This document shows positions 1 through 64,000 of a DNA stretch of 64,000 nucleotides, in pieces; within the stretch, counting starts at the first letter, position 1; every line of letters begins with the position of its first letter. The stretch is from contig JAVSML010000960.1 of NCBI GenBank assembly GCA_038503035.1, positions 90,087 to 154,086 on the forward strand, given 5' to 3'. Source of the DNA: Crocodylus rhombifer (lineage: Eukaryota; Chordata; Crocodylia; Crocodylidae). Made by a program: the position numbers and the translations under genes. The notes under the pieces are model-generated. The model searched no databases. It worked only from the letters and a program-made list of their open reading frames with translations, and was not told the origin of the DNA.

Positions 1-245
1 ACTCCTTGTCTTCTCCCCTGTGACCACAGAAAATAGGCAGTCATCTTCCCTTTTATTATAATATTCTTTTGGTATTTTAAGACTGTTATCAAATATCCCC
101 TTAGTCATCTCTTCTCCAGAGTAAACAATCCTAGGTATTCCAACCTTTCCTCATACTTCACGTGTTCTAGACTTCTAATAATTGTTGTTCTCTGCTGTAC
201 TCCTCCTAATATTCCCTTACCTAATTTGTTGAAATGTGAACTAGA
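1..245 (-). mobile_element. Old CR1 LINE fragment
   Basis: Read on the minus strand this matches the end of a CR1 reverse transcriptase reading frame and the start of its 3' tail. Landmarks on the plus strand are the tract around 100-135 (CCCCTTAGTCATCTCTTCTCC) and the CCTTTCCTCATACTTCACG block near 145, both familiar from antisense CR1. No open frame survives. It is more diverged than the CR1 copies after 21 kb, so it is probably an old insertion. Boundaries are approximate, and an L3-type relative cannot be excluded. Confidence 0.5.
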
Positions 246-759
246 GCAAACTCTAGTGCTTTCTCCCACATCTAGACTGCCAGTACAAACTGAAATAAAA
301 AGAAATACAAAGCTGTTGTCAGAACAGTCCTGGCCAAACTTGCAGAGTTTTGCCTAAAATTCAGACCAATTTTTAAACTGAGTCAATTGAACCAACTGTT
401 ATGAATCCACAGTATTTTGAAGTATTCATGGAATATCATGTCTCCTTGAATTTGTTTTACTGGTATGGTATGTGTATTATCTCCAGATAGATAATGTCAA
501 GTTGTGTTTAGTCATATCATTCTTAGATTTGTATGAATTGTAGTACTGGGTATGAATGTATTTTATAGGTTATACTGGGACCAGATTACATAATATGATA
601 TGATTCTTTTAACATGATAATGATTTTTAGCTGTTATTTCCTAAACAATGAGTTTCATGCCAAGGAGAGAATTAATGCCTAAATGACTGAGAACGTATCA
701 CTGAGAATTAGTATGCAACCTTGGTGGATATGATGGCCAGTCAAATAGTCCCTTGTGGA

Positions 760-1009
760 CATGGGTGACTGGTACCTCCTGAGTTTGGGGGGGCACCTGC
801 AGAAGCTGCTGGCGGTGTCGGTGGCTGGGACGGGGCTGGCAAGCACCCACGAAGCCGCCAACGGTGTCAGTGGTGGGGGTGGGGCTGATGAGCACCCATA
901 GAAGCTGCTGGCAGAGTTGGCAGGGAGGACAGGGCTAATGAGCACCCCCAGAAGCTGGCAGTGGTGGAGGATGTCCCCATGTACCCCCCTCCACCACCAG
1001 TCACCTATG
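760..1009. repeat. 50-bp minisatellite between short inverted repeats
   Basis: The motif GCACCC..AGAAGC recurs at 793, 843, 892 and 942, a spacing of 49-50 bases, giving about 3.5 GC-rich copies. The array is flanked by an imperfect 14-base inverted pair: CATGGGTGACTGGT at 760-773 and ACCAGTCACCTATG at 996-1009. This suggests the array expanded inside a small non-autonomous DNA element, but no target duplication was found. Confidence 0.6.
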
Positions 1010-4000
1010 CTTGTGAACGTGGTCTGAGGCCCATAATAAGCCTTCTAGAACAATGATGAACATTTATGAGAGAGGCCTATGGTAAGATTGACACCTGGAA
1101 ACAGGCTATTCAAAGAAGGGTGTTTGTCACAGTAAATAAGTAAGAAACTATTACCTATAGAGAGAAATGATATCCAAGGATATCAAATTAGAAATCTCTA
1201 GGTCTGAATGTCTGTGATTATTTTCGTTATAATTTGATCAAGAATGTAATGTGACTTGTCAGTAGGAGGCACATGGGTAGCAGAAAGTTATATATAATTT
1301 ACTTTCCAATAATTTTGTAGAAATATATGAATGGCCAGATAAGACTGAATAAGTAAGCCTTGCCATGAGAATAAGTCTTTGTGTGACGTTTCCCGGGCAT
1401 AAGGTACTTCAGTTCTCCAGTAGTGTAGCTGTGCAATGCAGGCTGAGAGTATGTGCACAGTGCTGTTATTGTAATGGGAATGAGAATGGTGCAACTGTAA
1501 AGGTGTGTTTTGGACTTTCAAGCAAACGTAATCACAAGGCAGGTAATCACAAGGCAGGTTGATAAAGGTGTGTCTGTGTAAGTTTAAATACATATTTTTG
1601 CAAAAAAAATGCAGGCTGACAGTTTGGGAGAAGACTTTGGCTTGGACAGAAGTGAAAGCTGCATCTTAAAGCTTAGGGCTAAGATGTAAGCATGAGGTAA
1701 AATCCTTTTTCTGCTATTTTCTTTTGTTTGTTTGTTCTTATTTCGCTATCTGTATCTCAGCATATAGTTACTGCTTTTCATGATTGCTCTTGATTGCATC
1801 TCAGTTGCATTGGACCAAATTTAGAGTCAGGGAGTACATTTGCAATTAAGGCGAAACAATAAACTCTAGAACACTGTGTGCCAGAGTAAATTGCTGCTAG
1901 GCATAGCATCTACACACGTGCCTGGGATAGCAGCAATTTGAGCCACGGCAGAGCAGCCCTGCGGTGGCAGGGGACTTGGTGGTGGGGTCAGCCTAAGGCT
2001 CCAGATGGTGGCATTGGAGTTGGCAGGAGCCAGGGGGCTGGCCTTCAGCTGGCTGGGCTGACCAGGCGCAATTTGTGTCTGCTGTCTGCATCTATACGTA
2101 CATTTCAGTGTACAGAATAACACTCACATTTGCAGCTGAAGAGGTTTTTTGAGGTTGGGGGTATGCCTGCAAACCAGGATATGCATGTTCACCCATGGCT
2201 ACCTTGCAATGGTCATTGCTTTCCATGAGGGATTGGAGGTGACTAATAATGTGTTCTACCTGGGGGCTATAGGCGAAGACCAGAAGGATTCTGCTGTCCT
2301 TGTCATGGGGTTGGTGTTGTAGCAGATCATAGCAGGATCTGAGTCTGCTTTGACTAGCTATGGTTTTGTATTGTAAGTGTAGGGAGCCCTGTTCTAGATT
2401 CCTAAATTGTGCATCCTGGGCAGAGGGATTAGAGCATATGCGGTTATGATGTCATTCAAGCTATAAACTACCTAATGCCAGTTCTCTCCAGCTCATCCAG
2501 TCTTGCTACAGACCAGATACCAACTATATCCTCTCATCGACATAGACCAGGTTTCAGTGGACCTAGTCACATGGATCTGGGGTTCATTTACATGCTCCTT
2601 CACTAACATCAAACATGCCATCTACATTGGCCGGATGGAGCCATACATACATAAATGAGTGGATACTGATTTATCATCGATTCCAGAAATGCACAAAAGT
2701 CCATGGCAGAACACGTGAACCTCCCTGGCTGTCACTGACCGCAGAGTAACTGTCCTTAAACAAAATTTTAAAAACCATTGTGAACATGAAAGTGCAGAAC
2801 AAGATCAGCCACAAGCTGGATTGTTAAGCATGGTTTTGACAGAGATTATGGATTCTTATCCCATTACCTGGACTAGCTGTTAACTCCAGCTGCCAACCTC
2901 TGTGCCACTCTGTGGTAACTGCCTTGTTAACCTAGTCAACCCATTTTTTTTACCTCTTTCACCCAGGTCCCTTTCCTTTGTATTTAAATTCCTTCCTATT
3001 CAAAATCCTTTCTTTTGCAAGTCCATTCATAATATCTGACAAAGTAGACAATTGCCTTCAAAAGCTCATTCCTCTCTGAACCAGGTAATCTTTAAGATGC
3101 CACCCTGCCCTACCTTCTGTCTTACTACTGTGTAGTGAGAAGAAGGAACAAAGGTGGGAAAGAGGGAAAGCAGGAAGTTAAATGGAGTGTGTGTGTATTT
3201 ATATTTATTTATTTAAGATTTTAAGAAAAAACTGGAAAGCAAATTTATCTCTGTTGTTTGCATCTTTTAGGATGTGTCTGGTACGTATGAAACAGGAGGG
3301 TCGAACTGGGACTTTTATGTGTCACCATATAGTTCATTTTATGTGGGACGACGTTAAACAGCGTGGGGAAATGTTGGGGGTAAGTTATCTTTGTTTGCTG
3401 TCTTGATTATTTTTATGACCCAGATCATTTAATGCATTTTTTACTTTACTTGGACCAGAGCAATTGCTGAGGGATTAAGATAGATCCAGAGTTGAACTGT
3501 TTCCACTTAGGGTTTCAGTACTTTCATGCGGATGAAAGAACCTTGTCCAGCAGCAAACTAAATTTTAAAAATAGAAAACTTAGAAGGATTAATATACCAG
3601 TTGGGATTGCATGCTTGTGGTTATGACAAACCATGACAGGGGGTGCTAGGAGATTGGTTCAAGTGACAATCAAAAAAGGGGAAATTAGTAAAGGGGTTAG
3701 AAGGGCTATTGTATCCTTTTGCCTGTACATTTTTTTGTTTTGAATTTTTAACAGTGAAATTGTGAGGTTTTGGTGCAGAGAATCACTTCTTTTACATGTA
3801 TAAGGACATAATACATTTTCAGATACTGTTAATAGGAGTTGTGTCAACAAGCTAAGCAGTTTCTCTGCTTCTGTCTAATGCGTTCTTTTTATTCTGTATG
3901 TATAGTCCTAGTCTTTGGACAGCCATGCATTTCAAGTGCTCCAAATCCTGGTTGAATTTGAAGCATTTAAAATGTGGAGTGCTTCAGCTCTATGCAGGCA

Positions 4001-4596
4001 TGTAGTTTTTTACCTCCTAAAGGAAGCCCTTCAAATAGCCTGTCTGTCCATGCCCTAGAAGATGTTGGTTGTAAAGAGGAGACTTCATTTACACCGTTAA
4101 TGATCATTCTTTTTTCAGTTGCTATAATTTCCTGAATTCTCCATTGTTGAGATTCTTTTACTCATTTAGTTACAGCAGGTGAACACAAGGCAGGTCATAC
4201 TTTGAAATCTGTTCTTCAGAATAAAAATTTAAGGGGGTGTGATTCTACAGTGGAAAATATAGCATAAGTACCTCTTCATCGGTATGTTCACCTACTGCCA
4301 TGTTTAAACAGTGTGTTACAATATAATTTGAAATTGGACAGCCACTGATTATCTCTGTCAGTGCAATTCTCAGTGCTGTGGTTTGTTCCCACAGGCTCAC
4401 TTCCAGGAGACTGGGAATTAGGTATCCAGCCATGCAGTGGTTTGCAGGTTGTGGATCACAAGTTATATGCAGAAACTCTTGGGCAACCAGAACTGAGCGC
4501 CATTCTGGGTGCAAGTTTTGAACCTTGGGCGTTAATTGTTGTACATAAACTGGCTGTCTCTCTGGCTTTACTGTACGTGCTGGAAGCACGTTTGGT

Positions 4597-4690
4597 TTTT
4601 TTGATATCTTTTTATTAGAACAACTGTGTAGGTGGAAAAATGTTAGGCTTTTGAGCACAAGGTTCCCTTCTTCAAGTCTGGGGAAGAAAC
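4597..4690 (+). mobile_element. SINE-like foldback family fragment
   Basis: The segment carries the succession TCTTTTTATTAG.ACAACTGTG, then a purine stretch, then GGCTTTTGAGCACAAGG and CTTCTTCAAGTCTGG. The same order of blocks occurs in the elements at 16795-17031 and around 63 kb, so this is a partial third member of that family. I know the block from reptile genomes but cannot name the family with certainty. Confidence 0.45.
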
Positions 4691-5034
4691 AAGTGGAGCC
4701 TAAGCTAAATACCAGGAAAAACATAGTGAATTTCATATTCAAAAGAAAACAAATGCTTAAGGAAGTGGAGGACTGCTATAAATTGGAAGCAAAGAGAAGT
4801 AAACAGAAATGGTTTCAAAGTAAGATACATTTAGTTGAATAGATAACTTAATTTTATAAAAGAACAAAACCATTCAGAAAAGAAAAAGAATCATTAGTAC
4901 CTTTCACCTACTGAGAGGTTTGAAGAGACAGTAGTTCAATTACTGTACTTGAATATATAGTCACTCCTCCCCTCTCCTCTTCCCCCTTCCCTCGTTCTTG
5001 CTTCTCTCTCACTTCCTCCGTCCATAGCCTAGCT

Positions 5035-5330
5035 CAGTGTTTCCCAACCTTTTCCATCCCATGGCACACTAACATAAATAAAAAAAATTGTGGCACCCCA
5101 GACCCGGGGGACATCACCAAATGGAGCTCTGAACAGTTCATCCAGAATCCCTCTGTCACCCCCTCTTTCAGTCTACTGTATATGATTAGTGAGGCCCCAC
5201 CCTCCATGTGGTGGAGCCAGACCAGCCTGCCCTGTGCCTTATCTGCATATAAATGTTTGGAGGATCCCAGGACTTGTGATAAGAATACCCTGTTCCAGTT
5301 ATTAATGTGGGCTAATTAGCATGTAGATCC
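5035..5330. mobile_element. hAT-like element, one end only
   Basis: The sequence CAGTGTTTCCCAACC followed by CCCATGGCACAC is a typical terminal inverted repeat of hAT (Charlie-like) non-autonomous elements, and GTGGCACCCC follows shortly after. The opposite terminus (expected to read GGTTGGGAAACACTG) was not found before the LINE fragment that starts near 5352, so the element is truncated or its other end has decayed. Confidence 0.45.
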
Positions 5331-5351
5331 TTTGTGGGGGAATCTGGAGTA

Positions 5352-6330
5352 CGATGATGATGATGGGCAATCACTCACGAATGAGTAAGATTACCTTCTA
5401 AGGATCTTAATAGCGAGTCCACAGGTGGTTCCATAGCCCAATTCTAGATCCACACGTCTTGTCGCAGTGAGGACAGATGTTTCCAGGAGGGATAGGCACT
5501 GTGTTGCTTCATTGTATGTTCTGCTGTTCTTTTTGCCTTTTCCTCTTTTCCTCTTCTGCCTGTCGACAAGCTGTTTCAAAGTGTTGAAGTCCTTCCCAAA
5601 GAGTTGTCCTTCATTTTGGTCGGTCCTGAGCAAGGGTCTCCTAAGTGTTGATGTTGATGTTACACCTCTTCATGTTTGCCTTCAGGGTGTCTTTGAAGAG
5701 CTTTTTTTGCCCTCTGCTGTTTCACTGGCCTTCTTTCAGCTATGAGAAAAAGATTCTCTTTGGAAGGCAGGAGTCAGGCATGCAAACAACATGACCTGTC
5801 CAGCAAAGTTGTTTTTTTGGTGATGATGGCCTCAGTGTTGTTGGAATTTGCTTCAGCCAAGACGCTGATGTTTCTGCATCTATCCTCTCAGCTAATTTGA
5901 TGGATCTTGCGAAGGCACCATTGGTGGTACTTTTCCAAGCTCTTGAGATGTCTTCTGTATGTGGTCCAAGTTTCCAAGCCATACAGCAGAGTTGGAATGA
6001 CAATGGCTTGATAAACCCAGAGCTTCATTTCAGCAAGGATGTCGTGATTTAAGAAGACTCTCTTACTCAAACGTCCAAAGGCTGCGCTTGCACATTTCAA
6101 GTGGTGTTGTATTTCCGTGTTGACATCTGCCTTTGATAAAAGATGGCTTGTAAGGTAGGCAAAATGATCCCGTTTTCCAGCAGTGCTCTGTTGATTTGAA
6201 CGGAGCAGGGGTTTGTTTCTTCATTTGGAGCAGGTTGGTAAAGGATTTGCATTTTTCTGATGTTTAGAGTTAGGTCAATATTCTTGTAGACTTCTGAGAA
6301 TACATTAAGAATCTGGAGTACAAACACATA
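5352..6330 (-). pseudogene. Decayed non-CR1 LINE, 3' half of ORF2
   Basis: Overlapping minus-strand frames in different registers (6097-6327, 5888-6100, 5740-6003, 5391-5633) together describe the C-terminal part of a non-LTR reverse transcriptase. The frame at 5888-6100 contains VYQAIVIPTLLYGLETWT, the conserved block after the RT thumb. The next frame has CWTGHVVCMPD. The last frame shows the remains of a cysteine/histidine finger tail. The element ends at 5352 in a short ATC/GAT trinucleotide run, as in LINEs with microsatellite tails. The YG.ETWT and GHV.RMPD motifs fit RTE-like or related clades rather than CR1, and I cannot fix the clade. At least three frame changes show it is dead. 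Confidence 0.65.
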
Positions 6331-7263
6331 CTGAGCAGTGCTGAGCTATGGAGTCACCATGGCTTGAAATGCTTTTGACTCTGCTGGGGCCCAGCCCAAT
6401 GAACTGTATGGTAAATCGTGAGCTTTTTGGCTTTAGACTAATATCATGCATAGTTTGTACTCTTTATAAGTAAGTACCGAGGTGTTACCAAGTTTGCCCG
6501 CTACTTTGCGGCGTGCTCATTTATTAGGGCTAGGTTCTTGGTAATTCTGTTAATGTGCTGCTTGTGTTACTGGTGTCTCTATATGGAGCTGTATCTCTCC
6601 CTTCTGCAAGCCCTCACCCCCAATGGAGCTATCTTGCAGGACTCAGTTCAGTGGGGCTGGGTTCCTTCAGTCCCCAAATCAGTCATACACACACACACAG
6701 ATTAATGTGACATGCCTGACCTGGCCGGGTTGATCAGCATGGACAGGCTGACACCCTCATATGCCAAGAATCAGTTCATCAGAGCAACAATAACTACAGT
6801 CAGACACAAGCACACAGTTAAACAGAAAACCTCTGAATCCGGCTGGGTGTCCAGCTGACAGACACCCTCATGGGCCAGCATTCAGTTCATCAGGGCACGT
6901 CTGAGCCAAACTGGGTCAATCAGCCTGTACAAGCTGATCCCCTTATGTGTTTCAAACTCAGCACATCCCAGTCTTTTAGCTTCTTGATGAGCAGATCGCA
7001 CAGTACTTTTAGGCTTCACAAGGATCTTTAGCTTAGGTAAAAGAAGCGTTGCTGCAGAGCAAGTGGGGAAGGAGAAGTAAAGAAGGAAAAATATACCCAG
7101 TTACCACCAGTTTGACTATAAAAGTTATTTATTGGTAAGTAGATGAAATATATATTGACACTGGTAGTAATAGACATGCAAAGGAAAAACAAACACAAAC
7201 AGTTACAATATTACCCTGGTTTCACTAAGTATTTGGGGAAACTTAGCTCAAGCTTAATTATAG
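6331..7263. other. Unrecognised sequence with an imperfect internal duplication
   Basis: There is a short (AC)n run near 6690. A loose direct repeat occurs at about 6740-6790 and 6855-6900, both reading GACA..CTGACACCCTCAT.TGCCA and then TCAGTTCATCAG. Part of this stretch may be the downstream section of the candidate antisense LTR described at 7000-8330. No gene was recognised. Confidence 0.4.
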
Positions 7264-8330
7264 TTTCATAGTTTCTAGGGTCGGAAGGGACCTGAGTAGA
7301 TCACCTAGTCCGACCGCCTGCCATGGCAGGAAATAATACTGGGGTCAGACGACCCCAGCAAGATGTTCAACTAACCTCCTCTTAAAACCCCCCAGGGTAG
7401 GAGCCAGCACCACTTCTCTTGGAAGTTGGTTCCAGATCCTAGCCGCCCTGACTGTGAAGTAGCGCTTCCTGATATCTAGCCTAAACCTGCCCTCTGCCAG
7501 CTTGTGACCATTATTCCTGGTCACTCCTGGCAGTGCACGGGGGAATAGTGATTCCCCCAATGCCTGCTGATCCCCTCTGACTAATTTATAACAGGCCACA
7601 GGTTGTTACAGTTCAGGTTCAGAAATTTATGCTTAGAAAGAGAGAAGAGAAAAGAGAGAGAGAGCTGGGATCTTACCAGTCCAAGGCACTCGGGTTGCAA
7701 AGCTGACAGGTTAAAGTTCTCAGCACGATCATTGAAGGGAGATGATCTGCCTCCTTCAGCCTCTCCAGAAGAAAGTGGGTGGTGCCAGTACACACACTGC
7801 TGCTTCTTTTACGGATTTTTATACCCTCAGTTCAGCTTCTTTCAATCATTCTCAATAGCGTAAATCAAATTGTCTTTTCTATTGACAAGGGGTTATCTGA
7901 TTGGAACATCTCAGGAAACTGATTGATACTCAGGAAACACACACTTAGGAGCCAGCTTGACATTCCTATGGATAGCAGATATACTGATGGGACATCTCCT
8001 GGTGTCTTCAGAAACAATAGATAGCTTGTAGCATCAGGGTCTTGGATTTTTACTTGCTGTGAACAAGCCTCAGCTTAGCATGACTTTTCTAGATCTTACT
8101 ATAGTCTTTTAACAGACTTAAGGCAATTATTGGAGTGTTCATAACCTGTTGTGGAGAGGACTTCCACCAGTCGTCTGTGGAAGAGTATGACAACACTCGT
8201 GGACAGGGCTCCAACGGGCTGGACGCTGTGATGAACCCTGTACCATTGTTCAGAAGTTGTCCATACTCCCTTCTAACTCGGTCTATTGCCTCAGCATTCC
8301 CTAACCCAGCAACCAAGTTGTAGCCAATTA
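7000..8330 (-). mobile_element. Possible antisense LTR or ERV remnant
   Basis: Read on the minus strand, a promoter-like GGGTATAAAAATCC (complement at 7806-7826) is followed about 140 bases later by a splice-donor-like CTGGTAAGATCC (7663-7680). Further on, beyond the CR1 insertion, comes CCAATAAATAACTTTTATAG (near 7115-7135), a possible polyadenylation signal. That order resembles an LTR. A 75-codon minus-strand frame (8089-8316) lies upstream and is not recognisable. No second LTR, primer site or target duplication was found, so this is tentative. Confidence 0.3.
7264..7602 (-). mobile_element. CR1 LINE, 5'-truncated 3' end
   Basis: The minus-strand frame 7345-7599 encodes the last 84 residues of a CR1 ORF2, including CYKLVRGDQQ, LPGVTRNNGH and RFRLDIRKRYFTVRAARIW, and runs cleanly to its natural stop. 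Downstream is the CR1 3' untranslated tail ending in the TTTCATAG-type terminal repeat at 7264. Only the 3' 340 bases were inserted, as is usual for CR1. The frame is undamaged, which points to a fairly young copy. It interrupts the candidate LTR around it. Confidence 0.9.
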
Positions 8331-9099
8331 AGTTTACATAGGCCTCCCATGGTGGGACCGGGGAATGTACGGCCTGAGATGCCTAGTAAACTTACTTCTG
8401 CTTAGAGGTGGGGGGGGGGGGNNNNNNNNNNNNNNNNNNNNNNNNNNNNNNNNNNNNNNNNNNNNNNNNNNNNNNNNNNNNNNNNNNNNNNNNNNNNNNN
8501 NNNNNNNNNNNNNNNNNNNNNAGGGGGGGGGGGGGGGGGAGAGGGAGGAGAGGGGAGAGGGGGAAGTCCTTTGTAAATCCAGATTAGAACTGGTCTGATA
8601 AATGCTGAGCTGGGTGTGGGGGTTGATGAGCATTTGGAGCACAGATTCCCCGTCATGCAGTGCTCCCCTGCTTCGCTGATCCCAGAATTCACTGCCGTCT
8701 CTGCTTCAGGTTTTCTGTTCTCCATCTCTCATGTAAATGAATGGTCATCTGTTCCCATCTCAGATGCAAATGAGACCTAGGGCAGTTGTTTCACTTTTGT
8801 CACCCTTATCTGGAGGGTTTTAGGTGTGTCTCTCACTGCATTTTAATCAGGTTCTGTTTAGGTAGAGAGGGGGAATTCTTTGTGAGTCAGACAGTCTGTG
8901 TCCTGTGTCAGAGTTCCCCAAGAACATGGAGCTGAGAGGTAACAAAGATGCTGTTTAAAGGTGTGTTTTTGGAATACTTGTGCTAAAAACTTGCAGCAGT
9001 TTCCAAAAAAGCAAAATGCAAATTACTATAGACAAGTTTATTTCAAAATCAGTATTTTTAAATTTGTCTCTTCTGTGTGCTCAGGGAAAGCAGGGTCTA
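7603..9099. other. Candidate LTR remainder, gap flanks and unrecognised sequence
   Basis: Besides the LTR-like signals and the assembly gap described elsewhere, I recognise nothing. The stretch 8560-9020 has no coding logic. Confidence 0.4.
8422..8521. other. Assembly gap of 100 N
   Basis: Exactly 100 N, the conventional length for a gap of unknown size. It is flanked on both sides by poly-G runs (8410-8421 and 8523-8539), which suggests a G-rich tract that sequencing could not cross. Confidence 0.95.
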
Positions 9100-9269
9100 A
9101 TACTAAGGGGAGCTGCAGGGGGAGGACTTCAGGGTGGGGGCAGAGGGCAAGGGATATACCCCTGGTATATCAATGGGAGGGGTCAAATTCAAGACAAACC
9201 TCCGGTAATTAGATTCCTGTATTTGGGAAATTATGGCAAATGTATACATTTTCCATATAGAATCTAATT
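9100..9269. mobile_element. MITE, left part, split by a hAT insertion
   Basis: The block 9208-9269 (TAATTAGATTC..GTATTTGGGAAATTATG..AAAT and onward to AGAATCTAATT) is shared with 43428-43490. In both places it is followed by a terminus of the form GTC.T..ATTC...GTAAATAC.ATA. Here that terminus lies beyond the hAT insertion, at 10786-10846. Terminal repeats of this kind (TACTGTATTTA..) are typical of widespread reptilian MITEs with a TA target. The left end of this copy is not clear. Confidence 0.5.
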
Positions 9270-10785
9270 CAGGGGCAGGCAAAATATGGCCGTGGGCCAG
9301 ATCTGGCCCGCCACGGCATTCTATCGGATGCGTGAGGTCCCTGAAAATTTTAGAAAATTAATATTTATATGCCCCTGGCTACCTGTCAAAGATGGCAGGA
9401 GCCAGTGGCAGTAGGACCCAAGGGGATGGAGAAGCAGGTCCAACCCTGCCCCACACTCGCTCTAGCCCCTCCCCTCCCCTTCCCAAGCCCCAGCCTGAAG
9501 CCTTTGCCCAGCTGGAGCTTTTGGAGGCTTCTGGCCTGGAATTGTTCCTACCTCCCCATGCCGAGGGAAATACAGATAAGAGAAGGGTCGGGGGGAGGGA
9601 GGCAGGGGAGGACTGTGGGCAATCGCCCCAGTCTTTGGGGCCAGCTGGGCCAGGTCCTGCAGTGCCAGTGCTGCAGCGGAGAACCACATGGTGCCAGTGG
9701 GCAGGCAGGTAGGGGAGAGCAGGGAAATGACTGTGGCAGATGGGGGAAGGGGCAGCGAGGCCAGCACCGCCAGGGCCCAGGGTAACAGGAACACGGGGCA
9801 GGGGCTGCCTGGGGCTCTACGGAGCTTGGCTGTGCTGCTCAAGCAGGGAGAGGAGGGAGCCAGCCCTGCCCCATAGAGCACCATGAAGCCCCTGCCATGC
9901 GCTCCTGCTGCCCTGCTCTGGGCCCTGTGCTCCTGCTGTGCTCCACGTGCCTGCTTGCTGCCCTTTCCCCCATCTGCTGCAGCCATTTCCCCGCCCCCCT
10001 CCCTGCCCCCCCCCCCCCCCATTGACCGCTCAGCACCATGTGGTACCTAGCTCCAGCACTGGGACCACAGGAGGAGCTGGGATGGAGCAGGAGAAGAGCA
10101 GCAGTGACAGATGGGGCAAGTAGCAGCAAGCAGCAGCATGGGGCCACGCCAGTGCCCCAGGGCCAGGAGTGACAGAAACTCAGAGCATGGGCTTGCAGCA
10201 GTGCTGGCGGGGGCTCTGCTTGCCAGGGGGGAGGGGCTGTAGGCAAACCCTCCGCCTCCACAAACCACAACCCTCCCCAGCCACCTTCCCCCCACACACT
10301 CACAGCCCCCCCACAAAACCCATACCCACTCACAGCCCACACACCCACATCTATCCACACCCTACAAATCTCCCCCACACCCACAAACCTATACCCACAC
10401 CCCTCCCACAATATACAAGAGTAAGTCTTCATTTTGAGCTATTATACTATCACCTCTATGTAAACTACACAAGCATACATAAATGAGGGCAAAAATATTT
10501 TTTAAATTAAATTAATGAATGTTGTAATACATTTCATTTTTAGAATATAATTTGGTATATTTCTGGTTCAGAGATGGCAAACCCCTTTGTTGAAGGAGTA
10601 ATTCCGGAGGGCTAGAGGAGAGACTTCTGGTGGCAAAGGTCAGCGGTTGGGGGCAGGACTTCTGGCCCCAAGATGGTGACCCTGGTGCAGGGCACCTGTC
10701 AAGGGGTGGGGCTACCCATGTGGCCTTTGATGGCTTGCCAAAACTTGATAAGTGGCCCTCTACCCAAAACAATCACCTGCCCCTG
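9270..10785. mobile_element. hAT-like non-autonomous element, 1.5 kb
   Basis: The left terminus is CAGGGGCAGGCAAAATATGG and the right terminus, read inward, is CAGGGGCAGGTGA. The flanking 8-base duplications are ATCTAATT (9262-9269) and ATTTAATT (10786-10793), 7 of 8 identical, as expected for a hAT superfamily element. Near the left end is GGGCCAGATCTGGCCCG, common in Charlie-like elements. The 1.5-kb interior is GC-rich and has a C/A-rich simple tract at 10260-10410. It encodes no recognisable transposase. The long stop-free frames inside it reflect base composition. Confidence 0.75.
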
Positions 10786-10846
10786 ATTTAATTATTGGAG
10801 GGTTGTCCTATATTCAGGTTCATCTTGTATTCACGTAAATACGATA
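10786..10846. mobile_element. MITE, right terminus after the hAT insertion
   Basis: This continues the MITE interrupted at 9269. The segment GTCCTATATTCAGG..CATCTTGTATTCACGTAAATACGATA is the counterpart of 43490-43545 in the sister copy and ends in the TAAATAC.ATA terminus. Confidence 0.5.
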
Positions 10847-10924
10847 TAGTGAATCATGAAACCTTTATCTGTGTTTAGTCCATGCTGTTTAGGGTCTCAT
10901 GAAATTATAAATTTTTGTTCCTAG

Positions 10925-12190
10925 GCCTGCCTTTTGAAGGTATTTTTAGCTTTCCGTTGTGTATAAGGACTATGAGGTCAGAAATGGAGTGATTGTTCTG
11001 TGAAAAATGTTCTCCCACAGGTAACTGGGTGTCGCACGCACAGTTTCAGTAAAGGTATTTAGTGCATTGGATAAGGTATGTTACATTTTGTGATGGACAT
11101 GTAAAATCCATGGATTCTGATGGCTTTATTGTGAGGTGTTAACTGAGGTGGCAGTAGAGATGTATTGACAGGTTTTACATCTGTTCTCACGCCCAGGTAG
11201 TTTCTGTTTGTTGATCAATGGGGAGTTTACTTCTTACAATGAATTGAATGAGGCTTGGAGGTTGTTTACAAGCTGGGGGGCGGGGAGGAGGGGATGGATC
11301 AAAATCTGATCTTCTGGCACATTCTGTAATTCTTTAACAATTCTTCTTATAGCTTCCAGTGTGGGATGGTCCATGATAACCAGGGTGTGCTTTTGGTTTG
11401 GAGTCTTCTTTTTGTATTGCAGTAAGTCCAAGATGGGGTATTGGGGTGCTTCATTCAAAGATATGATCTGTTTCTCTGCTGGAGAGTACTTTCTTACTAA
11501 AACAGTTTTAGGTTGGTGAGATGGATGTTACAAATATTCTCAAGGTAGATGTGGTAGTATCTGAGAACTTGGCTATAAATTACAGATTTCGTGGTTGGTT
11601 GCTGGTTTTGTATACATCAGTGTGGTATTCTGTGGGATTTTTGTATATAGTTATTTTTAGGGTGCCATTCTGCACTGTGGTATCTTGAAAGTTGATGTTA
11701 GTGTATGAGTATTCCAGAGAGAATTTGGTAGAAGATTGGTAATTGTTGAAGTGGTAGGAGTCAGTAAGCAAGTCTAGTTATTCAGTCCAGATGAATAAAA
11801 TGTCACCTCTGTAACAGGTTGAGTGCAGATTTGGTGATTTTTTTCCAAGGTGGCTCATGAAGAGGTTGGCTTATCAGCTGGTCCTCTTTATGCCCATAGG
11901 TGTGCCCATTGCTTGGAGAAGTGGGACTTGTTGGGGGGGGCCAAATGGATGATTTCTCTGATGTTGTGGTTGCAAATCTGAATATAGTAAGTCTTTTTGC
12001 AGGTATTGCTGGCATGCAGTTGTGCCGTCTTAGTATGGGATATAAGCGTACAGGCTGGGTTGCAAGCATGGTCTTCTCAGAGAGATGGCCAGTGTTCCAG
12101 ATCTTGCTGAGGGAGTCTTTTGGATCTTGTCAAAAATTTGCTGTTTGGGTGACAAGCGTTTTAAAATTTTTCTGAGTCCTCATAGTTCTT
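10925..12190 (-). pseudogene. Penelope-like element remnant (Neptune-like)
   Basis: Minus-strand frames fall in the order expected for a Penelope-like retroelement. Frame 11803-12069 and its neighbouring register carry the RT region around a GT.MG motif. Frame 11580-11771 has FSLEYSYTNINFQDTTV and NGTLKITIYKNPTEY, the block just after the Penelope RT core. Frame 11234-11458 is the RT-to-linker region, and RCKTCQYI near 11190 is a CxxC knuckle of the linker. Further down, LIQCTK and LPVGEHFSQNNHSISDL (about 10960-11060) belong to the GIY-YIG endonuclease. Several frameshifts and stops are visible, and the GIY-YIG centre is missing. Penelope elements join telomerase-like RT to a GIY-YIG nuclease. 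This copy is inactive. Confidence 0.75.
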
Positions 12191-12477
12191 CAGTGAGGTA
12201 TCTCAGTTTAATGTGATGGGTCTGCCATAGTTACCTGTTAGGACAACACAAAGTATATGGTGTGTATTGCTGACTATATGTACAATTTATGCTCTGAAAG
12301 GGTTTCCTTAAGGTAAACTTTCTGGAAAGTTTTGCCTCCTTATTGTCACTCAGGCACCAAGTTTGGCCAGTCGGCAAAATCATATATGTACAGCCAGCTC
12401 TTCTCTCATGTAATGCAGCCCCTTCTCTAATCAGTCTACATTTTGCCTTCACAGGAGATGGTCGTGTCTGTCTAGAT
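12191..12477. other. Unrecognised sequence
   Basis: It could include more of the 5' part of the Penelope-like element, but no RT motif is readable here. Confidence 0.3.
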
Positions 12478-13042
12478 CATGACTTTCAGCCTTTTTAGCT
12501 TAAGTGCCCCTGTACAAAACCTTTTTCTCAATTTAGTGACACCCATTGAGCATCACTGAGCTAGAATTTAGCTGGTGATGGGTGAGGGTGGCTGCAGGAC
12601 CTTACCCTGCTGTGACCTGCTCTTTTTCCACTGTCTGCTTCTCCCTACCCCCAGGTTATACCTGAGGGGACAAGCATAACCCCTGCCACTGCAGATGCTA
12701 CTGTGGGGTATCACATACTAGCAACCAGAACCATCTACGTGTGTGGCCCCTCCCACTAGCCTTAGGAGTGTGGGGCAGAGGTGGAAAGGGCTGGCCGAAA
12801 AATACAGCTCTACAGTTCCATGTCTGCCTGTTCATCTGCCCACCCATAGCAGAGCATGCTGCTCAGAGCATGGGGATAGCTAGCAGAGAGGGTGCTGTGG
12901 TGTTGGAAGGACAGTAGTGGATGTCTCCAAAAGAACAGTCACAATCACTGCTTGTCTATGGGACTCTTTACATCTTTGCACAGGGACCAGGCACTGTGTT
13001 ACTTTTAAAAGGATCTTGCAGGGTCCATGTTGAGAGTCACTG
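12478..13042. mobile_element. hAT-like non-autonomous element
   Basis: The termini are CATGACTTTCAGCC on the left and, read inward, CAGTGACTCTCAACA on the right, a variant of the CAGTGGTTCTCAA terminal repeat of Charlie-like hATs. The flanking 8-mers are GTCTAGAT (12470-12477) and TTCTAAAT (13043-13050), 6 of 8 identical. No transposase is encoded. Confidence 0.6.
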
Positions 13043-13050
13043 TTCTAAAT

Positions 13051-13304
13051 CAGGACTCTGCAACCTGCAGGCCTCAAAGAGGTCCATTCTGGTCTGCATA
13101 AATCTAATCCAGCACTGGAGGATCAGTGTCATGGAGCTGTTCCAGGTTGCTCCTTTAGTTGCTGCTCTGCTGCATCTAAGCTTACCCTTGCTGCGGTGGA
13201 GCTGGGAATCTGACAAGTAGATGCTTGGAACAGAGATTTCTGGCTCTCAGTGATAACTATGTCATAAACTTGAGTTTATGCCAGCAAAAGGCTGCTGACC
13301 CCTG
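13051..13304. mobile_element. hAT-like non-autonomous element abutting the previous one
   Basis: The left terminus is CAGGACTCTGCAACC and the right terminus, read inward, is CAGGGGTCAGCAGCC. The flanking 8-mers are TTCTAAAT (13043-13050) and GTTTAGAT (13305-13312), 5 of 8 identical. The left flank is also the right flank of the neighbouring element, so the two share a target site. The 254-bp interior is non-coding. Confidence 0.6.
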
Positions 13305-13312
13305 GTTTAGAT

Positions 13313-15683
13313 GATAAAAGTAAATGCAGAGCAATGAGAGGATAGGAGGATCTCCCACTCTTCTTTTCACAGCTTTTTTCAAAGACTCTGCTGAGAAACT
13401 AGAAGGAAAATATAGAGGAGTTTAGAGGCATTCTGATACCATTTACCCTCTTGGATTTCTTTTGGTTCACAAGTTTACTCACCTTCCCCAAGAGTTTGGC
13501 TGTTCTGCTTTTGGGACATTGCAGCAGCTAAGAACATCCCCTTCTCCTGTTCATGCACACTGATACTTGAGGCTGTGAAAGGAAGAGGAGGGGGATCAGT
13601 TTTACAGATTCTCAAAGATTAAACTTTAACTGAAGTTTATTGGAGCAGAAGCTGAACATTTTATTGGATTACACTGTTTAATTTTAAGATGCTTTTGAAA
13701 TCTTTTAGTGAGGTCTCAGTCAATTTGCTTTTAATTTTAAGACACTTAGTATGATCTCTTCCCCAGCTTTCCCTTTCCCTCTTAGTCTTTTCTGGTTATC
13801 ATGGGAAATCACCACAAACATAACTAGCATTGCAACCTGCCTCAGCATATCCTTTCTGATTTTATAAAACAGTAGAGTTGTCTGGAGTGCCAAGTGTCTA
13901 GTTTTGTTCCCAAGGAAAATTTCAGGATCTGACATTTGTCCTGAGCCATTTCTGACAAAGGAAAGATTGCAGCAGCCTTTTAAGAACTGAAATTCTAAAG
14001 GCACAGCTTCCAGGAGGTCAGAAAGTCCCACTCCCAGCTTGACTTGTAGTAGGTGCCTTAAAAAGGGATCTTGGGAGTGAGCTTCTGGCTCCTAAATGCA
14101 GGGTTTTATTCTTTGATTGAGGCAGTATAAAGGACAGAAAGTCTCCATTGCCTTTCAGAAATTAACTTATCACATGAGAGAGAAGATGGTTTTCTGGATT
14201 AAAATCTGCATCTCTTTGAAATTTGCTTGTCCACTTTAATGTAACCCTAAGGAGAAAAATAAGCTTTTTTGCATTAAAAATGTGTGGATCTTTTTGTAGA
14301 AATCAAATCTGAACTCCCACCCCGTTATGTATGTGGAGTTCAATAATGTATAGCTCCTAAAATAATTTTTAGCTTGACAGAGTCTGTGAGGAGTCCTGGG
14401 AGCAAATATTTAGCATGGGTGATAGATACAGCTAACTGACGCGCAGAAAGCAAAGCAGCTCATTAAGTTTGTCTTGAACACTGTTTAACAGTATTATTTC
14501 AAGAAACTTTAAGACATGAAGTTATGGAACCATTAAAAACCCATAGATGATCTTATTTCTAAAAGGCAGTTTGTATAAATTCAGTCAGACCAGGATAACA
14601 TGTTGACATAAGATAATGCAGTGCTTTAACCCTCTCTCATGTAGGTAGCATAACTTATGCAGAAAATGGGCATTATATTTTATATCGTTGAATAGACAAC
14701 AATAATTGGATTCCTGCTTGCTCTTAAAAATGCAATATGACCGGGGTTTAAAGTAATACAGTGTGTTGCATTTTATTACTAATATATATCATCTGCAATT
14801 TCATCTTGTAGTATTTATTTGTATTATTTCATAAGCTGGTTAAAATTGTTGGGGTCTAAATCTTGCCTACAAAATGTTGGGAACCGCTAGCCTGGGCTCC
14901 TTCAGCACTTTTGAGTGTTTGTTAGAGTTAGGAACCAAAACTTGACACAGCTGTAAAAACATACAGAGAGCCTTTGGCCTCAGCAGTTCTAGTACTGCAG
15001 GCAGATTTCAGATATAAATTTTACTCTGCTGCCCCTAGTACTAATGAAGTCAGTTTCTTTGGGTGGGTTTGCAGCCAGGTGTGTCCAGTTCTGTGGCTAA
15101 CCAGTGCTCTTTATTTAATTTTTCCACTTGTGACATTTCTACCAAACTTAAAAAACAAACATAAAAATTGGCTTGATGCAGTGGTTCAAAATGTTAATAG
15201 TAGCATTAGGCTGAGTAAAAGACTTCCTTTAGATCCTGTTCTGCCAGAGATCTCCACCTTGTGGCTTATAGTGAGCAGACTTAAACTGTCCAAACTGGGA
15301 ACTGCTTTAGTCAATACTAGAAGTTGCAGCTATTTTTTTTTTCATCAGAGTTCCTCGGGAACAAAAATAACAGGCTGATCAAAATACTGTATTAGTAATT
15401 CTTTGTATAAACAGCAAAGAAAGCATATTCTCAGCCCCCTGAATCAAGGGTTTCAGCAAAGGTCTTCTCCTTATTGTTAGACCTTTCCTGTTGTTACCAA
15501 AGTTCATTACAGAAATTGCACTATATCTCTTCTCTCTTATCTACATTTGTATTTATATCTATCCAACTAGGTGGTGGAAAAAAAACATTCCTAATCTAAT
15601 AAAGTGTTATTTTAACAAAGACTTGTGTAATATGGAGCAGAGATATTGTTTTGTAGCTGTACATATTAAAAGCTGCAAAAAAT
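13313..15683. other. Unrecognised, mostly unique-looking sequence
   Basis: AT-rich sequence without a recognisable gene. A short hAT-terminus-like string (TGTTGGGAACCGCTAG) lies near 14873. Two plus-strand open frames (14974-15378 and 15491-15685) lack recognisable domains and are probably chance. Confidence 0.4.
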
Positions 15684-15850
15684 GATAGAACAGGAAGGAG
15701 CCGTCCAGACCAACATGCCAACCCTGTTTTAATTTATCTTAATCCCACCTTCCTGCTTTCCCACCAGACCACTCAATCCCCTTCTTTTCCAGAAATACAT
15801 CTAGGTGTCTTTTCAAGTCATTTATTGGCTCTGCCATGCATAGCACAATA
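15684..15850 (-). mobile_element. Old CR1/L3-like 3' fragment
   Basis: The plus strand reads ATAGAACAGGAAGGAGCCGTC and then TCCAGAAATACATCTAGGTG.CTTTTCAAGT, which resembles the antisense tail of an ancient CR1 or L3 element. No reading frame remains. Confidence 0.4.
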
Positions 15851-15892
15851 GGGCCTTTGTTTTCCTTTCAGCTATAGCTTCTTATACTCAGT

Positions 15893-16001
15893 GGCCCACA
15901 TTCTGCTCTGTTACACTGGTGTGAACTTAAAGTAACACTATTAACATCATCACTGGCATGGATTTAAGTCATTGTAGCTGAATGAAAGCAGAATGTGCCC
16001 C
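15893..16001. repeat. Foldback repeat with GGCCCACATTCTGCT ends
   Basis: The left end is GGCCCACATTCTGCTCTG and the right end, read inward, is GGGGCACATTCTGCTTTC. The interior continues with TTACACTGGTGTGAACTTAAAG and a diverged inverted counterpart. It matches a palindromic repeat widespread in amniotes (ends AGATTCTGCTCTCAGTTACA..). It is probably an ancient MITE. The family name is not certain. Confidence 0.6.
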
Positions 16002-16397
16002 ACAACTTTGAGCAGTTTTCTATCTTTGTGGGTTTATTTATTATTTAAAAAGGTATTCTGTTTTACAAGAAGAAAAATTCAATTTTATCATAGATTAGCA
16101 ATATTCTGAGCATTGGAAACCAACCTGGGATTCCAGACTTTTTAATGTCATCTATATTACGTTTTCTTAAATTTGATGCAGTTTAGTTCAAAAGGAAGTT
16201 ATTCTTCTTGCTAGAGGTTAAAAGATCCAGAATGTTGACCACTCAGAGAAGCCTAGAAATTACTACATCAGTTAGGGTGTTTGAATGAAGTTAGTATTGC
16301 AAATTTTGGATTTTTGATCCTTAGGTACATCTTTCCTCAAATTACTTCATTTTAAAATTTTGCCAGTTTTAAAATCTGTTTTTCTCAACAGCTAGAG

Positions 16398-16566
16398 CAG
16401 GGGCGGGCAATTATTTTGGGCAGAGGGCCATTTACTGAGTTTCGGCAAGCCACTGAGGGCCTCATAACAGCCAGCCCAAGGCAGATCAATATTAATTTTC
16501 TAAATTTTTTAGGGGGCCTGTGGGCCAGATATGCAGCTTGCAAGGCCATTCTTTTGCCCACCCCTG
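16398..16566. mobile_element. hAT-like MITE with perfect 8-bp target duplication
   Basis: The termini are CAGGGGCGGGCAATTATTTTG and, read inward, CAGGGGTGGGCAAAAGAATGG. They are flanked by a perfect 8-base duplication AGCTAGAG at 16390-16397 and 16567-16574. The 169-bp element is non-coding and contains GGCCTGTGGGCCAGAT near its right end, as in other Charlie-like MITEs. The intact duplication makes this the best-defined hAT insertion in the window. Confidence 0.88.
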
Positions 16567-16794
16567 AGCTAGAGACTCCTTATATCCTTCACCCATATGA
16601 TACTAACCTTGGTGAACTCACTCTAAACTCAACTAGTGAATGTCAGTGAGAGTAGCTTCACAATACAGTACTTAAAATATGTATTAGAATTTCATTCTAA
16701 CTATATAAAGCACTGGTTAAATATGTTACACAAGGCATTATAATAAGAGCACGTCAGTTTTAAATTCAGTTTTGAAAGTGCTTTAAAATTCATA

Positions 16795-17031
16795 TGGTAT
16801 TATTGGAGTGATGTTGTAGCTGTGATGGTCCAGAAACTATGCAAGAGGCAAAGATTTCTTTTATTGGGTCAACTGTGTAGTTGGGATAAAGTTAGACAAG
16901 CTTTCGAATGCAAGATATTTTTCCTCAGGTTTGTGGTCACAAGGAGCTAGGCAGAGTATAGACTGCCTATGCCTGGCTCCTTGTGACCAGAGACCTGAGG
17001 AAGAATGTATCGCATTCAAAAACTTGTCTAA
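16795..17031 (+). mobile_element. Foldback SINE-like element with 14-bp target duplication
   Basis: The element is flanked by the perfect 14-mer CTTTAAAATTCATA at 16781-16794 and 17032-17045. Its left third carries TTGTAGCTGTGATGGTCCAG and TTTCTTTTATTGGGTCAACTG. From 16888 onward the sequence folds back on itself, with imperfect arms of about 70 bases (about 16888-16960 and 16965-17036) centred near 16962. The arms share CTCAGGT/ACCTGAGG and GGTCACAAGGAGC/GCTCCTTGTGACC. A duplication this long is typical of LINE-mediated insertion rather than a cut-and-paste MITE. Confidence 0.65.
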
Positions 17032-17165
17032 CTTTAAAATTCATAGGCAGAATGAACAAGCCTGATACTTAGCTAGTGAGGAAACAAGATCTACTTGTGG
17101 AGAAAATTTGGAGTCATTCGGTTTTAGGGTTCCTGAGAAACACCCCTCACACCTAAAGTCTAAAA

Positions 17166-17250
17166 CAGTGTTGTTCAATTTTTGGAATCAGTCCACGTGC
17201 CAGATTAAGTGATGCAGGGTCAATCTGTAAGCCAGATTTTGGTCCCCTTG
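17166..17250. mobile_element. hAT-like terminus
   Basis: CAGTGTTGTTCAATTTTTGG followed by GTCCACGTGCCAGATT resembles the left end of a CAGTGGTTCTCAA-type hAT. The other end was not found. Confidence 0.35.
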
Positions 17251-20200
17251 ATCTAATATGTATGTGCATAGGTGCTATGCTATGAAAGTAGTTACGCCTC
17301 ATCAGTGTCTAGGATAGACAATAATTGTTATGTAAATTTGGGGTTATTAAGGAGGGTCTGAAATAAAGTCCATCCCTCAAAAAGTCTGCCTTTAATTTTC
17401 TAAAGGTATGGACAGATATGGAGATAGCCGGGTGTGAGCGGGCGGGCCTAACTGCTGCTTCTTGTTATGTGGAGATCTCAGGGACCTCTACCTCGTTCTT
17501 CCTCCCTCTTTTCTGCCACGTCTTTGATATGAAGTTGGTTCTCAGGAGTTTAGTTGGTATCTTGAGTGATGATCATATGGATGAGGTCGGTTATCTGCAG
17601 GGCTCCACCACCCCCACACCCTGCCCCTTTCCTCTTGGGTGACAAGTCATCTCTTCCTGCTGGTATTGAGTATGAGCCGCCAGTTCTTGGATCCTCTCTG
17701 GTCCAGTTGGCTGTGGGCTTCGTAAGGTGTTGTGGCCAGGCCTTCTAGGTAGGTCTTTCCTCCTCAAATGTCTGCACCCTGTTTGTGGTAGTCTTCCTTC
17801 TCTTTGGGATCAGCAGATCCTGGAGAGATGAAGTCTCTGTCTGCCAGTCCCAGGATTCACGTTCAGTTGCTACTGGGCCTCAGGTGTTGATTCTTGGGCT
17901 TGATTAATCAGAACTCAGGTGTACAGGGAATCGGGCTTTTCCCTTGCTGTACTTCTCTAATTTGGGATTATTATGCAGCAGCACAAAGAAAAACTTCCCA
18001 GTCTGTGCTGGGCTTCAGCTCCACTATCCACAGCCACCCTGAGCCAGTGAGCTCATTTTCTCAGTTCCTTCAGGAAAATTTCTTCTTTACCCAGGTCTAT
18101 CCAGAACCCTCCAAGGCTGGCTGCTGTCAGTGTCCCTTCTCACCCTCTTTTTTGAGGGTGTAGTACTCTTTTCCTGGGGGTACTCCTTTTCCTGGTGCCC
18201 CCATCTCCTGTCCCATAAGCCACCCAAAAGCACCCCACTGTCCGGCTTCACTTATCTGGATAGTAGGTCAGGTTGGTTCCTCACTCAGGGTCACAGACTC
18301 CCTGGCATGCCATGAGGGTTCAGGTTGCTGGGTCTCAGCTGTGGCAGAACCCTCATCCCGGTCTGGCTGTAGGGTCCCCTCTTCTTCCACACTGAACACT
18401 GAGCCCTGCTTGGCATTGTCCCTTTAAATTTCCTGGGCTTTCTTCCTGGGCAGATCAACATGGGCTTTTTGGGGCACATGCTCCCTGGGCCGTGTGTGTG
18501 GCCCCTGCTCTCTTCCCTGCACAGCTGGGGAAGTACTGCCTGCCCAAGAGGTTCCTCTCTGGCATCTCCCCAGCAGCCTGACTTCCCCAGCTCCTGCTGG
18601 GTGATTTCCCTTCCCCAGAACACCAGGGCAGCACGGCTTGCTTCACCTTCACTGGGTGCAGTCTGAGCCTCCTGGCCCCTTCCCTCTGCATGCTGGGCAG
18701 TGCAGTGCTCCTGGACCTGGCCAGGTAAGGTTCTTTTTGTTTTTTGGGGGGGGGGGGGGGTTTGTGGGGCTTACAGCCAGTGGGCTAGGACTGGCACCAC
18801 TCATCTGAGTCCCTCCAGGCACATTTTCCCTGGCTTGGCTCCTCCTGTGGGGTCTAGCAGGTTCTACTCCCCAGCCCCTGCTACACTGGGGATCCTGGTC
18901 TTCTCTGTTTAAAAATCCCAAATTCTCTGCTAAAAATCCCAAATTCTCTGATTAAAAACTCCCAAATCCGTGTTTTTCCACAATTAAAGTGAAATGCCAC
19001 TATATATATATATACACACATACGTATCAGTTGAGCGCAATGTTTACTGATATATTTACAGTTTTAAAGCCGCCAACCCTGCCCCACTCCTTCCCTCTCC
19101 ATTGCTGCCTATCTGTATTCCTGGCCATGTACATGTGTGCACATGCATGCACATGGTGCCCCCTGTGCCCCATTTTCCGCAGCCCTTTGCAAGCTGGAAC
19201 TTTGCCAGCCTGCAAGAGAAAACCTGTGGTTTCTCATGTTTTTCTCCCTTAAAGGAGAAAATCCGCTTTTTGCCACAGCAAATGGAAAACCCAGCTCCTT
19301 CGTGATAGCACTTTAAGTGGCTTAAATATGCTATAAAAACTGAGCAGAAAGACGATGCTTAGCACAATGGTGCTAGGAATTGGCCTGAACTATATAAAAA
19401 TTGGCCCTGGATTTTGAAATACTTCAGTGTATGATACTTCTCATTGTTTGTCTTCCCAGCCAGATTGCAATAGGGTGAATCAACCTATCATCTGCCCCCA
19501 AGTGTTGGTTTTCTACCCTCCTACCTACTTTGGATGGCCCTCCTATGACTGCTACCCTGGGGTCATTGGCCCAGGCTCACTGAGTGAGGCCTGAGGCCCA
19601 AGGGGCATTAGACTCAGAAGCCCAGTGAGGGAGCTGGGTTCTGAGGCTCTAAAGGGCAGGGAAGAAGCCCCAGTGTGGGGGTGTGGGAAGATAGAATCCT
19701 CAGTGAAGTGGGGAAGATGGCCCAGCTAAGGGGCCGAGGAGTAATGACAGATATGGATGTCAGCTCTGAGGCATGGGACACGGTATAAGGGGAGGTTTGG
19801 AGTCGTGTAGCATCAGAGCAGTTAAATGAGCCTCTTACCTAGGAAAATCTTCAGTTACAGCAAAGGCATGGCAGCTGAGGCAGGTGGGCCAACATCTGGA
19901 CTGGCCCCAGGATGACCCATTTGTTACAGAATGGCACACCACAACCACTGTGACCCCAGGAATTTGGCTTTCTGAAAGCCGTGCAAACATCCTTGAGCAT
20001 CCATTTACCTACCACTTATCCAGCATCTGTGAAATACACCATCAATTGGAGATGCCACTCAGCAATCCCTGAAAAATGGCTGTCAAAAGTGAACAGTTAA
20101 CTGATAGCAAAATAGTATCTTGTGGGCACAACTGGGACTGGTATTAATGCTAGGCCAATGCAAAGGTCCTGAAGGTGTGCTAGAAGAGGATGTGTGATGA

Positions 20201-21086
20201 CAGCCAGGTGCCTGGCAGGTGACATGCTCTTGCTATGAGGCACTTTTGAGGACCTGTGCAAGGAATGACTCCACTGAGATGTACTTTGTCACCAATGCTT
20301 CAGTGACTGTGATGACATGGACCATGAGGAGCCCCAGGATAACTCTGTGATAACTCTCTGTTATCATAGCACTGACATCCTGTAATCATGTGCAATCATC
20401 CCTTAATCATTCTCTCAGCAGCCAGGCCCAGCTGTATTGAGGAAGTGCCTGCACACTCGGACACTGAAACCTCTGGTGAGTAGCTGTGCAACCACACTCT
20501 GGCAGCATCACCAGCACTTGTTCTTTCTATTCACCCTCCTTCCCCTTGAGCCACAGGTGCCCAGAATCCCATTATGTGCCAGGTCTAGAGCATGCTGGCC
20601 AAGCAGGGCCTGCAAATGTGCTGGTGTTGGGTACTTGGAGCACAGATGTGGGCCAAGTTCTTTTGGGGGCTTCTGCATTCACCTAATGGGAGAAATGTGA
20701 TATCAGACTGGTGCATTTAGGACTTTTGGGAGTGTACAGGGAGAGTTTATCATCTCTTGAGCCATTAAGAGTGCTAATAGGGCTGATTGTAATCTGTTCT
20801 TTAGGGTTTTGACTATCAGTTTGAGCCACAGGCTGCGCTTCTTCCATTCTGCTGATTTATGTACTGTGGGGGTAGGGAGGACAAATATTTGAGAGGACCA
20901 GTTGAGACCCCTTTAGGAACCTGGACTGTTAGAAAACTGTTGTTTGGGGTTTTAGTCTCAGTTGGCAAGTTCTTCAATTAATGGCCATTTAAATGATCAG
21001 TTAATTGTCACTCTCTGTGTGGAGGTTAACATGACTAATATCCTTTTCCTCTTTCTGGGTGACAATTGAGCCATAGCTCAGCACTC
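17251..21086. other. Unrecognised sequence with low-complexity tracts
   Basis: No gene or named repeat was recognised. Notable tracts are a poly-G run near 18746-18761, three imperfect 22-base copies of a (T)AAAAATCCCAAATTCTCTG unit at about 18909-18970, and an alternating TA/CA tract at 19000-19022. The pyrimidine-rich 17460-18720 stretch has LTR-like composition but no LTR signals I can support. Confidence 0.4.
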
Positions 21087-22130
21087 CATAGATTTCATAG
21101 ACATTAGGGCTGGAAGGGACCTAACGAGATCATTGGGTCCAGCCCCCTGCCCAAGGGGCAGGAAGTCAGCTGGAGTCAGATGACCCCAGCAAGATAAGCA
21201 TCCAAACACAACTTGAATGTGTCCAGAGTAGGCACTTGCACCACTTCTGGGGGGAGTCTGTTTCAAACTCTGTAGACTTGGACAATAAAGAAGTTTTTCC
21301 TTATGTCCAGTCTAAAATGGTCTTCCAGCAGTTTGTGACTGTTGGACCCTAGTCATCCCTAGAGGAGCCGTGGTGAACAGACATTCTCCCAGATCCTGAT
21401 GTACATCCCTGATGTACTTAGGGCTGCCACCAAGTCCCCTCTGAGCCAACACTTTTCCAAGATGAAGAGTCCTGTGTCTCCCAGGCTCTCATAAGGCCTG
21501 CTCTCTTGACCTCTGATCATGCACGTGGCTCTCCTGTGAACTCTCTTGAGCTTCTCCACATTCTTTTTAAAGTGCGGGGCCCAGAATTGGATGTAGCACT
21601 CCAGCTGCCGTCTCACCAAGGCTGAGTAAAGTGGGTGAATGACATTTTGGGTCTTGTTTGAGATGCATCAGTAGATGCAAGCCAGGGTTTTATTTGGTTT
21701 GCCGACTGTGGGATTGCACTGATGGATCATGTTCATCTTGTGGTCGATCTTGACTCCCAAGTCTCTTTCGGATGTGGTGCTAGTAAGTGAAGCACTGTAG
21801 AGCCTATAGGGATGCTGTGGGTTCTTTCACCCAAGGTGGAGAGCAGCTTGCATTTCTCTATATTGAAGGTCATCAGGTTTTTGTTCGCGCACCCTGCGAG
21901 TCTGTCCAAGTCGGGCTGAATCCTCAGCCTATCCTCTAGTGTAACTGCGCTTCCCCACACTTCGGTGTCATCTGCGAATTTAGCCAGTCTGCCACCCGAA
22001 TCCAGATTATTAATAAATATATTAAAAAGTACTGGTCTGAGTACTGAACCCTGAGGGATGCCACTGGACATCATGCACCATGTTGACTTGGTTTCATGCC
22101 CGTAGTTGGTAGCTATTGCTACCCAGACCT
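21087..22130 (-). pseudogene. CR1 LINE, 3' part of ORF2 (RT)
   Basis: The 3' tail begins at 21087 with the ATAGATTTCATAG terminal repeat and GGGCTGGAAGGGACC. Upstream (higher coordinates) are ORF2 remnants. Frame 21359-21619 holds the C-terminal block ([17 protein letters not shown]). Frame 21733-22149 holds RT motif B SGIPQGSVL and the catalytic FADDTEVWG. Frame changes separate these blocks. The element is 5'-truncated inside the RT palm near 22130, so RT motif A and the endonuclease are absent. Confidence 0.88.
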
Positions 22131-22724
22131 GAGAGAACTGCAAGACCACGGGAGGTTATTCCCTCACTGTCCCTTCCATTACCAGCCACGCTGTTCCTTC
22201 CTCCCCTCCTCCAATTATTAGCCATACTGAACACCCACAACCCCCAAACCTCCCATGTATTTTTGGTCACCTTGTTACCCCCCTCTCTCATTGCTCCAGA
22301 TTAGCCATGGTAACTGTCTTCTCGTACTGGAAATCTCTCATAGCCTTACAAATAGAAGTGCGTTTGCACAAAGCCATGGGCCCTGCTTGCCCCCCCCCCC
22401 CACACACACATTTTCTGACTGCTGAAGGTACACATAATGGGGGGTAGGTCCCGGACTGGGGTCTCTCTGCAGTTTTGAAAAACAGACAGCTAAAACTGCA
22501 GCCTGTCCATCCAGTAAGTTTTTTCCCTTGGAACTATGTTTTTCAAATCGCCTGGGAATGGTAGTAGGCTGTAACTTAAACATGATGGCATGCAGACAAG
22601 GGGAAATTTCTTGGTGTTTTACTGACAGCAGAGAATATACAATACGAGCATTCTGGCTTCAGCAGGGAGACTTTGTAGGATATGTGCAAGGGGGCTTCAG
22701 AAGGAAGTGGCCAGCAAGTGACAG
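22131..22724. other. Unrecognised sequence
   Basis: A poly-C followed by a short CA run lies at 22390-22412. No gene was recognised. Confidence 0.4.
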
Positions 22725-23175
22725 GGATCAGGCCCCAGGGCCCCACACTGCCTCTCTCCAGTTCCATGGACTGAGATAGGGCCATGGGACCTTGTGCTGC
22801 CTCTGGCTGACCCAGTGTGCTGGGATTGGGGCCCCATGCTGCCTCTGTCCTATTCTGTGTTCCAGGATGATGCCCCAGGGCCCGCACTGCCTTTGTTCTG
22901 GCTTCCATACTGAAATCAGGGGCCCACACCGCCTCTGTCCACTCCCAATTTCCAGGATTGGGCCCTGGGAACCTGCACTGCCCCTGCCTGGTCCCATGCA
23001 CCAGGATCAGGGTCCTGGGCCCCACACTGCCACTATCTGGCCCCACATGCCTCGATTAGGGCCTCAGTCCTGCCCTATGCTATATTGGGCACCCACTGTA
23101 GTACACTGGGAGTCCTGCTGGCCAGATGACATAGTGCCAGTGGCTGGATCTGGCCTGTGGGCTAGGGCACCCCAA
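22725..23175. repeat. Minisatellite of about 60-bp units next to a hAT-like end
   Basis: About six diverged copies of a unit containing GGGGCCC..CACTGCCTCTGTC and a CCATG..CCAGGATC phrase run from about 22725 to 23080. The sequence then passes into GGATCTGGCCTGTGGGCTAGGGCACCCCAATCTAG (ending near 23175), which has the composition of a right-hand hAT terminus. The array probably expanded inside a non-autonomous hAT whose left end I could not identify. Confidence 0.55.
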
Positions 23176-23248
23176 TCTAGACTACTCTGACTCACTCTGG
23201 AGGAAGATATCCTAAGCTAGGCACACAGGGATCTTCCAGGCATAACAG

Positions 23249-23287
23249 AGCCCCCATGGTGTTCTCATTGAGAACACCATGGGGGCT
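23249..23287. repeat. Near-perfect palindrome, 19-bp arms
   Basis: The arms 23249-23267 and 23269-23287 are exact reverse complements separated by a single T. The core reads GTGTTCTCATTGAGAACAC. It could form a hairpin or cruciform. No element boundaries are evident around it. Confidence 0.85.
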
Positions 23288-23440
23288 TCGGGGGCAAGGC
23301 AAGTAGGCTATGAAGATGATAATGGACAGCCTCCATGTGAAGAGGGAAATGCAACATACTGTCATAGCCACCCTCAACTAGAAGACTTACTGCATCCAAG
23401 GAGTGCTGTCTTGCTTCTTATGTCCTTATCTGTCTTCCCT

Positions 23441-23670
23441 AAGCCCAGGTTTACCATCCAAGCCAAGGCCTACACATTGTAGTCCCAAACTCCTCCCCCT
23501 CCCAGGACACACATTTTATGCTCTGGAGAGTTCCTCCTATCACTTCTCTCCCATTCCACATCTTCTAGTCCAGGTCTTCTCTGTCTCAAGTTCAAAACTT
23601 TCTGTGTTGTCCCAGCTATAATGAGAGCAAGTCCCAAAACTTCTTTTGTCAAGCCTGTTGTAACCCTGCC
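23441..23670 (+). repeat. Left arm of a large inverted repeat
   Basis: The stretch matches the reverse complement of 24703-24955 at an estimated 75-80 % by eye. Shared blocks are AGTCCCAAACTCCTCCCC, TCCACATCTTCTAGTCCAGG and GTTGTCCCAGC..TAATGAGAGCAAG. The arms are about 1.0 kb apart. They may be two opposed copies of one interspersed repeat or the ends of a larger element. No coding capacity is apparent. Confidence 0.7.
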
Positions 23671-24702
23671 CCTTTTCTTCCTCCCAGCCCTGCGTTTTAG
23701 CCATCATTTACATACCATCTTTGTCCGCTGAAAGGCCCTGTATCCCTTTCTCTAGTAAGTATGGGAGTGTTACTGAGCACTGGCCTTCTAAGAAGGCTTA
23801 GGGCTATAGAGAGAGAAGTAGCTCCTTTCAACCTCACAGGGTCTTGGCCAGTATTTGTGTGGGGAAGAAATATGGTGGCAAACTCCACAGTTATTTGGCA
23901 TCTGCTCAGCTGGTAGTTTCAACTAGTTTCTTGGTGATTTATCAGTATTAACAAAAAAAATCTCGGGTGAGTAACCCCACTTGACTGCAGGAGTGGTTTT
24001 ACACTGTGCTGTCCTCATCCCATGGGTTTCCTACTTGTCCACACCATGCTTTCCCTTTCAGGCCACTCCCCCAGGCTTGCCCCCTCCCCCCACAAGCCCT
24101 ATTCCTCTCATCCCACCATGGGCCCCCAAAGTAGGGCCACTGTTTGCCACCCAGCAGTGTTACAGGAAGATGGGAAGTAACAGGGAGGCTTGGGAAAGGA
24201 GTCACAAAGCCCTTGGAAGAGCTAACTTTGGGGTGCTGCATTCCTACTAAGACACCAGGTGGTGCTGCTATGCTCTGTGTTTCAACACTGCATCAAGCGT
24301 GTTTTCCGACTGATGAACTTCAGAAGCTCTGTGTTTTTACGGAACTGTTTTGTGGAGTTCTTTTTGTTTTGGGATTTCTGGAGAGCACAATTTTCAGAGT
24401 TATTTACAGGCAGCTGGCAACCTTGGCTCTGAGCCACAGTGAACTAGGTAATAGATAGGAATGTGGGTGCCATTCGTGGCCCTAGAGCTGTTTGGAAAGG
24501 CCATGTGAGCAAATCTGGCTACGATGCCCTGAAGAATCAGGGGGACCATTGTCCCAGCACTTTCTGGGGAGCAGAGCACACCTACCAGATAGCTAATTCA
24601 ACAGAAGGAGTTAGTGATACACCAGAGGCTATCAGGGGTTGCCAGCTTCCAGATGATAACTGTTACCCATTTCTATGAATTCATGGTACCTTTATGTTGG
24701 TG
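23671..24702. other. Spacer between inverted repeat arms
   Basis: No transposase or other recognisable coding sequence lies between the two arms. Short open frames here are composition effects. Confidence 0.4.
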
Positions 24703-24955
24703 GTTTGGTTACAACAGGTGGGGTTATGACAAGATTGAAAAAAGAAGGTTGGGCTTGCTCTCATTATGACTGGGACAACACAGGGAAAGCTTTGGACTTG
24801 ATACAGAGGGGTCCTGGACTAGAAGATGTGGAATGGGGGGAGAAGTGATAGGAAGAACTGTCCAGAGCACAAAATGTGCATCCTGGGACGGGGAGGAGTT
24901 TGAGACTATGGGTGGGTAGCTTTGGCTTGGAGTGGTGGTAAACCTGGCTTGTTTC
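24703..24955 (-). repeat. Right arm of a large inverted repeat
   Basis: This is the reverse-complement partner of 23441-23670. Both arms also share the inner extension TT.TTTTGTCAA.C.TGTT.TAACC, so homology continues toward the spacer, while outward homology ends near 24955. Confidence 0.7.
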
Positions 24956-27210
24956 TGGAGTGATGGGACCAGCATGGCTCAGATGTTGAGGTAAGTGGCC
25001 CTGCTCATCTTGAAGTTGTGCCACCACTGCTCACTGTTGCAGGTCTTCAGGACTGTCTGCTGTTACCAGCTGCTACTTGTCTCTGGACTAACCATGGCAG
25101 TAGATAGGTCTGCAAGTGGTCCTAGAGAAGCCTATCCTACTTGGAGTTCTTTATTTCTTACTCCTTAGGCCTGTTGCTCTCAGACATGCAGAACAAGAGG
25201 AAACAGCTTTCCCATGTCAGGGTCTTTGAACTTTGAATTTCTGCACTTGAGGCACTCACACCAACTGGTAGACTTGCCTCAAGAAAATATGGCAGTTGGA
25301 TGCACTCACTCTGCCATAGGACTGAGGGCAGGACCAGTGCATCATGATTTTGCTCAATCAGACATTTCAGGGCCAGGAGATGATTTTTGCTGGGAATACC
25401 ATGCATGCCAAACTGATCAGCCCTCCTGATGTGATACTGATTAAGCCTGCAACAGCAGGAAACTTATTACAGAAGCTCGTGGGATGGTGGTGGTGGAGGG
25501 GATCAATTGTCCACAAGAACTCTGTACTTTCTACTTGACAGGGCTCAAAAGTCTACAAGAAATTATGTCTGAAAGGGATGCTGGAATCCCTGCTCACCAG
25601 CTTCCTATCTGTGGTGTTGCAACAACAGCATTAATTCCAGCATTACTTATGAATTTGTACAATAGTGACATGCTCCAAATTAGAAGTGCTTCAAATAAGA
25701 GGAGAATTTGAAATCCTTTATGTTTATGTCTGTTCATATCTACGTGTTCTAGAATCAGACACAGAGTACTGAAATATACCAGTGTAGGTAAGAATACAGA
25801 CTTTCCATACATAATAGCAATAATAGCAATTCTTGCAAGACCTAGGATTTTAGAAACTGTTCAGATATGACCTTGTCTAGAGGCTGACAGAAAGAGCTAG
25901 TCAAAGTAGCCCATTTATGGTGTGTGCTGACTGGTTTAGGTAATCCTGGCTTCCTTTTAGACCGTCTGGAGTTTCCAGCGGGCAACACTGAGGAAGTATC
26001 CACATCTAGAGTATGCTTGTCCTTCCATGGCTGCCCCCACATCATGTCCCTCTCTTTATTCATGTCTCTCTCATTGAGGCCAGTTCCCATGCTAAAACTG
26101 ATTTTACCAAAGGGTCTTTCAGCCCTTCCAGAACATGGAAGTTATTTGTCAAAACTCAAACACTGGCAAACTAAGAAATGGAGATTTAAAATTACATTCC
26201 CATATACTAGGCAAGGGGGTTTTGGTAATACCCCAATAGCATCATTGGGAAAGATGTTAGATAAGCACTCAGGCATGAAGCTCTCTTCTTCAGGTTTGTC
26301 CAGAAGAAGAGAGCAGGGGAGTGGGCGAGAGGACTGCCGAGTGTAGGGAAGTGGGGGTGTGGAATGCTGCTTGCACACTGTCTGAAGTGGCACATGGGGC
26401 TAATGCCCCTTTTCTCCTGCCCTAGTGAAGCTACTGATCTGGTTCTGCAGATAAAACAAGTTACCTTGAAGTTCTATTTAACATGATGTTACTTTGGGAT
26501 TAGAAAGTGTTTCATTGTTGCAGAAAAAGATGAATACGGTGACCAGCTTCACTGCAAAACATTTGGGTTTTTTATGTTTCTGCATTGATTGAATCTTCAC
26601 TAACAATTATACTATTCCTAAATAAACATTTTTATTATTGCTACTTTCAATTCCCCTCTTAATCAGGATTTTTTTAAAAACAGGCTTTGTTTTGAAATTT
26701 CGGTTTTCCAATATTAATATTCATAAACAATTCATATATTTAATATTTCCTTTCAGGCCTGTAACTTTATTGTTTTCAGCTTTGTGAAATCAAACTTTTT
26801 AAAACATCAAGAAAAATATAAGGGGGGGGGTGTGCGCATGTGTGGTTTGTTGGGTTAATATTCTGAATTGAATTAGGTTTTGATGATTTGCACCTAGGCA
26901 ACTACAGTTTTATTATTATTATTTCAGTGATTGTTCTAACTTCTATAGCAGAATAAGGTCTAGAGAAGAATAAGCTCATACTCGTTTCAATATATCTTGT
27001 ATTAGAAGAGCGAGATAGTTAGCCCTTTTAAGGGCATAGGAGCAATCTATCCCTGTACAACTGAAGACTGGAAAGTGCAACAGGAGATTAGCCTGGATAG
27101 ACAGCAATTTCTTCAGTATGTTGACACTCAAAAACAAATCCTACAAAAAGTGGAAACTTGGACATAGTACTAGGGCAGAACAGGTTAGAGTTTACTTAGA
27201 GAAGCTAGAT
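24956..27210. other. Unrecognised, partly AT-rich sequence
   Basis: No gene or named repeat was recognised. A G-run (26822-26830) followed by TGTGCGCATGTGTGG is the only conspicuous tract. Confidence 0.4.
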
Positions 27211-27418
27211 CATGGATCAGCAACATTTTTGGGCAGTGTCAAAAACACCCGCAACTTTGACTTGTAAGATGCCAGGGGCAGGTGGCGGGGGAGCCATGAG
27301 GGGCCTGATCCTTGTTGTGTTAGTTCAGCCCTGGCCCCTTCTCCGAGGTGCAAGTGCCAAACAAAATGCCTTCTCATGCCATGCTCTGGCACACATGCTG
27401 GGGGTTTGCCTACCCTTG
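27211..27418. mobile_element. hAT-like non-autonomous element
   Basis: The left end CATGGATCAGCAACATTTTTG and the right end read inward, CAAGGGTAGGCAAACCCCC, share the pattern CA.GG.T..GCAA seen in other hAT ends of this window. The flanking 8-mers do not match well, so the boundaries are less certain. Confidence 0.42.
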
Positions 27419-27906
27419 AGATAGGGTGCAACCCCTCCAGCCGTGCTAACTGAAAGCATCTAAGATATCAAAGGAATTGCCTGAGGTAATTTCAGAGCCG
27501 TTAGCTATTACCTTTAAGAAGTACTGGAGGTTGGGTACGGTCCTGGATGATTGGAAAAGGAAAAATATAGTGCCCATCTTTAAGAAAGGGAAGGAGGAGG
27601 TTCTGGGGATTTACAGACCAATGAGCCTGACCTTGAGCCAGTCCTCAAGGAATCTATTGTAAAGCATATATAGGAGAACAAGGTGATCAGGAACAGCCAG
27701 CATGGATTCACGAACACTATGTTGTGTTTGACCAATCTGATAAGGTTCTGCAGATAGGGGGAGAGTAGTGGATGTGATATACTGTCCTTGACTTTAGCAG
27801 GGCTTTTGGTGCTGTCTCCCACAACATTCTCATTAACTAGCTAAAGAAATACAGATTGAATGAAAGTAGCATAAGCTGGATATATAATTGGTTGGATCAT
27901 CATACT

Positions 27907-28185
27907 CAGTGGGTGCAACTACACATCGCTGTATGGTGTCCTTGTTACTGCGCTGTGCTTTAGTACTTCCAAAAAGGAAGTACTAAAGCACAGCGCAGTA
28001 ACTGCCCATGCTATGCCATGCATGCAGCACACAGTTAGTTTTAGCTGCTACGGGAGAGTGCTGCTATGGTGAAGTAGCTGCCAGTCATGTGTAGACACAC
28101 GTGATCACTGCATCACTGTAGCACACTACACATCACCGTAGCACATCATTACAGTGACATAGGGTGGCATGTAGACACACCCAGT
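27907..28185. mobile_element. MITE with TGGGTG ends carrying a perfect hairpin
   Basis: The left end TGGGTGCAACTACACATCGC and the right end read inward, TGGGTGTGTCTACATGCC, form a diverged terminal inverted repeat. The insertion lies inside a CR1 reading frame, which resumes at about 28186, so both limits are well placed by the host sequence. The interior has a hairpin (27944-28002) and repeated CACATCA/GTAGCACA strings. It is non-coding. The superfamily is undecided because the target duplication is ambiguous. Confidence 0.65.
27944..28002. repeat. Perfect hairpin, 27-bp arms, 5-base loop
   Basis: The arms 27944-27970 and 27976-28002 are exact reverse complements around the loop AAAAA. The loop-proximal stem reads TAGTACTTCC / GGAAGTACTA. 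Not one mismatch is present, although the surrounding MITE and CR1 have drifted. Confidence 0.95.
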
Positions 28186-28870
28186 GAGTAGTCGTCAGTG
28201 GCTCAATGTCTAGCTGTCTAGTTGGGAGGTGGTATCCGGTGGAGTTCTTCACAGGTCTGCCCTGGGTCTGGAATGGTTCAATATCTTTATTAATGATTTG
28301 GACGATAGCAAATTTGTAGATGACATAAAGTTGGTTAGAGCTATAAGCACTCTAACCAACAGCAGGGATTCTGGGTAGGCCTAGGATCCAGAATGACCTG
28401 GATAGGCTGAAAAATGATCCAGAAATGGAATTCAGTAAGGACAAGTACAAAGCCTTACACTTGGGATAGAATAATCACATGTACAAATACAGAATGGGGA
28501 AAGATTGGCTAGGCTACAGTACTGCAGAGAAGGATCCGGGGGTTACGTGAGTAGACCATAAGCTGAATAAAAGTCAACAGTGTGCTGAAAGAGCTAGGAT
28601 GACTTAGTCTGGAGAAAAGAAGACTGTGCAGGATTTGATAACAATCTTCAGGTACCTGAAGGACAGTTATAGAGAGGATGAAGATGGGCTTTTATCTGTG
28701 GATGTAAGGGTCAGGACAAGGAACAATGGCCTTAAATTGCAGTAGGGGAAATTTAGGTTGGAGATTAGGAAAAAAGGCATTGATTCTGTCAAGTTTATAA
28801 AGGGTCACATTACCCTGGATTTAGTACCAGAAGATTATGGTCCATAATTCTGTGGACTCCAAGGATATGT

Positions 28871-29837
28871 TTAGTAAGCCACCTTTGACCTCCAGTGTCT
28901 GTTGCCCTGCTAATGCTTTTTTTTCTTGCATGTTACAGATATTTAAGTAGTTTCTTCTTTCATCTTCCCTTATCTAGTTTGTCTCTTTGTAGCAGAACCC
29001 TACAAGTATCACTTCTTGTCATTTATTAGTTAGAGCCTTTATCTACAGCATACCAAGTCTGACTTGTTAAATCAGTACTATTTATTCATTGTGTAAAAAT
29101 CCTTGCAGAACTCTCAGCTTGTACAAAACACAGAAGCCTGCCTTTTTTGCACTCATTTGACATGAGGATATCACATTGACATTCCCCACACTCACTTGCC
29201 TCCCCATTAAATACTTCAGTGGTGGCAAAAGTTAAAAGTAAATGAGAACAGCGTCTTCTGAGCAAATTAATACATTTCTCAAATATATATACAGTACCCA
29301 GTTGGTGTTATATCGCTGGTGAGGTTAGTTTGGTGTTCAGAACTGTGATACTTCACTGGCTTGAGGTTAGATTTGAGAGGAGGATCAGTTCAGTGATTAT
29401 TCCCTGTTCCTTCCAACCTCAGTGGTTCTTATATATAAGACAGTTTGAGTTTGAATCTGTAAGCTGGGTTGTTCCCAGATTATTTTTCTCCTTAAACAGC
29501 CTTTTTTGTTCTAGGAGAAAAAGCCTGAACATCTGTATGCTCATGATTTTTCCTTGGAGAGCAGCAAATCTCTAAGGAGAAACTATGTCTATACGAGCCC
29601 AGTAGCATGTTTACCTTTGGCCTCCCTTTTTGAGCACAGCTTAATTGACCACTGCTTTTTGGGCTATCCTGACCTCTGGCTGCTTTATACTCTGACTTTC
29701 CCATAAATTGTGCAGGGAAAAGCAACCTATTCAAAGTATGCTTAATTTATTATTCAGTTTATTTAAGTTTTAATTCTCTAAGTAACAGCTTATTGTGCAA
29801 CTAATTACTTCCAACCTTTGTTCCTCACTCTAGCTGT
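28871..29837. other. Unrecognised sequence
   Basis: AT-rich sequence without recognisable coding or repeat structure. Confidence 0.4.
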
Positions 29838-30742
29838 CATAGATTTCATAGACATTAGGACTGGAAAGGACCTTGGAAGATCATCTAGTCCAGCCCCTGG
29901 CCCGAAGGGCAGGAAGTCAGCTGGGGTCATAGGATCCCAGCAAGATAAGCATCCAATTTGCTCTTGAAGGTGTTCAGTCTAGGTGTTTGAACCACCTCAG
30001 ATGATAGGCTATTCCAGACCTTGGGGGCTCAGACAGTAAATGTCCAGCCTGAAACAGTTTTGCAGTAGTTTATAACTGTTCAACCTCGTCATCCCTTGGG
30101 GCGCTCTGGTGAACAAACGTTCCCCCAGATCCTAGTGGTCACCCCGATAAACTTATAGGTGGCCATTAGATCACCCCAAGCCTGCGCTTTTCCAAGCTAA
30201 AAAGCCCCATGGCCCTCAGCCTGTTGTTGTAATGTCTGTTTTCCTGACCTCCAATTATGCGCGTGGCTCTTCTCTGGACTCTCAAGTTTCTCCACATCCT
30301 TTTTGAATTGTGGGTCCCAAAACAATGCGGTACTCCAGCTGTGGCCTCACCAAGGCTGATGATTATAAAGGGAGAATGACGTCCCGGGATTTGCTTGAGA
30401 AGCATCTCTGGATGCAAGCCAGAGTTTTGGTCACTTTATTAGCCGCAGCATCGCATTGCAGGCTCACGTTCATTTTGTGGTCAATGATGACCCCCAAGTC
30501 TCTTTCTTCTGTAGTGCTAGCCAGCGTGGCATTGTTGAGCCTATAAGGATGCTGCAGGTTTGTCCTCCAAAGGTGGAGAACCTTGCATTTTTTCGTGTTA
30601 AACACCATGAGGTTCTCGTCTGCCCATTTGCTGAGCTTGTCCAGGTCAGCCTGGATCACTCTCCTGTCCTCAGGTGTGGATGCTTTGCCTCAGAGTTTGG
30701 TGTCATCGGCCAACTTTGCCAGTCCGCTTCTGACTCCAATGT
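29838..30742 (-). pseudogene. CR1 LINE, 3' half, split by the gypsy insertion
   Basis: The 3' terminus is at 29838 (TCATAGATTTCATAGAC). The minus-strand frame 30363-30659 encodes the RT thumb region (LSKWADENLMVFNTKKCKVLHL, DLGVIIDHKMN), and 30166-30417 the C-terminal region in another register. The FADD-equivalent region is near 30700-30715. The copy is cut at 30742 by the LTR retrotransposon and resumes without loss at 37281, where the duplicated target AATGT is repeated. Frameshifts show that this CR1 was already decaying. Confidence 0.92.
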
Positions 30743-31796
30743 TGTGAGGGGGCCAAGGCCCCAGGGGGTGAGGGTCGGGCGAGGAACACCAGAGTTCCGC
30801 CTAACTTCCGGGGCCCGACCCGGAAGTTTGGCCGGGGGCTTAGCGCTTCCTGGAACTCGGACCGGGCCGGACCGGGACCGGCCTAGGAGAATAAAAGGAG
30901 CCCACCTACCCCAAGCAGGAGAAGACTGAGGCTCCAGCCGGAGCCTGCACCGGGAGCTGCGGAGCCGGGAGCCGGCGGCAGCGAAGCCAGGAGCCGCGGA
31001 GCCGGGAGCCACGCGGCAGGAGCCGGCGGCAGCGAAGCTGGGAGCTGTGGAGCCGGGAGCTGAGGAGCCGGGAGCCACGCGGCAGGAGCCGGCGGCAGCG
31101 AAGCCAGGAGCCGCGGAGCAGGGAGCCACGCGGCAGGAGCCGGCGGCGGCAGCGCGGGGAGCTGCGGAGCCCAGGACCGCACCGCAGGAGCCAGCGGGGC
31201 CGGGAGCTGTGGAGCCAGAGGCGGTAGCGACTCTAGACGACGAACTGGTAACAAGGGGGCTGGCAGCAGCCGTGCCGGAGGAGACCGGAACGGGAGGTTC
31301 TGACGGAGGGACCCTTCTCCGGCGGCTGCGGGCAGTTTGGCCGCGGAAGAAGACCCGCGGGCAGGGAGGTAAGCCTCGCAACCCCCCTGGGTCTCGAGAG
31401 ACAGTCAATAGGGGTAAAGACACCCCGGACCCATAGGAGCTAGCTGCACCTGGATAGACCAGGTGCCGTAAGGACTCCTGAAGAGGGTCCGGCAGTGCGA
31501 GGGCGGTACCCCACTGCAGGACTAGGACACGGACAAGGGAGCCCCTGACGGAGGCTAACCCCGGAGGACCGGGCGAGGGTGTAGGGGAGGAGGAGCCCTC
31601 AGGACCCCTGGACCTTGGAGAAGAGGTACCCTATCCGGACCGCCAGCTTCCCCGTATGGGTGAACCCCCATATTACATCAAGTCGTGGCAGGCGAGATCG
31701 GCGGAAGCAGGAACGGCCCGTCGCGTACCCCTCCTCTCCAGGAGCCGTCCGGGGATAGGGGGACTCACGGCAGGTGACGCACCCCATCCCCTCACA
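30743..31796 (+). repeat. 5' LTR of the Gmr1-like element
   Basis: A 1054-base LTR running TG...CA. A GC-rich minisatellite (about 30922-31150) is built from a unit with GGAGCC(A/G)CGCGGCAGGAGC and CGGCGGCAGCGAAGCC. A splice-donor-like AGGTAAGC lies at 31369-31376. Compared with the 3' LTR, the non-repetitive parts differ at roughly 15-20 positions by eye, most of them C/T or G/A at CpG, plus one 11-base indel near 30865 and a different number of minisatellite units. Confidence 0.93.
30890..30897 (+). promoter_or_regulatory. Putative TATA box / polyadenylation signal in 5' LTR
   Basis: AATAAAAG lies about 147 bases into the LTR within a GC-rich surrounding (GGAGAATAAAAGGAGCCCACC). It is the only AT-rich spot near the expected promoter position and is conserved at 36142-36149 in the 3' LTR. 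It can serve as a TATA-like element, and its AATAAA core as a polyadenylation signal in the 3' copy. Confidence 0.55.
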
Positions 31797-31798
31797 AC

Positions 31799-31816
31799 TG
31801 GTGCATTGGCCGGGAA
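31799..31816 (+). promoter_or_regulatory. Primer binding site, tRNA-Gly
   Basis: TGGTGCATTGGCCGGGAA begins two bases after the LTR end. Its complement reads TTCCCGGCCAATGCACCA, the 3' end of a vertebrate tRNA-Gly (GCC) variant including the CCA tail, with 18 of 18 bases matching from my knowledge of that tRNA. It would prime minus-strand DNA synthesis. Confidence 0.85.
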
Positions 31817-31854
31817 CTCCAACCCGAGCCTGACGCCAAGATCACCAGGGAACA

Positions 31855-34314
31855 ATGGAACTCCCCACGGGCACCGATATGGCGCAACAGACGCTGCACC
31901 TAATAGCCCAGCTGCTACAGCAGCATCAACAGACTGCCTTAAGGCAGGTGAACTTGCAGGAGCATTTGCTCCAACAACAACAGGCTAGGGGAGGCCTGTA
32001 TAGCGGGGAAATGAACGTCCCCCGAATGAACAAGGAGGACGATGTAGAGGCCTTCTTAGAGACTTCTGAGCGGGCGGCCCTGGCTGCGGGAGTAGATAAA
32101 ACGAAGTGGGCCAGCAGACTGGGAGTCTTGTTGATCGGCCCCGCGCAGGCGGCATACCGAGCCTTGACGCGGGCCGAGGCTGGGGACTATGACCGAGTAA
32201 AGGCTGAGATCTTGCAGCGCTTAGAGATCACCACGGAGAAGCACAGGCAGGCCTTCCGAGGGGTCAAGGCCAAGGGGGAGAGGACCCCCAAGATGTTATG
32301 GCACAGTCTCAAGGATGAGATGACGAAGTGGCTGAGGCCAGCCATCGCCACAAAGGAAGAAATCTGCGACCAGGTGCTGTTAGAGCGGTTCCTGGCGGAC
32401 TTGGACGAAGACACCCAACACTGGGTAAGATGTCACGGCCCCACAACCTCCCTGCAGGCGCTGCAGCTAGCCGAACAGTATGCGGCGGCACAGGCGGGGC
32501 GACGTTCGAGCCGAGGGAAGCCGAGGCCGGAAGGCTCACCCCGAAAAGGGAAGGGAGGTAAGAGCGAGAAGGTCCCGGAGAGCAGTGTCATTTGTTGTTT
32601 CTGGTGTGGTGGGAAAGGACATCTTGCTAGGTCCTGCCCGACCAATGCTGAGTACCCCGCTAGCAAAGGGGCCCCACTCCCAAGGGGGGACAGTAGAGAG
32701 CGGGAGTCCACCCGGGAGGAGCCGATGGAGTGCGGGGTCGGCGGCAGGGAAGATTCCCCTCCTAGACCCTTACCCCGAGTTAAGACCTGGGTAGGACAAC
32801 GGCCCCTCATGGCCATAGTAGATACGGGGTGCACACAGACACTGGTCCGCCCATCGCTGGTCGAATGGAGGCGAGCACCTCGGTGTGCGGGAATCCACCT
32901 GGTTTGCCTGCACAACAAAAGAGCTTACTTCGAGCGGCGAATCCTCGAGGTCCGGCTCCAGGGTGTCTCTAGGCGCTTGCCCGTGGGATTGAGTGAGGAC
33001 ATCCTCCACCCTATGATTGTGGGGAGAGACTGGCCGGAGATTTACGAAGTACTGGCCACGCTCCGGCCACGAAAGGAATTAACGGAGGGCTTAGCTGGGG
33101 AAGAGACAGAGCAGCCCTGGCTGGGCGAGCTGGAAGGCCTAGCAAGCGGCTACCAGTTCCGTGAGGCCCAGGAGGAGGATGCAGAACTGCGACCCTTCCG
33201 CGAGGAAGCCCTCAAACCCCACTGGCAGCCAGTAAGCCCCACTGCGGATCGGGGACAGGGCCCCCGGGTCGAGCTGAGGCAGGGCTTACTGTACCGTATT
33301 AAACCCGATCCCCAGACAGGGAGGGAGGTGGAACAACTCTTAATTCCCCGCAGATATCGGACACCCCTATTACGGTTAGCCCACGGGAACCCGATGGGGG
33401 GACACTTGGGGAAGGGTAAGACAGAGGCCCGATTAACACACTGGTGCTTCTGGCCCCACTTGTATGAGGACGTCGAGAAGTTTTGCAAGGGGTGTCGGGA
33501 CTGCCAGCTAGTGAGCCCCCACAGGCCCCCACGCGCTCCCCTTCAGTTGATGCCAATTATACAGGACCCCTTCGCCAGGGTCGCTTTGAATGTGGTGGGG
33601 CCTTTACCGCGTAGTACCGCGGGATACCGGTTCCTCCTGGTTCTCATAGATTACGCCACCCGGTTCCTGGAGGCTGTCCCCTTACGGGCGGTGACGGGCT
33701 CCAAGGTGGCTGAGGAGCTCATGAAATGGGTGTCCCGGTTTGGGATCCCGAGGGAAATAGTAACGGACCAGGGAACAAACTTTATGTCCGCAGTGATGGC
33801 AGCAATGTGCAGGGTGCTGCATGTCACCCATCTGAGAATGACTGTGTACCACCCCCAAACTAATGGACTTGTGGAGCGCTTCAATATGACATTGAAGGGG
33901 ATGCTCCGTCGGTGCGCCCAGGAAGATCCTGCAAGGTGGGATCTATTGGTACCCCCTTTACTATTTGCGGTGCGGGATGCCCCGCAGGCCTCCATGGGAT
34001 ATTCCCCATTTAGGTTGGTTTTCGGGCACCAACCCCGAAGCTTACTGGACATAGTGAGGGAGAGCTGGGAGACCAGTGCGCGAGGGGGCCGCCAGGTGGC
34101 CGAGTACGCCCAGCAGATACAAGAACGACTCCACAAGGCTCAGCGGGCAGCCCAGGACAACCTCACCCAAGTTCAGAGGCAACAGAAGAACAGGTATGAC
34201 CAAGGGACCCGGGAAAGGGAGTTGCAGCCTGGCCAAAAGGTGCTGGTTATGTTGCCCAGCTCCCACAGTAAATTTGAGGCAAGATGGCAAGGGCCAGCAC
34301 GGGTAATAAGATGA
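31855..34314 (+). CDS. Gag-protease-integrase open frame of the Gmr1-like element
   Basis: An open frame of 819 codons starts in a good context (GAACAATGG) 38 bases after the primer site. Residues 1-60 are glutamine-rich. Residues 80-210 form the capsid region, whose second half (KWLRPAIATKEE, VLLERFLADLDEDTQHWV) resembles a SCAN domain. A CCHC knuckle follows at C248, C251, H256, C261. The protease motif is IVDTGC with D323. The integrase has the zinc finger H510, H517, C544, C547 and the core with D638 and E674, spaced 35 residues apart. The first acidic residue of the triad is replaced by N579 (codon AAT at 33589). The frame ends in a premature TGA within the GPY/F-type integrase tail. Gag and Pol share one frame without a shift. 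RT and RNase H lie downstream in broken frames. Confidence 0.9.
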   Translation: MELPTGTDMAQQTLHLIAQLLQQHQQTALRQVNLQEHLLQQQQARGGLYSGEMNVPRMNKEDDVEAFLETSERAALAAGVDKTKWASRLGVLLIGPAQAAYRALTRAEAGDYDRVKAEILQRLEITTEKHRQAFRGVKAKGERTPKMLWHSLKDEMTKWLRPAIATKEEICDQVLLERFLADLDEDTQHWVRCHGPTTSLQALQLAEQYAAAQAGRRSSRGKPRPEGSPRKGKGGKSEKVPESSVICCFWCGGKGHLARSCPTNAEYPASKGAPLPRGDSRERESTREEPMECGVGGREDSPPRPLPRVKTWVGQRPLMAIVDTGCTQTLVRPSLVEWRRAPRCAGIHLVCLHNKRAYFERRILEVRLQGVSRRLPVGLSEDILHPMIVGRDWPEIYEVLATLRPRKELTEGLAGEETEQPWLGELEGLASGYQFREAQEEDAELRPFREEALKPHWQPVSPTADRGQGPRVELRQGLLYRIKPDPQTGREVEQLLIPRRYRTPLLRLAHGNPMGGHLGKGKTEARLTHWCFWPHLYEDVEKFCKGCRDCQLVSPHRPPRAPLQLMPIIQDPFARVALNVVGPLPRSTAGYRFLLVLIDYATRFLEAVPLRAVTGSKVAEELMKWVSRFGIPREIVTDQGTNFMSAVMAAMCRVLHVTHLRMTVYHPQTNGLVERFNMTLKGMLRRCAQEDPARWDLLVPPLLFAVRDAPQASMGYSPFRLVFGHQPRSLLDIVRESWETSARGGRQVAEYAQQIQERLHKAQRAAQDNLTQVQRQQKNRYDQGTRERELQPGQKVLVMLPSSHSKFEARWQGPARVIR
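32176..32487 (+). other. SCAN-like capsid C-terminal region of Gag
   Basis: Residues about 108-211 of the Gag frame show the alternation typical of SCAN domains. There is an aromatic-rich helix near LWHSLKDEMTKWLRP, then ATKEEICDQVLLERFLADL and DEDTQHWVRCHGP, and a terminal helix ALQLAEQY. In SCAN zinc-finger proteins the matching landmarks are WLRP, a TKEQI..LLVLEQFL block and LP.ELQ.WV. It is established that SCAN derives from the Gag capsid of a Gmr1-like element. The match here is by eye. Confidence 0.75.
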
Positions 34315-34976
34315 GTCGGCCCAGTAAATTATGAAGTCCAGAGGGAGGGCTGACAGAGGACGTCCCAGATCCTGCACATTAATTTGCTGAAGGAGTGGCA
34401 GGAGCCACAGGGGCTCCTTCTAGAAATGGATCGGGAGTCAGTGGATGGAGATTAGCAAGGGCTAGAGGCGGGGCCCAAAACCTTAGAGGAGGGACTCCCC
34501 GGGGAAGGAGCGTCCCTCTCGCCGCACCAAAAGAAACAACTGCAGCGTTTAAACACGGAGTTCAGGGATGTGTTTACGGAAACTCCCGGGAAGGCTAGAG
34601 GCGTCGAACATGCGATCCTGACGCCGCGAGGTCAGGTTGCCAGAGAGAAGTGGCGGCGGATCCGCTTCTTCCGACGCCAACCAATTAGAGAAGAACTAAA
34701 CCGTATGCTGGCCCAAGGCATTATCACGCCTTCCCGCAGTCCCTGGCGGAGGCCGTTGGTGGCCGTAACTAAGCCGGACGGCAGTTTGCGGCTGTGCGTC
34801 GACTTTAGAAAGGTGAATGCCATCACACAGTTCGACGCCTTCCCTATGCCCCAGGTGAACGAACTAGTGGAGAGCATCGGGCAGGCTAACTTCATCTCCA
34901 CCCTGGATCTGGCAAAGGGATACTGGCAGATCCCCTTGCGGAAGGAGGATAAGCCCAAGACCGCGTTTGGAACACC
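34315..34976 (+). pseudogene. Integrase tail and N-terminal RT, with in-frame stops
   Basis: The reading frame of the 819-codon ORF continues here but is broken by TGA at 34312-34314, TGA at 34351-34353 and TAG at 34453-34455. From 34456 to 34976 it is open and holds a connector and RT fingers/palm: WRRPLVAVTKPDGSLRLCVD, then DFRKVNAIT, then motif A STLDLAKGYWQIPL with catalytic Asp at 34906-34908. Both TGA codons lie where an Arg codon of CGA type would fit, consistent with CpG decay. At about 34972-34976 the frame breaks by one base relative to the RT sequence that follows. Confidence 0.85.
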
Positions 34977-35399
34977 ATGGGCCTGTACGAATTCAAGAGG
35001 ATGCTGTTTGGGTTGAATGGGGCTGCAGCCACCTTCCAAAGGCTAATTGACTGGGTGCTGGTGCCTCACCAAGAATACGCCGCCGCATATATCGACGACA
35101 TTGTGGTCTACACCCAGACGTGGGAGCAGCACCTTCGGGCCCTGAGGAAGGTCCTGCAGGAGTTACGGGGTAAAGGCCTAACGGCCAACCCGAAGAAATG
35201 TGCCCTGGGAAGATCAGAGACTAAATACCTCGGCTTCCAGGTAGGCAAGGGGCAGGTAAGGCCCTTAAGGGACAAGGCGGCGGCCCTCCGGGACTATGAG
35301 GCCCCAGTGACTAAGAAACAGATGCGGGCCTTTCTGGGGTTGGCCAGCTACTATCGGCGGTTCATTCCCCGGTTTGCAGAACTGGCTAACCCCTGGTAG
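34977..35399 (+). pseudogene. RT palm and thumb with YIDD, shifted frame
   Basis: In the third frame, this starts within the block GLYEFKRMLFGLNGAAATFQ (RT motif B region). It contains the intact catalytic motif YIDDIVVY (the two Asp codons at 35094-35099), then LGFQVGKGQVRP and the thumb block MRAFLGLASYYRRFIPRF. It ends in TAG after a run of C at 35391-35393, where a second one-base frame break occurs. The sequence is otherwise well preserved, with all RT catalytic residues present across the two pieces. Confidence 0.88.
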
Positions 35400-36181
35400 A
35401 CACAACCAAGGGGCGGGAGCCTCCCCGAGTCAACTGGACCCCGGAAAGGCGTAAGGCTTTCGAAGAGCTCAGGCGAGCATTGTGTCAGGGGGTCGTGCTA
35501 CATACTCCGGACTTTAACGTTCCCTTTACTCTGCAGACCGATGCTTCGGCGTATGCCCTGGGAGCTGTCCTCTCACAGGAGGTGGAAGGAGCGGAGCGTC
35601 CCGTGGCGTTTGCCAGCTGGAAACTAAACGAGCATGAGCAAAGGTACTCCACGATCGAGAGGGAGTGCCTCGCTATACGGTGGGGCATAGACTATTTCAG
35701 ATATTATTTATTGGGCCGGGAGTTCCGGCTAGTGACAGACCACGCCCCTTTACGGTGGCTCAACTCTGCCAAGACAGAGAATGCGAGGATTATGCGATGG
35801 GCCCTGGCGCTACAACCCTACCAGTTCCAAATTGGGTATAAGCCGGGGCGCAGTAATACGGTAGCAGACTTTTTGTCTCGGTGCGGAGGGGCAGAGACAC
35901 CTCCTGAGCCCTCGGTATCGTCCCGTACAGACTGGAAGAAGCCAGAGGGGGGCGAAGCTGGTCAGTCAAAAGGAACGCCTATCGGCGTCTCCAGGGGTGG
36001 GGTCTGTGAGGGGGCCAAGGCCCCAGGGGGCGAGGGTCGGGCGAGGAACACCGGAGTTCCGCCTAACTTCCGGGGCCCGACCCGGAAGTTCGGCCGGGGG
36101 CTTAGCACTTCCCGGAACTCGGACTGGGACCGGCCCGGGAGAATAAAAGGAGTCCACCTACCCCAAGCAGGAGAAGACTGA
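35394..36181 (+). pseudogene. RNase H domain reading into the 3' LTR
   Basis: In the second frame the connection to RT is followed by the RNase H domain. QTDASAYALGAVLS has the first Asp at 35540-35542. RECLAIRWGIDYFR gives the catalytic Glu, LVTDHAPLRWLN the second Asp, and NTVADFLSR the final Asp. The RNase H catalytic set is therefore intact. No stop precedes the 3' LTR (36005), and the frame runs a further 58 codons into it before TGA at 36179-36181. The tail after the RNase H domain has no recognised fold. Confidence 0.85.
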
Positions 36182-37280
36182 GGCTCCAGCCGGAGCCTGC
36201 ACCGGGAGCTGCGGAGCCGGGAGCTGCGGAGCCGGGAGCCATGCGGCAGGAGCCGGCGGCAGCAAAGCCGGGAGCCACGGAGCCGGGAGCCACGCGGCAG
36301 GAGCCGGCGGTGGCGGCGCAGGGAGCTGTGGAGCCGGGAGCTGATGAGCCGGGAGCCACGCGGCAGGAGCTGGCGGCAGCGAAGCTGGGAGCCACGCGGC
36401 AGGAGCCGGCGGCAGCGAAGCCGGGAGCTGCGGAGCCGGGAGCTGAGGAGCCGGGAGCCACGCGGCAGGAGCCGGCGGCAGCGAAGCCGCGGAGCTGGGA
36501 GCCACGCGGCAGGAGCCGGCGGCAGCGAAGCCGNNNNNNNNNNCCGCGGAGCTGGGAGCCACGCGGCAGGAGCCGGCGGCAGCGAAGCCGGGAGCCGCGG
36601 AGCCGGGAGCCATGCGGCAGGAGCCGGCAGCAGCGGCGCGGGGAGCTGCAGAGCCCAGGACCGCACCGCAGGAGCCAGCGGGGCCGGGAGCTGTGGAGCC
36701 AGAGGCGGTAGCGACTCTAGACGACGAACCGGTAACAAGGGGGCCGGCGGCAGCCGCGCCGGAGGAGACCGGAACGGGAGGTTCTGACGGAGGGACCCTT
36801 CTCCGGCAGCTGCGGGCAGTTTGGCCGCGGAAGAAGACCCGCGGGCAGGGAGGTAAGCCTCGCAACCCCCCCGGGTCTCGAGAGACAGTCAATAGGGGTA
36901 AAGACACCCCGGACCCATAGGAGCTAGCTGCACCTGGATAGACCAGGTGCCGTAAGGACTCCTGAAGAGGGTCCGGCAGTGCGAGGGCGGTACCCCACTG
37001 CAGGACTAGGACACGGACAAGGGAGCCCCTGACGGAGGCTAACCCCGGAGGACCGGGCGAGGGTGTAGGGGAGGAGGAGCCCTCAGGACCCCTGGACCTT
37101 GGAGAAGAGGTACCCTATCCGGACCGCCAGCTTCCCCGTACGGGTGAGCCCCCATATTACATCAAGTCGTGGCAGGCGAGATCGGCGGAAGCAGGAACGG
37201 CCCGTCGCGTACCCCTCCTCTCCAGGAGCCGTCCGGGGATAGGGGGACTCACGGCAGGTGACGCACCCCATCCCCTCACA
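36005..37280 (+). repeat. 3' LTR of the Gmr1-like element
   Basis: It starts after a purine-rich stretch (AGGGGTGGGGTC at 35993-36004, the probable polypurine tract) and ends in CCCCTCACA. At 1276 bases it is longer than the 5' LTR because its minisatellite (about 36186-36640) has more units. A 10-N gap at 36534-36543 lies inside this array between two near-identical units, so the true length is uncertain. The AATAAAAG motif is at 36142-36149. Confidence 0.93.
36534..36543. other. Assembly gap of 10 N inside the LTR minisatellite
   Basis: The sequences on either side of the Ns are repeats of each other (CCGCGGAGCTGGGAGCCACG), so the gap probably marks an unresolved copy number rather than missing unique sequence. 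Confidence 0.95.
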
Positions 37281-38310
37281 AATGTCCACATCATTAATGA
37301 AGAAACTGAACAATATGGGTCCAAGGACAGAGCCGTGGGGGACCCCACTGGTCATAGGGCACCATGACGCTTGACTTCCATCAGTTACCACCCTCTGGGT
37401 CCAACCCCAGTACCAATTTCCCAGCCAGCGGATTGTGGTGGACCCAAGGCCACAGTTGGCCAGTTTTGCCAAGAGGTGATTATGGGATACCAGATCGAAG
37501 GCTTTTTTGAAGTCAAGATATATGACATCAATCTCTTCTCTCTTGTCCAGGTGATAGGCCACCTGATCATAAAAGGAAATGAGATTGGTCAAGCAAGACT
37601 TACCCACAACAAACCCATTGGCCAGTCCATTAAGGATGGCCTCTTTAATAAACTTTTCTAAGATTTTCTCCAGGCTAGAAGTCAGGCTGATGGGCCTATA
37701 GTTTGCTGGATCCACCTTCCTCCCTTTCTTGAAGATAGGTACCACATTGGCCTTCTTCCGGTCTTTGGGCACTACACCAGAGTGCCAGAAGTTTTTAAAG
37801 ATCTATGCCAGAGGCTGGGCTATGATGCTTGCCAGCTCTTTGAGTACCCTGGGGTGTAGATTGTCAGGACCAGCTGACATGAAGGTATCCAGCTTCTCAA
37901 GGTATTCCTTTACAAGGTCAGCATTGATGGAGGGCAGGGGATCTCCCTCACTTGGACCTCCCTGTCCCGTAGCAGGCATGAGCATCCCATGGGACTGATG
38001 AAAGACTGACGTAAAGTACACATTTAATAGGTTAGCTTTTTTCTGGGCGTCAGTTGTCCCTTCTGGTTCAGCAGGGGTACAATGTTGTCCTTGCTTTTCC
38101 TCTAGCTCCCCACATATCTGAAACAGGACTTTTTATTGTCCTTGATGCTCGAAGCTAGTTGGAGTTCAGTTGCAGCCTTGGCTTTCCTGGTTTGCTCCCT
38201 GCAGGACCGGACCAGTGCAGAATATTGCTCCTTGGATGTGAATTCCACCCTCCATCGTCTCATGTCTTCTGTACGTTTTATCTTCTCTCCCTCAGCTTTG
38301 TCCTATCTCT
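37281..38310 (-). pseudogene. CR1 LINE, 5' continuation of the split copy
   Basis: This continues the CR1 interrupted at 30742. The minus-strand frame 37083-37772 (its last part reads into the LTR) carries ANVVPIFKKGRK, NYRPISLTS, the motif-A block VIYLDFKKAFDLVSH and motif B SGVPHGSVLGP. Frame 37803-38021 carries INADLVKEYLEKLDTF and HPRVLKELASI. About ten codons found in the 52-56 kb copy before FVVG are missing (near 37615). Upstream of about 38310 similarity fades within the segment that follows the endonuclease domain, so the endonuclease itself is absent. Confidence 0.9.
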
Positions 38311-38649
38311 TGAAGAGTTCATAGTACATCCACCTTTTTCCAAATTCTCACGTCATCCACTTCCTTTCACCCTGTCCTACATCAGTATCCCACACTTTTT
38401 AAAAATCTCCTTAGCTGTGGTGGCAACAGCTCCCAATCCTAATTTCTCAGTTTGCTCTATATTAATGACCCATCTGATTCCTTAGCTGCCCATTTGCTTA
38501 TCTTTATATCTTTTGCTATTCAGTTCTGAATCTACTTTCCCACTTGTAAAGTGATGATTCACTTGGTCTGCTTCTTATTGCTTTCTGATCTTCTATTTCT
38601 CTTGTCTCTACATCACATTTAACCATTTTGTTATACAATCTTGTGCTTG
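38311..38649. other. Pyrimidine-rich unrecognised sequence
   Basis: It could contain further, more diverged LINE sequence upstream of the CR1 truncation, but no motif is readable. Confidence 0.3.
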
Positions 38650-39060
38650 GTTATTGTACACTGCAAGTTCTTTCATTGTACACGTGCCTTCAAGCAGCAG
38701 ATAATGCAGCATGAGTTGCCTAGTCTGAGGCTCTGTGTCACCCATCACAGCTGGTTGAACCAACGATGTAGCCCCACTTCTTCATTAGTTCCTTGGAGTG
38801 TCCAACTCTAGTACATAGGCAGTTGAGACATTGCCACCTTTGCCATGGTTGGTCAACCCTGGTGGTAAGGACTCAGCCACTAGAATGTACACTTTTCTGC
38901 TGCTAGGTATTTTCTTTAGCCTCTTGTTCCATATCTGTAGTCGTGTCTTCTTGGGTGTGACATTAAGAGGTTGGGTGCTGATGGGGATGCTCCTGCATGA
39001 TTTCAGACATTTGTGTGCTATGGGATGATCATATAGCAGGTGTCTCATATCTTCAGTTTG
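38650..39060 (-). pseudogene. Non-CR1 LINE, C-terminal remnant
   Basis: The minus strand reads RHLLYDHPIAHKCLKSCRS, then VTPKKTRLQIWNKRLK and LPPGLTNHGKG in the frame 38785-39048. Another register gives MKKWGYIV followed by a cysteine-bearing motif. This series (basic helix, PPG, then KKWGYI.D..C.CG and a terminal HC-type knuckle) occurs after the RT domain of several LINE clades such as Jockey/I-related or Kiri-like groups. It is not CR1-like. The clade assignment is open, and frame changes show it is inactive. Confidence 0.45.
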
Positions 39061-40485
39061 TCTCAGTCATTCTGTCCTGCTGGCCTCTGCTCTTCTGATG
39101 TCAGGTGGGGTGAAGCCAGCCAGCAGGTACAAACTGTTTTGGTTGGTAGACTTCAGACACCCTGTGGTGCATCAGCAGCTATCATTCAGAATGAGGTCAA
39201 GGCACTTAGCATGTTCTCTTCCGTACAGGGCATATATACTCAGCAACTCTCTGATATCTCTTGCTAACACCCACTGCCCCTGACCATTGGTCTTATGCAG
39301 CATTTTGCATTAACTCCATCCTTCTTGGCCCTCCAGTCAGTCCTTCTTTGACTTGTTTCATTAGACTTCTGGTTTCAGACCTTTCCATGTTGCCTTCTTT
39401 TCTCCCTCCCCTATGGATTCTTCAGTCATTTGATTTGCTGTTCTCTCTTCCTCTCCTTTGCCTTCTCTCTCTCGCATAAGAAAGGTCATTTTGCTTATTC
39501 CTAGGAAAGGCTTACCACATTTGTCCATTTCCTCTGACCCTTCTCTGGGGAAAGTTCTGTGACCATGCCACTTGCTTTATCATAGATCTGGTCTCTTCTT
39601 TGGTTTTGTCATTTTTCTAGTTAAACAACTATATTTTTCTATCCTGTTTCTCAATATTTCCCCTTTGATACTCTCCATAACTGTTAACTTCCTACAAACT
39701 ATATTGTGTTTGTCCCCCTCGGTGCCTCCATCCTCTGTCCTTTTCCCCACCAGCCCCTGAAGACCACTCAGAATATTGCTTCTGAGATTATCTTCTTGGT
39801 TTGTCACTTTGACCACATCATTCCCATCTTAACAACCTTCAGCAGCTTCTCTGCCTCAACCCCATTAAGACAAGAGCCTTCACCATTAATGTAGACCATA
39901 GGCGGATGTATTAACGTAGTGAGTGTTGGCAGCCTTGATTGCCTACCTCTCTGCTTCTAATACTGCTGCACTCCATGCATGTGGAATAACCACCCTTTTA
40001 TCCTACCTCTAAGTCCCTCCTTAAATCCTATATGTGCCATGAGGCCTATGTATATCATCATCATCTGGCCACAGCGAGATAATAGTGATCAGCCCCTTTT
40101 TCCTGCTAGGCTTTGTTCATTTGTTATCCATCTTCTCATTTCTCCTATACCTTTGTCTGTTTCATGCTTCTTGCATAATATCTGGGCTGTGAGCTCTTTG
40201 GGAAACAGACTGCTGCTTTGTCTGTGTGTACGTGTATGTACAGCACCCACTACAAGGGACTCTTCTCCTTGACTGGGTTTCCTAAATGCTCCTAAGTAGA
40301 AGTAAATAACTATCACAAGACATGTGGATATTTAAATGTCCAGTATCTTTTCTTCCTCATCACTTTCTTCCATTTCATTTCCACCAACCCTTCTTTCTGA
40401 CATCCATATCTCTCTCTAGACCAATTCTATTCATTCTCAGTTGTGTTTCCTTTACAGGGGGGATTTTATTCTTACACTGTTACAT
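39061..40485. other. Pyrimidine-rich unrecognised sequence
   Basis: A long CT-rich stretch on the plus strand (39260-40440), with no recognisable gene. Open frames rich in Ser, Leu and Phe reflect this composition. Confidence 0.4.
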
Positions 40486-40950
40486 CAGTGGTGCTCAACC
40501 TACAGCCTGTAGGAGCTTGTCATCTAGCCTTTGGGGTTCCCCAGGGTCTGGAAATTTGATAGCTGGGGAGTGGTGGCAAAGTTAATTGCCACATCTCTGG
40601 ATAATTGCCACAGCAATTAACACTGCGAGTATTCTTTCTGTATCCCCCTTCACCAAATTTCCAGACCTGTGGGGAAGCCTCTTAGGAGATTGTGTAAAGA
40701 GACTGTGTTAAGATGACATGATGTTGGGTCAGATCCAAAGCATAGGGTCCGGGTGCCATTTGGGGTAGGTCCACAGTCTGATTGGGTTCATGGAGTCAGG
40801 TGGGTGAATGGGCCCATACACTTGGTCACATCTAGAGGCTGACCCTACCTCTTGTTCTGGCCTGTGAACCAATCCAATACACCGGATCCAGCCTGAAAGC
40901 TGGCACCATGCCACTCATTTAGCCCTTGGAAAATGGATTGAATGCCTCTG
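40486..40950. mobile_element. hAT-like non-autonomous element
   Basis: The left end is CAGTGGTGCTCAACCTACAG and the right end, read inward, is CAGAGGCATTCAATCCATTTTC. The flanking 8-mers TGTTACAT (40478-40485) and TTTTACAT (40951-40958) match at 7 of 8. The 465-base interior is non-coding. Confidence 0.7.
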
Positions 40951-41149
40951 TTTTACATTCACTGTTTTTTACACCCCACACTTTGTTCATCTAACCCCTT
41001 GCTCTATCCAGTGTTATACTGTATCTCTCTTTTATTCAGGGTTTTCACTTCAGTCCCTTTTGTTTCTTCTGTTTAAATGTCAACAGTTGTCCTTCTTTCT
41101 GTCTCTCTATTAATACTTGGCATTTGCGTAGTCTTTTACTGACATTCAG

Positions 41150-41370
41150 TGGGCTAAACTAGTGGCACAGAGCTGGTCCATGGCCTGAATCTGGAGTGCA
41201 GAGCCATATCATCTGGCTCACGGGTTGGAATTTTGTGGCAGAGTGTTAATTACCACAGCTGTAGTGCCACTGGGCACTGCTCATCACATTGTCAAATTTC
41301 TGGACCCATAAGGAGCCCCAACTGACATGGCTCCGTGGGCCATTTTTTGGTCAACCTTGCACTAGTTAAT
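41150..41370. mobile_element. hAT-like element with unclear boundaries
   Basis: The left side reads ACTAGTGGCACAGAGCTGGTCC and the right side, read inward, ACTAGTGCAAGGTTGACC. The interior has the GGTCCATGG and CCGTGGGCCA phrases seen in the other hAT-like repeats here. A clear 8-base duplication was not found. Confidence 0.38.
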
Positions 41371-41394
41371 TGTCACTGTACTCCTGAAGTGCCT

Positions 41395-41530
41395 GAATAT
41401 TGTTATTCTCATTTTACAAATGTAGCAACTAATGTGACCAAAACCACAGTATGTCAGAGCTTGGATTAGAACACAGAGGTTCTTTTCTCTCACTTCTGTG
41501 CTTAGCTCATAGGTTCTGTACCAGGATGCC
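41395..41530 (+). mobile_element. MIR/CORE-SINE fragment
   Basis: TTATTCTCATTTTACAAATG, then GTGACCAAAACCACA and CAGAGCTTGGATTAGAACACAGAGG follow the order of the MIR SINE core and 3' part (CCATTTTACAGATG, GGTCACACAG, GCTGGGATTCGAACCCAGG). About 30 bases between the first two blocks are missing. MIR-type SINEs are old and shared by amniotes. Confidence 0.6.
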
Positions 41531-42998
41531 TTTGATGCTATTCAAATGCCCTCCTTGTGGGTAGAGGCTACAGGGCTGCTCACTGAAGGAGCCAACTCAG
41601 CTGAATGCAGCTAGCTATTGTGGGTGGGTATCAGGACTATAAACTAGTTTTGTTGAAAGCAGTCTGGACAGCACCTCCACCCATAGCCACAAATTGGTCT
41701 GGGACCTTCAAAAACCTAGAGGCGGATTTTGCAGATCCAAAGGTCAATACTGGGGAGTAGAAGGATGGATAATCAGTGGTTTCAGGGGTATCATTTTGGC
41801 TGGCAACTGAATTATATCTTTTTGGCCAAGAGGAAAAGGGGCCAATAGTTTCCTTTTATAAAAGTAAATGAAAACCTAGGGTAATCAAGATATTTGCAGC
41901 ATACCTGAAATCAAGAGAGACCACGACTTTGATCCCAAAAGCCTAATCTTCAGGTTCGAATCTGAAAAGTAATATATGTGTGAGATTCAGGATGGCCTAA
42001 ATTTGTCCTTTTGTTTGTCCATAGCAGGCTACACCATTTTATTTTATATACTCAAGGAAAGGAGTACCGTGGTTTCAGATCCATTTCAGTGAACTGTATA
42101 AAAAGACGTTTGTCTATAATAGAAGTGTTTATTTAGGAGCTTTTGGAAGTTTGTTTTTCACAACAGTACTAAGTCTGAATGAAACAGAAGTTAAGTTGGG
42201 AATTTAACTATTTTAAACAACTGTGCTAAATGCTTTTTCCCCCCTTTTAAACAGAATGTTTAAATAAGCCATCCTCAGCATTCACGAGTTCTTACTATGC
42301 AGCTTTCTTCATGGTTCACTTTCCTCCTTTGCCTTTCACTTGAGGGCAGAACTAGGGTAGAGAAATAATTTTTATTCACTTCTAAAAGGTTACAGTAATA
42401 AAGAAACTCTTGTTAACATCAGAGAACATAGCAGCCAGGAGTTTTCACAGTCTAGCATTGTTTGTTTTACCAGCAATTTGGAACCTTCTGCACTCTTAAA
42501 ATATTGGCAAGAAAATACTTAACTATTAACTGTTCTGTGGTATGTGTATGTGTGATACCCTGGGGAGGAGGAGTGCTTCGGGAAATAGGGTTTTTCTTAG
42601 CCTGTGATTGAAACCAGAAAATGCAGAATATGAAAGCTTAAAGCAATGATGTTTCAGCTTTTAGTTGCAAGTCTAAGATGGATATGAAATGTACTGTTAG
42701 ACAGGCTGAGAGGCCCTACAGGTCACACACAACAGTAGACACAGGAGGCTTGATGGGATAAACACAGAGCAGATAGAGGAGGACGTGTGGGGAGCTCTGG
42801 CTGGGTAAGAGTAAAAGATAAATACTTTCTTAAATAAGTAGCATCATAGGACTGATAGGGATCTCATAGGAATCACTAAAGGGTTATTTTGTCACAGCCA
42901 GGTATTGTTCTCTTGATGCAAGAGAGTATAATGTATGTGATGATGCAGATTGTGTGAAGTGAAGGGATAAACTGCTTTTTCTGTTGAGGATACAAATT
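41531..42998. other. Unrecognised AT-rich sequence
   Basis: No gene or repeat family was recognised. Confidence 0.4.
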
Positions 42999-43545
42999 AC
43001 TGTATTTATTTTACTCCAAGATGCATGGGGGAGGGGGGTGAAGCCCCCCCATCTTGAATTCAAGTACAAGCAGGGGGACAGGCAGCTGTGGCTCTGACTC
43101 TGATCCTGACCTGGGCTCAGCATTGCAACCACAGCTGCAGCTGCTGCCCTCCCTGCTCCCCACTGCCACTGAAGTGGTGGTGGTAGCTCTGAGGCCAAGA
43201 CTGGGGCTGCCACTGCTGCTGCCATAACCACTGCCACATGGCCAGATGGGGGCCAGAGTCAGTATGTCCTCTATGCCCTGAGCTGGAATGGGGCCAGGGC
43301 TGGCAGTGGAGCAAGGATGGGAGGGGAAGCAGTAGTGGTGTGGGGAGGGCAGGCAGCAAGGAGGCCAAGTGATGGGCAGGTAAGAGGACTGGTGGTTGCC
43401 AGGGGTGGCAGACACAGTGGAGGGTAATTAGATTCTATACATGGAAAATTATAAAAAATTTATCATCTTTCCATCTGTGAAATCTAATTTTTGAGAGGTC
43501 GTCTTAAATTCAAAGTTGTCTTTGATTTGGTAAATACCATAATGC
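42999..43545. mobile_element. MITE with TACTGTATTTA ends and a GC-rich interior
   Basis: The left end is TACTGTATTTATTTTACTCC and the right end, read inward, is TATGGTATTTACCAAATCAA. An AT-rich internal palindrome at 43428-43490 (TAATTAGATTC.ATACATGGAAAA..) is shared with 9208-9269. Between 43020 and 43400 the interior is GC-rich with CTG/CAG-type strings. It encodes nothing recognisable. The ends suggest a Tc1/mariner or Tigger-like MITE with a TA target. Confidence 0.55.
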
Positions 43546-43754
43546 TTTATGTGATAGTGGAATTTGTTATCAGTAATACTGGAGGTGATATGAAAGTAGC
43601 AAGCAAAGTCAGAAATAATTTCACTTAATTTGATATTTTTATACTTAAATGGTAAGAGTTCACCAACTGAGATTTTTGGGGCCAATACCGATAGCCAGTT
43701 TTTAAGGAGGCAATCAGTTGATACCTATCTGATTTCCGATACTCAGCTTGTCAG

Positions 43755-44015
43755 TTTGAAGAGCTGCATCCAGCTGGTAAGGGGAGGGAAGGAGTGGGGG
43801 TGGGAGTGGGGCCAGATTAAGGCCCCTGTGGTGAGGGAGGGAATGGGGCTGGGGCTGGGGCAGGGGAAGGCGCTGGCCAGCCAGGGCAAGGAGGGGCATG
43901 GGACAGGGCCACAAGTGGCTCATCCAGGGGGCAAGGAGGGAGCATGTGTCCCCCAGATCTGCGCAGCATGGGGCGAACTGTAGCTGTGGGCTGAGGCCAG
44001 GGCTGGGGCAGGCGT
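43755..44015 (+). repeat. GC-rich module, copy 1
   Basis: It shares an ordered set of phrases with 44478-44735: GAGCTG....CTGGTAAG, GGTGAGGGAGGGA(A/G)TGGGG, GGGGCATGG(G/C)AC.GGACAG and CTG.GGCTGAGGC. The two copies lie about 720 bases apart in direct orientation. It is non-coding and G-rich. Confidence 0.5.
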
Positions 44016-44044
44016 GGAATGGAGGCATGGCTGGGAAGGGGGGG

Positions 44045-44317
44045 GCGGCTTCTGCTGCTAGACGTAGCTTGTCCAGTGGTCATCTGGCGGCTCCACCTAC
44101 TCCCTCTGCTCATTCAGGAGGGCATGGCAGAGGGGAGGCATGTGCCCCCAGATCTGCTGAGCCTGGAAGAGCCCGGCCCCAGCCTGCCCTGCCCCATGCA
44201 GATCCGGGGGCCACTACCCCCCGCCCCCCCCCCGTGCCCTCCTGGATGAGTGGCAGGAGAAGTGGCGGGAGCCACCAAATGAGCACTGGACAAGCCACAT
44301 GCAGCAGCGGAAGCTGC
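44045..44317. repeat. Imperfect palindrome of about 85-bp arms
   Basis: The arm 44045-44128 (GGCTTCTGCTGCTAGACGTAG, GCTTGTCCAGTGGTCAT, CAGGAGGGCATGG) is the diverged reverse complement of 44233-44317. A C-rich centre of about 100 bases separates them. It has the look of a foldback MITE. It sits between the two GC-rich modules. Confidence 0.6.
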
Positions 44318-44477
44318 TTGCCGCTCCCTTTGCTTCCTTCCCTGCACTTCCCTAATGAACCGTGCCTTTGTCCTATGCCCACTCTGGCCCTGGGATAATT
44401 TGGCCAATAAATGCCCACGATATGTGTAGCTGCAGTGCAGCATGCAGGCAGTGAGGAGCACAGCCCAGCAGCTTGGA

Positions 44478-44735
44478 GAGCTGTGTGCCACTGGTAAGTC
44501 TATTCTGGTGGAAGGGGAGGAGGGATGGAAGGGGTGTGGGGGGACAGATCAATGTCCCCCATGGTGAGGGAGGGAGTGGGGTTAGGGCTAGGGCAGGCGC
44601 CCAGCTGAGGTGGGGCATGGCACGGGACAGAACCATGCTTCGTCCGGGGGGCGTGAGGTGGGAGAGGGAACTGCCCTCAGAACTGCATGGAGTGATGGTG
44701 GGGTGGGCTGCAACTGCAGGCTGAGGCTGATGCTG
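44478..44735 (+). repeat. GC-rich module, copy 2
   Basis: The direct-repeat partner of 43755-44015. It ends shortly before the CR1 tail at 44747, so the modules and the palindrome may form one larger GC-rich non-autonomous element. Confidence 0.5.
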
Positions 44736-44746
44736 CACCTGGCTCT

Positions 44747-45034
44747 TCCTGGCACATGAGTGCGGGTGGAGCAGGGTCTCTCCCGTTCCCTGCTGGTCCC
44801 CCTTAGTAAGTTTATAGACGGCCACCAGATCCTTTCTCAGCCTGAAGGCTGAACAGGTTCTGGTCCTGTAGCCTCTCCTCATAGGGCCTGCCCTGCTGCC
44901 CCCTGACCATGCCCTCCTCTGGACCCTCTCAATGCTGTCCACACCCCTCTTGAAGTGCGGCACCCAGAACTGGACACTGTACTCCAACTGTGGCCTGACC
45001 AGCGTCACATAGAGGGGAAGGATCACCTCCTCAG
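44747..45034 (-). pseudogene. CR1 copy a, 3' segment
   Basis: The minus strand encodes the CR1 C-terminal region (LYVTLVRPQLEYSVQFWVPH, FKRGVDSIERVQRRA, DLVAVYKLTKGDQQ). The extreme 3' tail is missing. The copy is interrupted at 45034 by CR1 copy b and resumes at 46068 at the expected codon block, so b was inserted into a. Confidence 0.85.
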
Positions 45035-46067
45035 TTTCATAGTAGCTAGGGTCAGGAGGTACCTGAACAGATCATCTAGCCTGACCCCCTGCCACAGGCA
45101 GGAATGAATGCTGGGTTCACAAGACCCCAGACAGGTGATCATCCAACCTCCTCTTGAATTTACCCAAGTTAGGGGCGAGGACCCTGGGAAGTTGGGTCCA
45201 GATTTTGGCCACCCTTACTGTAAAATATTGCTTTCTGATCTCTAACCTAAACCTATTCTCCATCAGCTTATTACCATTGTTCCTAGTTACCCCAGGTAGT
45301 GCTGAGGGGAATAGGGCTCTACGTATTTGCTGTTGATGTCCCCTGATGAGTTTGTAGGCAACCACCTCTTGCTGAGGCTGAACAGGTTCAGGTCCCTCAG
45401 TCTCTCTTCATAGGGCCTGTCCTGCCCTCTCACCAAGCGGGTGGCCCTCCTCTGAACCCTCTCTAGGTTGGCCACATCCCTCTTGAAGTGTGGCGCCCAG
45501 TACTGGACGCAGTGCTGCAACTGTGGCCTGACCAAAGTCGCATAGAGGAGGAGTATCACCTCTCTAGACTGACTTGAGATGTGTCTTTGGATGCATGACA
45601 AAGTATGGCTGGCCTTGCTGGCTGCAGTCTGGCATTGGTGGCTCATGTTCATCTTGGAGTCAATAATGACTTCAAGATCCCGTTTCGACTCTGTGCTTTC
45701 AAGAGGGGAACTCCCCAGCCTGTATGTATGCTGTTGATTACTTCTCCCAAGGTGCAGCACCCTGCATTTGTCTACATTGAACCCCATCTTATTCTCGTCT
45801 GCCCACTTTTGCAGCCGCTCTCTCCCTTTAAGTGTGTCCACCTCGCCCCATATCTTAGTGTCATCAGCAAACTTGGACAGCATGCTTTCCACCCCCTTGT
45901 CCAAGTTGATGATGAAGATGTTAAACAGTGTGGGCCCAAGGCCCTGGGGTACCCCGCTGCTCACAAGTCACCAAGTTGAGTACAGCCCATCCACCACTAC
46001 TCTCTGGGTGCACCCCATCAGCTCATTTTTTACCCATCCACTGTGTAGGCATCAATACCACAGTTGG
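45035..46067 (-). pseudogene. CR1 copy b, nested in copy a
   Basis: A 3' tail starts at 45035 (TTTCATAGTAGCTAGGGTC). Frame 45117-45365 encodes the ORF2 C-terminus. Frame 45287-45964 (225 codons, open) covers RT from motif B SSGVPQG through FADDTKIWG with both catalytic Asp, the thumb and LRDLNLFSLSKRW. The copy is 5'-truncated in the RT palm. Having entered copy a, it is the younger of the two. Confidence 0.9.
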
Positions 46068-46541
46068 ACCTGCTCATGAAGCATCTGTGGATGCATGACA
46101 AGGTGAGGATGGCCCTACTGACCGTGTCCTCACATTGGCGGCGCATGTTCATCTTGGCATCAGTGATGACTCCAAGATCTTTTTATGCCTCTGCACCGAC
46201 AAGAAGGGAGTTCCCCAGCCTGTAGGTATGCTGCTGGTTCTTCCTCCCCAGGTGCAGTAGCTTGCACTTGTCAATATTGAAACCCATCCTGTTTTCATCC
46301 GCCCACCCCTCTAACCTGTCCAGATCTAGTTGTAGTCTGTCCCTTCCTTCTAACATACCCACTTCTCCCCACATCTTAGTGTCATCCACAAACTTGAACA
46401 AGGTGCTTTTTACCCTCTCGTCAAAGTCGCTGATGAAGATGTTGAACAGTGCAGGCCCAAAGACTGAGCCCTGGGGAAACCCACTGCCCACATCCCTCCA
46501 GGTCAAAAATGACCTGTCCACCACCATTCTCTGGGTGCAAT
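46068..46541 (-). pseudogene. CR1 copy a, 5' segment
   Basis: Frame 46183-46527 encodes GSGFPQGSVFGPALFN, FVDDTKMWGEVG (Val replaces the usual Ala before the Asp pair) and WADENRMGFNIDKCKLLHLG. This continues copy a beyond the nested copy b. It ends at 46541 against copy c. Confidence 0.88.
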
Positions 46542-46995
46542 ATTCATACTGTGATCTATTATTATCCCTAGGTCCCTTTCATTCATGGTGCTAGTCAGTT
46601 TGGTGCCACCAAGCCTGTGTTGGAGGTTGCTTGTCTCAAGGTGGAGCACTTTACATTTCTCAAAGTTGAACTTCATCAGATTCTGATCCACCCAATTTGC
46701 TAGCTTGTCTAGGTCTGCCTGTATCTGTAGTCTATCTTCAAGCATAACTATGCTTCCCCATAGGTTGGTGTCATCTGCGAACTTGGCCTGTAAGCTCTTC
46801 ACCCCCACATCCAAATTGTTAATAAAGATGTTGAAAAGTACCAATCCCTGCGGGACACCACTGCCCGCTTTTCACAAGGATGACACAGATCCATTCACTA
46901 CAACTCTCTGGGTCCTATCCTGCAGCCAGTTTCTAACTGGCTGTCACAGAACTATGACTACTGTTTTTATGGGAGAGCTTCCCACCAACTTATCT
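46542..46995 (-). pseudogene. CR1 copy c, RT segment
   Basis: Frame 46503-46844 encodes LFNIFINNLDVGVKSLQAKF, FADDTNLWGS and MKFNFEKCKVLHLETSN. Its 3' portion is missing at the junction with copy a, and the frame reads through the junction. The 5' side ends near 46995 against a plus-strand CR1. Confidence 0.85.
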
Positions 46996-47284
46996 ACTTC
47001 ATATTCACAGATGACACAAAGCTGGGGGAGTAATAGGTACACTGGAAGGTAGGGCTAGGATTCAGAAAGGCCTTGACAGACTGGAGGATTGGAACAAAGG
47101 AAATCTCATAAGGTTCAATAAGGAGAAATATGAAGTCCTGCACTTTGGATGGAACAATCCCATGCACCAGTACAGCCTGGGGACCGACTGGCCAAGCAAC
47201 GAATCTGCAGAAAAGGACCTGGGAATTACAGTGGACAATAAACTGAATAGGAGCCAACAGTGTGCCCTTGTTGCCAAGAATGCT
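46996..47284 (+). pseudogene. CR1 copy d, plus strand, RT segment
   Basis: It starts at TTCACAGATGACACAAAGCT (the Ala/Thr-Asp-Asp block, here FTDDTKL) and continues through WNKGN..FNKEKYEVLHFGW and a KDLGITVDNKLNRSQQC block in the frame 47162 onward. It ends where copy e begins. It lies head to head with copy c. Confidence 0.8.
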
Positions 47285-48972
47285 CACCAAAAGCATCCGG
47301 AATGTCTCCTAGCTAAAAGGGAGGCGCACACCCAATGGAAAGGAGGAGCCATCACCAGGGATGACTATACTGCAGTTGCTCAGGGATGTAGGGGGAAAGT
47401 CAGGAAGGCCAAGGCAGAGATGGAACTGGGACTAGCTTCCTGGATCAAGGACAACAAGAAGTCCTTTTTTAAATACATAGGGGGCAAAAAGAAGGTTCTG
47501 GGTAATGTGGGACCCCTGCAAGACATGTTAGGAAATTTGGTCGTCACACCAGATGACAAAGCCAACATATTTAATGATTTCTTTGCCTCCATTTTCCTGA
47601 GCAAGGACTGAAACAGTCACCCCCCCACTGGCCCCCCTCAGCCCCAGGGGAGGCACACCTGGGCAAAGGGTTAGTGAGGAACTAGTTAGGGAACTTCTGG
47701 AGGGACTGGATGTATTCAAGTCAGCTGGTCCGGACAATCTCCACCCTAGAGTACTAAGGAAATTAGCTGAGGTCATTGCAGGACCCCGGCACGGCTTTAC
47801 GAGCACTCATGGTGCTCTGGAGTGGTGCCAGAGGACTGGAAGAGGGCCAACGTGATTCCCATCTTCAAAAAGGGGAAGAAGGAGGACCTGGGAAACTATA
47901 GGCCAGTTAGCCTTTCCTCGATCCTAGGCAAGGTTTTTGAGAAAATTATTTTGTTGCATATCCACAAGGGGCCAGCAGGGGAGATCATGCTTAGGGGCAA
48001 CCAACACAGGTTCATTAGCGGCAGGTCCTGTCAGACCAACCTGGTGGCCTTCTATGATCAGGGGGTAAAAAGCACCCTGTTCAAATTTGCTGACGACGCT
48101 AAGATGTGGGGGAATGTGGGAACGCTAGAAGGGAGGAATAGGCTGCAATTGGACCTAGACAGGTTACAAGGGTAGGCGGATGAGAACAGGATGGGATTCA
48201 ACACTGACAAGTGCAAAGTGATGCACCTGGGGAAGAACAACCGGCACCATACCTACAGGTTGAGGAACTCCATTCTTGTCAGTACAGAGGTGGAAAAGGA
48301 TCATGGAGTCATCATTGACTCCAAGATGAACATGGGCCGGCAGTGTGGGGAGGCAGTCAGGAAGGCCAACCGTACCTTGTCATGCATCCACAGATGCATC
48401 TCAAGCAGGTCCAAGGAGGGGATCCTCCCCCTCTATGCAGCACTGGTCAGGCTGCAGCTAGAGTACTGTGTCCAGTTCTGAGCGCAGCACTTCAAGAGGG
48501 ATGTGGACAACATGGAGAAGGTCCAGAGGAGGGCCACTCACATGATCAGGGGGCAGCAGGGCAGGCCCTATGAGGAGAGGCTATGGGACCTGAACCTGTT
48601 CAGCCTCCAAAAGAGAAGGCTGAGGGGGGATCTAGTGGCCTGTTACAAACTAGTCAGGGGGGATCAGCAGGGATTGGGGAAGTCCCTGTTCCCCCGAGCA
48701 CTACCAGGAGTGACTAGGAATAACGGTCACAAACTGGCAGAGGGTAGATTTAGGCTAGATATCAGGAAGCAGTACTTCATGGTCAGGGCGGCTAGGATCT
48801 GGAAGCAACTTCCAAGAGAAGTGGTGCTTGCTCCTACCCTGGGGGTTTTTAAAAGGAGGTTAGATGTACACCTTGCTGGGGTCATTTGACCCCAGTACTC
48901 TTTCCTGCCATGGTAGGGGGTTGGACTTGATGATCTGCTCAGGTCCCTTCCGACCCTACCAACTATGAAACT
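47285..48972 (+). pseudogene. CR1 copy e, ORF2 with internal RT deletion
   Basis: The plus-strand frames 47162-47611, 47822-48175, 48191-48481 and 48503-48889 cover ORF2 from the region after the endonuclease to the natural C-terminus (FKRRLDVHLAGVI). They carry WKRANVIPIFKKGKK, NYRPVSLSSILGK, then at about 48060 the sequence jumps from TNLVAFYDQ directly to GVKSTLFKFADDAKMWG. This removes RT motifs A and B (about 90 codons by comparison with the 52-56 kb copy) while keeping the frame. Stops at 48173 (TAG) and 48480 (TGA) and a frame change near 47612 are further damage. The 3' tail ends near 48972. Confidence 0.9.
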
Positions 48973-49645
48973 ATATGAGTTGGCAATGCGATGCTGTAGC
49001 CAGTAGAACAAATAATACTCTGGCGTGCATCAATCGATGCATCTCCAGCAAAACCAAGAAGATGATTCTTTCTCTCTCCTCAGCACTGGTGAGACTGCAG
49101 CTGGAGTACTGTGTTCAGTTCTGGGCACCACACTTTAACAAGGATGTGGACAAGCTTGAGAGAAAGAGGACAAGCTTGAGAGAAAGCTAAAGAAGAGCCA
49201 TCTGTATGATCCAAGTCTTACACAGCAAGCCATACAAGGAAAGACTGAGGGATCTGGGACTTTTCCGCCTGAGGAAAAGAAGGCTAAGAGTGGACCTGGT
49301 AGCAGCTTACCGCTACACTAGGAGACTACATCAAGGGCTCAGCGAGCAACTGTGCACCAGGGCAGCTGAGGGGAAAACTAGGAGTAATGGCCACAAATTC
49401 CTGGAAAACTGATTCAGGCTCAACATTAGGAAAAACTTTTTCACAGTCAGAGTGCCCAGACTGTGGAATAAGCTCCCTCCATAGATGGTGCAATCACTTA
49501 TCTTGGAAATCTTCAAGAGGAGACTAGATAGTCACCTTGCTGGGATTGCCTGACCCCCAGTTATCTTTCCTGCTTTGTGCAGGTGGCTGGACCCAATGAT
49601 CTTCCAAGGTCCCTTCTGGCCTTACAATCTATGAATCTATGACTG
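48973..49645 (+). pseudogene. CR1 copy f, plus strand, 3' end
   Basis: It encodes the CR1 C-terminal region in fragments (LVRLQLEYCVQFWAPHFNKD in frame 48975-49190, RLRDLGLFRLRKRRLRVDLV in 49206-49412) and ends with CTATGAATCTATGA, the CR1 3' octamer repeat. A 20-base tandem duplication (GACAAGCTTGAGAGAAAG.. at 49149 and 49169) disrupts the frame. Confidence 0.88.
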
Positions 49646-49980
49646 CGAGAACTTCCCTTTCTTCCTGTTTGTTTCTCAGGCTCTGTGCATTTTTATACAG
49701 ACATTCAAGGTAACCAGCCAATTGCCCTACTTTGGGAAGAATGAGAACGTTTTTCCTGTTGCTCCTTCCTGCTTGCACTTCCCTTTAGGTTACCCACATC
49801 CCCATTTACCTCAGGGTTTTGGCCTCCATCCCCTGGTGAATCTAGTTTAAAGCCCTCCTTACTAGGTCACCGTTTAGTGCTTTTAGTAGTCTTTTAGCTG
49901 CCATCTTGCACTCTCTCCTGCCTACCTCTCTGGACACTGGTTTAAACTCCCCTGGCCAAATTGCAAACTGTGTTTAAGTG
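49646..49980 (-). mobile_element. Possible CR1 5'-region fragment
   Basis: CCTGGTGAATCTAGTTTAAAGCCCTCCT resembles the antisense of the CR1 ORF1/ORF2 junction (compare GCTTAGTTTAAATCCCGG at 55460-55480). Other parts are not readable. Confidence 0.33.
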
Positions 49981-52451
49981 TGTCCCCTATGTTAAAAGCA
50001 GCCTGCCATTTTTTTAAAATCCTCATTCCTTTCCAGTATATGTATAAGTACTGGCAGGATGTATGTGTGATTAAATCTGCAAGTATGCCTGCTGGTCAGG
50101 CAAAGATGTCTACAAAGTGCCAAACTCCCTGTGGACCCAGTGGGGAGGTGTTGAAGCTTCTCAGCCTTCTGTATGAGGGGGCCATCCAAAGCCCAGCTTT
50201 GAAGCAATACCTGCTTGCTTCCAGCACAACAGGTAGTTGAAAGTTATATGTCCCTTCTAGAAGAAACTGGATGCTATCCTTGGCCAGGACCCAACAGCAT
50301 GACTTGTTTCAAGAGGACAATGAAAGTCTGCTGCATGCCAGGGGAAACCTTTTCCAGGCATCTCACAGAAAAGGAAGAAGAAAACCTGTTCTGGAAGGAG
50401 TAAGAGGGATATGAACACTGACATCGAAAATTCACTTGACAGCCTGTCTTCTGTCTTATGGAAAGAATTGCCTGAACCTGACACAGCAGATGGAAAGCAG
50501 TAAGGACACTTGAAACTGCTACCAGGTAGTGCCACTATGATAAGGTCACAGTGCTAATATGTTTATTCCCTGAATTCCCTCGTTGTTTGCCCCTCCCAAA
50601 GTATTTCTTTCTTATATATGGTTATATTTAATGCCCTTTCTACCTGTAGCCACAGAATAAATAATGAAAGTTTGGAGTTAAGTGCTGTTTTGTGGTCAAA
50701 GGGCATTGAAAAGAAAAGTTCCTGGAAAAAAATGCCCTGTCTTGTTGAGGTAGAGGTAAAATTGTTTTAAGGCTTCTGTAAATACAAGTACTATCCTGTG
50801 GCAGAGTTCTTTAATGTGTAGCAGAGCACACATATATGATGGTGGGGCTGGCTGGGGCAGTGCAGGGGGCTGCCTGTCAGCTAGATCCATGCTGGAGTAC
50901 CCTCATGCCCCAGTGAGCCGCACTGCAGCACACTGAGCTAGGTCAGAGCAGTTCTGAGCTGGCAGGCTGACCCCTGGGGTCCCCTGCCAGCTGGGGTTGC
51001 TCTGACCCAGTGCAATGTGCTGCAGTCCTGAGCGCACATTCAAATGTGGCGCCCGGGAGCAATAAACTCTGGTACATACTGTGCCAGAGTTTTTTGCGCC
51101 ATGCTAATAGCAGCCATTGTGTAGGGTAGATCCTTGTGTGCTTGAGAAAGATAGGGTATGTCCAAAAGTGAGCTAGTACATTAGAGTTTTTCTGTGTGCT
51201 TCTTTAATGTTGTGTGGCAAAGAGAGAGTGCCAAGGTAAATGGAGTTCTCCCAGAGAAGCAGCAGAGACTAGTCTGTGGTTTTGGACTCGTACTGACAAG
51301 TGGGTTGCTGAAGTAGATAAGTTGGTGGAAAGCTCTCCCAGAAAAGCAGTAGTGAGGTTACTGACTGTCTTCAGGCTCTTGGAAGCCATATATATCTAAG
51401 GAGGATCATTCTGTGAGTCCATCTGGCTGACTCTTATAAGGAAACTCCTTGACACAAAACATAAGCAAAACGTTTGTTTATCTAGCAAAAAATGAATATA
51501 TTATTTCATAACATAGTAAAATGTACACTTGATATGAATCCGAAAGTATTAAGCTATACATCTGCTTTAAACTGTGTACTATTATGGTATGCCCCATTAG
51601 GTAGCAAAAAGTTGTACTCAGTTTCATATAAAAGCTCTATATAGTTACAAATCTTCCTATTTAATGGTTATCTCAACCAATGAGAATGCACCTTTCTTTA
51701 GAAAATGTTGTATTTTTCACATCCCCCCTCCCCCCCAGTAAGGCCTTGTTTTGGGGAATGCAGAATGAAGGAGGAAAAAAAATTAGAGTTATGGCTGCAT
51801 ACTGCAAGGACAGCGTACTTTTCAGCTCGCTTACCCTCAATTTCTTGACCAGGCAAAACCTAGAGTTTTAACTCTTTCACAACTGAATTGTCAGCAGCAG
51901 CTCATGGATGCTCAACCTAAAGCTGAAACTAGCTGCTGCTGAAAACTGGACTCTGGGCAGATTTAGGATTTTGAAAATACCTGAAAACAGTCTGCAGGAA
52001 TGTGAAACAGCAGAATAGAGAGAGGGAATTGCAAGTTCTAAATTATAAGTTCTACAGCACAATTGCCAAAGAAAGGTTAGCATGATTAGTGGGGCATTAG
52101 AAAGGAGAATGGGTCATTACCACCTGTTCAGTGAAAAGCTATTAGCAGAAATCAAATAGTTTATAATGAGTTATGAAGTCAGTTGACTCCCTCAGTGCTG
52201 CCTGAATGGATATACCAGCACTGCTTCTCTGGGCAGAAAAATTAAATTCCCCACTTAAGATACTCATACCAATTTTGGAAGGCTAATTTTGTTGAGAAAG
52301 GTATGTATAGTATGTGAGTAAGTACAGTAATTAAAGTATAATGAAAAAGTTAATTAAAAGCAGTGATGTAAATAGAGGCTTTTCACTTGATGATTTAAAT
52401 CACTCCTGGTTGCTGTAGTTTCTGGAGGTCTGTGGCCTTATTTCTGCCTTA
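49981..52451. other. Unrecognised sequence with a palindromic patch
   Basis: At 50900-51115 there is a repeat-like patch with self-complementary strings such as TGACCCC/GGGGTCC near 50970-50985 and ACTCTGG....CCAGAGT at 51066-51092. A similar ACTCTAG/CCAGAGT pair occurs at 1863-1887. At 51300-51380 a string (GATAAGTTGGTGGAAAGCTC..) matches, in opposite orientation, the segment at 46960-46995 next to CR1 copy c. No gene was recognised. Confidence 0.4.
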
Positions 52452-52543
52452 TTTCATAGATTTCATAGACATTAGGGCTGGAAGGGACCTCGGAAGGTCA
52501 TTGAGTCCAGCCCCACGCCCAAAAAGCAGGAAGTCAGCTGGGG

Positions 52544-55294
52544 TCATAGGATCCCAGCAAGATAAGCATCCAATTTGCTCTTGAAGGTGTTCAATGTAGG
52601 TGCTTGAACCACCTCTGATGGCAGGCTGTTCCAGACCTTGGGGGCTCGGACAGTAAAGAAATTCTTCCTTATGTCCAGCCTGAAACGGTCTTGCAGGAGT
52701 TTGTGACCGTTCGACCTCGTCATCCCTTGGGGCGCTCTGGTGAACAAACGTTCCCCCAGATCCTGGTGGTCACCCCTGATAAACTTATAGGTGGCCATCA
52801 GATCACCCCTGAGCCTGTGCTCTTCCAGGCTAAAGAGCCCCATGGTTCTCAGCCTGTCATCGTAAGGTCTGTTTTCCAGACCTCTGATCATGCATGTGGC
52901 TCTTTTCTGGACGCTCTCAAGCTTCTCCACATCCTTTTTGAATTGTGGAGCCCAAAACTGGACGCAGTACTCCAGCTTTGGCCTCACCAAGGCTGATTAT
53001 AAGGAGAGAATGATGTCCCGGGATTTGCTTGAGAAGCATCTATGGATGTAAGCCAGCATTTTGGTTCCTTTATTAGCCGCAGCGTTGCATTGCAGGCTCA
53101 TGTTCATCTTGTGGTCAACGATGACCCCCAAGTCTCTTTCTTCTGTAGTGCTAGCCAGCGTAGCACTGCTGAGCCTATAAGGATGCTGCATGTTTTTCTT
53201 CCAAGGTGGAGAACCTTGCATTTTTTGGTGTTAAACACCATCAGGTTCTCATCCGCCCATTTGCTGAGCCTGTCCAGGTCAGCCTGGATCACCTGCCTGT
53301 CTTCTGGTGTGGATGCTTTGCCCCAAAGTTTGGTGTCATTGGCGAACTTGGCCAGTCCACTCCTGACTCCAATGTCCACATCATTAATGAAGATGTTGAA
53401 CAGTATGGGTCCAAGGACAGAGCCTCGAGGGACACCATGGACACCATGGGTCCAAGGACAGAGCCTTGAGGGACACCATGGTCATAGGACACCATGATGA
53501 GTGACTGCCATCAATTACAACCCTCTGGGTCCGACCATGGAGCCAGTTTCCCAGCCAGTGGATCGTGATGGACCCAAGACCACAGTAGGCTAGTTTCGCC
53601 AAGAGGTGATCATGGGATACCAAATCGAAGGCTTTTTTGAAGTCAAGATATATGACATCCATCTCTTCTCCCTTGTCCAGGTGATAGGTCACCTGGTCAT
53701 AGAAGGAAAAGAGATTGGTCAAGCAAGAGCTACCCACAACAAACCCGTGCTGGCTATCCCTTAGGATGTTGGCCTTGGCCAGTCCATTAAGGATGGCCTC
53801 TTTAATAAACTTTTCTAAGATCTTCCCCAGGATAGAAGTCAGGCTAATGGGCCTATAGTTAGCCAGATCCACTTTCCTCCCTTTCTTGAAGATAGGCACC
53901 ACATTGGCCTTCTTCCAGTCTTTGGGCACTACACCAGAGCAGCAGGAGTTTTTAAAGATCCGTGCCAGGGGCTGGGCTATGAGGCTCGCCAGCTCCTTGA
54001 GTACCCTGGGGTGTAGATTGTAAGGGCCGGCTGACTTGAAGGTATCCAGCTTCTCAAGATGTTCCTTCACGAGGTCAGCATTTATGGAGGGTAGGGGATC
54101 CCCCTCACCCAGACCTCCCTGTCCCGCAGCGGGCATGGGTGTCCCATGGGGCTGATGAAAGACTGACGCAAAGTACCTATTTAATAGGTTGGCTTTTTCC
54201 TGGGCGTCAGTTGCCAGTTGCCCCATCTGGTTCAGCAGGGTCCAATGTTGCCCTTGCTTTTCCTCCGGCTCCCCACATATCTGAAAAAGGACCTTTTGTT
54301 GTCCTTGATGCCTGAAGCTAGTTGGAGTTCAGTTGCAGCCTTGGCTTTCCTGGTTTGCTCCCTGCAGGACCGGACCAGTGCAGAATAATCCTCCTTGGAG
54401 ATTAATCCTGTCCTCCATCCTTTGTAGGCTTTTCTTTTTAGCCTTAGGAGGTCTGCTAGATCCCTAGAGAGCCAGCTGTGCCCTCTTGCTGCCTTTCCTT
54501 CGAGATGGAATAGACTTAGCTTGTGCATTGAGGATCGCTTCCTTGAGAAGCAACCACTCTTCTTGAACTCCCATCTCCCTGGGGTCCTGGTCCCTTAGGG
54601 CCTGACTGACAAGCCTCCTGAGCTTGTCAAAGTCAGCTTTCCTGAAGTCAAGGACTTCAGTGTTGCTGACTGACTTGCCAGCTTTATGGTGGATGGTGAG
54701 GGTGATCAGCTCATGGTCGCTGTCACCCAGCTTCCCATTGATCACTAGGTCGCTGATTAGGTCATCCCTGTAGCCAGTACCAGGTTGAGCAGTTCTTTAC
54801 CTGTCGTTGGCCCATAGACTTCTTGAGTCAGGTAGAGGGAAGAAGCTTTGTGACCGCTTGGATTTTGCTGAGTGATCCTCCCACTGAATGTCCGGGTAAT
54901 TGAAGTCACCCATGACAACCGTGGTCCTGGAGCATACGGCCTCAGCCAGCTCCTGGGCGAACTCCTGGTCAAGCTCAGGACTTTGGGTGGGAGGTCTGTA
55001 GTAGACTCCCACCATTGTGTCCCCTGTGCCATGTTCCCCACAAATTTTAACCCAAAGGGTCTCTAGCTGTCCACTCTGGTTGCCAATATCAGCTTGCAGG
55101 GACATGTAGCTTTTCTTAACAGAGAGAGCTACACCCCCACCCCTTTTATCTACACAATCCCTCCTGTAAAGGGTATAGACATCTATACCCATGGTCCAGT
55201 CATGGGTGGAGTCCCACCAGGTCTCCATTATCCCAGTGGCATCATAATTCTTTGCATTGAGCAGGAGGATGGGCTCCTCATTCTTGTTCCCCAA
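52544..55294 (-). pseudogene. CR1 ORF2: endonuclease and reverse transcriptase, frameshifted
   Basis: Order on the minus strand: frame 54797-55294 is the apurinic-type endonuclease with IMETWWD, DKRGGGVALSV, METVG-like ETLWVKI, VGVYYRPP and VVMGDFNYPDI. Frame 54464-54745 has its catalytic GDSDHELI and 54232-54528 the linker. Frame 53384-54226 is the RT fingers and palm with NYRPISLTSILGKILEKFI and motif A VIYLDFKKAFDLVSHDH. Motif B GVPQGSVLGP follows in another register. Frame 53104-53379 carries FANDTKLWG, in which the first Asp of the catalytic pair is Asn. Frame 52544-52990 is the C-terminus up to LDAYLAGIL. At least five frame changes separate these parts. The gene once encoded the enzyme that nicks target DNA and copies the element. 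Confidence 0.92.
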
Positions 55295-55461
55295 GTTCCT
55301 GGAATTTGTGTACAGGCAGGCAAGTGTCCCCTTGGGGGCTCTTGCCTTGCCCGCAGATTGTGCCAGGGCTGGGGCAGGGGTGGGCTCCCTTAAGTGCCTT
55401 GGTCTGCTGGCTTTGCAAGGGTTGCTCAGCGGGCCAGCAGTCCCCCCATCCCCCAGCGGGC

Positions 55462-56267
55462 TTAGTTTAAATCCCGGTGGAGCAGGTCAGCCAGTCTGGC
55501 TGAGAAGAGCCTCCTGCCCGGTGGAGAGAAGTGGAGGCCATCTCTTCCCAGCAGCTCGCTGCCTTTCTCACCAAAGAGCGGGCTGTGGTCATGGAAGCCA
55601 AAGCCTTCCCAATGACACCAGTGCCACAGTCTTTGGTTGACTACGTGGATCCTCCTCTCCCTCCTCAGCCCATAGCCCGAGACTGGGAGGATCGAAGAAA
55701 AGACCACCTGTGCCCCCAGACCCTTAAGCCCCACTCCCAAATCCCTGTAGCACCTCGTGACCCAGCTGGGAGTGCTCTGAGCCATGTCATTCATGCCCAC
55801 ATGAATAAGGAGCATAGTATAGCGGTCTGTGGGCTGGAGGAGCTTTGGGATCTTCTCCGCAATGTCCCGGACGCAGATCCCCAGAAAGCAGCAGACTTCC
55901 TGGGCTAAGGGGTCAGGGCGGCAGATTGCCCCTCAGTCCCCCTTAGGATAGAGTCTCCCACAACAAACACCTTACTTTTTGTCTTGGGGAGAGTGGGAAT
56001 GGTAGCTACAGTAGTGCCTGTGTTGCCTGTGGGAGCTGGCAACTCAGCAGGCTCTGCTGGGGCTGCAAGAGGTGCGTACATGTTGCTAAGCTCCGGTGGG
56101 GCAGGGACCTTGGTGCGGGGGGTCTTAGGGCCTTTGACCACCTTGGTCCATGCCCCAGACTGGACAGAGTGGGAGGTCTTGGAGTCCTCCTGTGTCCTGG
56201 AGGGAGACGGTGGTCTACCCTCCGGCTCCCGGGGGAAAAGGGCCTGGCAGTAGGAGTCTGTTCGCAA
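55462..56267 (-). pseudogene. CR1 ORF1 with esterase (SGNH) domain, frameshifted
   Basis: Frame 55905-56267 contains a proline-rich leader and then KVFVVGDSILRGTEG, the GDS block with the nucleophilic Ser of SGNH-type esterases. A frame change follows near 55930-55945. Frame 55462-55815 continues with LLIHVGMNDMAQS (the G.ND block), SILPVSGYG, a NQRLW..C block and RDGLHFSPPGRRLFS, which supplies the Asp and His of the catalytic set. Esterase domains in ORF1 of CR1-like LINEs are documented, and their role is thought to involve lipid or membrane contact or RNP delivery. The ORF1 stop lies 168 bases from the first ORF2 frame. Confidence 0.82.
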
Positions 56268-56490
56268 AGCCTGTTTGCACAGCTCTGGTCACGTGGCTCC
56301 CTGGGGGGGCTGGGCCAAGTAGGGGCCTGGGCGGGGGCTTGACCCAGCGGGGCTCCACGCAGCTGCCTCCTCCCACTCAGAGAGGGGTTAACCCCTTCCC
56401 ACCACGAGCCCCGCTTGCCCCCGGCTGTCAGACATTTGTCGGACATATTGCCAAGCCACTGGCTGAACAGCTCAGTAAGCACCATTACTT

Positions 56491-57954
56491 ACATCAGCAG
56501 GACAGAGAAGTGCCCTAAGTAGCCTCCTACCTCCTGCAACAGCTCCCATCAGACAGGCATCAGTCATTTGCACAACAGTCTGCAGGTTTTATAGACTATT
56601 TGCTTAGTCCTACAGAGCCATTTGGATTTCCTACCCACCCCTGGAACGTAGAAAAACACTCTGATCATCAACTAAAGCAACTTGCCATCACAGCAGCAAA
56701 ACAGGCTCAGACACCGAGGAGGTTTTGTGGGCAGAGTAGCTCCATAGTAACTGTATAAGTAAAGGATACTGTTAGAAAAGATCTTAGCTGCTATCTCCTC
56801 ACCTTGGTTTATCACTGTATATATGACATTCTCCCTGTCTTCACTATCAGTGTTTTCAGTTGACATGTCCTCAATCGGTGAGTCTCCTGCCACTGTGCAG
56901 CAGTGATGAAAAGGAGGAAACAGTGAATGTGGGAGGACGTATTCATGGAGGCCAAGAGAAGAGGGGGTACTACTGATTGATGGGACTGGGTGTGGAAAGA
57001 ATATATCCCCCAAAAGTTCAGAAGAAATGGGAGGCAAGCAATCACATGAAGGACAGAATGAAGCAGTTCCTGGAGCAGCAGACATGCTTATTGTAGAGTA
57101 GGGTGGACAACATGTGGCTCACATGCCACAAGTGGTGTGGGCAGCCTGTGTGTATAGCATGTGGTGGTTCAGAGATGGGACAGGCAGGAGCAGAGCAACA
57201 TGTCAGGCAGGGAGCATAGGGCAGGAAGCAGAGAACAGACTAGGAGATCAAATAATGGAAGGGGACTGGAGTGGCACTCAGAAAATGTGTAGGGTAAATT
57301 TATGACACACCAACCAAAAAAGGTTGGCTCCCATTGCTGTAGGTGTATATCAGGGAGTATAGCCAGCACTGTGCTCACTGTTCCACATTTTTAGTGCTTG
57401 TTTTATAGTGTTTGGTGTTCTGGTTATTTACTGCATCATCTTCTTGAATAAGTGTTGTGCAGACCTTGCTCTTCGCTTTAACAGTAACATTATTGTTTTA
57501 TTCTGGATTTAATTCTGTGAGTATTGTAAAAGAAATCTTAAGGTTTGAAAGGCCCCTGGACTGCCATTTCCACTATTCAGATGATACCCTAAAGCGGGTT
57601 AGCAGCGTTTCAGTACTGCATGTCAAAGCTTGCCCTTCTGTTGTGGGTGGCAAATCTCTGCCCACCAGAGAGCTCAAGCCACCTGCACTTACCCTCACTG
57701 TAGATGCTTGGCCCCTCTGCAGCTAGACTGTAAGCACAGGCATTAGAGAGTAACAGAGAAGGTTTTGATGAAGAGTACTATTGAGGGGATGGGCAGTTCA
57801 ATGCAGCTGAATGCTGCCGGAGCCCTCATGCTGCCCCAGGCTATGATCATCTTGGACTTCTTGGAGAGTCAGATCTGGCCTGTGGGCTATAGGTTGCCAC
57901 TTCTAGATCTTAAAGGCATTTGTACACATATTTATGCTGCAGCACTGGACACTC
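56491..57954. other. Unrecognised sequence
   Basis: A 137-codon minus-strand frame (56672-57085) has an acidic patch (ENTDSEDRENVIYTV) but no domain I recognise. At 57860-57900 the string GGCCTGTGGGCTATAGGTTGCCACTTCTAGATC looks like the right end of a hAT-like element with no clear left end. Confidence 0.35.
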
Positions 57955-58170
57955 TTAAGAGTCATCTTTCTTGAAGTGTGGGGCCCAAAACCAGACACAG
58001 TACTCCAGATGAGACCTCACCAGTGCTGAGTAAAGCAAAAGGATCACTTCCTTTGCTTTGCAATTGACACTCCTGTTTATACCACCCAGTATGCTGTCGG
58101 CTTTTTTGCACCAAGAGTATGTTGTTGGTTTGTATTCATTTTATAGTCCACTGTTTAGCTTATGGTCCAC
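57955..58170 (-). mobile_element. CR1 LINE fragment
   Basis: The plus strand reads CTTGAAGTGTGGGGCCCAAA, CAGACACAGTACTCCAGATG and GACCTCACCAGTGCTGAGTA, the antisense of the CR1 block encoding LVR..LEYC.QFW.PHF. Both the 3' tail and the rest of ORF2 are missing. It is older and more diverged than the 52-56 kb copy. Confidence 0.75.
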
Positions 58171-59732
58171 TATGGTTTCATAGATCATGGGCTGAAGGGT
58201 GCAAAGTTCACTGGCATGTCTTCCTGTGGTGTGCTTTGCGCTCTCTCTGCAGGCTCACATACTTATGTTCAGCACTGGGGGGCAGAGGGGAAGGGGACTT
58301 GCAAGTATGTGTATAGCCTCCAGTGGTTTAGCATTAAAGCTGCTGTACACTGATGAAACTTATCTGCCACAATAATAAATCTACATGTCTTTTTTGGGAT
58401 ATATATATGTTTTATCCAGACACAAGTCATTATGCTCAAATGAAGGTAACCTAATCGAATGTGATGACTTCTGATATAGACGGACAGACTAGATATTGTA
58501 ATGGTCCTTTTGTTGGCTACAAAGGACCAACTCACAGGGTCATTATAAATTCTAGTTTAGTAGATGGAGTGTGAAATTTTAATAAAATTATAAATGCAAA
58601 TTCTGGGGGGTTATGAGGGGTACTGGTCACCTTAGCATGCGCATGCACAAACACACACACATTCATTCAAACCCATGTCATTTAAACCCATGTAGTATAG
58701 TGTATAGTAGCTGCTGTAGTGATTGTAAGAGCACTGGTGTTAGTATATCTACCTATCCAAGGCCCTGGAATCTGCTGTTGGTGGTCAGCTTCCTTCAAGA
58801 TGATGTCTTCTCCAGAATGGGATTGCCTGCTTCTCCTTCTGTCTTGGTAGTTCAGGTGCTGGACAAGAGGGTGCCACTGAGGATCGCGCTTCACTGCCTT
58901 TTATCCTTTTCTGGCAGACTTGTGTGATATCCCAGCATCATCTTGGCTGCCCAATCTGGAGGTCGCTGTCCCACGTGGGTCTTGAGTAGTGCATGACAGC
59001 TGTCAGTGACAGGGGTCTCTGCCTGCTGGTACCTGGAGTTTCGGGAGTCTACCCTTGACTTGACTGACTCAATGGCTTTTTTGTCATGGGTTACAGGAAT
59101 AGTTAATAGGGTGGGTGCTCAGTCCCAGGAATCAGTTCCTTCGCTTGATTAACCTAAAATGGTACGTAGAGTAGAGTTTTGTAATGGTAAGTTCCCTGGC
59201 TAGTCTATTGTCAATTAACAGCCAGAGGCTCTTGCTTTGTCATTTAATTACCTACTGATCATCATACATACTCACATTCACTCAAGGGACTCACTCATGC
59301 AATGAGTGCGCTAGTTCTCTGCCAATACTTAGAAGGAAAAGAAATGCACAAAATGAGGGGGGGAGGGGAGGGGTTGCAGGCAAGAAGGGGCTTCAGTTAT
59401 ATCAATGTCCAGAAGGGAGATATATGAAGGGGGCTTTCTGCTACACTTTCTTACCTTAACTCTGTGAAGTCTATAGATGTCTCATTATAAAAGGTCTAGT
59501 TCAACCATTATTTATGGACTTGTATCAAGAACTGCTGGATAAAATTCAATGGCCGGTTTTGTATGTGAACAAAAATGTCCTCTCTGTAAGAATAGCAGAC
59601 CAATGGAATCCTGTTTAGAGATATTGTAGGATATCCTACCTTGCAAGTTTTCATAAAAAGGCTGGAGAACATCTGTCTTGGGAGGGTTTAGGTACAATAA
59701 ATCCCACATTTCTGAAGAGGATTTAACTAGAC
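58171..59732. other. Unrecognised sequence
   Basis: A short CA run lies near 58650 and a G-rich run near 59358. No gene or repeat family was recognised. Confidence 0.4.
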
Positions 59733-59947
59733 CAGGTTCAACACTGTTTTGGAGCTGGGAGCCACTCTAATAAAGCTTAACTCCTGGCATGAGCTGCTTC
59801 CAGCCTAGCCCACATTGCTACTGCCAGAGCTGCAGCTACTTCTCCCTGTTGTTTGGGCAAAGCCCTCTGCCACTGAAACACCACAGGCTGGATCAAATGC
59901 CTCTGTAGATTGGATCTGGCCTGCAGGCCATAGGATGCTGACCACTG
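59733..59947. mobile_element. hAT-like MITE
   Basis: The left end is CAGGTTCAACACTG and the right end, read inward, is CAGTGGTCAGCATCCTATGG. The flanking 8-mers AACTAGAC (59725-59732) and GACTAGAT (59948-59955) match at 6 of 8. TCTGGCCTGCAGGCCATAGG near the right end is shared with other Charlie-like MITEs in the window. It is non-coding. Confidence 0.62.
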
Positions 59948-59955
59948 GACTAGAT

Positions 59956-62934
59956 GATCTTTGAGGTGAGCCTCTGAAGCACGTAATCTCAAGGACCTGT
60001 CTAGTTTAACAAATTATTCAAGTGACTTAACTCATATATCACATTCACTTCATTTTGAAACTGCAGCTCTCTAATTTTTCTGAACCTCCAACATGTACAG
60101 TAACACTATGCAGGTCCCAAATTCCTAACCATCACATTAGAAAGAAAAATGTTAACTTGGACTTCATATTTCCCTAGAGGAAAATAATATTTCGTAGACC
60201 TTACTTGTGTACAGATATTTAAGAGACATGCATGTGGATCTTGCAGAAGTTGGAAGTTAAGATTTTGCATACTAATGTGAGGGTGAAGAGCACAGTCTGT
60301 GTCTGTTGCATTGTATTGTTGTATATGCTGGAGATACATGAGAGTTCATTAATGAGAGTAAAAATGGTGAATTTAACATTATGGCATGTCAAAAGAGGCT
60401 ACCTTAGCTGAGCATTTCCTTTCTTTTTAAGGACCCTGTAAATGTATGGGATGGGGGATTGAGGGGCTGTGGAGATATGAGGACTTGCAGGCTTCCTGAA
60501 TTCATGGTTCATGAAGATACAGGTATCAGTGCATAGATTACCTTATTCTGATAACTGATTTGAGATGGAGTGGTCCAAAGAATGTAAAAGAGGTAGGAAC
60601 CTAAGAGAACTCTAGCATTTATGGTTGTCCTTATTAGCAGCTAGAAATTCAGTTGAAATTCTCTGGTAACTATATTTAATAATGATGTATAAAGGAGTCA
60701 GTGAAATTATCACCATTGCAAGCTAGATTGTGCCAATGCTGAGAAGGCAGACAGGAGTCATAAAGGAAACTGTTCCTGAAGAGCCCTGATTTGAATTTCT
60801 TTAATTCTTCTGTTTTAAAAAAGAGGTTCTTTTTCTTACTCTTTGAAATTCTGCAATGTTGACTATATTGATCACAAAACAGTGTGATATATCTTTAAAT
60901 GTAGCTTTTATTGCCTAAGATATTGCTCCATCCCCAAAGTCATATTTCATTTTTAAAATGTTTGCCTCTTAGATGCATTTATTTCTATGTTTGTTTAACT
61001 TTGTTATCTCCATTATTAATATATTTTACTAAGCTAAAGCTGCTGCTTTTTGTTTTTAATATTGAAAGTTGCTTCTCCAGGGGTGTATAGTCCAGAACTT
61101 GTCCCTGTAATGGGACTGCTTGTTTTCTTTGCCCCCTTGCAATTGCCTGCTGTAACACTTGTAATATGTGTTAAGTAATCCTTAAGGTAACATTTTTATT
61201 ATGTCATAAAAAGTGCATGGCAAATTTATAATAACTCATGGAATTTGTTTAAAAATGGAAGGATAATTTATTGAGTGTGTTACATGAGACCTGCTCCCCC
61301 TTATTAATGTAGAAGTCCAGCTTGTTTAGAAGTATATTCTACTGAGAGAAACCACAGTCTTTAACATGCATAGAAAGTGAGTATGGTTGGCTAAAAGTGA
61401 CATCATGGTTTATGTACTCAATAAAAATTTAATTAAGTCATTACAGGAGTTGCAGTCATCATTTAACCCTCTGATTTCTTTTATTTAGTTCTTTTATTAA
61501 ACATTCAGTAATAGCCAGTCACCAAATCTTGATGGCCTATAAAATATCTGCATGAATTTCAATACCTTATATAAATGGAAAAATATGAGTAACTGACTTA
61601 AAAGGAATTTTCCTTGTGGTTGCACTGCATGTATTCTTATAAAAATCAAATTATGAAAAGGATAGTGGTTTAATGGAAAAAACATATATACTATAGGTTT
61701 GATGGCATGACATAAACTAATTATAGAGTTTTGAGAGAGAAACTTATTACGTACATTCTGACCACAGTGTTAACAAGAATATTAAGAGGAGGTTGATAAC
61801 ATCATTGATGAAACTCCAGTAGTCTGTGTTATCAATACTAATATTTGCATGAGTTATGTTTTCTTCTGCTGTGTAGCTACCTTTGAAAGGCTATCGAAAG
61901 CTCAAAAATGGCAATGCATTTTTCATAGTAAATCCAATTCTTAAACTTTATTCCTATTCTCAGTGTATTTTTTTAAAAAAACCTCCTCTCTTCCAGCTGT
62001 AGTGTTGGACATAGGGATTTTTTTTTTTTGCTACTAAATGGAAATGTGGATAGTTATTTATTTGTATTTATTTATGTATTTATTCATTACAGTTTTGAAA
62101 CTAATGAGAGTGAACATTTTGAAACTGTCCCTACCTGGACAAAACCTAGGACAATATCCCAGAACCCACACTATAGGGCTTCACAGTCTCAAGTGTCTGT
62201 GATAGATTGCAGTTTGGGGGATACCAATAAACATAGGTTATATCAGGTTGTTTTGTTCCTGTTCTCTGCAGAAAGACAGTAAAATTTATCAGGGCATCTT
62301 GTGAACTGCTATTTTCAAGGGCAAATGCTCAGTGTCCCTTAGGTCTGTCTTAGAATAGAGGCTTTACCAGAAAAATCCAGGTGAATGTCTGTGATGAAAA
62401 AGGTTTATTTCTTCGCTTTTAGTTGACAATAAAGGACAAAAAGGAGTGGTCAGTCTGCAGCAATACTGAGTCTGGTTTAGCCATCCCTCTGGAAGTCTGA
62501 CAGCTTATCTGCTTATAATGTAGAGCTCATTTCTGCAAGTTGATGGGTGCTTAAATCCCTAATTGCCAAATATTTAAGCATTTGTTTAAATTTAGGTTCT
62601 GATTAGTCCCAATCACTTAATTAGCTCTTACTTGCTTACCTGCTCATAATTAAGCAAGTTTTATAGTGCTTTGCTGGACCTCTCACCCTGCCAGACAATA
62701 GCAGAGTGAGCTCCATTTAGTCTGCCCAGATATCATGCAGGAAGAAAGCAAAGAAGGACAATCAGAGATGCTTAGTTAAAGTTAAATATTTTTAAAAGTT
62801 CAGGAAAGGCTAGAGTTTTAAAAGAAATGGCAAACTGTCCTCTGAGCCATTGATATTAGATATTTAGCATTTTTTGAATGTGAGGGAAGTCCATGTTTAC
62901 TGGAAAAATCTAATATTACCAGGTAGTGTTGAAG
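59956..62934. other. AT-rich, unique-looking sequence
   Basis: This is the longest stretch without recognisable repeats. It is AT-rich, and no exon-like reading frame with splice sites can be supported by eye. Confidence 0.4.
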
Positions 62935-63505
62935 TGGTGATGTTGCTCTGATGATCTAGAAGATATGCAAGAGGCAAGAATTCTTGTGGGTGAAATCTTT
63001 CAGTGGACCAACTGTATGGTTGGTATAGACCAGTGGTTCTCAACCTTTTTAGACTCAGGGTATTCCTGGATGGGCTCACAGCACACATCGGAAATTACTG
63101 ACTCTTTGTTTTCATTCTTTTTTTCTTTTGACTGCAGAAAAATAACAGAGCAATTTTTCTGTTGCAAAGAAGTCAGAAAGACCCCAGCTATGGACTTCTA
63201 TTTGAAATCTTTGGGTTTATCTTGTGAATGCTGTTTGCTTATCTAACAGTTCTAACAGTTTGTGGCACCCTGTAGCACCCTTGAAAGGATCTCAAGGCAT
63301 TCCAGGGTGCCATGGCACCCTGTTTGAGACTTACTGGTATGGATATAGGTAAGCTTTCAGATACCACAATATTCTTCCTCAGGAACCTGAGAAACACATG
63401 CTATAGGTGCCTAAGGAAGGGTATTGTGATACCTGAAAGCTTGCCTATGTCTATACCAACCATAGTCCAATAAAAGATATCACTCGCAAGAATTCTTGCC
63501 TCTCA
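62935..63505. mobile_element. Foldback element split by a hAT insertion
   Basis: The left arm (62952-63030, GATGATCTAGAAGATATGC..AGAATTCTTG..GTTGGTATAGAC) is the reverse complement, with some mismatches, of the right arm ending near 63510 (GTCTATACCAACCATAGTCCAATAAAAGATATC..AAGAATTCTTGCC). A central inner fold (CTTCCTCAGGAACCTGAG) follows the hAT insertion. The CCAATAAAAGATAT block places it in the same family as 16795-17031. The hAT at 63031-63335 interrupts the left half. Confidence 0.65.
63031..63335. mobile_element. hAT-like MITE nested in the foldback element
   Basis: The left end is CAGTGGTTCTCAACCTTTTT and the right end, read inward, is CAGTAAGTCTCAAACAGGG. The flanking 8-mers GTATAGAC (63023-63030) and GTATGGAT (63336-63343) match at 6 of 8. 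The right part has TGGCACCC repeats (GTGGCACCCTGTAGCACCC, GGTGCCATGGCACCC) common to this MITE type. Confidence 0.72.
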
Positions 63506-63507
63506 CA

Positions 63508-64000
63508 TAATCATCGAATCATAGAAAATTAGGGTTGGAAGGTACCTCAGGAGGTCATCTAGTCCAACCCCCTGCTCAAAGCAGGACCATCCCCAAATAG
63601 ATCATTCCAACCATAGCTTTGTCTAGCCGGGTCTTAAAAACCTCCAAGGATGGAGCTTCCACCACCTCTCTGGGTAACCTGTTCCAGTGTTTTACTACCC
63701 TTCTAGTGAGAAAATTCTTCCTAATATCTAACTTAAAATGCCCTTTCTGCAACTTGACACCATTTCTGCTTGTTCTGCCATCTGCCACCGCTGAACAGCC
63801 TAGCTCCATCCTCTTTTGAACCCCCCTTCAGGTAGTTGAAAACTGCTCTTAAATCCCCTCTGTCGTCTCTTCTCTAGACTAACTAAGCCCAGTTCCCTCG
63901 GCCTCTCCTCGTAAGTCATGTGCCCTAGCCCCCTAACCATTTTTGTTGCCCTCTCTTGGACTTTCAACAATTTTTCCATATCCTTTCTGTAGTGGGGGGG
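63508..64000 (-). pseudogene. CR1 LINE, 3' part, cut by the window edge
   Basis: The 3' terminus lies at 63508 (ATCATCGAATCATAGAAAATT), followed by GGGTTGGAAGGTACCTCAGGAGGTCATCTAG, the classic amniote CR1 tail. The minus-strand frame 63576-63809 encodes the ORF2 C-terminus (KLQKGHFKLDIRKNFLTRRVVKHW). Upstream frames are broken. It belongs to a different CR1 subfamily from the 52-56 kb copy, judged by its tail. It continues beyond 64000. Confidence 0.9.

Follow-up and report, generated by a model that had tools for sequence, protein, structure and literature searches.

A full-length, defective integrase-first Ty3/gypsy insertion, probably of the Gmr1 group, in the genome of Crocodylus rhombifer

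Introduction

The integrase-first gene order of Gmr1 from Gadus morhua was reportedly described by Goodwin and Poulter in 2002, and Gmr1-like elements of lizards are said to have been treated by Emerson and Thomas in 2011. Excerpts of several papers present the order protease, integrase, reverse transcriptase (RT), and RNase H in a gypsy-type element as a trait of the Gmr1 clade (PMC2582038, PMC8220671, PMC2774666) and the C-terminal capsid part of Gmr1-like Gag as a SCAN domain (PMC3406341, PMC4592553, PMC3424704). A SCAN-type capsid occurs in over half of the frog Gmr elements (PMC4131045). For four Gmr families of Tetraodontiformes, an excerpt of the source gives long terminal repeats (LTRs) of 337–518 bp, consensus lengths of 6.1–6.5 kb, Gag and Pol in one frame of 1506–1634 aa, and no env (PMC11117352).

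Here, we analyze a stretch of 64,000 nucleotides from Crocodylus rhombifer (contig JAVSML010000960.1, positions 90,087 to 154,086), referred to as the window, for which a preliminary description had proposed a Gmr1-like element with its integrase ahead of RT. We conclude with high confidence that the window contains a full-length, defective integrase-first Ty3/gypsy insertion, likely of the Gmr1 group, that would have arrived via the ordinary copy-and-paste cycle.

Structure and Gene Order

Window positions 30743–37280 constitute a single LTR-retrotransposon insertion of 6538 bp, whose features lie on the plus strand. The 5' LTR (1054 bp, TGTGAGGGG...CCCCTCACA) occupies positions 30743–31796 and the 3' LTR (1276 bp, with a gap of 10 N at 36535–36544) positions 36005–37280. 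Both the LTR termini, with their TG..CA ends, and the target site duplication AATGT are exact, the 5' copy of the latter (30738–30742) and its second copy adjoining the 3' LTR end (37281–37285) being assigned to no strand. In a comparison of the window copy with its ten closest copies (n = 11), a 5-bp duplication was found in nine including the window, one of 4 bp in another, and no exact duplication in one. Two bases past the 5' LTR lies a primer-binding-site-like stretch, TGGTGCATTGGCCGGGAA (31799–31816), which is identical in nine of the eleven copies and presumably pairs with the 3' terminus of vertebrate tRNA-Gly(GCC); no tRNA was detected by ARAGORN in the whole 64,000-nt stretch. A polypurine-like tract, AGGGGTGGGG (35993–36002), precedes the 3' LTR in all eleven copies compared. 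The two LTRs with TG..CA ends, the duplication, the primer-site-like stretch, and the purine tract identify an LTR retrotransposon and bear out the LTRs, target duplication, and primer site noted in the preliminary description.

A TATA-like ATAAAAG (30891–30897), recognized by reading the sequence, is a putative promoter of the element. Further downstream, the 5' LTR contains a GC-rich minisatellite (30950–31197; Tandem Repeats Finder) with a main period of 51 bp and an additional one of 15 bp, and the same minisatellite is present in longer form in the 3' LTR (36211–36681), where the 51-bp period again dominates and periods of 36 and 15 bp also occur. A protein encoded by this minisatellite was considered for its long open frames and dropped; frames are open on both strands of the GC-rich array, and their openness is therefore no evidence of coding.

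The insertion interrupts a LINE on the minus strand which, from its make-up, we take to be CR1. The piece left of the insertion (30363–30659) has no Pfam match of its own, and the right-hand piece (37286–37772) encodes a reverse transcriptase (RVT_1, E 1.8e-19) whose ORF (37083–37772) extends in its last part into the LTR. The joined flanks match another CR1-like copy at window positions 52980–53440 across the junction, which represents an empty-site match.

A Pfam domain scan of the ORFs recovered the coding order Gag, protease, integrase, RT, and RNase H that had been claimed from the letters. One open frame of 819 aa (31855–34314) covers Gag, protease, and integrase. The C-terminal capsid part of Gag is a SCAN domain (32236–32493; PF02023, E 4.9e-18) that matches the ZNF24 SCAN structure 3lhr (E 1.4e-9), and it is followed by a CCHC zinc knuckle (32593–32640; PF00098, E 0.009, under the Pfam cut-off) and an aspartic protease with DTG at 32821 (32782–33024; PF13650, Asp_protease_2, E 0.014, likewise under the cut-off). 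The integrase consists of an H2C2 zinc-binding domain (33343–33519; PF17921, Integrase_H2C2, E 1.7e-16) and a catalytic core, rve (33589–33876; PF00665, 32.7 bits, cut-off 32.6). The RT (34768–35243), with YIDD at 35088, is distributed over two frames with a break near 34975, and both pieces match PF00078 (RVT_1) in ORFs 34570–35013 and 34977–35396. RNase H (35510–35821; PF17917, RT_RNaseH, E 6.7e-40) is located within ORF 35480–36178.

RT, RNase H, and integrase are nearest to gypsy-type proteins, which places the element in Ty3/gypsy (Metaviridae) and agrees with the gypsy character earlier ascribed to the integrase tail, RT, and RNase H. This assignment draws on gypsy-type domain models, including the RT_RNaseH hit, and on yeast Ty3 as the best solved-structure match in the PDB of the integrase and of both RT pieces, the trees described below being free of copia sequences. 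The gypsy-type models and the Ty3 matches argue against a Ty1/copia affiliation.

Copies, Relatives and Trees

A single copy read by eye is compatible with local reshuffling, or with two nested elements, within an ordinary RT-first gypsy family. The integrase was found to precede RT in all 30 loci examined from this genome, the window copy among them, and none of these is RT-first. All six landmarks are present in 28 of them, one lacks a SCAN match, and one has no RNase H in its stretch. In a survey that scored 40 of 578 candidates, a single match ran from integrase to RT in 34 of the 41 stretches matched and, among the relatives listed, the integrase comes first in 92 of 92 that have both domains. 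As all 30 loci and all 92 listed relatives are integrase-first, the order is no local rearrangement; this survey of copies and relatives refutes rearrangement or nesting, which we regard as next to impossible. Within this genome, the family keeps its integrase ahead of RT as a stable trait, which is no accident; the SCAN piece of the window copy is matched in 29 of the 30 loci.

The relatives were retrieved by a protein search with words drawn from the integrase, a Gag-weighted search giving only two conventional elements; having been found by an integrase-first query, they are no random sample of gypsy elements. RT comes first in 121 of 121 conventional gypsy proteins. Few of these bear a name, mostly "K02A2.6-like," which we take to mean Mag-like, and the conventional set may therefore be one clade.

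In separate trees of the integrase and the two RT pieces, the window copy groups with integrase-first proteins of fish, amphibians, reptiles, amphioxus, and others (support 100/100), apart from the RT-first gypsies, as the preliminary description would lead one to expect. Its sister is an uncharacterised alligator protein (P0003), with identities of 54% in the integrase and 61% and 62% in the RT pieces. The integrase-first rows represent one side of a branch whose status as a clade is unproven, and in the integrase tree and the tree of the first RT piece (RTa) a supported set unites conventional rows with some integrase-first rows. In these trees, integrase-first proteins stand in for Gmr1, and the rows include neither cod Gmr1 nor copia nor the majority of other gypsy clades; none of the matches listed (120 in each of two protein searches) is named as a cod protein. 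With cod Gmr1 outside the comparison, the assignment rests on published traits, namely an integrase upstream of RT, integrase and RT branching with integrase-first proteins, and a SCAN-type capsid; gene order, separate trees, the Ty3 structure matches of integrase and RT, and SCAN Gag all agree with the Gmr1-like label first given to the element, Gmr1 itself being represented by these traits.

If the order had instead arisen independently, outside the Gmr1 group, this would be in keeping with the absence of Gmr1 itself from the trees and with the distance of the closest protein relatives, which among the matches listed are only about 50–62% identical. However, the same integrase-first proteins surround the window copy whether integrase or either RT piece is used, and the Gag has a SCAN domain, as excerpts of two papers report for Gmr elements (PMC4131045, PMC3424704). 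We consider an independent origin very unlikely and retain membership in the Gmr1 group.

Defects and Age of the Copy

The window copy carries three in-frame stop codons (34312, 34351, and 34453) in the integrase-RT linker (34312–34455), two frame breaks, and one further stop past the RT core (35397–35399), RNase H lying in another frame. In an alignment with Ty3, its integrase catalytic columns are occupied by Asn (33589), Asp (33766), and Glu (33874), whereas the first residue is Asp in all 29 other loci examined. The open Gag-Pol frame and the full set of catalytic residues of an autonomous element are absent from this copy, which is predicted to yield no functional enzymes itself.

Outside the repeat array, the LTR pair differs at 17 of 779 sites, 15 of them at CpG, and the insertion therefore looks fairly young; the share of CpG changes also indicates that the copy has stood long enough to decay. 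These distances are alignment-dependent: the adopted values are K2P 0.022 and 0.020, with changes at 1 of 552 or, alternatively, 2 of 647 non-CpG sites, and an alternative alignment, whose 140-base head cuts an indel, yields a K2P of 0.035 and 7 of 570 non-CpG sites for the window copy, which is then not the lowest of the eleven. Another copy (contig C25) varies from K2P 0.031 to 0.053 between two alignments.

The preliminary description had taken intact catalytic RT residues to imply recent activity. The YIDD motif is indeed intact, the LTRs are fairly young, and other copies are open, all six landmarks sharing one open frame in 3 of the 29 other loci, but the window copy itself is defective. 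Judged from the sequences compared, the LTR pair and these open copies are better evidence of relative youth than the intact YIDD. An active, autonomous element today would accord with this motif and with the few non-CpG changes of the LTR pair (2 of 647 in the adopted alignment); set against the stops, the frame breaks, the Asn in place of the first catalytic Asp of the integrase, and the time for decay recorded at CpG sites, it is extremely improbable.

Arrival via the ordinary copy-and-paste cycle, the reading we prefer, would follow the scheme of this element class. RNA would start in the 5' LTR, a tRNA, presumably tRNA-Gly, would prime reverse transcription, and the SCAN-type capsid would form the particle. 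The protease would cut a single Gag-Pol chain, releasing the integrase from the part ahead of RT, and the integrase would have placed the DNA, with a stagger of 5 bp, into the CR1-like LINE. The copy may have decayed after its arrival, or an intact copy may have helped it in.

SCAN Loci in the Genome

Among 150 scored SCAN hits in the genome, 68 reach 95–135 bits, which is stronger than the SCAN of the element, and resemble host genes; in the 7-kb stretch beside one high-scoring hit, no zinc-finger frame was seen in the ORF list. According to a speculation in an excerpt of one paper, Gmr1-like elements may be countered by zinc-finger proteins with a SCAN domain (PMC4592553). As a family with SCAN-type Gag and many stronger SCAN matches occur in one genome, this speculation can be checked in the species. 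The co-occurrence of fairly young Gmr1-like elements with SCAN capsids and many stronger, host-like SCAN loci is the basis for conceiving of a live arms race: SCAN proteins of the host would bind the capsid or the primer site of their parent family. We deem this reading possible though unlikely.

Comparison With Known Systems

The nearest solved-structure relative of the window integrase and RT is Ty3 of yeast (7q5b, 4ol8). Unlike the window copy, Ty3 has its RT ahead of the integrase, as seen in the chain of 7q5b with the RT match at 596–847 and the integrase match at 1087–1387. According to the excerpt cited above, the Gmr elements of Tetraodontiformes resemble the window element in length (6.1–6.5 kb vs. 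6538 bp), in a single Gag-Pol frame, and in having no env, but differ in their fish hosts and shorter LTRs. The Gmr1-like elements of lizards, likened here by description, share a Gag in which the SCAN domain forms the C-terminal part of the capsid. The cod element Gmr1 and its clade, matched by published description, agree with the window copy in gypsy type and in the order protease, integrase, RT, and RNase H; points of difference are the defects of the window copy and its long, minisatellite-bearing LTRs. The integrase-first order of Gmr1 is real and already published, and the window likely holds one further member of the described Gmr1 group.

Structure and Coding Order of the Insertion

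A single LTR-retrotransposon insertion occupies positions 30743-37280 of the window, exactly the interval given in the preliminary description, and both the LTR pair and the target duplication named there were recovered. The 5' LTR (30743-31796; 1054 bp) and the 3' LTR (36005-37280; 1276 bp including a 10-N gap) share the ends TGTGAGGGG...CCCCTCACA, with AATGT bordering the insertion on each side. A primer-site-like stretch located 3' of the 5' LTR (31799-31816) is presumably the complement of the 3' end of vertebrate tRNA-Gly(GCC), and a polypurine-like stretch lies 5' of the 3' LTR. The LINE hosting the element, read on the minus strand, is taken here to be CR1-like. When the two flanks are joined after removal of one duplication copy, they align across the junction with another copy of this LINE, located in the window at 52980-53440 (89.5% identity over 467 columns), which identifies a true insertion and rules out a patchwork origin of this interval. 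Further CR1-like LINE pieces were found on the minus strand at 52544-55294, 44373-45964 and 21733-22149; three of their ORFs were scanned against Pfam, and two matched RVT_1 (one below the cut-off) and one an endonuclease family. Both LTRs contain a splice-donor-like GGTAAGC (31368-31374 and 36852-36858) located 3' of the inferred transcription start, which could conceivably provide a spliced leader.

The Gag, protease (PR) and integrase (IN) regions are contained in one open frame of 819 aa (31855-34314). Pfam analysis of this frame identified a SCAN domain (32236-32493, E 4.9e-18), weak matches for a zinc knuckle and for an aspartic protease with DTG at 32821, an integrase zinc domain (E 1.7e-16) and an integrase core (E 9.2e-8, barely above its cut-off). 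Reverse transcriptase (RT) is located 3' of this frame, split over two frames (E 1.9e-10 and 1.2e-17), and RNase H (E 6.7e-40) comes next. The top solved-structure matches were Ty3 7q5b for integrase (E 9.8e-29) and Ty3 4ol8 for the RT pieces (E 7.2e-23 and 3.8e-28). Together, the Pfam domain positions and the Ty3 matches confirm the order Gag-PR-IN-RT-RNase H that had been proposed for the element.

Integrase-First Order in Copies and Relatives

The C. rhombifer genome (2.2 Gb, 14,832 contigs) was searched with 2087 bases spanning integrase to RT. Scoring of the best 40 of 578 candidates yielded 41 matching stretches, the window among them, of which 34 started at or before query base 21 and ended at or beyond base 2083; identity of the other near-full-span copies to the query ranged from 71 to 97%. 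The preliminary description had suggested comparing the order in further full-length copies, and it proved to be the same: integrase precedes RT in 30 of 30 loci examined, the window counted. The complete series SCAN-PR-IN-RT(a)-RT(b)-RNase H was present in 28 of these, while one locus lacked a SCAN match and another lacked RNase H within the stretch examined.

A protein search with the integrase (120 matches listed of 485) provided integrase-first relatives. Both domains were mapped in 92 of the 120 listed, with integrase first in every case; the other 28 lacked one domain. A set of 121 conventional gypsy proteins, two from one search and 119 from another (120 listed of 368), showed RT first throughout these listed matches. 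Among the matches listed, hosts of integrase-first proteins include Alligator, Pelodiscus, Mauremys, Lepidochelys, Pogona, Xenopus and Ambystoma, as well as Latimeria, several fishes, Branchiostoma, Ptychodera, Apostichopus and the sponge Halichondria.

Separate trees were calculated for integrase and for the upstream (RTa) and downstream (RTb) RT pieces, which were never concatenated. The first trees contained the 57 of 120 integrase-first proteins that were near-complete in all three pieces, 24 of the 117 usable conventional proteins (of 121), the window and Ty3. SH-aLRT support for separating integrase-first from conventional rows was 93 for IN, 97 for RTa and 95 for RTb; the window copy fell into a two-row set (95, 98 and 94), and its nearest row in all three trees was P0003, an uncharacterised alligator protein. 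A rerun was reduced to 51 rows: 14 conventional rows were kept, the unnamed integrase-first rows were thinned to every other one, and Ty3 and three long rows were dropped. Here, the split received 100/100 in all three trees and the pair of window and P0003 received 99/90, 99/96 and 100/89. A supported set uniting conventional rows with some integrase-first rows occurred in the first IN tree and in the rerun RTa tree. The integrase-first rows form one side of a branch and not necessarily a clade. In these trees, which lack Gmr1 and copia sequences and most of the remaining gypsy clades, the window copy groups with the integrase-first rows, and the Gmr1-like reading advanced at the outset is supported as a family assignment. 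The LINE background and the nearest protein relatives are in keeping with a reptilian host.

Condition and Age of the Window Copy

The interval between integrase and RT carries in-frame stops at 34312, 34351 and 34453, the frame changes near 34975, a further stop interrupts it at 35397, and the frame of RNase H is different again. YIDD is intact at 35088, and integrase retains its second and third catalytic residues. At the first catalytic column (33589) the window copy has Asn; all 29 other own-genome loci and 118 of 120 relatives have Asp. The stops, the frame changes and this Asn mark the window copy as defective. For this copy, intact RT residues are consequently no basis for deducing activity, and the proposed recent activity is supported only in part; the intactness of YIDD itself stands, and all six landmarks lie in one open frame in three of the 29 other loci, indicating that intact frames are present in the family.

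A GC-rich minisatellite whose main period is 51 bp lies in each LTR (30950-31197 and 36211-36681), and an N gap lies inside one of the two arrays. Across 11 copies, array length between anchors ranged from 95 to 466 bp; in all 11, the paired LTRs carried arrays of unequal length, the difference being 3 to 306 bp. The minisatellite is a fast-changing part of the LTR and unsuitable for dating. Outside the array, the LTR pair differs at 17 of 779 sites, all transitions (K2P 0.022), 15 of them in CpG context, leaving two differences at 647 non-CpG sites. A shorter stretch allowed a like-for-like measure in the 11 copies: the window copy shows 13 differences in 670 sites, 12 at CpG (non-CpG 1/552), and the ten others show K2P of 0.021-0.053 and non-CpG divergence of 0.5-3.6%. 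Among the 11, the window copy ranks lowest in non-CpG divergence by this measure, and is not the lowest (7/570) with an alternative cut through an indel. Its CpG sites appear to have decayed as in methylated DNA.

The SCAN Capsid and Known Gmr1-Like Elements

Solved SCAN structures matched by the Gag piece are those of ZNF24 (E 1.4e-9), PEG3 (2.3e-6) and ZNF174 (1.2e-5). A SCAN search of the C. rhombifer genome, in which the best 150 of 1521 candidates were scored, returned 68 matches at 95-135 bits, several sharing contigs, and 82 at 72-89 bits. The former are read as putative host-type SCAN genes. The latter are mixed, some lying directly upstream of six copies of the element (contigs C7382, C25, C221, C284, C9011 and C9183) and others being partial matches on contigs of the higher-scoring group. 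According to Pfam lists, SCAN-type Gag is combined with integrase-first order in proteins from Halichondria (P0091), Branchiostoma (P0068), Ptychodera (P0072) and Apostichopus (P0109). This presence in a sponge and in invertebrate deuterostomes suggests that the SCAN-type capsid is likely older than vertebrates, contamination of those records aside.

The primary paper on Gmr1 elements is that of Goodwin and Poulter from 2002. Gmr1 elements are described as having integrase positioned as in copia (PMC8220671, PMC2774666, PMC2582038) and SCAN as derived from Gmr1-like Gag (PMC3424704, PMC3406341, PMC4592553), an origin credited to Emerson and Thomas 2011 in PMC3424704 and PMC3406341. Over half of frog Gmr elements contain SCAN (PMC4131045), Anolis possesses domesticated Gmr1-like capsids fused to zinc fingers or KRAB (PMC3406341), and lizard SCAN proteins are predicted to bind Gmr1-like elements, one of them at the primer site (PMC4592553). 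The literature searched, which did not extend to Repbase, yielded neither a report of Gmr1 gypsy elements for turtles nor a description of the exact family of the window copy; a single paper brought together Gmr1-like elements, SCAN and Anolis. The window copy is a further family member of a well-described element type.
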